In this document: positions 1 to 40,799 of the stretch, one piece after another
Position numbering within the stretch: position 1 is the first letter of the stretch
How the letters are laid out: each line of letters opens with the position of its first letter
Source of the DNA: Burkholderiales bacterium
GTDB lineage: Bacteria > Pseudomonadota > Gammaproteobacteria > Burkholderiales > JAEUOS01
Length of the DNA: 40,799 nt
Direction: 5' to 3'
NCBI GenBank assembly: GCA_947473125.1
Contig: CANJDH010000039.1
Span: 1-40,799, forward strand
Program-made: the position numbers and the translations under genes
The notes under the pieces: generated by a model
Told to the model about the DNA's origin: nothing
What the model saw: only the letters and a program-made list of their open reading frames with translations
The model's database searches: none

Positions 1-423
1 TGGCCGAATCGCGCAGATGCCAACAACCAGGGTACCGGCAACAGCTTTGGCGTCGCTTTCTCCGTGCCGCTGTTCCTGCGCCACAACAACGAAGGCGAGG
101 TCGCGCGTGCCCAGGCCGACTGGTACGCCGCCCGCGACGTTCTCGAACGGACACTGGGGCAAGCGCGCAGCGAGGCGGCGCGCGCAGCCGGTGACCTGGC
201 CGCAGCACGCGAGCGCCGCGCTCGTTTCGAAGGGGAATTGGTCAAGGAAGCCGAGCGCACCGCCGCAGCTGCCGAGTTCGCATTCAAGAACGGCGCCATC
301 GGCGTGATGGATCTGCTTGATGCACGGCGCACCCTGAAGGCGATCCAGATTGATGCGGCGAATGCGCGGGCCGATCACGCCAAGGCGCTGGCGGCGTATG
401 CGTTAAGCCAGGGCATGCCATGA
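1..423 (+). CDS. Outer-membrane efflux protein, CzcC/TolC family (C-terminal part)
   Basis: The reading frame is open from the first base and ends in TGA at 421-423, so only the last 140 residues are present and the start lies outside the window. What is visible is the second half of an outer-membrane factor: a beta-strand stretch ending in SVPLF followed by RHNNEGEVARAQ, then long Ala/Arg/Glu-rich helices, then the NGAIGVMDLLDARRTL element typical of CzcC/CusC-type TolC proteins. This family forms the outer-membrane channel of tripartite RND efflux pumps. Its stop overlaps the start of the adaptor gene by four bases (ATGA), and the inner-membrane pump gene follows, so the three form one operon. 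Assignment to heavy-metal efflux comes mainly from those two neighbours. Confidence 0.88.
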   Translation, partial: WPNRADANNQGTGNSFGVAFSVPLFLRHNNEGEVARAQADWYAARDVLERTLGQARSEAARAAGDLAAARERRARFEGELVKEAERTAAAAEFAFKNGAIGVMDLLDARRTLKAIQIDAANARADHAKALAAYALSQGMP

Positions 424-1589
424 GAATTTTCCGGAGGAATCGCTTGGTCCCGACATTGTTGCGTCATCTGATTGGCGGCATCGCTGTGTTTGCATTGTTG
501 TCCGGCTGCAGTGAAAAGCCGGCACCACCACCCGCTCCCAAGCCGCAGGTCAGCGGCAATGTGATCGCCTTTCCTGCTGGCAGCGCGCAACTCGCGGTGC
601 TCACGGTGGCGCCGGTGCAGGATGCGTCGCAGACGCTGCTCACCTTGACGGCACGCCTTACATGGGACGAGAACCGCACGGTGCGCGTCTATCCGCCTTT
701 CAACGGTCGCGTGGTGCGCATCGCCGTCCAACCGGGTGACAAGGTCGCCGCCGGTCAGGCCCTGGCGTTCATCGCCTCACCTGATTTCGGGCAGGCACAG
801 GCCGATACCGGCAAGGCAGCGGCAGACTTCGCACTGGCCGAGAAGAGCCTGGCGCGGGTCAAGGAGTTGTTCGACAACGGCGTGGCGCCGCGCAAGGATT
901 TGGCGCAGGCCGAGGCCGACCATGAGCGTGCGCGCAGCGAGCTGAGCCGTGCACGGGCCCGTGTCGGCCTGTATGGCGGCAGCGCCAGCGTCGACCAATC
1001 CCTGGCTCTCAAGAGCGCGCTGGCCGGCACCGTGGTCGAGCGCAACATCAATCCCGGGCAGGAACTGCGCACCGACCAAAGCGGGGCGCCGGCGCTGTTT
1101 GTGGTGACCGATCCCGGCCGGCTCTGGGTGCAGATTGATGCGCGTGAAGAGGATCTGCCCGCCCTGGTCAAGGGCGGCAAGTTCAAGGTCAAATCCGACC
1201 ACGTGCCCGGTGAAGAGTTCGAGGCTACCCTGGATGCCGTGGCCGATTTCATTGACCCGCAAACACGCACCATCAAGGCGCGCGGTTCGCTGGACAACGG
1301 CGCACGCAAGCTCAAGGGTGAAATGCTGGTGACGGCGGAGTTTGTGGCCGCCGGCGTCAAGGCGGTCATCGTGCCGGCGCGCGCGGTGGTGTTCACCGAA
1401 GGCAAGCACTACGCCTATCTCGAGCGCGGTGCGGGAAAATTTGAGCGCATCGCCGTGACGCCTGGCGTGGAGCGCAAGGGCGCGCTTGCCGTCACTGACG
1501 GGCTGGCGCCGGGACAGCGCATTGTCACCGAGGGCGTGCTGTTGCTGCAGCAGGTGTTTCGCGCCTCGTCTTCGAAGAACGAAGACTAA
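420..1589 (+). CDS. RND efflux periplasmic adaptor subunit, CzcB/CusB-like lipoprotein
   Basis: A protein of 389 residues. The N-terminus has a basic stretch, a hydrophobic segment and a lipobox-like LLSGC with Cys30, so it is probably a lipoprotein anchored in the inner membrane. A Pro-rich linker follows. The rest has the membrane-fusion-protein layout: a half-lipoyl motif around VRIAVQPGDKVAAGQALAFI, an alpha-hairpin (ADFALAEKSLARVKELFDNG), the returning lipoyl half (GTVVERNINPGQELR), and beta-barrel and membrane-proximal domains to the C-terminus. Such adaptors link the RND pump to the outer-membrane channel. The start overlaps the upstream stop as ATGA, and the pump gene begins 5 bases after the stop. 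The metal specificity cannot be read from the sequence, and I see no His/Met-rich C-terminal metal-binding tail. Confidence 0.9.
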   Translation: MRIFRRNRLVPTLLRHLIGGIAVFALLSGCSEKPAPPPAPKPQVSGNVIAFPAGSAQLAVLTVAPVQDASQTLLTLTARLTWDENRTVRVYPPFNGRVVRIAVQPGDKVAAGQALAFIASPDFGQAQADTGKAAADFALAEKSLARVKELFDNGVAPRKDLAQAEADHERARSELSRARARVGLYGGSASVDQSLALKSALAGTVVERNINPGQELRTDQSGAPALFVVTDPGRLWVQIDAREEDLPALVKGGKFKVKSDHVPGEEFEATLDAVADFIDPQTRTIKARGSLDNGARKLKGEMLVTAEFVAAGVKAVIVPARAVVFTEGKHYAYLERGAGKFERIAVTPGVERKGALAVTDGLAPGQRIVTEGVLLLQQVFRASSSKNED

Positions 1590-1594
1590 AAGGC

Positions 1595-4500
1595 ATGATC
1601 AAGCGCATCGTTTCGTTCGCACTGCATCAGCCGCTGGTGATCCTGTTCGCCACGCTGCTGTTTGTCGGCGGCGGGCTGATCGCGTTCAAGAACCTGCCGG
1701 TCGAGGCGTTTCCGGATGTGACCGACACGCAGGTCACGGTGATTACGCTGTATCCGGGCCGCGCCGCCGAAGAGGTCGAAAAGCAGGTCACGATTCCGCT
1801 CGAAGTTGCGCTGTCGGGCCTGCCCAATGCGGTGCGCATGTTCTCGCACACACAGTTCGGGCTTTCGTTCCTGATTTTGACTTTCGACGATGATGCCAAC
1901 GTCAACTGGGCGCGCCAGCAGGTCGGCGAGCGCCTGCGCACCGTGGTGCTGCCGACCGGTGTCGAACCCGACATTGCGCCGCTCTCCACCGCGATCGGCG
2001 AGATTTATCGCTATCGCGTCAAGTCGGATGCGCACGATTCCAAGGAGCTGCGTACGCTCGAAGACTGGGTGATCGAACGCGCCCTGCGGCGCATTCCCGG
2101 CGTCGCCGACATCGTGCCGATGGGCGGCCTGATCAAGCAGTATGAAGTCCAGCCGGACCTCGCGAAGCTGCGCGCCTACAAGTTGACCTTGCAGCAGCTG
2201 CAGACCGCGCTAGAGCGCGGCAACAACAATGCCGGCGGCGGCTATGTGGAGCAGGGCGGCCAGCAATATACGATTCGCGGCATCGGCCTGCTGCGGGATG
2301 CTGCCGACATTGACAACATCGTGCTGGCCGAGCGCAACGGCACGCCGGTGCTGGTCAAGGACGTTGCGCGCGTGCACGTCGGCAACGTGCCGCGCCAGGG
2401 CATTGTCGGGCAGGACAAGGACGATGACGCGGTCACCGGCGTGGTGCTGATGCGCAAGGGCGAAAACCCCTCCAAGGTGTTGAAGGAGGTCAAGGCGCGG
2501 GTGGACGAACTGAACCGCAATGGCCTGCCCAAGGGTGTGACGATCGTGCCGTTCTATGACCGTTCCTGGCTGATCGGCAAGACCCTCAACACGGTGTTCA
2601 AGAACCTGCTCGAGGGCGCCGGGCTGGTGGCGATCGTGCTGTACCTGTTTCTTGCCAATTTTCGCGCTGCGGCGATCGTCGCGCTGGTGATCCCGCTGTC
2701 CCTGCTGTCGACCTTTGTCGGGCTTACTTACGTCGGCATTCCTGCCAACCTGCTCTCGCTCGGCGCCATGGACTTCGGCATCATCGTAGACGGCGCGGTG
2801 ATCGTGGTCGAGAACGTGTTCCGGCGATTGTCGATGGTCGACCAGTTCCACGACGACAAGGTGGACCGCAAGGAAGACCGCTACCGCCTGCACACGATCC
2901 TCGAGGCGGCCGTCGAGGTCGGGCGCCCGACGCTGTTTTCGATGATCATCATCATCGCCGCGCACATCCCGATCTTCACCCTGCAGCGCCATGAGGGACG
3001 CATCTTCGCGCCGATGGCCTATTCGGTGACGTTCGCCCTGATCGGTTCGCTGATCCTGTCGCTGACCCTGGTGCCGCTGCTTTGCTACAAATGGCTCGCC
3101 AAGAATTTGCCGCACCACGACAGTCCGATCGTGGTGTTTTCCAAGCGGGTCTACGAACCGGTGCTGGTGTGGAGCCTCAGGCATCGCTACAAGGTGATCG
3201 GGATTGCCCTGGTCGCGCTCGGCGCCAGCTTTGCGGTGGTACCCAAGCTGGGCACTGAATTCCTGCCGGAGCTCAATGAAGGCTCGCTGTGGCTCAACGT
3301 CAAATTGCCGTCATCGGTCTCGGTCAGCGAGGCGCAGGTGCAGAACGGCCAGATCCGTCGCATCGTGTTGAAGACACCGGAGGTCAACTCGGTCATCTCC
3401 AAGGCAGGGCGGCCGGAAGACGGCACCGATCCGAAGCTGATCAACATGGCGGAGTTTCTCGTCGACCTGAAACCCGAATCAGAGTGGAAACGCGGCCTGA
3501 GCAAGCGCCAGGTGATGGACGAAATGGAGCAGGCCCTGCTGGCGTTGCCGGCCATCAAACCGTCGTTCTCGCAGCCGATCCGCGACAACATCCTCGAGAG
3601 CATCTCGCAGATCGACGGCCAAATCGTGATCAAGGTCTTTGGGGAAGACATTCCGACCCTGCGGCGCATTGCCGAAGAAGTTCTTGGGCAGGTAGGCGAT
3701 GTGCGCGGCGTCTCGCGCGCGCTGATCGACCGTGTCGGTGAATTACCCAACTATCTGGTCAATATTGACCGTGCGCGTGCCGCGCGCTACGGCCTCAATG
3801 TGGCTGACATCCAGGACGTGATCGAAGCCGGGCTGGGCGGCAAGGCCGCCACTTACCTGTGGGAGGGCGAGCGCCGCTTTGCCGTCGCCGTCCGGTTGAA
3901 GGAGGAGGAGCGCGGCCTCGAACGCATGAAGGGTGTGTTGCTCGCAACCACCGGGGGCGCCTACATTCCCCTTTCCGAGGTGGCAACCTTCCAGGCCGCC
4001 AGCGGCAGCATGAACATTGCTCGCGAAAACGGCGGCCGCGTCATGGCGATCGGCATTTTCATCCGCGATCGCGACATGGGCAGCGTGGTGGCCGACATGC
4101 AGGCCGCCGTCAATGCCAAGGTCAAGCTGCCGGAAGGCTATCGGATCAGCTGGTCGGGTGAATTCGAAAACCAGGAGCGCGCCATGGCGCGCCTCGCGCT
4201 GGTGGTGCCGATTTCGATCCTGCTCATTTTCGTGCTGCTGTTCAATGCCTTCAATTCGGTCAAGAGTGCGGTGCTGATCATCCTCAATGTGCCGTTCGCC
4301 ATGATCGGCGGCATTTTCGCCCTGCTGATTACCGACATCCCGCTCAGCGTATCGGCGGCGATCGGTTTTATTGCACTGTTCGGGCAGGCGGTGCTCAATG
4401 GCGTGGTGATGGTGACGGTGTTCAACCAGTTGCGCAATGCCGGTGCGAGTCCCGAAGTGGCGGTGCTGGAAGGCTCGATGCAGCGGTTGCGCACGGTGCT

Positions 4501-4726
4501 CATGACGGGCCTCCTGGCGATGCTCGGGCTGTTGCCGATGGCACTGTCGACCGACATCGGTTCCGAGACCCAGAAGCCGCTCGCAGTGGTGGTGATCGGC
4601 GGATTGATCTCGGCAACCCTGCTTACTCTCATCGTGCTGCCGGTGCTGTATGTGGCGTTCAACACGCACCGCATCAATTTTCGCAACAAGCCAGCGGCAA
4701 CTGCTGAAGCGTTGCCGAAAGCCTGA
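1595..4726 (+). CDS. Heavy-metal RND efflux pump, CzcA/CusA family
   Basis: A full-length RND inner-membrane transporter of 1043 residues, the usual size for CzcA/CusA proteins. The first transmembrane helix is near residues 10-30, and the pattern of two large periplasmic loops and twelve helices is visible. TM4 carries MDFGIIVDGAVIVVEN with Asp393, Asp399 and Glu406. This spacing matches the proton-relay triad described for the heavy-metal (HME) branch of the family, first defined in CzcA. It therefore uses the proton gradient to expel metal cations, with the upstream adaptor and channel. Family knowledge links this triad mostly to divalent cations (Zn, Co, Cd, Ni), but the exact ion is inference. 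No regulator or metal-sensing two-component pair is visible in the window. Confidence 0.93.
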   Translation: MIKRIVSFALHQPLVILFATLLFVGGGLIAFKNLPVEAFPDVTDTQVTVITLYPGRAAEEVEKQVTIPLEVALSGLPNAVRMFSHTQFGLSFLILTFDDDANVNWARQQVGERLRTVVLPTGVEPDIAPLSTAIGEIYRYRVKSDAHDSKELRTLEDWVIERALRRIPGVADIVPMGGLIKQYEVQPDLAKLRAYKLTLQQLQTALERGNNNAGGGYVEQGGQQYTIRGIGLLRDAADIDNIVLAERNGTPVLVKDVARVHVGNVPRQGIVGQDKDDDAVTGVVLMRKGENPSKVLKEVKARVDELNRNGLPKGVTIVPFYDRSWLIGKTLNTVFKNLLEGAGLVAIVLYLFLANFRAAAIVALVIPLSLLSTFVGLTYVGIPANLLSLGAMDFGIIVDGAVIVVENVFRRLSMVDQFHDDKVDRKEDRYRLHTILEAAVEVGRPTLFSMIIIIAAHIPIFTLQRHEGRIFAPMAYSVTFALIGSLILSLTLVPLLCYKWLAKNLPHHDSPIVVFSKRVYEPVLVWSLRHRYKVIGIALVALGASFAVVPKLGTEFLPELNEGSLWLNVKLPSSVSVSEAQVQNGQIRRIVLKTPEVNSVISKAGRPEDGTDPKLINMAEFLVDLKPESEWKRGLSKRQVMDEMEQALLALPAIKPSFSQPIRDNILESISQIDGQIVIKVFGEDIPTLRRIAEEVLGQVGDVRGVSRALIDRVGELPNYLVNIDRARAARYGLNVADIQDVIEAGLGGKAATYLWEGERRFAVAVRLKEEERGLERMKGVLLATTGGAYIPLSEVATFQAASGSMNIARENGGRVMAIGIFIRDRDMGSVVADMQAAVNAKVKLPEGYRISWSGEFENQERAMARLALVVPISILLIFVLLFNAFNSVKSAVLIILNVPFAMIGGIFALLITDIPLSVSAAIGFIALFGQAVLNGVVMVTVFNQLRNAGASPEVAVLEGSMQRLRTVLMTGLLAMLGLLPMALSTDIGSETQKPLAVVVIGGLISATLLTLIVLPVLYVAFNTHRINFRNKPAATAEALPKA

Positions 4727-4824
4727 CCCCTCGGTTCTGCCTGCACCACGTGAGGCTGGCGGCGGCTTGAGGCATACTTCATCCTGTGCAGCAGGTGATG
4801 CCTGCAGATTTCAGGGAGACGGCT

Positions 4825-5280
4825 TTGAAGAAAATTCTGGTCCTCAACGGACCCAACCTCAACCTGCTCGGTACGCGCGAGCCGGCCGTGTACGGTGTGG
4901 TGACGCTGGCCGATGTCGAGGCGCTGTGCCGTGCCGCGGCCAAGGCGCACGGCGTTGATACCGAGTTTCTCCAGAGCAACCACGAAGGCGTGCTGGTCGA
5001 CGCGATCCAGGCGGCCGCTCCCGCGCATCGCAAGGGGGAACTGCTCGGCATTGTCTTCAATGCCGGCGCCTATACGCATACTTCCGTGGCAATCGCCGAC
5101 GCGATCCGCGGCACCGGCGTGCCGGTGATCGAGGTGCATGTCACCAATGTGCACGCGCGCGAGGCGTTTCGCCACCACTCGTACCTGTCGCCGGTGGCCG
5201 CCGGCATCGTGGTCGGTTTCGGCGTAGACGGCTATGTGCTCGCGCTTGAAGGCCTGATCCGCAAATCGCGCAGCACCTGA
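4825..5280 (+). CDS. aroQ: 3-dehydroquinate dehydratase, type II
   Basis: Type II dehydroquinases convert 3-dehydroquinate to 3-dehydroshikimate in the cytoplasmic shikimate pathway. The family signature [17 protein letters not shown] begins at residue 4. Active-site residues are visible: Arg18 and Tyr23 on the flexible lid loop, Asn79 in [10 protein letters not shown], and Glu103 and His105 in EVHVTN. I chose the TTG at 4825 because AGGGAG lies at a good distance upstream and the protein (151 residues) then begins where relatives begin. In-frame GTG at 4786 and ATG at 4798 would add non-conserved residues. Its stop overlaps a possible gph start (TGATG). It feeds chorismate supply just ahead of the trp genes, so grouping it with them makes metabolic sense. 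Confidence 0.93.
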
Positions 5281-6023
5281 TGTTGCCGGCGCGTGCGCCG
5301 GCCCTTCCCATGAAACCATTGTCCGCGCCGGTGCGCGCCGTCCTGTTTGACCTCGACGGCACCTTGCTCCATACCTCTCCCGACCTCGCCGCTGCGGCCG
5401 ATGCGGCGCTCGCGGAGCGCGGCTTGCCGTCGATTGACGCGGTGCTGGTGGAGCAGTTCGTCGGCAAGGGCATCGACGTGCTGGTGCAGCGCTGCCTGCG
5501 CCATCTTGGGCAGCCGGATGCCGGGCCGGTGTTCGAGGAGCTGCGCGATGCCTTCATGCGCCACTACGAGGCCCTTAACGGCCGCCATGCCGTAGCCTAC
5601 GAGGGCGTGTTCGACGGGCTCGACGCGATGCGCGCTGCCGGGCTCAGGCTCGGGGTCTGCACCAACAAATCGGCACGGTTCACGGAGCCGTTGTTGGAAC
5701 GCTGCAACATGACCGGCTACTTCAGCGTGGTGGTGAGCGGCGACACCACGGCGCGCAAAAAGCCCCATCCCGACATGATCGAATATGCCGCAAACCTTTG
5801 GGGCACAAGGGTTTCGGAGATTTTATTTATAGGTGATTCGGGCAACGACACGGCCGCGGCGCGCGCCGCCGGCTGCCCGGTGTGGGTGGTTCCCTATGGC
5901 TACAACGAGGGCGAACCGGTGCAGGGACTGGACTGCGATGGTATAGTTTCAACCTTGAAGGAAGCGGCCGAACGCTTGCAAGGGCAGTACGGTCGCAACC
6001 AAGACAGCCGCAAATTCCGATGA
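5280..6023 (+). CDS. gph: Phosphoglycolate phosphatase-type HAD hydrolase
   Basis: A HAD-superfamily phosphatase. Motif I is FDLDGT, with nucleophile Asp24 and acid/base Asp26 (numbered from 5280). Motif II is the Thr in CTNKS, the motif III Lys is in KKPHP, and motif IV is GDSGND. An alpha-helical C1 cap lies between motifs I and II. The family dephosphorylates 2-phosphoglycolate, and placing gph directly before trpE is a familiar proteobacterial arrangement. Two starts are possible. ATG at 5280 overlaps the aroQ stop. ATG at 5310 gives a more usual N-terminus, and a perfect 8-base inverted repeat (5285-5292/5295-5302) lies between them. Its stop overlaps the first codon of the Trp-rich leader peptide as ATGA. 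Confidence 0.88.
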   Translation: MLPARAPALPMKPLSAPVRAVLFDLDGTLLHTSPDLAAAADAALAERGLPSIDAVLVEQFVGKGIDVLVQRCLRHLGQPDAGPVFEELRDAFMRHYEALNGRHAVAYEGVFDGLDAMRAAGLRLGVCTNKSARFTEPLLERCNMTGYFSVVVSGDTTARKKPHPDMIEYAANLWGTRVSEILFIGDSGNDTAAARAAGCPVWVVPYGYNEGEPVQGLDCDGIVSTLKEAAERLQGQYGRNQDSRKFR

Positions 6024-6103
6024 CAACTCTTGACCTGCATTCGATGTGGAGCGCTGCTCCAGGGGCCTGGCCCTGGCGACGCTGGGAGCTCGCGCGCGCC
6101 TGA
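6020..6103 (+). CDS. trpL: Probable tryptophan-operon leader peptide (Trp-rich, 27 codons)
   Basis: A tiny frame of 27 codons lies in the gap before trpE. It contains four Trp codons, at 6047, 6068, 6074 and 6083, clustered in the second half (WSAAPGAWPWRRWELARA). Trp is the rarest common residue, so four in 27 just upstream of trpE is very unlikely by chance and is the hallmark of a ribosome-stalling leader peptide. The first ATG overlaps the gph stop (ATGA), suggesting translational coupling. A second in-frame ATG at 6044 would give a 19-residue peptide of more typical leader length. Neither has a strong ribosome-binding site. Competing hairpins follow within and after the frame (see 6104-6205). 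Ribosome stalling at low charged tRNA-Trp would decide which one forms. The exact mechanism is inferred. Confidence 0.72.
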   Translation: MTTLDLHSMWSAAPGAWPWRRWELARA

Positions 6104-6205
6104 CGCGTGTTGCGCGCAACCCCTGGCTTGCCGTGGTTGCGCCCGTCCCTGCCGTTTGCCCAGCATGCGGCGCCCCATGCAGCAGTTGTTACCGAGGTGT
6201 TCCAC
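6104..6205 (+). promoter_or_regulatory. trpE leader region with competing inverted repeats (putative attenuator)
   Basis: The 102 bases between the leader-peptide stop and trpE hold mutually exclusive pairings. Bases 6114-6121 (GCGCAACC) are perfectly complementary to 6135-6142 (GGTTGCGC). The overlapping bases 6112-6117 (GCGCGC) can instead pair with 6092-6097, inside the end of the leader-peptide frame. A further hairpin at 6163-6180 (GCATG/CATGC, extended by two G-C pairs past a bulge) lies just before the trpE ribosome-binding site, GAGGTG at 6194-6199. No clear T-run follows any hairpin, so termination would be poorly intrinsic; Rho-dependent termination or masking of the ribosome-binding site are alternatives. 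Confidence 0.5.
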
Positions 6206-7753
6206 ATGACTCCGCAAGAATTCGACGCGCTCAGCCGCGCCGGCTATAACCGCATCCCGCTGGTGCTCGAGACCTTCGCCGATCTCGACACGCCGCTGTC
6301 GATTTATCTCAAGCTTGCCAACCAGCCTTATACCTACCTGCTCGAGTCGGTACAGGGCGGCGAACGCTTCGGCCGCTACTCGTTCATCGGCCTGCCCTGC
6401 CAGACCCGCATCGTGGTGCGCGGTGACGAAAACCCGGTTACGCAGGTGATGCACGGTGAGAGCGTTGCCGAAACGGTGCAAGGCCAGAATCCGCTCGATT
6501 TCATCCGCGCCTACCTGCAGCGTTTCAAGGTGGCGCCCTTGCCGGGCTTGCCGCGGTTTGCCGGCGGACTGGTGGGCACCTTCGGCTACGACTGCGTGCG
6601 CTATGTCGAGCCGCGTCTGGATCGTTTCATCCGGAGCCGCCCGCCCAAGCCCGATCCGATCGGCGCTCCCGACATTGTGTTGCTGCAAAGCGAGGAAGTG
6701 GCGATCGTCGACAACCTCGCGGGCAAGCTCTATCTGGTGGTGTACGCCGACCCGCGCAACCCGGGCAGCTACGAATACGGCCAGGAGCGGCTCAAGCAGC
6801 TATTGGCGCAATTGCGCGAGCCGGCCGGCATTCCGCAGCACGGGCCCACGGTGGCGCACGTCGCGCAATCCAATTTCGGCGAGGCATCCTACCTCGATGC
6901 TGTCGCGGTCGCCAAGCAGTACATCCTCGATGGCGACGTGATGCAGGTGCAGATCGGCCAGCGCCTGACGCGACGATTCAACGCCGAGCCGCTGGCGCTG
7001 TACCGGGCCCTGCGCACCCTCAATCCGTCGCCTTACATGTTCTATTTCAACTTTCGCGAGTTTCATGTGGTCGCGGCTTCGCCCGAGATCCTGGTGCGCG
7101 TCGAGCCCGAAACCGCGCAGGCGCCCCCGAGCGGCGACGCGAGCCTTGGGGTCAAGCGCGTCACGATCCGGCCGATCGCCGGCACGCGCAAGCGTGGCGC
7201 CACCCCCGAGGAAGACAAGGCCCTGGCGGAAGACCTGCTGGCCGACCCCAAAGAGCGCGCCGAACACGTGATGCTGATCGACCTGGGCCGCAACGACGTC
7301 GGCCGGATCGCCGCGACCGGTACCGTCAAGGTCACCGACACGATGGTGATCGAGCGTTATTCGCATGTGATGCACATCGTCTCGAACGTCGAGGCGCGCC
7401 TGAAGCCGGGGCTGGATGCGATCGACGTCTTCAAGGCCTCGTTTCCGGCCGGCACCCTGACCGGCGCACCCAAGGTGCGCGCCATGGAAATCATCGAAGA
7501 ACTCGAACCGGTCAAGCGCGGCATCTACGGCGGGGCGGCGGGCTACCTCGGTTTCCACGGCGACATGGACCTTGCCATCACGATCCGCACCGGCGTCATC
7601 AAGGACGGCCTGTTGCATGTGCAGGCGGCAGCCGGCATCGTCGCCGACTCGGTGCCCGAAGCGGAATGGAACGAGACGCGCATCAAGGCACAGGCCGTGT
7701 TGCGCGCGGCCGAGATGGCGACTGCCGGGCTTGATACCAAGGCGGAGAACTAG
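6206..7753 (+). CDS. trpE: Anthranilate synthase component I
   Basis: Catalyses the first committed step of tryptophan synthesis, chorismate to anthranilate, using ammonia from the TrpG glutaminase subunit. The 515-residue length is normal. The N-terminal domain carries LLES at residues 45-48, part of the tryptophan feedback-binding site. The C-terminal chorismate-binding domain shows [11 protein letters not shown] and [15 protein letters not shown] (from residue 416). ATG 6206 is chosen because GAGGTG sits six bases upstream and the protein then starts like its relatives. The frame is open upstream, but that stretch is the leader region. Only three bases separate its stop from trpG. Feedback inhibition plus the Trp-rich leader suggest control at both enzyme and transcript level. 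Confidence 0.95.
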
Positions 7754-7756
7754 ATC

Positions 7757-8329
7757 ATGATCCTGATGATCGACAACTACGATTCCTTCACCTGGAACCT
7801 GGTGCAGTATTTCGGTGAGCTAGGTGCCGATATGAAGGTCGTGCTCAACGATGAAGTTTCCGTCAGTGACGTGGCTGCCATGAAGCCCGAGAAAATCGTG
7901 ATTTCCCCCGGGCCGTGTTCCCCCAATGAAGCCGGTATCTCGCTCGAAACCATCAAGGCGTTTGCCGGCAAGCTGCCGATCCTCGGTGTCTGCCTCGGTC
8001 ACCAGGCGCTCGGCCAGGCCTTCGGCGGCAAGGTGGTCCACGCACAAACCTTGATGCATGGCAAGACCTCGCCGGTCGAGCACACCGGGGTCGGCGTGTT
8101 TGCAGGTTTGCCAAGCCCCTTTACCGCCACGCGTTATCACTCGCTCGCCGTCGAGCGAAGTAGCCTGCCCGATTGCCTCGAAGTCACCGCCTGGACGGCT
8201 GATGGCGAAATCATGGGCCTGCGCCACAAGACACTCGACGTCGAAGGCGTGCAGTTCCACCCCGAATCGATATTGACCGAACATGGTCACCGGATGCTGA
8301 AGAATTTTCTACAAGGAGAAGCCAGATGA
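7757..8329 (+). CDS. trpG: Anthranilate synthase component II (glutamine amidotransferase)
   Basis: A class-I glutamine amidotransferase of 190 residues that releases ammonia from glutamine and passes it to TrpE. The N-terminus [15 protein letters not shown] and the oxyanion-loop SPGP are characteristic. The catalytic triad is complete: Cys79 in GVCLGHQ, and His168 and Glu170 in [11 protein letters not shown]. In many bacteria the same subunit also serves para-aminobenzoate synthase; no pabB lies here, so that dual use is only a possibility. The start is three bases after the trpE stop, and the stop overlaps the trpD start as ATGA, giving tight stoichiometric coupling. Confidence 0.95.
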
Positions 8330-9351
8330 TTACCCCCCAGGAAGCCCTGACCCGCGTCATCGAACATCGTGAAATCTTTCACGACGAGATGCTCGAAATC
8401 ATGCGCCAGATCATGAGCGGCCAGATGTCGCCGGTGCTGATCTCGGCGATCATCATCGGCCTGCGTGTCAAGAAGGAAACCATCGGCGAGGTCACCGCCG
8501 CGGCGCAGGTGATGCGCGAGCTCGCCACCAAGGTCAATGTCAAGGACCAGACCCACCTGGTCGACATCGTCGGTACCGGCGGCGACGGCGCCCACACCTT
8601 CAACATTTCCACCGCCTCGATGTTCGTGGCCGCCGCCGCCGGCGCGCGCGTCGCCAAGCACGGCGCACGCGCGGTGTCGTCCAAATCGGGCGCCGCCGAC
8701 GTGCTCGAAGCCTTCGGCGTCAACATCAACCTGCAGCCGGCCCAGGTCGGGCAGTGCATCGACGAAATCGGCATCGGTTTCATGTTCGCCCCGAACCACC
8801 ACGCGGCGATGAAGCATGCCGCGCCGGTGCGGCGCGAGCTCGGCGTGCGCACCATTTTCAACATCCTCGGGCCCCTGACCAATCCGGCCGGCGCGCCGAA
8901 CGTGATGATGGGCGTGTTCCACGGTGATCTGGTCGGGATCCAGGCGCGCGTGATGCAGCGGCTCGGCAATCGCCACGCGCTGGTGGTGCACGGTGCCGAA
9001 GGCCTCGATGAAATCTCGATTTCCGGCCGCACTTTTGTCGGCGAGTTGAAAGACGGTCGCGTTGAAGAGTACGAAATCCATCCGGAGCGCTTCGGCCTCG
9101 GCGTGCACGACTCGCGCACCCTGCGCGTGGCGACGGTGGAGGAATCGCGCGAGATGGTGTTGTCGGCACTCGAGAATAAACCCGGTGCGGCACGCGACAT
9201 CGTCGCGGTCAACGCCGGCGCGGGCATCTATGTGTCGGGCAAGGCGGCAACGCTCGAAGACGGCGTCGCAAAGGCTTTCGAGATCATCAAGAGCGGGGCA
9301 GCGCGTGCCAAGCTGGACGATTTCATCAAGATGACCCAGAAATTCAAATAG
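8326..9351 (+). CDS. trpD: Anthranilate phosphoribosyltransferase
   Basis: Transfers the phosphoribosyl group of PRPP to anthranilate, the second step of the tryptophan branch. At 341 residues it is of normal length. The PRPP-binding motif GTGGDG is at residues 83-88, followed by TFNISTAS, then [18 protein letters not shown] and the later [12 protein letters not shown] region, in family order. The residue between the Gly and Arg of KHG-x-R is Ala, a position where other members have Asn or Gly. AAGGAG at 8313-8318 lies before the start, and the ATG overlaps the trpG stop. TrpG and TrpD are separate here rather than fused as in enteric bacteria. Confidence 0.95.
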
Positions 9352-9358
9352 GCGGCCG

Positions 9359-10147
9359 ATGAGCGACATCCTCGACAAGATCCTGGCGGTCAAGGCGACC
9401 GAAGTCGCCGCCGCGAAGGTGCGCATCGACCTGGCCGGGATTCGCAGCGCCGCCGCCGCCGCTGCCCCGCCGCGCGGTTTTGAAGCCGCCTTGCGCAGCA
9501 AGGTGGCCGAGGGCCGCGCAGCGGTGATTGCCGAGATCAAGAAGGCCAGCCCCTCGAAGGGCGTGATCCGCGCCGACTTCAAGCCCGCCGAGATCGCTGC
9601 GGATTACGCCGCGCACGGCGCGGCCTGCCTGTCGGTGCTGACTGATGAGCAATTCTTCCAGGGGCATGCCGACTATCTCAAGGCGGCGCGCGCGGCCTGC
9701 AAGCTGCCGGCCTTGCGCAAGGACTTCATGGTCGACGAGTACCAGGTGTATGAAGCGCGCGCCTGGGGCGCAGACTGCATTTTGCTGATCGTCGCGGCGC
9801 TTGATCTGGGTCAAATGAAGGCGTTTGAGTCGCTCGCGCACGAACTGGGCATGGCAGTATTGGTCGAAGTGCATGATGCTGCAGAGCTGGACCTTGCGTT
9901 GCAACTCAAGACGCCCCTGCTCGGCATCAACAACCGCAACCTGCGCACGTTCGAAACCAGCCTGGAGTCCACACTCTCATTGTTGCCGCGCATTCCCCAA
10001 GACAAACTGGTCGTCACCGAATCGGGCATTCTCGGAAAAGATGACGTGCAGCGCATGCGCGCCAAGGGCGTCAATGCGTTTTTGGTGGGTGAGGCATTCA
10101 TGAAGGCACCGAGTCCGGGAACAGAGTTGGCGCGCCTGTTTGCATAG
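9359..10147 (+). CDS. trpC: Indole-3-glycerol-phosphate synthase
   Basis: A single-domain TIM-barrel enzyme of 262 residues that closes the indole ring, turning CdRP into indole-3-glycerol phosphate. The motif [10 protein letters not shown] (residues 59-68) holds the phosphate and catalytic Lys region. [26 protein letters not shown] and [11 protein letters not shown] are the later barrel strands with catalytic Lys, Glu and Asn. TrpF is not fused to it, unlike in enteric bacteria. It begins seven bases after the trpD stop and is the last trp gene visible; trpF, trpB and trpA must lie elsewhere, as is common in betaproteobacteria. Confidence 0.95.
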
Positions 10148-10171
10148 GGTCGGTTGAAACCGGAGAAGGCA

Positions 10172-10618
10172 ATGCCCGCAAACCCGCATGGATATTGGAT
10201 CGCAGCCCTAATCGGCCTGGGCGCCTTGTGCCCCAACGCTTTCGGGCAGCTACCCCCTGTCAAAACCCAGGGCGCAGTGAGTTACGTCTCGGGCGGCATT
10301 GGCGATGACGAAGAAATCGAGATCCGCCGTGCCGCAAAGGATTACGGCGTACTGCTCGAATTTGCCGAGGTGGAACGCGGCACCTCGCACGGCCAGTGGA
10401 CCGCCGACGTCAACCTGAGCGTCAAGTCGGGTGCGGACGTCGTGCTAAGCACTCGCACCGATGGGCCGCTGATGCTGGTCAAGCTCAAACCGGGCAGCTA
10501 TGTATTCGAGGCCGATCGGAAGGGCGTGAAGCAGACCAAGCGAATTGAAGTGAAAGCCAATGCCGTGGCGCGTGAGCGCTTTTTCTGGCTGGTGGATGAA
10601 CCGCTGAATCCCCGTTAG
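10172..10618 (+). CDS. Small exported protein of unknown function, carboxypeptidase-regulatory-like
   Basis: The product is 148 residues when started at ATG 10172, which has GGAGAAGG just upstream; a TTG 18 bases earlier is less convincing. Residues 1-25 form a signal peptide ending near ANPHGYW...NAFGQ, so the protein is probably periplasmic. The mature part has a YVSGGIGDDEEIEIRRAAKDYGVLLEFAEV segment, then a beta-rich stretch (VVLSTRTDGPLMLVKLKPGSYVFEADRKG) that resembles small carboxypeptidase-regulatory or transthyretin-like folds. It follows trpC by 24 bases in the same direction and could be read through from the trp genes, but nothing ties it to tryptophan. No catalytic residues are evident and I do not assign a function. 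Confidence 0.7.
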   Translation: MPANPHGYWIAALIGLGALCPNAFGQLPPVKTQGAVSYVSGGIGDDEEIEIRRAAKDYGVLLEFAEVERGTSHGQWTADVNLSVKSGADVVLSTRTDGPLMLVKLKPGSYVFEADRKGVKQTKRIEVKANAVARERFFWLVDEPLNPR

Positions 10619-10628
10619 AAGGTGCCGC

Positions 10629-11666
10629 TCAGGCCGCCGCGTGCCTGGCTTGCTCGGTGGCGACTTCCTGCTCCAGAAGCTTGCGCCATTGGATAAGTGC
10701 CGCATCCATCCACAAGGGCTGCATGGCGGCATCGGCATTCAGGTTGCGGTGTTGCGCCGTGATCATGTCCTTATCTTCATTGAACGCCGCAACCAGGCTC
10801 TGAAAAATGCCCTCGGTGACGCTGGCGTCGCCACGCCCGGTCTGGTGCGCCTGCTGGAAAAAATAGTGCGTGGAGGTCTCGGTTTCCGGTGTGAGCGTCT
10901 GGCAGCTATGGAGCTGCACGGCGTTGGACAGATCATCCGGCGCATCTGCCACCGGCCGGCCGCCTGACTTCATCAGCAGCGTGCCGGGCAGGAGAAAGTC
11001 ATAGATGAACCAGCGGTCCACATTGCCCGACAGCGGACGAATCTTGCTGTAGTAGGGCGGCGGTGGCACGTTGGGTACGTGGCGCGTCACGCGCAGGCCA
11101 CGCTGGCCCTTGTCGGAAACGCGCTCAATCACCGGGCGCGCTTGCGCAATTGCCGGTGAGCCACCAAGCGTTTTTTCGTGCACGTAGGAGAGGTGCGAAA
11201 AATCGAGCAGGTTGTCGCAGATCAAGAGGTAGGGCGTGTCGTAGTGCATGTAGCCGGGCTTGTAGTGCCAGGCCGGGTCGTCGTTCGAGAAGTTGTCGGG
11301 CAGCAGGGTGATGTCGGCGCGCGCGGTGTCGCCCATCCATACGAACACCCATTTGTTGTGTTCCGCCACCGGGTAAGTCTTGACGCGTGCACCAGGGGGC
11401 GCCTTGTCGAGCCCGGGCACTTCGACACAGCTGCCCTGGGCGTCGAACTTGAGCCCGTGGTAACCGCAGCGAATGCAGTCGCCTTCGCGCCGTCCCTTGG
11501 AGAGCGGGGCCTGGCGGTGGCAGCAGCGATCCTCCAGGATGGTCAACTGCCCATTGCCGGTGCGGTAGGCCAGCAAAGGTTCACCCAATACGGTGCGCGC
11601 CAGAAAGCCGTCTGCGGGAATCTCGTGCTCCCAGGCGATCACATACCAGCAATTCCTGACCCACAT
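10629..11666 (-). CDS. Rieske non-haem iron oxygenase, alpha subunit (vanillate demethylase-like)
   Basis: A 345-residue ring-hydroxylating or O-demethylating oxygenase component. The Rieske [2Fe-2S] ligands are complete: Cys48-x-His50 and Cys67-x2-His70. The mononuclear iron motif appears as NLLDFSHLSYVHEKTLG, with two His residues and an acidic partner expected further on. The size and single-subunit look resemble VanA-type demethylases. ATG at 11666 is chosen because GGAGGAG lies just upstream; the frame remains open for 23 more codons. The gene is divergent from a LysR gene and converges on the small exported protein. It is a clear paralogue of the Rieske gene at 20640, sharing the RNCWYV-AW-HE start and ligand spacing. 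No dedicated reductase is present. Substrate unknown. Confidence 0.9.
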   Translation of the reverse strand: MWVRNCWYVIAWEHEIPADGFLARTVLGEPLLAYRTGNGQLTILEDRCCHRQAPLSKGRREGDCIRCGYHGLKFDAQGSCVEVPGLDKAPPGARVKTYPVAEHNKWVFVWMGDTARADITLLPDNFSNDDPAWHYKPGYMHYDTPYLLICDNLLDFSHLSYVHEKTLGGSPAIAQARPVIERVSDKGQRGLRVTRHVPNVPPPPYYSKIRPLSGNVDRWFIYDFLLPGTLLMKSGGRPVADAPDDLSNAVQLHSCQTLTPETETSTHYFFQQAHQTGRGDASVTEGIFQSLVAAFNEDKDMITAQHRNLNADAAMQPLWMDAALIQWRKLLEQEVATEQARHAAA

Positions 11667-11754
11667 GTCTCCTCCGGGGTGTGTATGTCGTTGTGCGAGG
11701 ATGGTACACGCAGCACGCCTGCTGCCGGCGCCCATGCGTGCAGATTAGGCAGCG

Positions 11755-11771
11755 CATAATTCGCGCTTATG
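11755..11771. promoter_or_regulatory. Putative LysR-type operator, CATAA-N7-TTATG
   Basis: In the 172-base gap between the divergent Rieske (minus) and LysR (plus) genes lies the interrupted inverted repeat CATAA (11755-11759), seven bases, TTATG (11767-11771). It contains the T-N11-A core (T at 11757, A at 11769) known for LysR-type regulators. A site of this kind between a LysR gene and its divergent neighbour is the classical place for autoregulation and co-control. I could not identify convincing -35/-10 boxes on either strand. Confidence 0.5.
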
Positions 11772-11838
11772 GCCGGAATGGTTGCGCGAATCCTCGCCGT
11801 CTCCCACAATGGCCCGGTACTCAACAGGAATGGGTTTG

Positions 11839-12804
11839 ATGCGCGCTCCTCCGCTCGATTTGCGGCTGCTTGAAGTGTTTGAAGCGGTATATGTCGAAAA
11901 AAGCCTGACCAATGCTGCGGTCAAGCTCGCCATGAGCCAGCCGGCGGTGAGCCAGGGCCTGGCGCGGCTGCGCGCGCATTTCGGCGACCCGCTGTTTGTG
12001 CGCATGGTCGGCGGCATGGAGCCGACACCGCGCGCCAAGGAGCTGTTCACCTCGGTCAGCGTGATCCTCAAGGAGGCGCGTGAATCACTGGTGGCGAAGC
12101 CCGCGTTCGATCCGACCGTCAACACCCGTGAGTTCGTGATCGCCACCACCGACCTCGGCGCCGCCGCACTGGTGCCCGGCCTGATCGAGGCGGTGCGCAC
12201 GCGCGCGCCGCAGGTGCGCGTTGCCAGCGTCAATGCCGACGGGCGCGCCCTGGCCGACGACATGGCGACGGGCGACATAGACCTCGCGATCGGTAATTTT
12301 CCGGTGCTGCAGGCCGGCTTCTACCAGCAGAGCCTGTACCAGGAAACCTATGTGCTGCTGGCCGACCCGGCGCGTGACGGCGGCGAGCGCGAACTGACAC
12401 TCGACGAGTTCCGCGCGGCGCAGCATGTGATCGTCACCACCGGCAGCTCGGGCCATTTCCATGGCGAGATCGAGCGGCGCCTGCGCGCCATCGTACCGCC
12501 GGAAAACATCGTCGCCACCTTGTCGAACTTCATCGTGGCGCCCCTGGTGGCTCGTGCCTCGAACGTAATCGTCACGGTGCCGAGCCGGGTGGCGCGCATC
12601 TACGCCAACCTGTTCGGTCTGGAGGAGCTGGCGCCGCCGCTGGAACTGCCGGCCTACCCGATCACCCAGTACTGGCACGCGCGCTACCACCACGACCCGG
12701 GGCTGGTGTGGATGCGCCGCCTGCTGCACGAGCTTTATTCCGCCGGTGGCGAAGCCCATGCCGAGCTCGCGGCGGCCGAGCCGGCCACCGCCTTCGAGGA
12801 TTAG
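11839..12804 (+). CDS. LysR-family transcriptional regulator (head of catabolic operon)
   Basis: A 321-residue regulator. The N-terminal winged helix-turn-helix is clear (DLRLLEVFEAVYVEKSLTNAAVKLAMSQPAVSQGLARLR), followed by a linker helix and a periplasmic-binding-like effector domain starting near residue 90. The spacing and wording resemble the NodD/NahR/DntR branch, which often senses aromatic compounds; this is inference. ATG 11839 is preferred because AGGA lies about nine bases upstream; ATG 11830 has no spacer for a ribosome-binding site. The gene is followed after seven bases by the molybdenum hydroxylase FAD subunit, so it appears to be the first gene of the long operon that runs to 30758, and it is divergent from the Rieske gene at 10629. 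Confidence 0.9.
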   Translation: MRAPPLDLRLLEVFEAVYVEKSLTNAAVKLAMSQPAVSQGLARLRAHFGDPLFVRMVGGMEPTPRAKELFTSVSVILKEARESLVAKPAFDPTVNTREFVIATTDLGAAALVPGLIEAVRTRAPQVRVASVNADGRALADDMATGDIDLAIGNFPVLQAGFYQQSLYQETYVLLADPARDGGERELTLDEFRAAQHVIVTTGSSGHFHGEIERRLRAIVPPENIVATLSNFIVAPLVARASNVIVTVPSRVARIYANLFGLEELAPPLELPAYPITQYWHARYHHDPGLVWMRRLLHELYSAGGEAHAELAAAEPATAFED

Positions 12805-12811
12805 CCGCTCC

Positions 12812-13678
12812 ATGCACCAGACCCAGTACCTGCGCCCGACCTCGCTCGATGAAGCCCTGCTGGTATTGGCCGACCGGCGTTTCGAAGTGCTCGCCGGCGG
12901 CACCGATTTTTATCCGGCGCGGGTCGGCAAACCGGTTGACGTCGACATCCTCGACATCACGCGCGTCTCCAGCCTGCGCGGCATTCGCGATGAAGGCCGG
13001 CTGTTCCGCATCGGCGCCGCCACCAGCTGGAGCGACCTGATTGCCGCCCCCGTTGCAGCACCGTTCGACGCCCAGTTCGCCGGGCTGCGCGCCGCGGCGC
13101 GCGACATCGGCGGCCTGCAGATCCAGAACGCCGGCACCGTGGCCGGCAACCTGTGCAATGCCTCGCCGGCTGCCGATGGCATCCCGCCGTTGCTTGCACT
13201 CGGCGCGCGGGTCGAGCTGGCGTCCAGCAAGCGCACCCGCAGTGTGGCACTGGCCGATTTTGTGCTGGGCAACCGCAAGACCCTGCGCCAGCCGGACGAA
13301 CTCGTGACTGCCGTGCTCGTGCCCAAGTGGCGCGCCGGCTCCCGCAGTGTGTTCCTGAAACTGGGCCATCGCCGCTATCTGGTGATTTCGATTGCCATGG
13401 TGTCGGCGGTGGCAGCGCTGGACGACGCCGGGCGTGTCGCCCTGTGCGGCATTGCGGTAGGGGCATGTTCCGCCGTGGCGCAGCGCCTCTCGGGGCTGGA
13501 AGCGCGCCTGATCGGGCGCCCTGCGCGTGAGGCGGCGAGCCTCGTGGCTGCGCAAGACCTGAAAGGCCTGAGTCCGATCGACGATGTGCGTGGCAGCGCG
13601 GCCTACCGTATGGACGCGGCCCTGACGCTGGTCAGGCAGGCCGTTGCGCAAGCGGTTGATGCAGGAGCGGCGCCATGA
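12812..13678 (+). CDS. Molybdenum hydroxylase FAD-binding subunit (CoxM/XdhB type)
   Basis: A 288-residue medium subunit of a xanthine-dehydrogenase-family molybdenum hydroxylase. It carries electrons from the iron-sulfur clusters to an acceptor through FAD. The two FAD-binding signatures are AGGTDFYP (from residue 28) and NAGTVAGNLCNASPAAD (around residues 107-123), followed by the C-terminal CO-dehydrogenase-flavoprotein domain. It starts seven bases after the LysR stop and overlaps the next gene as ATGA, so the two subunits are translationally coupled. The family hydroxylates carbon next to nitrogen in N-heterocycles, or oxidises aldehydes, with water as oxygen donor. Confidence 0.92.
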   Translation: MHQTQYLRPTSLDEALLVLADRRFEVLAGGTDFYPARVGKPVDVDILDITRVSSLRGIRDEGRLFRIGAATSWSDLIAAPVAAPFDAQFAGLRAAARDIGGLQIQNAGTVAGNLCNASPAADGIPPLLALGARVELASSKRTRSVALADFVLGNRKTLRQPDELVTAVLVPKWRAGSRSVFLKLGHRRYLVISIAMVSAVAALDDAGRVALCGIAVGACSAVAQRLSGLEARLIGRPAREAASLVAAQDLKGLSPIDDVRGSAAYRMDAALTLVRQAVAQAVDAGAAP

Positions 13679-16509
13679 ACCTGCCCATGGATCCAGGCCT
13701 GAGATCCTTGGTGGGAGCGGATCTTGCAGGCATGGCCCTGTCGGTCAATGGTGCGCCGCAGATCCTGCACTGCGCGCCGTCGAAGCGCCTGGTCTATGCC
13801 CTGCGTGAAGACCTGGGACTCACCGGCACCAAGGTCGGGTGCGACGCCGGCGATTGCGGCGCCTGCACCGTGCTGCTCGACGGCAAGCAGGTGTGCGCAT
13901 GCATCACACCAGCGGGGCAGGCCGAAGGGCGCAACATCACCACGGTCGAAGGCCTGGCCGAAGACGGCAAGCTCAACACCTTGCAGCAGGCCTTCCTCAA
14001 GCATGGCGCGGCGCAGTGCGGCATCTGTACCCCGGGCATGCTGATGGCGGCCACTGATCTGCTGTCGCGCAACGCCACGCCGACCGAAGCCGAAGTGCTC
14101 GATGCGCTCGGCGGCGTGCTGTGCCGCTGCACCGGGTATCGCAAGATCGTCGAGGCGGTGCTGGCGGTGGCAAGCAACGACGTGGTGCTGGACGAGGCGC
14201 CGGTCGGCGCCGCTGTCGGCAGCCGCCTCGCGCGCCTCGATGGCCCGGCCAAACTGACCGGTGCCGAGAAATTTGGCGCCGACACCATTCCTGCAGAGGC
14301 GTTGAGCCTGCGCATCATCCGCTCGCCGCATGCGCGCGCCACTTTCACGCTGGGTGATCTCGAGGCGTTCCGTGCAGCCTACCCGCAGCTCGAAGGCATC
14401 ATCACAGCGGGCGACGTGCCGGAGAATTCCTTCGCGGTGTTTCCCACCCCGAAGGATCAGCCGGTGCTGGCCGATGGCCATGTGCGTTTTCGCGGCGAAG
14501 CGGTATTGGGCCTGCTGGGTGGCGAGGACGCGATTCGGGCCATTCCCGAGAGCGCCGTGCCGATCACCTGGACGGTTGAGACCGCACTGGAAACCTCTGT
14601 CGCGGCACTTGCCGCCAAGAAAAACGCGCTGCACGATTTCGCGCCCGATAACGTGTTGTGCCGCGGTCGTGTCGTCAAGGGCGATGTCACCAGGGCGCTC
14701 AAACAGGCCGCCTTCACTGCAGAAGGCGCCTTCGAGACCACCCACGTCGAGCATGCCTACATCGAGCCCGAGGCCGGTTATGCCGAAGTATTCGAGCAGG
14801 ATGGCAAGCAGCGCATCCGCGTGTTCGTGTGTACCCAGACGCCCTACATGGACAAGGAAGAAGTCGCACGCGTGCTGAAACTGCCGGCCGATGCCGTGCA
14901 GGTCGTGCCCTCGGCGATCGGCGGCGGCTTTGGCGGCAAGCTTGACGTGTCGATTCAGCCCCTGCTGGCGGTCGCGGCCTGGAAAATGAAACGCCCGGTG
15001 CGCATCGTTTACACCCGGCCCGAGTCGATGGTCTCGACCACCAAGCGTCATCCGGCCCAGATGCAGGTCACCTTGGGCTGTGACGCGTCTGGTCAACTAA
15101 GTGCTGTAGATTTTGTAGGCGACTTCAACACCGGCGCCTACGCCTCTTGGGGCTCGACCGTGGCCAACCGCGTGCCGGTGCACGCCAGCGGCCCCTACAA
15201 GGTCGCCAACGTCAAGGCCCTGACGCGCGCCATCTATACCAACAACGCCATCGCCGGCGCCTTCCGCGGCTTCGGCGTGCCGCAAGCCTGCATCGCCACC
15301 GAAGCGCTGATGGATGACCTCGCCGAGCAATGCGGCATGGATCGTTTCGAGTTCCGGTTGAAGAACGCGATTCGTGCGGGCGACCAGACCGCCACCGGGC
15401 AGACCCTTGCAGCGAGCGTCGGCCTGGCGCAATGCCTCGAAGCCCTGCGAGGCGCATGGCACAACACTCTTGGCGATGTTGCCCGCAAGAATGGCTCCAG
15501 GAGCGATTCTTCAGGGCATGGCAATATACGTTACGGTGCCGAGGTTGGACGCCTGCGCTATGGCGCCGGCATTGCGTGCATGTGGTACGGCATCGGCAAC
15601 ACCGTGATCGCCAATCCCTCGACCATGACTATCGGCCTGCGTCAAAACGGCCGCTTCATTCTCTACAACGGCGCGCAGGAAATCGGGCAGGGCAGCTACA
15701 CCATCATGCCGCAGATCGCCGCCGATGCGCTCGGCGTATCGGTCGCGCTGATCGACCAGATCCACGGCGATACCGACCTCACCGAAGATGCCGGCAAATC
15801 TTCCGCATCGCGCCAGACCTTTGTCTCCGGCAACGCCACCAAGTTCGCCGCCGAAGACCTGAAACGCCAGTTGTGCGAAAAACTCGGCGTGTCTGCCGAA
15901 GCCACGCTGACCCTGGAGGGCGCGGTACTGGTTGGCCGCGCTGAGAGTGGTGAGCAGCGCCTCGATCTTGCCAAGGCCAGGACGGATGCGCGCGGCGACA
16001 TCGCTTTAGGCAGCGGCACCTTCAGTCCGCCGACGATTGCGCTCGACGCCGACGGCCAGGGCGTGCCCTACGCCACCTACGGCTTTGCCGCGCAAATTGC
16101 CGAAGTCGAAGTCGACATGGACCTCGGCACCGTGAAGGTGTTGCACATCCACGCAGCGCATGACGTGGGTCGTGCGGTCAACCCGACACAAGTCGAAGGG
16201 CAAATCCATGGCGGCGTCGCGCAAGGCCTGGGCCTGGCGCTGATGGAGGAATACATCAGCGGCCGCACCGACAACCTGCACGACTACCTGATCCCGACCA
16301 TCGGCGACATTCCGCCGATCACCACTTACATCATCGAAGACCCGGAGCCGATCGCGCCGTATGGCGCCAAAGGCGTTGGCGAGCCGGCCTTGATTGCCAC
16401 GGCACCGGCAATTTTCGGCGCGATTCGCCAGGCCACCGGCGTGCGCGTGGCATTTGCGCCGTGCACGCCGGATCGGCTGCGGCAGTTGATCAAGGGGCAG
16501 GGAACATGA
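13675..16509 (+). CDS. Molybdenum hydroxylase, fused [2Fe-2S] and molybdopterin subunit
   Basis: A 944-residue fusion. Residues about 20-170 are the small iron-sulfur domain: plant-type cluster ligands Cys56, Cys61, Cys64, Cys76, and second-cluster ligands Cys115, Cys118, Cys150, Cys152. From about residue 180 the molybdopterin domain begins (GSRLARLDGPAKLTGAEKFG), with GGGFGGK, GAFRGFGVPQ, QEIGQGSYTIMPQ, and the base-like catalytic Glu903 in KGVGEPA. The usual arrangement in three-subunit enzymes is separate small and large chains; here they are joined while FAD stays separate. Desulfovibrio aldehyde oxidoreductase has a similar FeS-Mo order but no FAD partner. The neighbouring reductase of 6-hydroxynicotinate type suggests hydroxylation of an N-heteroaromatic ring rather than an aldehyde. 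That substrate assignment is inference. Confidence 0.9.
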   Translation: MNLPMDPGLRSLVGADLAGMALSVNGAPQILHCAPSKRLVYALREDLGLTGTKVGCDAGDCGACTVLLDGKQVCACITPAGQAEGRNITTVEGLAEDGKLNTLQQAFLKHGAAQCGICTPGMLMAATDLLSRNATPTEAEVLDALGGVLCRCTGYRKIVEAVLAVASNDVVLDEAPVGAAVGSRLARLDGPAKLTGAEKFGADTIPAEALSLRIIRSPHARATFTLGDLEAFRAAYPQLEGIITAGDVPENSFAVFPTPKDQPVLADGHVRFRGEAVLGLLGGEDAIRAIPESAVPITWTVETALETSVAALAAKKNALHDFAPDNVLCRGRVVKGDVTRALKQAAFTAEGAFETTHVEHAYIEPEAGYAEVFEQDGKQRIRVFVCTQTPYMDKEEVARVLKLPADAVQVVPSAIGGGFGGKLDVSIQPLLAVAAWKMKRPVRIVYTRPESMVSTTKRHPAQMQVTLGCDASGQLSAVDFVGDFNTGAYASWGSTVANRVPVHASGPYKVANVKALTRAIYTNNAIAGAFRGFGVPQACIATEALMDDLAEQCGMDRFEFRLKNAIRAGDQTATGQTLAASVGLAQCLEALRGAWHNTLGDVARKNGSRSDSSGHGNIRYGAEVGRLRYGAGIACMWYGIGNTVIANPSTMTIGLRQNGRFILYNGAQEIGQGSYTIMPQIAADALGVSVALIDQIHGDTDLTEDAGKSSASRQTFVSGNATKFAAEDLKRQLCEKLGVSAEATLTLEGAVLVGRAESGEQRLDLAKARTDARGDIALGSGTFSPPTIALDADGQGVPYATYGFAAQIAEVEVDMDLGTVKVLHIHAAHDVGRAVNPTQVEGQIHGGVAQGLGLALMEEYISGRTDNLHDYLIPTIGDIPPITTYIIEDPEPIAPYGAKGVGEPALIATAPAIFGAIRQATGVRVAFAPCTPDRLRQLIKGQGT

Positions 16510-17288
16510 GCACCCGCGCCCCGGTTGCCCTTGTCACCGGCGGTCGCCGTGGCATCGGTCGCGGCATCGCCTATGCGCTGGCCGATGCCGGTTACGACGT
16601 GGTGATCAACGACATCGAGTACGACGCTGCCACCACCGAAACGCTGGAGGCCATCGCCGCCAAAAGCCGGCGCGCCAAATTCATCCTGGGCGACATTGCC
16701 GACATCGAATCGCATGCAGCGATGCTCGACCAGGCCTGGGCCTCGTTCGGCGCACTCGACGTGCTTGTCAACAATGCCGGCGTGCAGGTCAAGGTGCGCG
16801 GTGACATTCTCGACGTGACCCCGGAAAGCTTTGACCGCTTGATGGATACCAACCTGCGCGGCACTTTTTTCCTCACGCAAGCAGTGGCGAAGCGCATGGT
16901 CAAGGAGACGCGCACTGCCGATGACCCGCTGCGCGCCATCGTGACTATTTCGTCGATCAACGCCACCACCATCGTCGGGCCGAACCGCGCCGAATATTGC
17001 ATCTCGAAAACCGGACTGTCGATGATGACGCAGCTTTACGCGGAGCGCCTCGCGCAGGACGACATCATGTGCTACGAGATCCGCCCCGGCATCATTGCTA
17101 CCGACATGACCAAGCCGGCGCAGGAACGCTACGGCAAGCTGATCGCCGAGGGCATTACGCCGGTGCGCCGCTGGGGCCAGCCCGAGGACATCGGCAAGAC
17201 GGTCGCGGCGCTGGCGAGCCGCGCGTTGCCGTTCAACACCGGTGCCGCCTTCTACGTGGACGGCGGCCTGCATATGAAGGTGATGTGA
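16506..17288 (+). CDS. Short-chain dehydrogenase/reductase
   Basis: A classical SDR of 260 residues. The NAD(P)-binding motif is TGGRRGIGRG (residues 11-20), followed by NNAGV, then the catalytic Ser and Tyr164-x3-Lys168 in YCISK. Arg residues after the first Gly pair hint at NADP(H), though this is weak evidence. Relatives are annotated as 3-ketoacyl-ACP reductases, but in this operon it more probably acts on a hydroxy or keto intermediate of the catabolic route. The start ATG overlaps the previous stop as ATGA, and its stop overlaps the next start (TGATG), so it is embedded in the operon. Confidence 0.9.
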   Translation: MSTRAPVALVTGGRRGIGRGIAYALADAGYDVVINDIEYDAATTETLEAIAAKSRRAKFILGDIADIESHAAMLDQAWASFGALDVLVNNAGVQVKVRGDILDVTPESFDRLMDTNLRGTFFLTQAVAKRMVKETRTADDPLRAIVTISSINATTIVGPNRAEYCISKTGLSMMTQLYAERLAQDDIMCYEIRPGIIATDMTKPAQERYGKLIAEGITPVRRWGQPEDIGKTVAALASRALPFNTGAAFYVDGGLHMKVM

Positions 17289-18841
17289 TGGCGACGACCC
17301 ATGCCGACCCGACTACTGGCATCGAACCCGCGGCCGATAAAGGCGCGGGCAAAATCATCTGCAACGCTTGCCCGGTGCTGTGCAACATCAGCGAAGGGCG
17401 CAGCGGCGCCTGCGACCGCTACGCGAATGTCAAAGGCACATTGACGCGCCTTGATCCGCTGGTGCTGGTGCAAAGGGCGGTGGCTGGAGAACAAGGACTG
17501 GTGCGGCTTTCAGAGGCCATCGGCCCGGGAGGCGCATGGGACAAGGCTGTTCACGGGGACAAGGCTTCCGGGGCGGGTGACCGCGAGGTTTTTGTCACCG
17601 GCATCGGTTCGACCACCACGTATCCGGACTACAAACCGGCGCCGTTCATCGTCTCGTCGAAACACGAGGGCGTGGATACCGTCACGGTGGTCACCGAAGG
17701 CGTGTTCAGCTATTGCAGCTTCAAGGTCAAGATCGATACCGACCGCTACATCGGCCCGGAGCAGGCCAGCGTGCGCTGCGAGGGGGAAGTCGTCGGCCAT
17801 GTGACCACAGCCGAGTACGGCTCACAAATGCTCTCACTGGGCGGCGTGCATCACCTCACTGGTGGCAGCAAGAAGGAAGGGCGCATCGCTTGCCAGGTGA
17901 TGATGGATCTGGGCAACAAGAAAGCAGTTGCGCTGACGATCGATGGTGGCGCCAGCCTGGTGGTGCAGGCCGGCCAGCCGCCCGTGATCAACGGTGTCAC
18001 CGAGCAACGCATGCGCGTCGGCTGCGGCTCGGCCACCATCGGCATCTTCGCGCCGCAGTGGAAAGACCACGTCGATGAAGTGATCGTCGTCGATGACCAC
18101 ATCACCGGGGTGCTGACCGAACACCAGGCCGGCAAGTACATCGACATGCAGCCCTCCGGCATAAAAATCCGCGGCAAGAAATCGACGCCCGGGCGTTACT
18201 TCCAGGTCGCCAATCCCGGCATGGGCTGGGGCGGTACCGACATCACCGACCCGCTGACCATTATCGAGCGCATCGATGCCAAGGTCGCCAGGCCGGGTAT
18301 GCGCGTGTTGTTCGTCTCGACCACCGGAGAAGACTATGCCTACTTCGTGCTTGACGAACAGTTGCACCTCCAGCCCGCCGAGATGAGCGAAGCGCTGCGC
18401 AAGGTGGTGCTGCGCATCGGCGAAAACTGCGAGCCGGCGTTGTGCACCGTGCTGTTTTTGGGCGGGGCAGGGGGCAGTTTGCGCGCCGGGGTGACCGACA
18501 ATCCGATCGCGCTGACGCGTTCGATCAAGAACCTGCTGACCAATGTCACGGCGGGTGGGGCGCCGGCCTATATCTGGCCGGGTGGCGGCATCATGATGAT
18601 GGTCGACGTGATGCGCATGCCCGACAATGCTTTCGGCTACGTACCGACCCCGGCGATCGTGGCGCCGATTGAATTCACCATGAAGCTGGCCGATTACGCG
18701 GCACTGGGCGGCTACATGGAGCGGGTCCGGCCGGTTGAGGATGTGCTCGACACGGAGAAGGTGCTGGTGCTGCCACAGGACCTGCGCAATCCCTGGCCGA
18801 TGGATCTTCCCGTGGATGGGTTGCGGACGGCGGGAGACTGA
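17288..18841 (+). CDS. 6-hydroxynicotinate reductase-like iron-sulfur protein
   Basis: A 517-residue protein that I recognise as the family named after 6-hydroxynicotinate reductase of Eubacterium barkeri, which reduces the pyridone ring to tetrahydro-6-oxonicotinate. Near the N-terminus four cysteines, Cys25, Cys28, Cys32 and Cys42 (CNACPVLC...GAC), are set to bind an iron-sulfur cluster. The remainder is a conserved domain with CGSATIG (Cys246-Thr250), WPGGGIMMMVDVMRMP and a C-terminal PTPAIVAPIEFTM. The characterised enzyme is reported to carry covalent flavin as well as Fe-S. It begins on the SDR stop (TGATG) and is followed by a UPF0280 gene, an association I believe recurs in proteobacteria. 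The substrate here need not be nicotinate; an upstream oxygen-independent hydroxylase and this reductase together suggest reductive dearomatisation. Confidence 0.8.
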   Translation: MATTHADPTTGIEPAADKGAGKIICNACPVLCNISEGRSGACDRYANVKGTLTRLDPLVLVQRAVAGEQGLVRLSEAIGPGGAWDKAVHGDKASGAGDREVFVTGIGSTTTYPDYKPAPFIVSSKHEGVDTVTVVTEGVFSYCSFKVKIDTDRYIGPEQASVRCEGEVVGHVTTAEYGSQMLSLGGVHHLTGGSKKEGRIACQVMMDLGNKKAVALTIDGGASLVVQAGQPPVINGVTEQRMRVGCGSATIGIFAPQWKDHVDEVIVVDDHITGVLTEHQAGKYIDMQPSGIKIRGKKSTPGRYFQVANPGMGWGGTDITDPLTIIERIDAKVARPGMRVLFVSTTGEDYAYFVLDEQLHLQPAEMSEALRKVVLRIGENCEPALCTVLFLGGAGGSLRAGVTDNPIALTRSIKNLLTNVTAGGAPAYIWPGGGIMMMVDVMRMPDNAFGYVPTPAIVAPIEFTMKLADYAALGGYMERVRPVEDVLDTEKVLVLPQDLRNPWPMDLPVDGLRTAGD

Positions 18842-18845
18842 TGCG

Positions 18846-19817
18846 ATGAGCTGGCAAGCCACCCGTCAGGTGCTGGACGCGGGCCGCGAGCACTGGCAGT
18901 TCGGGCCGATTGACCTGGTGCTGCGGGCCTGGGGCGATGCGGTGTCTGTCGAGCGCGCTCAGGTTGCCGCCTGGAGCCGGTTTCAGGCGATCTTGCCGGA
19001 GCTGGTGGGTGAGTTGGCGCACCTTCGGTCTCCGGTTGATCGGAACTTGCGCGTCAACGGGGCAGTTGCGCAACGCATGCTTGCCGCATGCCGCCCCTTC
19101 GCCAGCGACTTCATCACGCCAATGGCTGCGGTGGCAGGATCCGTGGCCGACGAGATTTGCGCTTTCTACGTGCGTGAGCCCGGGGTGCGCCGTGCCTACG
19201 TCAACAACGGCGGCGACATTGCGCTGCACCTGCGTGATGGTGAAACGCTCAGCGTCGGCGTGATCAACCATCCGCAACGACCCCAACAGGTGGCTGATGT
19301 GACCATTAGCTCCGACATGCCGGTGCGCGGCGTCGCTACCAGTGGCTGGCGTGGGCGCAGTTTCAGCCTGGGCATTGCCGACAGCGTGACGGTGCTCGCC
19401 GCCAGTGGCGCTGCTGCCGATGCGGCGGCCACCATGATTGCCAATGCGGTCAATATCGAGCATCCGGCAATCCGGCGTGCCCCGGCGAACACCATCAAGG
19501 ACGATTCGGATCTCTGCGCGCGGCTGGTGACCGTGGATGTACCGCCGTTGCGGGCCGCTGAGGTGCGGGCCGCGCTCGGCGCGGGTGCCTCCTTTGCGCG
19601 GGACTGGCTCGCCAGTGGGCAGATTCATTCCGCCATGCTGCTGCTGCAGGGCGACCATCTGGCGATTGCCGCACAATCGGGCGCACAATCGGGCGCACAA
19701 TCCGGCGGCGCACAATCCGGCGCACAATTTGGCGCACAATCGTGCCTGAATCGGCGATTCGGCCGGGGCGTACCGGACCGCCTGCTACCCGACCAATCCA
19801 TCAGGTTGGCATCCTGA
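18846..19817 (+). CDS. UPF0280 family protein (ApbE-like), with repetitive C-terminal tail
   Basis: A 323-residue protein of the uncharacterised UPF0280 family. ApbE-like motifs are visible: VNNGGDI at residues 119-125 and SVTVLAASGAAADAAAT ending at Thr196. They match the nucleotide- and metal-binding parts of ApbE flavin transferases, which attach FMN to Thr/Ser of target proteins. Sitting four bases after the reductase-like gene, it is a good candidate to flavinylate that protein; this is inference. The conserved part appears to end near LLLQGDHLAIAA (about residue 275). It is followed by six imperfect AQSG repeats encoded by a 12-base tandem repeat, then a basic tail. The tail looks like an acquired read-through extension. 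Confidence 0.78.
   Translation: MSWQATRQVLDAGREHWQFGPIDLVLRAWGDAVSVERAQVAAWSRFQAILPELVGELAHLRSPVDRNLRVNGAVAQRMLAACRPFASDFITPMAAVAGSVADEICAFYVREPGVRRAYVNNGGDIALHLRDGETLSVGVINHPQRPQQVADVTISSDMPVRGVATSGWRGRSFSLGIADSVTVLAASGAAADAAATMIANAVNIEHPAIRRAPANTIKDDSDLCARLVTVDVPPLRAAEVRAALGAGASFARDWLASGQIHSAMLLLQGDHLAIAAQSGAQSGAQSGGAQSGAQFGAQSCLNRRFGRGVPDRLLPDQSIRLAS
19671..19745 (+). repeat. 12-base tandem repeat, six imperfect copies, in UPF0280 C-terminus
   Basis: Units read GCACAATCGGGC (19671), the same again (19683), a 15-base variant with an extra GGC (19695), then GCACAATCCGGC (19710), GCACAATTTGGC (19722) and GCACAATCGTGC (19734). They are in frame with the UPF0280 gene and encode Ala-Gln-Ser-Gly repeats. 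Copy length is a multiple of three, so copy-number change by slippage would not break the frame. It looks like a recent local expansion. Confidence 0.9.
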
Positions 19818-19843
19818 AAAAAATGCCACAACGGAGACACGCC

Positions 19844-20611
19844 ATGGTCATGAAAACGGCCCGCAAGATTACCCGTAACGCGACGCGCACGGCGACCGAC
19901 ATCGCCAGTAACGTTGCGGGCCGGGTCATGTCCGATATGACTGCACGCGTGACGCGCCAGGTGGCCGGCACCATGATGGGCAAGATGGCGGAAAAAATCG
20001 CGTCGGCACGCTACCCGGAAAGCAGCGCCGAGCTCAAGGTGGAAGTGCGCAAGATCGCCCTCATGATCGAGGAGATCAACCACGAAGGCGGGCCGGTGGC
20101 GAAGCGCCCGGTGAAGAAGGGCGCGATTGCCGCAGTGGTACACAACCCGTTTGCCGGCCGCTATGTCAAAGACGTGCAGCCGTTCATGGATCTGCTCAAG
20201 CCCCTCGGGTTTGAGCTCGCCGACCGGCTCATCAAGGCATTGGGTGGGCCGAAAAAAGTGGAGGGCTACGGCAAGGCGATCATCGTCGGTGTCAACGGCG
20301 AATCCGAGCACGCCGCGTTGTGGCACGTGCCGGGCGGCTACGGCATGCGCGAGCTGCTGGAGAACTCCAAGGCGATCGTGCCCTCGACCATCAAGGTGGC
20401 GCCGGCCGGCACGGTGATCGACGTGCCGATCCACCACCGCACGGCGGCCTATGTGCGCAGCCATTTTGACAGTGTCGAGGTGCGCGTCGCCGACGCGCCA
20501 CGCCCCAATGAACTGGTGTTCATACTGGCGATGACCTGCGGCGGCCGGGTCCACGAACGCATGGGCGGCATGAAGTTGGGTGACATTTCAAAATTTGACG
20601 GGCAGCGTTGA
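19844..20611 (+). CDS. DUF1185 (amino acid synthesis) family protein with N-terminal extension
   Basis: A 255-residue protein. From about residue 66 it matches the DUF1185/AA_synth family: VEVRKIALMIEEINHEGG, then VHNPFAGRYVKDVQPF, YGKAIIVGVNGESEHAALWHV, STIKVAPAGTVIDVPIHHRTAAYVRSHFDSVEVRV. The family has a chorismate-mutase-like fold but, to my knowledge, no proven reaction. The first 65 residues (rich in Thr, Ala, Arg and Met, for example RKITRNATRTATDIASN) are an unusual basic amphipathic extension. ATG 19844 has GGAG seven bases upstream, supporting that start; a later start would be needed to remove the extension. It follows the reductase-like and UPF0280 genes, and this trio probably works on one reaction sequence. 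A hydrolase or isomerase role on the reduced ring is only a guess. Confidence 0.8.
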   Translation: MVMKTARKITRNATRTATDIASNVAGRVMSDMTARVTRQVAGTMMGKMAEKIASARYPESSAELKVEVRKIALMIEEINHEGGPVAKRPVKKGAIAAVVHNPFAGRYVKDVQPFMDLLKPLGFELADRLIKALGGPKKVEGYGKAIIVGVNGESEHAALWHVPGGYGMRELLENSKAIVPSTIKVAPAGTVIDVPIHHRTAAYVRSHFDSVEVRVADAPRPNELVFILAMTCGGRVHERMGGMKLGDISKFDGQR

Positions 20612-20639
20612 TGCTCGCGACACGAAACCCGGGGGCGCC

Positions 20640-21761
20640 ATGGCACTGCTGAGAAACTGCTGGTACGTCGCAGCCTGGGGCCACGAAGTAGGCCGCACCC
20701 TGCTTGGGCGCAAGGTGCTCGAAGAGCCGATGGTGTTGTATCGCACCGAAAGCGGCGCGCCCGCGGCCTTGCTCGATCGTTGTCCGCACCGTTTGCTGCC
20801 CCTGTCCAAAGGCACCCTCAAGGGCGACACGATTGAATGCGGATATCACGGGCTGACGTTCGATTGCAGCGGGCAGTGCGTACGGGCGCCGGGGCAGGAA
20901 CGGATACCGCCGACAGCGCAGGTGCGCAGCTTTCCGGCCGTCGAGCACATGGGCATGGTGTGGGTCTGGCCGGGTGACCCGCTGCTGGCCGACAAGGTGA
21001 AGCTGTTTGACCAACTGCCTCAGTGGGCCGCATCGCAGTTGGCCAGTCCGGCCTGGGGCCTCAATATCGGCCCCTACACCCACGTCAAGGCGAACTACCA
21101 GCTGCTCACCGAAAACCTGGTTGATCCGGCGCACGTGACCTACGTGCACAAGTCGACGCTCGGTACCGCTGCCATGGCCGACATTCCGATCGAGACCACG
21201 CAAATCGGCGATACGCTCTTGGTCACCCGCTGGACGCCCGATTCGCCGGCAGCGCCGATCCTGCAGCGCTTCGGCAAATGGCCGGGCAATGTTGATCGCT
21301 GGCAGTATTATTGGCTGTATCCGCCGTCGATTGCCGTGGTCGATTTTGGCTCGCACCTGCCGGGCATGGAGCGCACCGAGGTGGCACGCGATGAAGGCAT
21401 TCGCATTTACTCCTGCCATTTCCTGACGCCGGAGACCGAGGCGTCGACCCATTACTTCTGGCTGCAATTGCGCAACTTTGCGCAGACCGATGCGGCGGTA
21501 TCACAGGACATTGTCGACCAGTTTGTGCTCGCCTTCGATGAAGACAAAACCATTCTTGAGGCAATCCAGGAAGCCGAAGCCGACCCGCGCGTCGAGACCG
21601 GCGTCAAGCTAGCGCTCGACTCCGGCAGCGTGCGCCTGCGCCGCACAGTGGCGCGCCTGATTGACGAGGAACAAGCTGCCGCGACGCCATCCCCCTCCGG
21701 AACTTCCGCCGGCGTCCCGGCCCGGCATGGCGCCAAATCCCCCACACCCGTTTCGCATTGA
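20640..21761 (+). CDS. Rieske non-haem iron oxygenase, alpha subunit (second copy)
   Basis: A 373-residue oxygenase related to the one at 10629. Rieske ligands are Cys48-x-His50 and Cys67-x2-His70, at exactly the same positions as in the paralogue, and the mononuclear iron motif is NLVDPAHVTYVHKSTLG. The C-terminal tail after about residue 345 is Ala/Pro/Ser-rich and probably disordered. The start ATG 20640 fits relatives (MALLRNCWYVAAW) but its ribosome-binding site is weak; the frame is open 20 codons further upstream. It lies 28 bases after the DUF1185 gene and ahead of the transporter genes, within the operon. It needs an external reductase, which is not in the window. It may open or demethylate a substrate related to that of the first copy. 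Confidence 0.9.
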   Translation: MALLRNCWYVAAWGHEVGRTLLGRKVLEEPMVLYRTESGAPAALLDRCPHRLLPLSKGTLKGDTIECGYHGLTFDCSGQCVRAPGQERIPPTAQVRSFPAVEHMGMVWVWPGDPLLADKVKLFDQLPQWAASQLASPAWGLNIGPYTHVKANYQLLTENLVDPAHVTYVHKSTLGTAAMADIPIETTQIGDTLLVTRWTPDSPAAPILQRFGKWPGNVDRWQYYWLYPPSIAVVDFGSHLPGMERTEVARDEGIRIYSCHFLTPETEASTHYFWLQLRNFAQTDAAVSQDIVDQFVLAFDEDKTILEAIQEAEADPRVETGVKLALDSGSVRLRRTVARLIDEEQAAATPSPSGTSAGVPARHGAKSPTPVSH

Positions 21762-21796
21762 CGTTCAACCCGCTGTTCATTGAGGAGTACCTGAAG

Positions 21797-23011
21797 ATGA
21801 TAAAACCGTTTCCCGCACTGTTCCCCGCCGTGTGTGCACTGGCGCTGTCGATCGGGCTGATCGGTTCGGCCGCCGGCCAGGCCAAGCCGATCCGCATCGG
21901 CGAAATCAACAGCTACAAGGCGCAGCCGGCATTCCTCGACCCCTACAAGAAGGGCATGGACCTCGCGGTCGAGGAAGTCAACGCGGCCGGCGGCATCAAC
22001 GGCCGCAAGATCGAAATGGTGATCCGCGATGACGGCGGCAACCCCGGCGATGCGGTGCGGGTGGCCGAGGAACTGGTGTCGCGCGAGAAGGTGGATCTTC
22101 TGGCGGGCGGCTTCCTGTCGCATATCGGCCTGGCGCTGACCGATTTCTCGAAACAGAAAAAAGTGTTCTTCATGGCGTCCGAGCCGCTCACCGACAAGAT
22201 CGTCTGGCAGAACGGCAACAAATACACGTTCCGCCTGCGCGCCTCCACCTATATGCAGGCCGCCATGTTGGTCCCCGAAGCGGCCAAGATGAAGAAGAAG
22301 CGCTGGGCGATGGTCTACCCCAACTATGAGTACGGCCAGTCCGCCGTTGCGACCTTCAAGGAGCAGCTCAAGAAGGCACAGCCGGATGTCGAGTTTGTCG
22401 GCGAACAGGCGCCGCCTTTGGGGCGTATCGATGCCGGTCCGGTGGTGCAGGCGCTGGCCGACTCGAAACCGGACGCGATTTTCAACGTGTTGTTTGGCGC
22501 CGACCTTGCGCGCTTTGTGCGTGAAGGCAATACCCGCGGCCTGTTCAAGGGCCGTGAGGTGGTCAGCCTGCTTACCGGTGAGCCAGAGTACATCGACCCG
22601 CTCAAGGATGAAACGCCTGAAGGCTGGCTGGTGACCGGCTACCCCTGGTACGGCATCGACACCCCGGAGCACAAGTCATTCTTCATCGCGTATCACAAGA
22701 AGTACAGCGATTACCCGCGCCTGGGTTCGGTGGTCGGTTACACCACGATCAAGGCGCTGGCGGCGGGCCTCAAGAAGGCCAACTCCACCGATACCGAAAA
22801 AATGATCACGGCGTTTCGCGGCCTGGCATTCGAATCGCCGTTCGGCAAGGTGACGTTCCGGGCGCAGGACCATCAATCGACCATGGGTGCCTACGTCGGC
22901 CGGACCACGTTGCGTGGCGGCAAGGGCGAGATGAAAGACTACAAATATTACGATGGTGCCAAGTACTTTCCGTCGGATGATGAAGTCAGGAAAATGCGTC
23001 CTGCCAACTGA
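21797..23011 (+). CDS. ABC transporter substrate-binding protein, branched-chain amino acid/amide type
   Basis: A 404-residue periplasmic receptor. A signal peptide of about 28 residues ends near AAGQA, then the type-I binding fold begins with IRIGEINSYKAQPAFLDPYKKGMDLAVEEVNAAGGINGRKIEMVIRDD, the standard opening of LivJ-like proteins. The ribosome-binding site GAGGAG is at 21781-21786. The usual family ligands are branched-chain amino acids, amides, urea or aromatic acids. In this operon the ligand is probably the catabolic substrate. A strong terminator-like hairpin follows the stop, before the permease, which would keep the receptor in excess over the membrane parts. Confidence 0.9.
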   Translation: MIKPFPALFPAVCALALSIGLIGSAAGQAKPIRIGEINSYKAQPAFLDPYKKGMDLAVEEVNAAGGINGRKIEMVIRDDGGNPGDAVRVAEELVSREKVDLLAGGFLSHIGLALTDFSKQKKVFFMASEPLTDKIVWQNGNKYTFRLRASTYMQAAMLVPEAAKMKKKRWAMVYPNYEYGQSAVATFKEQLKKAQPDVEFVGEQAPPLGRIDAGPVVQALADSKPDAIFNVLFGADLARFVREGNTRGLFKGREVVSLLTGEPEYIDPLKDETPEGWLVTGYPWYGIDTPEHKSFFIAYHKKYSDYPRLGSVVGYTTIKALAAGLKKANSTDTEKMITAFRGLAFESPFGKVTFRAQDHQSTMGAYVGRTTLRGGKGEMKDYKYYDGAKYFPSDDEVRKMRPAN

Positions 23012-23026
23012 TACGGCAAGGCGACG

Positions 23027-23058
23027 AACAATGGCCGCCAGCGTGCGGCCATTGTTTT
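23027..23058 (+). terminator. Intrinsic terminator or processing hairpin after the binding-protein gene
   Basis: A perfect 12-base stem (23027-23038 with 23045-23056) with a six-base loop CAGCGT and a short TTTT at 23055-23058. It sits inside the operon, between the receptor and permease genes, so it probably works as a partial terminator or mRNA stabiliser that raises receptor expression over permease and ATPases. Confidence 0.8.
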
Positions 23059-23109
23059 GAGCACCGTTCCGCCGCCGCCGCCCGAGTTGAACCTTCCAAT
23101 CATCCAAGC

Positions 23110-24993
23110 ATGAGTCCTGATGCCTTTGCGGTCCAGTTCCTCAACGGGCTGGCCAGTGCTTCGACGCTGTTTCTGATCGCGGTGGGGCTGTCGCTGATAT
23201 TCGGCGTCACCCGCATCGTCAATTTCGCGCATGGCTCGTTTTACATGCTGGGCATTTTTGTCGCCTACTCATTGGTCACGCGCATCGGTGACTCGCCGTT
23301 CGGCTTCTGGGTGTCAATGCTGCTGGCCGCCTTGGTGGTGGCTATTGTCGGATTGCTGGTGGAACTGGTGCTGCTGCGGCGGATCTACCAGGCGCCGGAG
23401 TTGTTCCAACTCCTTGCCACGTTTGCGGTGGTGCTGATCGTGCGCGATGCCACGCTCGCCATCTGGGGGCCTGAAGACTTGTTGGGACCGCGTGCGCCGG
23501 GCCTGAAGGGATCGGTGGACATCCTCGGACGGCAGTTTCCCACCTACGACCTTGTGCTCATTTGCATCGGGCCGGCAGTTCTGGCGGCGCTCTGGTTTGT
23601 ACTCACGCGTACGCGCTTTGGCGTGCTGATTCGCGCCGCTACGCAGGACCGTGACATGGTGGGCGCCCTGGGTGTAAACCAGGCATGGCTGTTTTCGGGC
23701 GTGTTCGCGCTGGGGGCGTTTCTGGCCGCGCTGGGCGGTGCCTTGCAGCTGCCGCGTGAACCCGCCAACCTCGGTATCGATCTGGTGGCGATCGGCGAAG
23801 CCTTTGTGGTGGTGGTGGTCGGCGGCATGGGCAGCATCCCCGGAGCGTTTCTTGCCGCCTTCATCATTGCCGAGATCAAGGCGATGTGCTTTGCCATCGG
23901 CCAGACCACCCTGTTCGGCGTCTCGTTCTCGTTTTCCAAGTTGACCCTGGTGGTCGAGTTTCTGGTGATGGCGGCCGTGCTGATCTGGCGACCCTGGGGG
24001 CTGATGGGACGTCCCGGCGCTGCCACGCGCAACGCCGCCGAGATCGAAGTGCCGCTCAAGCCGGCAGATGCGCGCACCCGCAAGCTTGGCTGGGTGGTGC
24101 TCATCGCCCTGGTGCTGCTGCCGTTGGTGGGCACGGCCTTCCCCTATACGATCGTGCTGTCGATTGATATCCTGGTGGCGGTGCTGTTCGCGACCAGCCT
24201 GCACTTCATCATGGGGCCGGGTGGCATGCATTCGTTCGGCCATGCGGCTTACTTCGGGCTGGGGGCCTACGGCGCCGGCTTGCTGGTCAAGCAATTGGGT
24301 TGGCCGATGGAGGGCGCACTCGCCGCGGCGCCGGTGGCGGCAGCCGTCGGGGCGCTGATTTTCGGCTGGTTTTGCGTACGCCTCTCGGGGGTGTACCTGG
24401 CGATGCTGACGCTGGCGTTTGCGCAGATCGTCTGGTCGATCGCGTTCCAGTGGGATGAGCTCACCGGCGGCAGCAATGGCATCGTCGGCTTGTGGCCGGC
24501 GGAGTGGCTCTCGGAAAAATGGGCCTACTACTACCTGACGCTGACACTCACCGTAGCCGGCGTGCTGTTGCTGTGGCGCGTGCTGCTCGCGCCGTTCGGC
24601 TATGCGCTGCGCGCCGGGCGCGATTCCCCGCTGCGTGCCGACGCGATAGGCATAGATGTGTTCCATACCCAATGGATGGGTTTTGTGCTCGCTGGCGCCG
24701 TGTGTGGCGTGGCGGGCGGCCTGTTTGCATTTTCCAAAGGGTCGATCGCACCGGAAGCGATCAGCGTCGGCCGCTCGATAGACGGCCTGGTCATGGTGCT
24801 GCTCGGAGGCATCCAGACCCTCTCCGGCCCGGTGGTCGGTGCGGCCTTGTTTACCTGGCTACAGGACTTGATCGCACGCGAGTTTCAGTATTGGCGCGCG
24901 GCGCTCGGCTTCACCATCCTGGTGCTGGTGCTGGCGTTCCCGCTTGGCGTTGCCGGGTCGATCAAGCGCCTGTTCGTGAAGGAGGTCGCATGA
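23110..24993 (+). CDS. Fused LivH-LivM type ABC transporter permease
   Basis: A 627-residue membrane protein that joins the two permeases of branched-chain-amino-acid-type importers. Residues about 1-300 are LivH-like (LNGLASASTLFLIAVGLSLIFGVTRIVNFAHGSFYMLG, later GLGGMGSIPG-like VVVGGMGSIPGAF). After a polar linker near residues 295-320 (EIEVPLKPADARTRK), the second half is LivM-like (FIMGPGGMHSFGHAAYFGLGAYGAGLL and MVLLGGIQTLSGPVVGAALF). These genes are usually separate, but fusions are known. The gene follows the hairpin at 23027 and overlaps the first ATPase gene as ATGA. Confidence 0.92.
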   Translation: MSPDAFAVQFLNGLASASTLFLIAVGLSLIFGVTRIVNFAHGSFYMLGIFVAYSLVTRIGDSPFGFWVSMLLAALVVAIVGLLVELVLLRRIYQAPELFQLLATFAVVLIVRDATLAIWGPEDLLGPRAPGLKGSVDILGRQFPTYDLVLICIGPAVLAALWFVLTRTRFGVLIRAATQDRDMVGALGVNQAWLFSGVFALGAFLAALGGALQLPREPANLGIDLVAIGEAFVVVVVGGMGSIPGAFLAAFIIAEIKAMCFAIGQTTLFGVSFSFSKLTLVVEFLVMAAVLIWRPWGLMGRPGAATRNAAEIEVPLKPADARTRKLGWVVLIALVLLPLVGTAFPYTIVLSIDILVAVLFATSLHFIMGPGGMHSFGHAAYFGLGAYGAGLLVKQLGWPMEGALAAAPVAAAVGALIFGWFCVRLSGVYLAMLTLAFAQIVWSIAFQWDELTGGSNGIVGLWPAEWLSEKWAYYYLTLTLTVAGVLLLWRVLLAPFGYALRAGRDSPLRADAIGIDVFHTQWMGFVLAGAVCGVAGGLFAFSKGSIAPEAISVGRSIDGLVMVLLGGIQTLSGPVVGAALFTWLQDLIAREFQYWRAALGFTILVLVLAFPLGVAGSIKRLFVKEVA

Positions 24994-25733
24994 GCCTTCT
25001 CGAAGTGCGCGGCTTGTCCAAGGCGTTTGGCGGCGTACGCGCGGTCGCCAACGTGACATTTGAAGTCAATGCCGGGGAACTGTTGGCCCTGATCGGCCCC
25101 AATGGGGCCGGCAAGTCGACCTGCTTCAACATGCTTAACGGCCAATTGACGCCCGATGCAGGCGCGATTGCATTTGAAGGACAATCGATTACCGGCATGA
25201 AACCGCGCCAGGTGTGGCGGCGCGGGGTTGGGCGTACGTTCCAGATCACCGCAACATTCAGTTCGATGACGGTGCGCGAAAACGTGCAGGTGGCCTTGCT
25301 GTCGCACCACGGCCGCCTCAAGAGTTTGTTCACCCGCGCCTGCGATCAGTTTGTCGATGAAGCCAATGCCTTGCTCGAGCGCGTCGGCATGCGGCCGCAG
25401 GCCGAACGACCCTGCTCGGTGCTGGCCTACGGCGATCTCAAGCGTCTGGAGCTGGCGGTGGCGCTGGCCAACAAGCCCCGCCTGTTGCTGATGGACGAAC
25501 CCACGGCGGGCATGGCGCCCAAGGAGCGCATCGCCCTGATGGCGCTGGCAGCCGATATCGTCAGGACCGACAACATCGGCGTGCTCTTCACCGAGCACGA
25601 CATGGATGTGGTGTTTGCCCACGCCAGCCGCATGATCGTGTTGAACCGCGGCGAGCTGATCGCCGCCGGTGCGCCGGCCGCTGTGCGCGCCGACCCCGAA
25701 GTGCAACGCATTTACCTGGGGAGCCGCCACTGA
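24990..25733 (+). CDS. ABC transporter ATP-binding protein, LivG type
   Basis: A 247-residue ATPase of a branched-chain-amino-acid-type importer. Walker A is GPNGAGKST at residues 36-44, and the LivG-specific GVGRTFQI segment follows. The signature region reads LAYGDLKRLELA, a variant of the usual LSYG-Q, and Walker B is LLLMDEPTAGM. The switch His is in TEHDMDVV. GGAGG precedes the ATG, which overlaps the permease stop (ATGA), and its stop overlaps the next start (TGATG). Confidence 0.93.
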   Translation: MSLLEVRGLSKAFGGVRAVANVTFEVNAGELLALIGPNGAGKSTCFNMLNGQLTPDAGAIAFEGQSITGMKPRQVWRRGVGRTFQITATFSSMTVRENVQVALLSHHGRLKSLFTRACDQFVDEANALLERVGMRPQAERPCSVLAYGDLKRLELAVALANKPRLLLMDEPTAGMAPKERIALMALAADIVRTDNIGVLFTEHDMDVVFAHASRMIVLNRGELIAAGAPAAVRADPEVQRIYLGSRH

Positions 25734-26434
25734 TGTTGCAGATTTCCAAGATCCACAGCTATTACGGCCAGGCGCATATCCTGACGGATGTGTCGCTGGA
25801 AGTGAACGCAGGCGAAGTGGTGGTGCTGCTGGGACGCAATGGCGCGGGCAAGAGCACCACGTTGAAATCGATCATCGGGCTGGTGCGCCCCGCCAGCGGT
25901 GCAGTGGTGTTTGCCGGCACGCGCATTGAGCGCCTTGCGCCGTATCGCATCGCGCGCATGGGATTGGGCTACGTGCCTGAAGAGCGGCGCATTTTCACTG
26001 ACCTCAGCGTGCTCGAAAACCTGGAGGTGGGACGCCAGCCGCCGCGCGCGCGGGCACCGACCTGGGATTTCGAGAAACTGGGGGCGCTGTTTCCCAATCT
26101 TCGGGAGATGCCCGACCGCCTCGGTGGCCGCATGTCGGGCGGCGAGCAGCAAATGCTGACCATCGCGCGTACGCTGATGGGCAACCCGGCGTGCATCCTG
26201 CTCGATGAACCCTCCGAAGGCGTGGCCCCGGTGATCGTCGACCAGATGGCCGAAGCGATACGCGGCCTCAAGGCGGCCGGCGTCGCAATCCTGCTGTCGG
26301 AGCAGAACCTGCATTTCGCGATGGAAGTGGCCGACCGCGCCTACATCATCGAAAAAGGCGGCATCCGCTTCGAGGGAACGATGCAGGCGCTGTCTGCCAA
26401 TGCCGAAGTACAGGCGCAGTATCTGGCCGTCTGA
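25733..26434 (+). CDS. ABC transporter ATP-binding protein, LivF type
   Basis: The second ATPase of the importer, 233 residues. Walker A is GRNGAGKST at residues 34-42, the LivF-typical GLGYVPEERRIF follows, the signature is MSGGEQQML, Walker B is ILLDEPSEG, and the switch His region reads SEQNLHFAMEVAD; the usual switch His is not obvious there, with Gln/Asn in place, as in many LivF proteins. It completes a receptor, fused permease and two-ATPase importer. The start lies on the LivG stop. Confidence 0.93.
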   Translation: MLQISKIHSYYGQAHILTDVSLEVNAGEVVVLLGRNGAGKSTTLKSIIGLVRPASGAVVFAGTRIERLAPYRIARMGLGYVPEERRIFTDLSVLENLEVGRQPPRARAPTWDFEKLGALFPNLREMPDRLGGRMSGGEQQMLTIARTLMGNPACILLDEPSEGVAPVIVDQMAEAIRGLKAAGVAILLSEQNLHFAMEVADRAYIIEKGGIRFEGTMQALSANAEVQAQYLAV

Positions 26435-26451
26435 TCGCTTCATCCAACCTG

Positions 26452-27510
26452 ATGACAGCCCCCCCCGATTTCCTGCTTGGCTGCAATGGGCGCGGCGCCC
26501 AGGCGTCGTCAATCGCCAGCCCCGTGTCGCTGCGGGAGGCGACAATTGACGAACAGTTCCGCATGGTTAAGGAGTCGGGCGTGTTCGACTATTTCGATCG
26601 CCTGCCCTTGCGCTCCGAGCTTGATAGCTACCTGGTTGCGATCGACAAGTACCAACTCCCGGTGCATACCGGCAGCTGGTTTTACCGGCTCGGGCGTGAC
26701 GATGCACTGCTGGCCGACAACCTCATCCTGTGCAAGGAGGTGGGGGCGGCGTGCCACAACATCATGACCTTCACGCGGCACGCCGACGGCCATGTATTGA
26801 CCGATGACGAGATTGTGCGCCACTACGTCGATACCTACGAGGCCGGCATGAAATTGGGCGTCGAACCGAGCTTCGAGTTGCATGTGAACATGTGGACCGA
26901 GGATTTTCGCCGCGTCACGCCGATTGCACGCCGCATCGAAGGGCAGGGCATTCCGTTTCATTTCACGATGGACTACAGCCACGTGGCGTTCAAGATCGGC
27001 AATGCCCGCGAGCAGGACCTCTCGGGTGTGCGTGAAGACGTCGAATCCGGGCGCCTGATTCTAGATCCGTTCGAAGACGACAGCCTGTGCGACGAATGGC
27101 TCGATCTCGGTATCGTGCGCTGGACCCAGCTGCGCACCGTCGGGCCGAACCAGCCGATGAACCTGTGGTGTCCGAACGATCCCGAGGCGCCGCCCGGTGA
27201 CACGCTGGCCTACGGGCCGCATGCGCGCGGAATTCAATACCCGATCACCAGGCCCGCACCGGGTGAGTGGCACTCACCCTGGCACGCCTACATGATTGAG
27301 CCGTCCAAAGAGGCGATTCGCAAGGTGCTGCGCCACCATGCGGCGCACCGCTCCAGCCGCCTCAGGTACATCACCACCGAAATGATCAATTTGCCCGATT
27401 ACGGGCTTGGCGCGAAGTACAACCTGTTCGAGCAGAACGTGGCATGTGCACGCTTCATCCGCCAGACCTGGGCAGATATCCAGGCGTCAGCACCGGCCGC
27501 CGGCCATTGA
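26452..27510 (+). CDS. Sugar phosphate isomerase/epimerase-like TIM-barrel protein
   Basis: A 352-residue protein of the xylose-isomerase-like/AP-endonuclease-2 superfamily. Candidate metal ligands are the acidic and His residues in PSFELHVNMW and in FTMDYSHVAFK, plus Glu and His residues further on (WHSPWHAYMIEPSKE). The superfamily covers sugar isomerases, epimerases and some catabolic aldolase- or hydrolase-like enzymes, so a precise reaction cannot be given. It starts 17 bases after LivF and precedes the HyuA gene, so it is part of the catabolic operon. An isomerase acting on a ring-opened intermediate would fit; this is inference. Confidence 0.75.
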   Translation: MTAPPDFLLGCNGRGAQASSIASPVSLREATIDEQFRMVKESGVFDYFDRLPLRSELDSYLVAIDKYQLPVHTGSWFYRLGRDDALLADNLILCKEVGAACHNIMTFTRHADGHVLTDDEIVRHYVDTYEAGMKLGVEPSFELHVNMWTEDFRRVTPIARRIEGQGIPFHFTMDYSHVAFKIGNAREQDLSGVREDVESGRLILDPFEDDSLCDEWLDLGIVRWTQLRTVGPNQPMNLWCPNDPEAPPGDTLAYGPHARGIQYPITRPAPGEWHSPWHAYMIEPSKEAIRKVLRHHAAHRSSRLRYITTEMINLPDYGLGAKYNLFEQNVACARFIRQTWADIQASAPAAGH

Positions 27511-27540
27511 TGCCCGAGCCCACTATTCCACGAAAAGCCC

Positions 27541-29598
27541 ATGAGTACACTTGCAGGCATTGACGTAGGCGGCACTTTCACCGACCTGATCCTGGTCGAT
27601 GACGTCACTGGCGAGGTCAAGCTCGCCAAGGTGCCGACCACCGTCCACAACCAGGCCTTTGGCGTGCTGGCTGCGCTCGACGCGGCGGGTGCCGACACGG
27701 CCGGCCTCGCCGCCATCATCCATGGCACGACCACCACCACCAACGCGATGCTGGAGCGCAAGATCGCCAAGGTGGGCCTGATCACCACGCGCGGGTTTTG
27801 CGATGTGCTGGAGCTGGGGCGCCGCACCCGACCCAAGGCCTACGGCATGACCGGCACGTTTGTACCGCTGATTCCACGTGAGCTGCGCTTTGAAGTGGCC
27901 GAGCGCATGGATGCCGAGGGCAGGGTGCTCACCGCGCTCGACGAAGCGGCAGTGGCCGATGCCGCCAGGGCATTGGTTGCGGCCGGTGCCGAAGCCGTGG
28001 TCATCCATTTCCTGCACAGCTATATCAATCCGGCGCACGAGCGCCGCGCCGGCGAGCTTGTGCGCGCGCTGTGGCCCAACCCCTATGTCACCGTGGGCCA
28101 CACCATCGTCGCCGAATACCGCGAGTACGAGCGCGGCGTCACTGCGGCGGTGAACGCAGCGATTCAACCGGTGCTGGCGCGCTACATCGAGCGCCTGCAG
28201 AGCGAGTTGAAAGGGCGGGGCTTCGCCAAGGATTTGCTGGTCATGCAGGGCAACGGCGGTACGGTGTCATCCTCTATCGTTGCCGAACACGCCGTCAACA
28301 CGGTCATGTCGGGCCCGGCATCGGGCGTGATTGCCGCGGCCTACACCGGCAATGCGTCGGGCATGCCGAACCTGGTGACCTACGACATGGGCGGCACGTC
28401 CAGCGACGTGGCACTGATCAAGGATGGCCAGCCCTCGGTGTCCAGCGAACTCGAACTCGAGTACGCCATGCCGATCCATGTGCCGATGATCGACGTGCAT
28501 ACCATCGGCGCCGGTGGCGGCTCGCTGGCCAGCGTCGACGCTGCCGGCATGCTGCGGGTCGGGCCGGAGAGCGCCGGCGCGACGCCCGGGCCGATCTGCT
28601 ATGCGCGTGGCGGCGCGCGACCGACGATCACCGACGCCAACCTGGTGTTGGGCCGCCTCAATCCCGACAAGTTGCTGTCGGTCGACAACCCGGTGCCGCT
28701 CGAGCGGGTGCGTGAACTGCTGGTCGAGCACGTCGGGGCAAAACTCGGGCTTGATGCGGTCCAGACGGCCGCCGCGATTCTGCGCATCGCCAACGACAAG
28801 ATGGCCGGTGCGATCCGCATGGTGAGCCTGGCGCGCGGGCACGATCCGCGCGATTTCGCGCTGTTTGCGTTTGGCGGTGCCGGCCCCTTGCATGCCTGCG
28901 CCTTGGCCCGGGAACTGGGCATTCCGAAGGTACTGATACCGGCAAGACCCGGTCTGACCAATGCGCTCGGCTGCACCGTGGCCGATGTGCGCCACGACTA
29001 CGTGCGCACCATCAACCAGCCGCTGAAGTCACTCGATGAAGGCCTGCTGGCGCGCGTGTTTGCCGAGCAGGAGGCCATGGGCCGCGCCACCATCGAGCGC
29101 GAACGGGTCGAGGTTGAACGCATCGAGTGCGTGCTGTCGGCCGACATGCAATTTCAGGGGCAGAGCCACTTGCTGACGGTGCCGGTCGCGTCGGCGGCGA
29201 TGAGTCTTGCTCAGCTGCACGCGGCATTTGAAGCCGCCTACTGGACGCGCTTCGGCGTCGAGCTCAAGGAGATTCGCCCGGCGCTGGTTAACCTGTCGAC
29301 CGCGGTGATCGGGCGGCGCCGGCAGGTGGACCTGAAGGCGATTGCCGCCTCCGAACCCAGGGCGACCCTGGGTGATGCACAAGTAGGGTCGCGTCAGGTG
29401 TGGTTTGCGGGCGATGATTCCGGCGCGGGCAGCATTGCTGGTTTTGTGGAGACACCGGTCTACAAGCGCGAATGGTTTCCCGAGGGGGTTCGTTTTACCG
29501 GCCCGGCGATCATCGAACAACTCGACTGCACCACGGTCGTCGATCCGGGCGCACGGGTCGAACTCGACACGGTCGGCAACCTGATCCTGCAGATCTGA
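27541..29598 (+). CDS. Hydantoinase/oxoprolinase family protein, HyuA type
   Basis: A 685-residue ATP-dependent hydrolase subunit. The N-terminal ATPase signature GIDVGGTFTDLILVD starts at residue 6, then HGTTTTTNAMLERK, the central YDMGGTSSDVAL, the GAGGGS loop and the C-terminal GPAIIEQLDCTTVVDPG. N-methylhydantoin amidohydrolase, 5-oxoprolinase and acetone carboxylase contain this subunit, and all use ATP to activate a carbonyl or lactam. They normally need a HyuB-type partner, encoded next door or fused, but none is seen before or after. It could open a lactam formed by the reductase-like enzyme upstream. Lacking a clear ribosome-binding site, it begins with CCACGAAAAGCCC just before the ATG. 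Confidence 0.88.
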   Translation: MSTLAGIDVGGTFTDLILVDDVTGEVKLAKVPTTVHNQAFGVLAALDAAGADTAGLAAIIHGTTTTTNAMLERKIAKVGLITTRGFCDVLELGRRTRPKAYGMTGTFVPLIPRELRFEVAERMDAEGRVLTALDEAAVADAARALVAAGAEAVVIHFLHSYINPAHERRAGELVRALWPNPYVTVGHTIVAEYREYERGVTAAVNAAIQPVLARYIERLQSELKGRGFAKDLLVMQGNGGTVSSSIVAEHAVNTVMSGPASGVIAAAYTGNASGMPNLVTYDMGGTSSDVALIKDGQPSVSSELELEYAMPIHVPMIDVHTIGAGGGSLASVDAAGMLRVGPESAGATPGPICYARGGARPTITDANLVLGRLNPDKLLSVDNPVPLERVRELLVEHVGAKLGLDAVQTAAAILRIANDKMAGAIRMVSLARGHDPRDFALFAFGGAGPLHACALARELGIPKVLIPARPGLTNALGCTVADVRHDYVRTINQPLKSLDEGLLARVFAEQEAMGRATIERERVEVERIECVLSADMQFQGQSHLLTVPVASAAMSLAQLHAAFEAAYWTRFGVELKEIRPALVNLSTAVIGRRRQVDLKAIAASEPRATLGDAQVGSRQVWFAGDDSGAGSIAGFVETPVYKREWFPEGVRFTGPAIIEQLDCTTVVDPGARVELDTVGNLILQI

Positions 29599-29605
29599 TT
29601 CCGGA

Positions 29606-29634
29606 TCGATGTCGCAGGTGTCGGCTGATATAGT
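29606..29634 (+). promoter_or_regulatory. Possible extended -10 promoter before the Ldh-family gene
   Basis: TATAGT at 29629-29634 is preceded by TG with one base between (extended -10 form), about 30 bases before the start codon. The -35 position (29606-29611, TCGATG) matches only three of six consensus bases. The 65-base gap here is longer than most in the operon, so an internal promoter is possible. Visual evidence only. Confidence 0.3.
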
Positions 29635-29663
29635 GCGCGCTCCCTCATTCTCCGATTGCTGCC

Positions 29664-30758
29664 ATGAGCGCCGCCGAAATCGTCATTTCCCCTGCAGCAC
29701 TGCGAGCCTATGTTGCGGCGGTCCTCGAAGCCGGCGGCAGCGCCGCGCGCGAAGCCGAGCTGACCGCATCCAACCTGGTGCTGGCCAACCTGTCGGGGCA
29801 TGATTCGCACGGCGTCGGGATGATTCCGCAGTACATCGGATTTCTCAGGGGAGGCGGCCTGATCGCCAACCAGCACGCGAGGGTTACCGGTGACATGGGT
29901 TCGATGATCATGGTCGATGGATGCCGCGGTTACGGGCAAGTGATCGGCCACGAGTCGATGCAACTGGGGATCGTGCGTGCCCAACGTGACGGGCTGGCAC
30001 TGGTGGCATTGCGTAACAGCCACCACATCGGCCGCATCGGCCAGTGGGCCGAAGATTGCGCAGCGGCCGGCCTGGTGTCAATCCATTTCGTTAACGCCTT
30101 GCTGCGTCCGCTGGTCGCCCCCTGGGCCGGCGCCGATGCGCGCTTCACCACCAACCCGTTTTGCGTCGGTGTGCCGCGCACCGGGTCGGCGCCGATGATT
30201 CTCGATTTCGCCACCAGCAAGGTGGCGCTGGGCAAGGTGCGCGTGGCGATGCAAAACGAAAAGGAAATGGCGGCGGGTACGCTAATCGACGGCCGCGGCT
30301 ATCCGACCACCGATCCGCACGTCATGTTCGAGCAGGATCTGCAAAACAAGCTGGGCGCGATACTGCCCTTTGGCGAGCACAAGGGCTACGGCATGGCGCT
30401 GATGTGCGAAATCCTGGCCGGTGCGCTGACCGGCGGCGAAACCTTGCACAAGGTCGGTGATTACGCGGCCATCTACAACAACATGCTGTCGATCATCATC
30501 GACCCGGCGCGCCTGGCAGGCGCACGTTTTGGCGAACAGATGGAGGCTTTCATCGCGTGGGTCAAGCAATCGCCGACGGCACCGGGTTACGACAAGGTGC
30601 GCATTTCCGGTGAGCCGGAACTGGAAATGCGCGCGCGGCGCGAGTCCGGCATCCCGATCGACGTCAACACCTGGGCTGACATGCACGAGGCTGCGCGCCA
30701 GGTGGGCATGTCCGAAGCTGTGCTGCAACGCCACACCGGTGCGGCGCGGCCTGCGTAA
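29664..30758 (+). CDS. Ldh-family (malate/L-lactate dehydrogenase type) oxidoreductase
   Basis: A 364-residue NAD(P)-dependent dehydrogenase of the second malate/lactate dehydrogenase family, which is not related to classical Rossmann LDH. Characteristic stretches are SGHDSHGVGMIPQY, ALVALRNSHHIGRIGQWAE with the catalytic His, TTNPFCVGVPR, ILDFATSKVALGKVRVA, and LPFGEHKGYGMALMCEILAGALTGG. Family members reduce or oxidise 2-hydroxy acids, ureidoglycolate, or cyclic imines such as delta-1-piperideine-2-carboxylate. The cyclic-imine role is attractive next to an N-heterocycle pathway, but is inference. It is the last gene of the catabolic run; the next gene is a methionine sulfoxide reductase with its own signal peptide. 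Confidence 0.88.
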   Translation: MSAAEIVISPAALRAYVAAVLEAGGSAAREAELTASNLVLANLSGHDSHGVGMIPQYIGFLRGGGLIANQHARVTGDMGSMIMVDGCRGYGQVIGHESMQLGIVRAQRDGLALVALRNSHHIGRIGQWAEDCAAAGLVSIHFVNALLRPLVAPWAGADARFTTNPFCVGVPRTGSAPMILDFATSKVALGKVRVAMQNEKEMAAGTLIDGRGYPTTDPHVMFEQDLQNKLGAILPFGEHKGYGMALMCEILAGALTGGETLHKVGDYAAIYNNMLSIIIDPARLAGARFGEQMEAFIAWVKQSPTAPGYDKVRISGEPELEMRARRESGIPIDVNTWADMHEAARQVGMSEAVLQRHTGAARPA

Positions 30759-30853
30759 GCACGGCCTTGCTCCCCCGGAACCCTGTCCCCCATTTGCATC
30801 CGCTGCCATTTCTTCAACGTACATTGTTGCGTCAACCACGAAAAGCCCATTCC

Positions 30854-31519
30854 ATGCATCCCGTCCATCGACTCCTGTTTCCATTCCTGTTTGCCTCTTT
30901 CTCGGTGTTTGCACAGGCGCCCGTCCCGGCCGCCAAGCCGGCAGCCAAAGCAGCTGCGCCGACGGGAGTCACTGCCAAAGCGGTGTTTGCCGGCGGCTGC
31001 TTCTGGTGCATGGAACCGCCGTTCGACAAGATCAACGGCGTGCTTGCCACGACCTCGGGCTACATCGGCGGCAGCAAGAACAAGCCGACCTATGAAGAGG
31101 TGTCGGCGGGCCGCACCGGCCATACCGAGGCGGTGGAAGTGATGTACGACCCGGCCAGGGTGACGTACCGCCAGTTGCTTGAAGTGTTCTGGAAAAACAT
31201 TGACCCGGTCGTCAAGGACCGGCAGTTTTGCGACCACGGCTCGCAATACCGCAGCGGCGTGTTCTGGCTCGACGAAGAGCAGAAGAAGCTGGCCGAGGAA
31301 TCGAAAACAGCGCTCACCAAAGGTGACGCGTTCGGAAGTGCCAAGCCGGTGGGGTTCAAGGGAGGGGTGGTCACCGAAATCACCAGGGCTACCCAATTCT
31401 GGCCCGCCGAGGAGTACCACCAGGACTACTACACCAAGAACCCGGTGCGTTATGCCTACTACCGCAACGGTTGTGGCCGCGATGCGCGTCTGAAGGAACT
31501 CTGGGGCGAAGCGAAGTAG
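30854..31519 (+). CDS. msrA: Peptide-methionine (S)-S-oxide reductase, exported
   Basis: A 221-residue MsrA. It reduces methionine-S-sulfoxide in proteins. The catalytic motif GCFWC has Cys49 as the attacking residue, followed by GYIGG, EVSAGRTGHTEAVEV and FCDHGSQYRSGVF. Residues 1-22 form a signal peptide ending FAQA, followed by a Pro/Ala-rich linker, so it acts in the periplasm and probably repairs oxidised exported proteins. ATG 30854 was chosen for this signal peptide; the frame is open 29 codons upstream. There is no clear ribosome-binding site. No MsrB or MsrPQ partner is nearby. It lies just before the cytochrome gene, separated by a 37-base palindrome. Confidence 0.93.
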   Translation: MHPVHRLLFPFLFASFSVFAQAPVPAAKPAAKAAAPTGVTAKAVFAGGCFWCMEPPFDKINGVLATTSGYIGGSKNKPTYEEVSAGRTGHTEAVEVMYDPARVTYRQLLEVFWKNIDPVVKDRQFCDHGSQYRSGVFWLDEEQKKLAEESKTALTKGDAFGSAKPVGFKGGVVTEITRATQFWPAEEYHQDYYTKNPVRYAYYRNGCGRDARLKELWGEAK

Positions 31520-31551
31520 CTGCGACGACGTAGTCACCGCAGTGCAGCAAA

Positions 31552-31600
31552 TGACATGATTGATGCGCTGAGCGCATCAATCATGTCAAACATTGCACTT
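31552..31600 (+). promoter_or_regulatory. LysR-type operator with 37-base perfect palindrome, upstream of cytochrome gene
   Basis: Bases 31552-31569 are the exact reverse complement of 31571-31588 around a central G at 31570. Inside it lies ATTGATGC (31559-31566), seven bases, GCATCAAT (31574-31581), with the T-N11-A core at 31564/31576. A conserved block TCAAA-n-ATTGCACTT follows at 31586-31600. The same half-sites, spacing and following block recur at 37887-37928. No T-run follows, so it is not an intrinsic terminator for msrA. Confidence 0.7.
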
Positions 31601-31657
31601 AACCATTTCCTCCAAGTGGCGCAGCATGGCGGGTGCAGGCAATCACAGGAGGAATGG

Positions 31658-33844
31658 ATGACATCAACAAAACAAAAGGCGCTCAGCGCACTATTGTGCA
31701 GTGTCGCAGCGCTTTCAATCGGCATGCCCGGCGTGTCGATTGCCGCGGCGCCGGTTGCCGCCAAGGCAAGCAAAGCGGCTACCGGTGAAATCAGCGGTGT
31801 CGTAACCGGAGCGAACGGGCCGGAAGCGGGCGTGTGGGTGGTCGCGGAGACCTCCAGCTTGCCCACCGGGTTTACCAAGATCGTTGTGACCGATGACAAC
31901 GGCCGCTTCATGATCCCCGAACTTCCCAAGGCGAGCTACAAGGTCTGGGTGCGCGGTTACGGCCTGACCGATTCGGCCAAGGTATCGGCCAGCCTGGGGC
32001 AGACCCTCAAACTCAAAGTCAAGCCGGCCGTCAGCGAGAAGGCTGCTGCCGAAATCTATCCGGGCATGTATTGGTATTCGCTCATGAACATTCCGGACAA
32101 ATCGGAGTTTCCGGGCACCGGCGAGAAGGGCAATGGCATCAGCGCCAACATGAAGGCGCAGCACTACTGGATCGATACGGTCAAGCACTCGTGCCAGTCG
32201 TGTCATGCGCTCGGCAGCAAGGGCATGCGTACCGTTCCTGAGCAGTTTGCCAAGCTCGGCAGCGGCGAGGCCGTATGGGGGCGTCGCATGCAGTCCGGCC
32301 AGGCCATGACCAACATGGCGCTGTCGCTGGGCAACATCGGCGTGGATCGCGCGCTCAAGGAGTTTTCCGGCTGGACTGATCGCATCGCCGGTGGTGAATT
32401 GCCTTTTGCCAAACCCGAGCGACCGAAAGGCATTGAACGCAACGTGGTGATATCGGCGTGGAACTTTTCCTCGCCCAAGCACTACCTGCATGACGGCATC
32501 TCAAGCTATCAGCATAACCCCAGCGTGAATGCGAACGGCCCGATTTACGGTTCGTCCGAAGAGAGCACCGACAATGTTCCGGTGCTGGACCCGGTCAATC
32601 ACCGTGCCTATACCGTCAAGCACCCGATTGTTGATGCGAAGACGCCGTCATCGCTATCTTTGCCGATGCAACCATCCGCGTATTGGGGTGACAAGCCGAT
32701 CTGGGACGGGCACAGCAGCCTCCACAACAACATGATGGGTCCTGACGGGCGCGTCTGGTTCAGCGCGCGCAGCCGTTCCGCGCCCAACCCCGCCTTCTGC
32801 AAGCAGGGTTCCGACCACCCGTCGGCCAAAGTGGCCCCGCTCAATGAGTCACCGCGCCAGTTGTCGGTGTACGACCCCAAGACCAAGAAATGGGCGCATG
32901 TCGACACCTGCTTCTCGACGCACCATCTCTATTTCGCCAAGGACAACAGCACCCTCTGGATCAGCCAGGGCGGCCCGAACAGCGGCGTGGTGGGCTGGGT
33001 CGATACCAAGAAATTTCTCGAGACCGGGGACTCGGCCAAATCGCAAGGCTGGACGCCGATCATCGTCGACTCGAACGGCAACGGCAAGCGCGATGCCTGG
33101 GTCGGGCCGAACGATCCGCTCGATCCCGCCAAGGACAAGCGCATCATGGCTGCCTTTTACGGCGTGATGCCCAGCACGGTGGACGATTCGGTATGGGGCC
33201 AGGCGATGGATCGCGGGTTCTCGCGGATCGACCAACCGGGTTACATCATCCGCCTGACGCCAGGTTCGGACCCCGCCAATACGTCTCTCGCGGAAATCTA
33301 CCTGCCGCCTGAAGGGCACTTTGGCTCGCGTGGTATCGACATGGACCTCAACGGGCTGGTGTGGGTGCCGTTTGCCAGTGGCTACGTCGGCAGTTTCGAT
33401 CGCAAGAAATGCAAGGGCCCGCTCAATGGCCCCGAGGCAGCCACCGGCAAGCATTGTCCTGAAGGCTGGACCATGTACCAGATGCCCGGCCCGCAATTCA
33501 AGGGTTTGAAAGACGCGGGCAGTGCGAACGTGGCGTATTACGTCTGGGTGGATCGTTACAACTCGCTCGGCCTGGGCGCCAATGTGCCGATCTTCATGGC
33601 AAACGGCTCCGAGTCCCTGCTGGCGGTGGTCGATGGCAAGATGATCGACATGCACGTGCCGTATCCGGCCGGGTTCTTCACCAAGCTGGTGGATGGCCGC
33701 ATCGACAATCCGAATACCGGCTGGAAGGGCCGCGGATTGTGGACCATGTCGGGAACCCGTACCGTGTTCCACAACGAAGGCGGCACGAAGAACTATCCCA
33801 AGGTGTACAAGCTGCAGATCCGGCCGGACCCGCTGGCGAAATAA
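31658..33844 (+). CDS. Exported mono-haem cytochrome c with carboxypeptidase-regulatory and propeller-like domains
   Basis: A 728-residue protein. AGGAGG at 31647-31652 supports ATG 31658. Residues 1-30 form a signal peptide (LLCSVAALSIGMPGVSIAAA). Residues about 42-120 are a carboxypeptidase-regulatory-like beta sandwich (GEISGVVTGANGPEAGVWVVAE). A haem c site CQSCH is at 179-183 with Met-rich sequence nearby for a sixth ligand. From about residue 300 a repetitive beta-rich part suggests a propeller of virginiamycin-lyase-like type (ISQGGPNSGVVGWVDTKKF, GSRGIDMDLNGLVWVPF, GYVGSFDRKKC). It therefore probably works in the periplasm as a redox or haem enzyme, but I know of no defined reaction. 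A strong terminator follows; small membrane proteins come next. Confidence 0.8.
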   Translation: MTSTKQKALSALLCSVAALSIGMPGVSIAAAPVAAKASKAATGEISGVVTGANGPEAGVWVVAETSSLPTGFTKIVVTDDNGRFMIPELPKASYKVWVRGYGLTDSAKVSASLGQTLKLKVKPAVSEKAAAEIYPGMYWYSLMNIPDKSEFPGTGEKGNGISANMKAQHYWIDTVKHSCQSCHALGSKGMRTVPEQFAKLGSGEAVWGRRMQSGQAMTNMALSLGNIGVDRALKEFSGWTDRIAGGELPFAKPERPKGIERNVVISAWNFSSPKHYLHDGISSYQHNPSVNANGPIYGSSEESTDNVPVLDPVNHRAYTVKHPIVDAKTPSSLSLPMQPSAYWGDKPIWDGHSSLHNNMMGPDGRVWFSARSRSAPNPAFCKQGSDHPSAKVAPLNESPRQLSVYDPKTKKWAHVDTCFSTHHLYFAKDNSTLWISQGGPNSGVVGWVDTKKFLETGDSAKSQGWTPIIVDSNGNGKRDAWVGPNDPLDPAKDKRIMAAFYGVMPSTVDDSVWGQAMDRGFSRIDQPGYIIRLTPGSDPANTSLAEIYLPPEGHFGSRGIDMDLNGLVWVPFASGYVGSFDRKKCKGPLNGPEAATGKHCPEGWTMYQMPGPQFKGLKDAGSANVAYYVWVDRYNSLGLGANVPIFMANGSESLLAVVDGKMIDMHVPYPAGFFTKLVDGRIDNPNTGWKGRGLWTMSGTRTVFHNEGGTKNYPKVYKLQIRPDPLAK

Positions 33845-33859
33845 GGGCCGGGCAATCTC

Positions 33860-33887
33860 AAAAACGCCTGCTTGCGCAGGCGTTTTT
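33860..33887 (+). terminator. Intrinsic terminator after the cytochrome gene
   Basis: Stem ACGCCTGC (33864-33871) with GCAGGCGT (33876-33883), loop TTGC, flanked by AAAA before and TTTT after (33884-33887). This is the clearest intrinsic terminator in the window. It lies 15 bases after the cytochrome stop, so the downstream membrane-protein genes are either read through at low level or have their own promoter. Confidence 0.9.
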
Positions 33888-33944
33888 GTTGAGTAAAGGC
33901 AGTTTCGCTTTCGCTTTTTTCTCATGTGGAGGAGCATTGCAGCC

Positions 33945-34451
33945 ATGGATTTTCTGTTTGACTACATTCACGTCAACACCTTCTGGACCATCGTGCTGAT
34001 CGTTCACGGGCTGATGGCCGTGGCCTTGCTCGGTGCCCTCACGCACCAGGCGATGGCGGTGTTGTGGCCGGTGCGCACGGGCGAGCGCGCGGACGGTTTC
34101 GTCGCGCGTTTTCGCGCGGTGTCGGGCCAGCGCTATGCAGTTGCCGTGTGCGTCCTCTGGGTGGCAACTTTCTTCTTCGGGGCGTGGCTCTATACCAAAT
34201 ATCGTATTTATGTGCGCATCCCGATCGAACAGGATGGTTTTTTCAAGACGCAGGGCGTTTTTGAACTCAAGGAGCACCTCGTCAGCTTTGGGCTCGGCGC
34301 CCTGCCCGCCTACTGGTATCTTTGGACCCATGCGGCTGACGAGGCCTACCGCAGTACGCGCAAATGGCTGACCGCCTGGCTGGCGGCGGTTTGCTGGTAC
34401 GCCTTTCTCGTCGGGCATATTGTCAACAATGTACGGGGGTTCGGCTCATGA
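33945..34451 (+). CDS. Four-helix, His-containing membrane protein, possible cytochrome b
   Basis: A 168-residue inner-membrane protein of unrecognised family. Four hydrophobic helices are visible at about 14-40, 64-84, 110-129 and 141-161. Histidines sit in or near helices 1, 3 and 4 (His21, His34, His111, His129, His158), compatible with haem b ligation, though this is inferred only from position. GGAGGAG at 33928-33934 lies ten bases before ATG 33945; an ATG at 33924 overlaps that site and is less likely. The stop overlaps the next gene as ATGA. Between a periplasmic cytochrome c gene and a second membrane protein, it may form the membrane half of an electron-transfer complex. Confidence 0.72.
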   Translation: MDFLFDYIHVNTFWTIVLIVHGLMAVALLGALTHQAMAVLWPVRTGERADGFVARFRAVSGQRYAVAVCVLWVATFFFGAWLYTKYRIYVRIPIEQDGFFKTQGVFELKEHLVSFGLGALPAYWYLWTHAADEAYRSTRKWLTAWLAAVCWYAFLVGHIVNNVRGFGS

Positions 34452-34807
34452 ACGAGACAACGCAGGTGCAGTCGCTGCGATTGAAAGTGTTTGTCATGGT
34501 GTTCGGGATCGCCATGCCGGTGTTGTACACGGTGGGCGACATGGCGGCTCTGCCGCTGTTCACCTACCATCCCGGCACCGACCGGCTGGAGTGGGGCTGG
34601 GGGCCGGCGCGCAAGGACGAGGGCCCTGCCATGTACTGGTACGGCTGGATCGCGATGTCCACGCTCGGCGCGGCCGTACTGGGCGGGCTGGCTGCGGCAT
34701 TGCCGCCGAAACTTACGGCACGCCTGCCCTTGTGCCTGTTATGGGTGGTGCCGGTGCTGCTGATACCGCTGCTGGTGTACTCTCTGAAGTATTACTGGAG
34801 GTGGTAG
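34448..34807 (+). CDS. Small three-helix membrane protein of unknown function
   Basis: A 119-residue protein with hydrophobic helices at about 12-32, 63-85 and 93-113. The loop between helices 1 and 2 is aromatic and charged (FTYHPGTDRLEWGWGPARKDEGPAMYWYGW), likely on the periplasmic side. I do not recognise the family. The start overlaps the previous membrane protein's stop as ATGA, so the two are probably made together and may form a complex. The C-terminus ends YYWRW. No conserved catalytic motif is visible. Confidence 0.72.
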   Translation: MNETTQVQSLRLKVFVMVFGIAMPVLYTVGDMAALPLFTYHPGTDRLEWGWGPARKDEGPAMYWYGWIAMSTLGAAVLGGLAAALPPKLTARLPLCLLWVVPVLLIPLLVYSLKYYWRW

Positions 34808-34811
34808 AGCC

Positions 34812-35228
34812 ATGAAGCTTCGGATGACTGCCCAATGCCCGTCGGCGATTGCCCTTCGAATTTTCGCCTGGGGGCTGACGATGGCGGTGCTGTCTGCTCC
34901 CGTCGCACGGGCCGGCGGGGGGGACGACGACGCGGCGGGTGACGTTGCCGTGGAAGGGCCGTCCTACTACGGGTTCGTATGGGATACGCGCGGCGCAACG
35001 ATTCCCGGTGCCACGGTGGTGCTGCGCGGCAAGACCGGCAAGCCGGCCGAACAAAAGGCCAATCTACTGGGCATGTACCGCACCCACATCAACAAGGACG
35101 TCAAGCCGGTGGATGTGGTGATGGCCTGCGAGAAGGCGGGATACCGGCAGACCAAGGTGGTCAGGCGCCAGTTGCCGGATGCTTCGGCGGCCCGCGTCCA
35201 GATCGACTGCGTGATGCAAAAGCTGTAA
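34812..35228 (+). CDS. Secreted carboxypeptidase-regulatory-like protein
   Basis: A 138-residue protein starting four bases after the previous stop. Residues 1-34 are a signal peptide ending APVARAGG, then an acidic patch (DDDAAGD), then a beta-sandwich of carboxypeptidase-regulatory type (YYGFVWDTRGATIPGATVVLRGKTGKPAEQ...LGMYRTHI). The same fold occurs at the N-terminus of the cytochrome protein at 31658, so the pair may share a binding partner. It has two Cys in the mature part (ACEKAGY and IDCVMQ), which could form a disulfide. No enzymatic residues are evident. Confidence 0.72.
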   Translation: MKLRMTAQCPSAIALRIFAWGLTMAVLSAPVARAGGGDDDAAGDVAVEGPSYYGFVWDTRGATIPGATVVLRGKTGKPAEQKANLLGMYRTHINKDVKPVDVVMACEKAGYRQTKVVRRQLPDASAARVQIDCVMQKL

Positions 35229-35248
35229 CGCCGCCCGGCCATCATCCG

Positions 35249-36952
35249 ATGCGCCTCGGCCGCTTTGGCAAGGCTCTGCTCGCAGTCCTGCTCGCCGGCA
35301 GCTTGCCGACCGGCGCGGCACCGGGGCGGGAAGCCGGCGCAGCTGACACCGTGCTGGTCAATGGCAGGATTCTCCGCTTCGATGCGACGCCGGCCGAAGC
35401 GCTGGCGGTGCGCGATGGACGCATCCTTGCCGTCGGCACCGGCAGCCAGGTTCGCCGGTACCAGGGACCGCGCTCCCGCGTGATCGACCTCGCCGGGAAA
35501 ACCGTGATTCCCGGGCTCATCGACTCGCACATCCATGCGATCCGGGCCGGGTTGACCTACGGCACGGAAGTCGACTGGATCGGGATGCGCTCGCTTCCCG
35601 CCGCGTTGGCGCGCTTGCGCGAAGCGGCGCGCGCCAGACCGAAAGGCACCTGGCTGGTGGTGGCGGGAGGCTGGACCGAGGCGCAATTTGCCGAGCGCCG
35701 CCGCCCGACGCAGGCCGAGGTCGCCGCCGCAGCGCCGGAGCACCATGTCTACGTGCAGCGGCTTTACAGCGCCGTGCTGTTCTCGCCGGGCGCCTTCGAG
35801 GCCCTCGGGGTGATGCGCCAGCCGGAGCTGGCGTCGCGCCTGAAGATCGAAGAGGGGCCCGATGGGCAAGCCACCGGCTGGTTCTCAGGGGATGCACGCA
35901 CCGTGAGCGATCTATACGACTTGCTGCCCGCGCCGGGGCATGCCGCGCAGGTGCAAGGCACCCGCGCGTTCTTCCGCCAGCTCAACGGCATGGGCATTAC
36001 CGGCGTCATCGATCCGGGCGGTTACAACATGCCGGTTGAAGCTTATGCGGCGCTGTTCGACCTCTGGCGGCAGAAGGGATTGAGCTTGCGCGTGGTGTAC
36101 AGCATCTGTGCGCCGCGTCGTGATGTCGAGCTGGAGGATTTCGCAGCATTGACGGCCCTGGTTCCGATGGGGGCGGGCGACGACTGGTTGCGCTTCAATG
36201 GCATCGGCGAAAACGTCGTCTGGGAGATGTACAACAACGACGCGCCGTCCGAGGCGGCGCGGGCGCGGCTGGCGCGGGTGCTGCGCTGGGCCGCCGCTCG
36301 GCAACTGACGGCCACCTTTCACTGGAACAACAATCGTTCCGTCGACCACCTGTTGCGCGTGATCGAGGAAGTTGACCGGGAGCGCAAGGTGGGGCCTCTG
36401 CGCTGGTCGATCGCACACCTCAACGATGCATCGGTCGATTCCCTGCGGCGCATGCGGGCGCTGGGATTGGGCTGGCTGGTGCAAAACGGCCTGTACTTCC
36501 GCGGCGAAGAGTTCATGCACCAGCATGGCAGCGCCGCCGCGCATGAGGTCCCGCGCATCACCGAGGCGCTGCGCCAGGGCGTGCCGGTCGGCGCCGGCAC
36601 CGACGCGCATCGCGTCATGTCCTACAACCCCTTCGTGGCCCTGCAATGGATGCTGGACGGCAAGACTGTCGGCGGAACGGCCACGCGCGGCCCCGCTGCA
36701 CTGCCGACGCGCATGCAGGCGCTGCGCCTTTACACCGAAGGCAGCGCATGGTTCGCGAGGGATGAATCGCGGCGCGGCGCTCTCGAGGTGGGTCGCCTTG
36801 CGGACCTGGCGGTATTGAGCGGCGACTATCTGGAAATGCCGGTCGCCGAGATAGGCCGTCTGCGCTCGCTGCTCACCATGGTGGGAGGGCGCATTGTGTA
36901 CGCCTCCGATGACTATGCAGCCATGGAGGGTCGGGCGGACAGCCGACGCTGA
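35249..36952 (+). CDS. Exported amidohydrolase family protein (YtcJ-like)
   Basis: A 567-residue metal-dependent hydrolase. Residues 1-25 form a signal peptide, so it acts outside the cytoplasm, which is unusual for this group. The beta-sandwich VLVNGRILRFDATPAEALAVRDGRILAVG leads into the barrel with metal ligands His94 and His96 in GLIDSHIHAIRAG. Later barrel parts are FHWNNNRSVDHLL, SIAHLNDAS and GAGTDAHRVMSYNPF with the catalytic Asp, then LYTEGSAWFARDE and GRLADLAVLS, all as in YtcJ/formamide-deformylase-like proteins. It could cut an amide, formamide or lactam bond, but the substrate cannot be read. It follows the membrane-protein cluster by 20 bases and converges on the LysR gene. Confidence 0.88.
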   Translation: MRLGRFGKALLAVLLAGSLPTGAAPGREAGAADTVLVNGRILRFDATPAEALAVRDGRILAVGTGSQVRRYQGPRSRVIDLAGKTVIPGLIDSHIHAIRAGLTYGTEVDWIGMRSLPAALARLREAARARPKGTWLVVAGGWTEAQFAERRRPTQAEVAAAAPEHHVYVQRLYSAVLFSPGAFEALGVMRQPELASRLKIEEGPDGQATGWFSGDARTVSDLYDLLPAPGHAAQVQGTRAFFRQLNGMGITGVIDPGGYNMPVEAYAALFDLWRQKGLSLRVVYSICAPRRDVELEDFAALTALVPMGAGDDWLRFNGIGENVVWEMYNNDAPSEAARARLARVLRWAAARQLTATFHWNNNRSVDHLLRVIEEVDRERKVGPLRWSIAHLNDASVDSLRRMRALGLGWLVQNGLYFRGEEFMHQHGSAAAHEVPRITEALRQGVPVGAGTDAHRVMSYNPFVALQWMLDGKTVGGTATRGPAALPTRMQALRLYTEGSAWFARDESRRGALEVGRLADLAVLSGDYLEMPVAEIGRLRSLLTMVGGRIVYASDDYAAMEGRADSRR

Positions 36953-36992
36953 TCCGGTGCGGTGGAATTCGCCAGACCGGCGGCAGAGTGCG

Positions 36993-37901
36993 TCAGCGCG
37001 CCTTGCGCGCGCGCAGGGCCTTGCGCAAATGGTCGTGAAAAATTTCCGCAGCGGGGCGCAGCGTAGACCCGTGTCGCGTGATCAACCCGAGGGTACGGTG
37101 CGTGGCCGGTGCACGCAATGCCAGGGACGTAACGGTGGGGTGGCCCGCCGGCAGCGCCATGCGCGGCACCACGGCCACGCCAAGACCCGCCTCCACCATG
37201 CCCAGCAGGGTAGAGATATGGCTGACTTCCACCGCAATGGCCGGATTCATGCCGGCCTTGGCCAGTGCATCATCAAGAAGCTGTCGGTTGCCGCTGCTGC
37301 GGGCTACCGAGATCATGCGCTCGCCGCCGAGGTCAGCCCAGCGCACCGTCTTGCGTTTCGCCAGCTTGTGGTCGCGACGCAAGGCCAGCACGAACGGGTC
37401 CACATGGATGTGCTCGAAGTCGATCTCGGGCACCTGGGTGCGCATGAAGCTGATGCCGAAATCGGCTTCACCGGAAATCACGCTGGCCAAAACCTGGTTG
37501 GCGGGCTCGTCCACCACGCGCAGGCGGATGCCCGGGTATTGCTCGGTGAAGGTGCGTACCACGACGGGCAGGAAATACACGGCGGCCGACGAAACGCAAC
37601 CCACGGTGACGCGCCCAGTGCGCGTGGCGGCGATGTCCGACACGCTCAACATGGCGCTTTCGAGGTCGTCCAGTGCCGAGCGCGCACGGTCGAGGAAAAT
37701 GCGCCCCAGGCTGGTCAGTCGGATTTCGCGCGTGGTGCGATGGAACAGGCGCGCACCCAGCGCCGTTTCAAGGTTCTCGATGCGGCGTGAAAGCGCCGGT
37801 GGCGACAGGTTGATTTGTTCAGCCGCAGCGCGAAAGCTGCCGCGCTCCGCCGCGGCGACAAAGGCATGCAGTTGCTGGAGGTCGAAATTGATGCGTAGCA
37901 T
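36993..37901 (-). CDS. LysR-family transcriptional regulator
   Basis: A 302-residue regulator. The HTH (QLHAFVAAAERGSFRAAAEQINLSPPALSRRIENLETALG) is at residues about 10-50, and the effector domain follows from about 90 (GRVTVGCVSSAAVYFLPVVVRTF). It is divergent from the hydratase gene. Its start codon and first codons overlap the inverted repeat at 37887-37909, so autorepression is likely. The same repeat at 31559-31581 suggests that it also controls the cytochrome gene. The inducer is unknown; a CoA-ester precursor or organic acid handled by the neighbouring hydratase and lyase would fit. Confidence 0.92.
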   Translation of the reverse strand: MLRINFDLQQLHAFVAAAERGSFRAAAEQINLSPPALSRRIENLETALGARLFHRTTREIRLTSLGRIFLDRARSALDDLESAMLSVSDIAATRTGRVTVGCVSSAAVYFLPVVVRTFTEQYPGIRLRVVDEPANQVLASVISGEADFGISFMRTQVPEIDFEHIHVDPFVLALRRDHKLAKRKTVRWADLGGERMISVARSSGNRQLLDDALAKAGMNPAIAVEVSHISTLLGMVEAGLGVAVVPRMALPAGHPTVTSLALRAPATHRTLGLITRHGSTLRPAAEIFHDHLRKALRARKAR

Positions 37902-37928
37902 GCATCAATACTATCAAAAATTGCACTT
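37887..37928 (+). promoter_or_regulatory. LysR-type operator between divergent LysR and hydratase genes
   Basis: ATTGATGC (37887-37894), seven bases, GCATCAAT (37902-37909), with T at 37892 and A at 37904 forming a T-N11-A core. TCAAA-A-ATTGCACTT follows at 37914-37928. The right half-site plus following block match 31574-31600 at 23 of 27 positions with the same spacing. In LysR systems the palindrome is usually the recognition site and the following block the activation site near the -35 region; the orientation points towards the hydratase gene. Confidence 0.7.
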
Positions 37929-38006
37929 CATTAATTTGTCGCACCCGACGAAAATCCTTCCTCGGCTGGCGCCGCCGTGATGGATTGAATGACAGGGGTA
38001 TCGCGC

Positions 38007-38858
38007 ATGAGCATCAACCTGGCCGACTGGGTCGGCCGCACTGAAATCATTGACGACAGCGTCACGCCAACGCCGGTGGCGGCGCTCTCGGCCACGCTGG
38101 ACTGGCCGTCGCAGCGGCCCGCCACAGGTACGCCGTTGCCGACCCTCTGGCATTGGCTCTACTTTTTGCCGCTGGCGCCACAAGCCGACATCGGACCCGA
38201 CGGGCATCCGAAGCGCGGCGGTTTCCTGCCGCCGGTGCCGCTGCCGCGGCGCATGTGGGCCGGGAGCGACTTCGTCTTTCACGATCCGCTGCTGGTGGGC
38301 GACACGCTGAGCCGCACCTCCACCATCGTCGACGTGAAGGAAAAAAGCGGCCGTACCGGCAACCTCATCTTTGTCAAGGTGCGCCACGAAATCCGCCGCA
38401 ACGGCAGCGCCGGGGTGGCGCTCACCGAGCATCACAACATCGTCTATCGCGATGCGCCACAGCCAGGCGACATTGCGCCGCCGCCAGCGTCCGCACCGGC
38501 AGAAGCGGCATGGAGCCGCCCGATCAAGGCCGACGACGTCCTGCTGTTTCGCTACTCGGCCCTCACGTTCAACGGCCACCGGATCCACTACGACCGCAAG
38601 TACGTCACTGAAGTCGAGGGCTACCCCGGGCTGATTGTCCACGGCCCCCTGATCGCCACGCTGTTGATGGACCTGCTGCGTCGTCAGCTGCCCGGCGCAG
38701 TGGTGCGCAAGTTCGAATTCAAGGCGATCCGACCGACCTTTGACATCCATCCGTTCGCGGTGCACGGCCAGCCATCTGCCGACGGCAAGACCGTCCATCT
38801 ATGGGCCAGCGACCACGAAGGCTGGCACACCATGGACGCCACCGCCACGCTCGACTGA
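38007..38858 (+). CDS. MaoC/FAS1-like dehydratase (mesaconyl-C4-CoA hydratase type)
   Basis: A 283-residue double-hot-dog protein. The N-terminal half has HWLYFLPLAPQADIGPDGHP and GGFLPPVPLPRRMWAGSDF, as in mesaconyl-C4-CoA hydratases and related FAS1-like dehydratases. The C-terminal half has the MaoC hydratase motif region FNGHRIHYDRKYVTEVEGYPGLIVHGPL. Such enzymes add water to branched unsaturated CoA esters (mesaconyl-, itaconyl- or 2-enoyl-CoA). ATG 38007 is preferred to 37989 although neither has a strong ribosome-binding site. It is the first gene downstream of the LysR operator and precedes the lyase gene by 49 bases. No CoA ligase or CoA-transferase is in view; it may lie beyond the right edge. 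Confidence 0.85.
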   Translation: MSINLADWVGRTEIIDDSVTPTPVAALSATLDWPSQRPATGTPLPTLWHWLYFLPLAPQADIGPDGHPKRGGFLPPVPLPRRMWAGSDFVFHDPLLVGDTLSRTSTIVDVKEKSGRTGNLIFVKVRHEIRRNGSAGVALTEHHNIVYRDAPQPGDIAPPPASAPAEAAWSRPIKADDVLLFRYSALTFNGHRIHYDRKYVTEVEGYPGLIVHGPLIATLLMDLLRRQLPGAVVRKFEFKAIRPTFDIHPFAVHGQPSADGKTVHLWASDHEGWHTMDATATLD

Positions 38859-38907
38859 CGCGCCGGCGCTGATCCACCCTATCCGGACATATTGCAAGGA
38901 ACCCGCC

Positions 38908-40257
38908 ATGGCCGCATCCATCATTGATTCAAGAATATTCGGCGACATCTTCAGCGAGGCGAAGATGCGCCAGGTCTGGTCGGATGAAAACCGCACGGCC
39001 AAGTACCTCGACATCGAGCGTGCGCTCGCCAAAGTGCAGGGGGCACTCGGCATCATCCCGAATGAAGCCGCCGACGAAATCGTCAAGAACTGCGAGCTTT
39101 CGCAGATCGACTGGGCCAAACTCAAGGCCAAGACCGAGCAGATCGGCTATCCGATCATCGCGGTAGTGAATCAGATCAATGCAAATTGCCGCGACAAACT
39201 CGGCGAGTATTGCCACTGGGGTGCGACCACGCAGGACATTACCGACACCGCCACGGTGTTGCAGATTCGCGAAGGGCTGGCCCTGGTCGAGCAGGATCTG
39301 GCCGACATTTCCGCTTCCCTGGCGGCGCTCGCCAAAAAGCATCGCGATACGCCGATCATCGGCCGTTCCAACCTGCAGCAGGCCACGCCGATCACCTTCG
39401 GCTACAAGATGGCGAGCATCCTGGCCGGCATCGAGCGCCATCGCGAGCGTCTGCAGCAGTTGAAGCCGCGCGTGCTGGTCGGCGAATTCGGCGGCGCCTC
39501 GGGCACGCTGTCTTCACTCGAAACCGGTGCGATGGAAACCCAGGCCGGGTTGATGAAAGAGTTGGGCCTCGGCCAGCCGCTCATTTCGTGGCATACGGTG
39601 CGTGACAACTTCGCCGAGGTCGGGGCTTTCCTCGGGTTGGTCGGCGGCTCGCTTGGCAAGATTGCTATGGATGTGAAGCTGATGATGCAGACCGAAGTGG
39701 CGGAAGTGTACGAGCCGTTTGCGCCGGGGCGCGGCTCGTCGTCGACCATGCCGCAAAAGCGCAACCCGATTTCCTGCCTCTACATTCACGCCAACATCTC
39801 GGTGGCGCGCCAGCACGCCGCGGCGCTGATGGACGCGATGGTGGCCGACCATGAGCGCTCCACCGGCCCATGGGAAATCGAATGGGTGTCGATGCCGGAA
39901 ATCTTCTGCCTGATGGCCGGGGCGCTCAAGCAGGCCAAGTTCATCCTGGCCGGCCTGGAAGTCGATGCCAAACGGATGCGTGCCAACATCGACCTGACCA
40001 ACGGCCTGGTGATGTCGGAAGCGGTGATGATGGGCCTCGGCCCCTACATTGGCCGTGAATATGCCCACGACCTGGTGTACGACCTGTGCCGCGAGTCCCT
40101 GGCGAAGAACCTGCCGCTCATCGAGGTGCTGGCGGCCCATCCTGAAATCAACCGGCACGTGACCCGCGCCCAGCTCGAATCGTTTTGCGACCCGGCCAAC
40201 AACCTCGGCCAGGCCGGGCACATGGTGGACCGCGTGCTCGACTCGCTCAGGCACTAG
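38908..40257 (+). CDS. Adenylosuccinate lyase/fumarase superfamily enzyme
   Basis: A 449-residue member of the aspartase/fumarase superfamily. The superfamily signature GSSSTMPQKRNP spans residues 276-287, and other conserved regions are HWGATTQDITDTA and RSNLQQATPITFGYKMA. These enzymes reversibly eliminate fumarate-like products or, in the carboxymuconate branch, cyclise a muconate. The resemblance is closest to adenylosuccinate-lyase-like and 3-carboxy-cis,cis-muconate cycloisomerase-like proteins found in catabolic clusters, so it is probably not the housekeeping PurB. AAGGA lies seven bases before ATG 38908. Together with the hydratase and a Bug-type receptor gene it suggests uptake and degradation of a carboxylic acid. 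Substrate undetermined. Confidence 0.85.
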   Translation: MAASIIDSRIFGDIFSEAKMRQVWSDENRTAKYLDIERALAKVQGALGIIPNEAADEIVKNCELSQIDWAKLKAKTEQIGYPIIAVVNQINANCRDKLGEYCHWGATTQDITDTATVLQIREGLALVEQDLADISASLAALAKKHRDTPIIGRSNLQQATPITFGYKMASILAGIERHRERLQQLKPRVLVGEFGGASGTLSSLETGAMETQAGLMKELGLGQPLISWHTVRDNFAEVGAFLGLVGGSLGKIAMDVKLMMQTEVAEVYEPFAPGRGSSSTMPQKRNPISCLYIHANISVARQHAAALMDAMVADHERSTGPWEIEWVSMPEIFCLMAGALKQAKFILAGLEVDAKRMRANIDLTNGLVMSEAVMMGLGPYIGREYAHDLVYDLCRESLAKNLPLIEVLAAHPEINRHVTRAQLESFCDPANNLGQAGHMVDRVLDSLRH

Positions 40258-40308
40258 CACGATGGCACGTTACATTAACGCCTTGGCTGCTCTCCGGAGG
40301 GTAATAAC

Positions 40309-40799
40309 ATGAAACGTCGTGATTTTGTGGCTACGGCCGCGCTGATGCCGCTTGCTGCCAGGCTGGGTGCACAGGACAAGTATCCGAGCAAGCCGATCCG
40401 GCTGATCGTGCCGTTTGCCCCGGGTGGCAGCTCGTCGATCGTGGCGCGGGCGTTCACCGGCTACATGTCCAAGTCGCTGGGCCAGGAAATCATCATCGAC
40501 AACCGCCCCGGCGGCGCCGGCAATATTGCGATGGAGGCCTGTGCCAAGGCCGATCCCGACGGCTACACCCTGATCATGGGCCATATCGGCACCATGGCGG
40601 TCAACCCCTACATGTTTGCCAAACTGCCCTTTGACACCAATCGCGATTTCGCGCCGGTATCGCTGTTCGCCAAGGTGCCGAGCATCTTCGTGGTCAACAG
40701 CAGCGTGCCGGTCAAGAACCTCAAGGACATGCTGGCCTACTGCAAGGCCAACCCGGGCAAGGTGTATTACGGCTCGGCCGGCAATGGCAGTGCCGGCCA
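40309..40799 (+). CDS. Bug-family tripartite tricarboxylate transporter substrate-binding protein (partial)
   Basis: The frame runs off the right edge, leaving 163 complete codons. The N-terminus has KRRDFVATAA, a twin-arginine-like signal, ending near RLGAQD. The mature start KYPSKPIRLIVPFAPGG is the hallmark of Bug (TctC) receptors, followed by NRPGGAGNIAMEACAKADPDGYTLIMG. CGGAGGG lies seven bases upstream of ATG 40309. Bug proteins bind small carboxylates and other acids in the periplasm and are greatly expanded in Burkholderiales. It is 51 bases after the lyase and probably co-transcribed with it. Confidence 0.93.
   Translation, partial: MKRRDFVATAALMPLAARLGAQDKYPSKPIRLIVPFAPGGSSSIVARAFTGYMSKSLGQEIIIDNRPGGAGNIAMEACAKADPDGYTLIMGHIGTMAVNPYMFAKLPFDTNRDFAPVSLFAKVPSIFVVNSSVPVKNLKDMLAYCKANPGKVYYGSAGNGSAG

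Follow-up and report, generated by a model that had tools for sequence, protein, structure and literature searches.

A recurrent gene cluster around a predicted haem c-propeller protein of environmental bacteria

Periplasmic propellers coupled to haem c are known from the PQQ dehydrogenases, cytochrome cd1 and hydrazine synthase. A shared propeller fold does not, of itself, fix the reaction that is carried out. In the streptogramin B lyase Vgb, which is a seven-bladed propeller, the Mg2+ and substrate site lies in blades 6 and 7 (PMC8916777). CylK, which forms C-C bonds, has a Vgb-like propeller that is fused to a Ca-binding N-terminal domain and is associated with different chemistry elsewhere (PMC8916777). 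Thiocyanate dehydrogenase, a periplasmic copper propeller enzyme, has as its partner the single-haem cytochrome c552, a separate polypeptide (PMC9456337).

The locus considered here lies in a stretch of 40,799 nucleotides (the window) from a Burkholderiales bacterium. A first-pass annotation of the sequence had proposed a five-gene cluster at 31658-36952, and these coordinates are correct, with all five genes on the + strand:

Gene A, 31658..33844, + strand: exported protein with a CarboxypepD_reg domain (45-121), a monohaem cytochrome c domain and a Vgb-like seven-bladed propeller (about 257-723)
Terminator-like hairpin in the A/B gap, 33859..33888, + strand: 13-pair stem with a T-rich 3' arm
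Gene B, 33945..34451, + strand: four-helix membrane protein, outside known families
Gene C, 34448..34807, + strand: three-helix membrane protein, outside known families; its first 4 bases are shared with B
Gene D, 34812..35228, + strand: small, secreted, CarboxypepD_reg-like protein with two invariant Cys (106, 133)
Gene E, 35249..36952, + strand: exported Amidohydro_3 (YtcJ-like) hydrolase
LysR regulator, 36993-37901, - strand: points away from the start of the divergent MaoC/lyase genes

The cluster is found again in many bacteria of soil and fresh water and has no name. The first-pass annotation could assign it to no named system, and on this point Pfam, NCBIfam and a literature search agree: A, B, C and D all lack a named NCBIfam family, and neither a named system nor a published description was found in the part of the literature that was searched. 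A PADLOC scan gave no match, and the reading of the cluster as a defence system was dropped. A plasmid origin was likewise set aside; the sole plasmid relative of A, in Microvirga, is not accompanied by B-C-D, and B has no plasmid match. The segment 33845-33900, which contains the hairpin, has a folding energy of -26.2 kcal/mol (z -3.85), a stability equalled by none of 200 shuffled sequences. Given this hairpin, A may be transcribed separately from B-E, or more strongly.

Protein A begins with a hydrophobic segment (residues 8-31), after which residues 45-121 match the CarboxypepD_reg family PF13620 at 32.2 bits, just under the Pfam cutoff of 32.3; the match is present in all 55 homologues. 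Each of these homologues contains exactly one CxxCH motif, which in A is CQSCH at 179-183 (C179, C182, H183). Across the same alignment the sole invariant methionine is M220, which is probably the second axial ligand of the putative haem, alongside H183. The structural model is a seven-bladed propeller predicted with confidence (pLDDT 90.9, pTM 0.89). The earlier description of a cytochrome that joins a carboxypeptidase-regulatory domain, one CQSCH site and a propeller-like region is confirmed by Pfam, by conservation in 55 of 55 homologues and by the model. Quinohaemoprotein dehydrogenases, like other proteins that couple a propeller to cytochrome c, offer a comparison for how A might work, but the propeller of A is Vgb-like, the haem site is single, and neither A nor its homologues match a PQQ family.

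When the propeller (257-723) was compared with solved structures, virginiamycin B lyase was the nearest (Z 23.1, rmsd 2.5, 288 residues aligned). The best four matches are all Vgb/streptogramin lyases (Z 22.8-23.1), and other propellers reach at most 19.9; the Foldseek ranking alone gave a mixture of WD40-type propellers, and it was the second structural comparison that singled out Vgb. Nonetheless, A differs from Vgb in that the two share 11% identity and A is exported and carries the added CarboxypepD_reg and haem c domains. CylK also resembles A in fusing a Vgb-like propeller to another domain, but it has no cytochrome, its N-terminal domain binds Ca, and its reaction is unrelated.

Exactly three histidines besides that of the haem motif are invariant among the 55 homologues: H278, H356 and H423. 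According to the strands of the predicted model, they open the innermost strand in each of blades 1 to 3, and Y501, R558/G559, Y627 and K676 hold the equivalent places in blades 4, 5, 6 and 7. R558 is replaced by His in a single homologue, and the remaining pocket positions are invariant; the invariant share of all propeller residues is 14%, a comparison that is descriptive and carries no statistical test, because the pocket positions were picked after the alignment had been inspected. The model suggests that these residues form a conserved pocket at the opening of the central tunnel, where a metal may be bound. Because the site of Vgb is in blades 6 and 7 (PMC8916777) and the conserved histidines of A are in blades 1-3, it is unlikely that A uses an unchanged Vgb site. 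Assignment of A to the virginiamycin B lyases was therefore rejected: the conserved histidines are located elsewhere, and PF24684 has no match in A or in any of the 55 homologues at E 0.1, nor in the window's own genome. For a His pocket that would feed a haem, thiocyanate dehydrogenase and its cytochrome offer a parallel by analogy.

The best explanation, which we hold tentatively and at somewhat under an even chance, is that A is a periplasmic haem c enzyme with its own pocket, that it passes electrons to a soluble cytochrome, to B/C or to both, and that E acts on a substrate or product. The chief rival to this explanation, rather unlikely in our judgement, is a periplasmic pathway without net redox chemistry, in which A would cleave a lactone, ester or ether through an elimination in the manner of Vgb, E would hydrolyse the product, and the haem would be structural or regulatory. 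This would agree with the closeness of the A propeller to Vgb, and also with the properties of a paralogue, here called c11, which likewise consists of CarboxypepD_reg, CxxCH and Vgb_lyase regions. The c11 protein scores above the Pfam Vgb_lyase cutoff and shows a homology to A that spans most of the protein (hhalign probability 99.6, E 1.7e-23), and both E and alpha/beta hydrolases adjoin such genes. Against a lyase followed by a hydrolase stand the placement of the conserved histidines of A away from the Vgb site, the invariance of the haem motif in 55 of 55 homologues and the small cytochrome c genes that follow A in 8 loci. Like A, c11 is uncharacterised and is found linked to B-C-D, with the same domain types; unlike A, it is shorter, and in a profile alignment it matches H278-D279, R558 and Y627 of A and has no counterparts of H356 and H423.

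The small cytochrome c genes (Pfam PF00034) lie directly 3' of A in these 8 related loci, and in 4 of them (L049, L056, L057 and L058) the gene sits between A and B. Such an arrangement fits electron transfer. The window contains no small cytochrome c gene; the nearest homologue in its genome has 47% identity and lies elsewhere, on contig C208, where no A-D was seen alongside.

Protein E, proposed earlier to be an exported amidohydrolase, does match Amidohydro_3 (Pfam, E 2.4e-73) and has an N-terminal hydrophobic stretch. The residues of its metal motif, H94 and H96 (HxH), H358, H390 and D452, are kept in all 9 aligned homologues.

The membrane proteins B and C are both without a match in Pfam. 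The first-pass annotation had described B as a four-helix protein with histidines placed like the ligands of haem b, and of this the four helices stand: the model (pLDDT 84.9) places them at residues 3-40, 61-96, 101-128 and 133-166. The haem b is not supported, since the histidine pattern is unconvincing. Only H21, H34 and H158 are invariant in 16 homologues, and H111 is replaced by Asn in two, which are near-identical. As estimated from the helix ends, H158 and H111 are at similar depth, H21 is about 12-15 A deeper, and H34 is near the opposite side. By the helix boundaries, neither H21 nor H34 has a conserved histidine partner at equal depth, and the only such partner of H158 is H111. By this estimate the histidines do not make up the usual facing pairs; B matches no cytochrome b family in Pfam or NCBIfam. 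A Foldseek search with B returned nothing below E 0.25, and the Z of the matches is below 12; resemblances to COX III, cytochrome b561, STEAP and designed helical bundles were dropped, as they are within the range that chance gives for helical bundles. The loops at 41-60 and 127-140 average 3.8 and 3.3 Lys+Arg, which favours the cytoplasmic side for them, and consequently a conserved polar cluster in B (Y83, Y86, R87, E107, K109, E110, H158, N161, N162, R164) is predicted from the sequence to face the periplasm. Protein C has the three hydrophobic segments expected of the three-helix partner that had been described, and its homologues have no conserved histidine.

It could also be supposed that B and C serve in assembly, inserting haem or a metal into A-type proteins. 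DUF420 proteins are linked to oxidase assembly, and 5 of the 16 B family members match DUF420, very weakly (best E 0.042). However, B-C-D is missing near most A homologues, and most genomes of the order sample that have a full-length A gave no B match in the larger order sample. An assembly role for B/C is accordingly given little credence.

For D, a secreted beta-sandwich had been proposed; the protein is secreted and sandwich-like, and a match of the PF13620 type was found in 12 of the 12 homologues scanned, with that of the window copy being sub-threshold. A profile comparison of D with the N-terminal domain of A gave no usable alignment. CarboxypepD_reg-type domains often serve in binding, and their presence in both A and D, together with the frequent use of propellers as binding platforms and the variable linkage seen on the A tree (below), could suggest that A works in the periplasm as a sensor or binding protein, whose haem or propeller would sense a ligand, with B/C as a membrane signalling or transport unit. 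This we regard as improbable. B and C showed no signalling domain, the metal-site motif of the enzyme E is complete, and cytochrome c genes occur as neighbours.

Homologues of A are common: at least 586 stretches in public genomes match it, and the matches listed come from Pseudomonadota, Acidobacteriota, Rokubacteria and others, mostly as environmental MAGs. Cultured isolates that carry A include Roseomonas nepalensis, Plastoroseomonas arctica and Bradyrhizobium sp. In the order sample, 11 of 120 genera have some match to A, and a few of these are single domains only. B, in contrast, is rare: searches seeded with B, in samples of 369, 398 and 399 genomes that partly overlap, recovered it from five genomes, namely that of the window and G052, G131, G461 and G984. 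In all five it adjoins A or c11.

The absence of a conserved neighbourhood had been named beforehand as a refuting test for the cluster. Instead, 16 further loci carry B-C-D as an unbroken run, in every case linked to A or c11, a count that pools loci fetched via A and via B and includes one, L057, that ends inside C. In 10 of the 16, E comes directly after D (L035, L045, L047, L049, L056, L058, L066, L080, L081 and L089). In L052, L085 and L122 the c11 gene comes after D, and in L113 and L118 it comes before B. Some of the loci are close relatives (L045/L047, L057/L058 and L080/L081/L089), and in L066 the arrangement is divergent. The recurrence of the gene order in 16 other loci indicates that the cluster exceeds chance.

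A tree built from 91 A sequences requires at least 7 changes in the linkage to B-C-D. Well-supported branches force these changes, and in 500 shuffles their number was never as low as on the real tree. That the linkage has changed at least 7 times points to more than shared ancestry, and its repeated gain or loss argues for a working relation between A and B-C-D. Most A homologues have no B-C-D nearby, which implies that A is able to work without it. This last observation, together with the hairpin between A and B and the divergent arrangement in L066, is what would be expected if A, as a general catabolic cytochrome, and B-E were separate units that are adjacent by chance. Such a view is nevertheless hard to reconcile with the B-seeded searches, which find B only next to A or c11, and with the independent, repeated linkage on the tree; we consider it very improbable.

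Taken together, these results lead back to the haem c enzyme as the preferred reading of A, and a mechanism can be outlined in which the Vgb-fold propeller of A, with its own pocket, would be coupled to one covalently bound haem c. A would oxidise a small molecule, or cleave it with removal of electrons. These would exit via the haem to a soluble cytochrome c, such as the one whose gene adjoins A in some relatives, to B/C, or to both; B/C may serve as a docking or quinone-linked membrane module. The part of D would be that of a partner for binding or scaffolding in the periplasm, and E would hydrolyse a substrate or product. It should be noted that the A/B hairpin, the absence of B-C-D near most A homologues, the window's lack of a small cytochrome gene and the failure of B to give a significant structural or family match all count against this reading. 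A bolder form of it, which we think unlikely, holds that the A family comprises widespread, undescribed haem c oxidoreductases built on a lyase-type propeller with a three-His metal pocket, and that B/C is a new quinone-linked electron acceptor. Should A prove to be a redox enzyme, the annotation of these organisms lacks an entire class of periplasmic catabolism, and B/C would represent a new wiring of periplasmic cytochromes to the membrane. The parts of the cluster are few and clonable, which makes the question testable.

The surrounding genes give no clear hint of the substrate, and none is counted as part of the cluster. Upstream are a branched-chain-type ABC transporter, a hydantoinase-A-like protein, an Ldh_2 dehydrogenase and a peptide methionine sulfoxide reductase; downstream are the LysR regulator, a MaoC-like hydratase, a lyase of the 3-carboxymuconate cycloisomerase/adenylosuccinate lyase type and a TctC/Bug-like receptor, identified by its sequence and because it clusters with proteins of this type. 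Bug-like receptors often occur near A, and they are very common in these bacteria generally. Recurrence of the enzyme genes beside A is limited to distant Ldh_2 relatives at some A genes and one MaoC relative (L095). From the gene arrangement, the LysR regulator is more likely tied to the MaoC/lyase genes than to A-E.

The regulatory gene that lies downstream of the exported carboxypeptidase-regulatory/haem c/propeller protein (A) and its neighbors B to E is arranged as follows.

Within window 36993-38858, minus strand: LysR gene, divergent from the MaoC-like gene at 37989

The LysR target is thus probably the MaoC/lyase/TctC-like genes rather than A-E.

Another gene of the window resembles hydantoinase A.

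Window 26452-29598: hydantoinase-A-like gene at 27541, caprolactamase alpha-like

Its score as caprolactamase alpha-like is 517 bits versus a cutoff of 1000. The next gene downstream encodes an Ldh_2 dehydrogenase, and the upstream ORF (26452-27510) has no Pfam match; consequently, the usual beta subunit is not seen adjoining this gene.

Copies of A and E also occur elsewhere. The exported amidohydrolase E has another copy in the same genome (G000:C16, L036:9286-10950, minus strand), which is ~54% identical over 561 residues and has no A, B, C, or D adjoining it. In L013, L019, L020, and L022 (G084:C16), an A homologue at a contig end is broken up between reading frames and contains two in-frame TAG codons, the result of either gene decay or faulty assembly. 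Three extended clusters (L041, L045, and L047) contain a GlcG/HbpS-like protein, A, a small cytochrome c, the A paralogue c11, and an alpha/beta hydrolase. In L045 and L047, another hydrolase comes next, and after it another A together with B-C-D-E.

In locus L118, a flavin amine oxidase gene (L118:8279-9856) lies between c11 and B-C-D, and the enzyme found alongside the B-C-D module (two membrane proteins and a small secreted protein) therefore varies. Near these genes, a 23-base repeat containing TTCGGGACAGGCAC is present in at least 13 dispersed copies (L118:9132-13165), some of them inside coding sequence.
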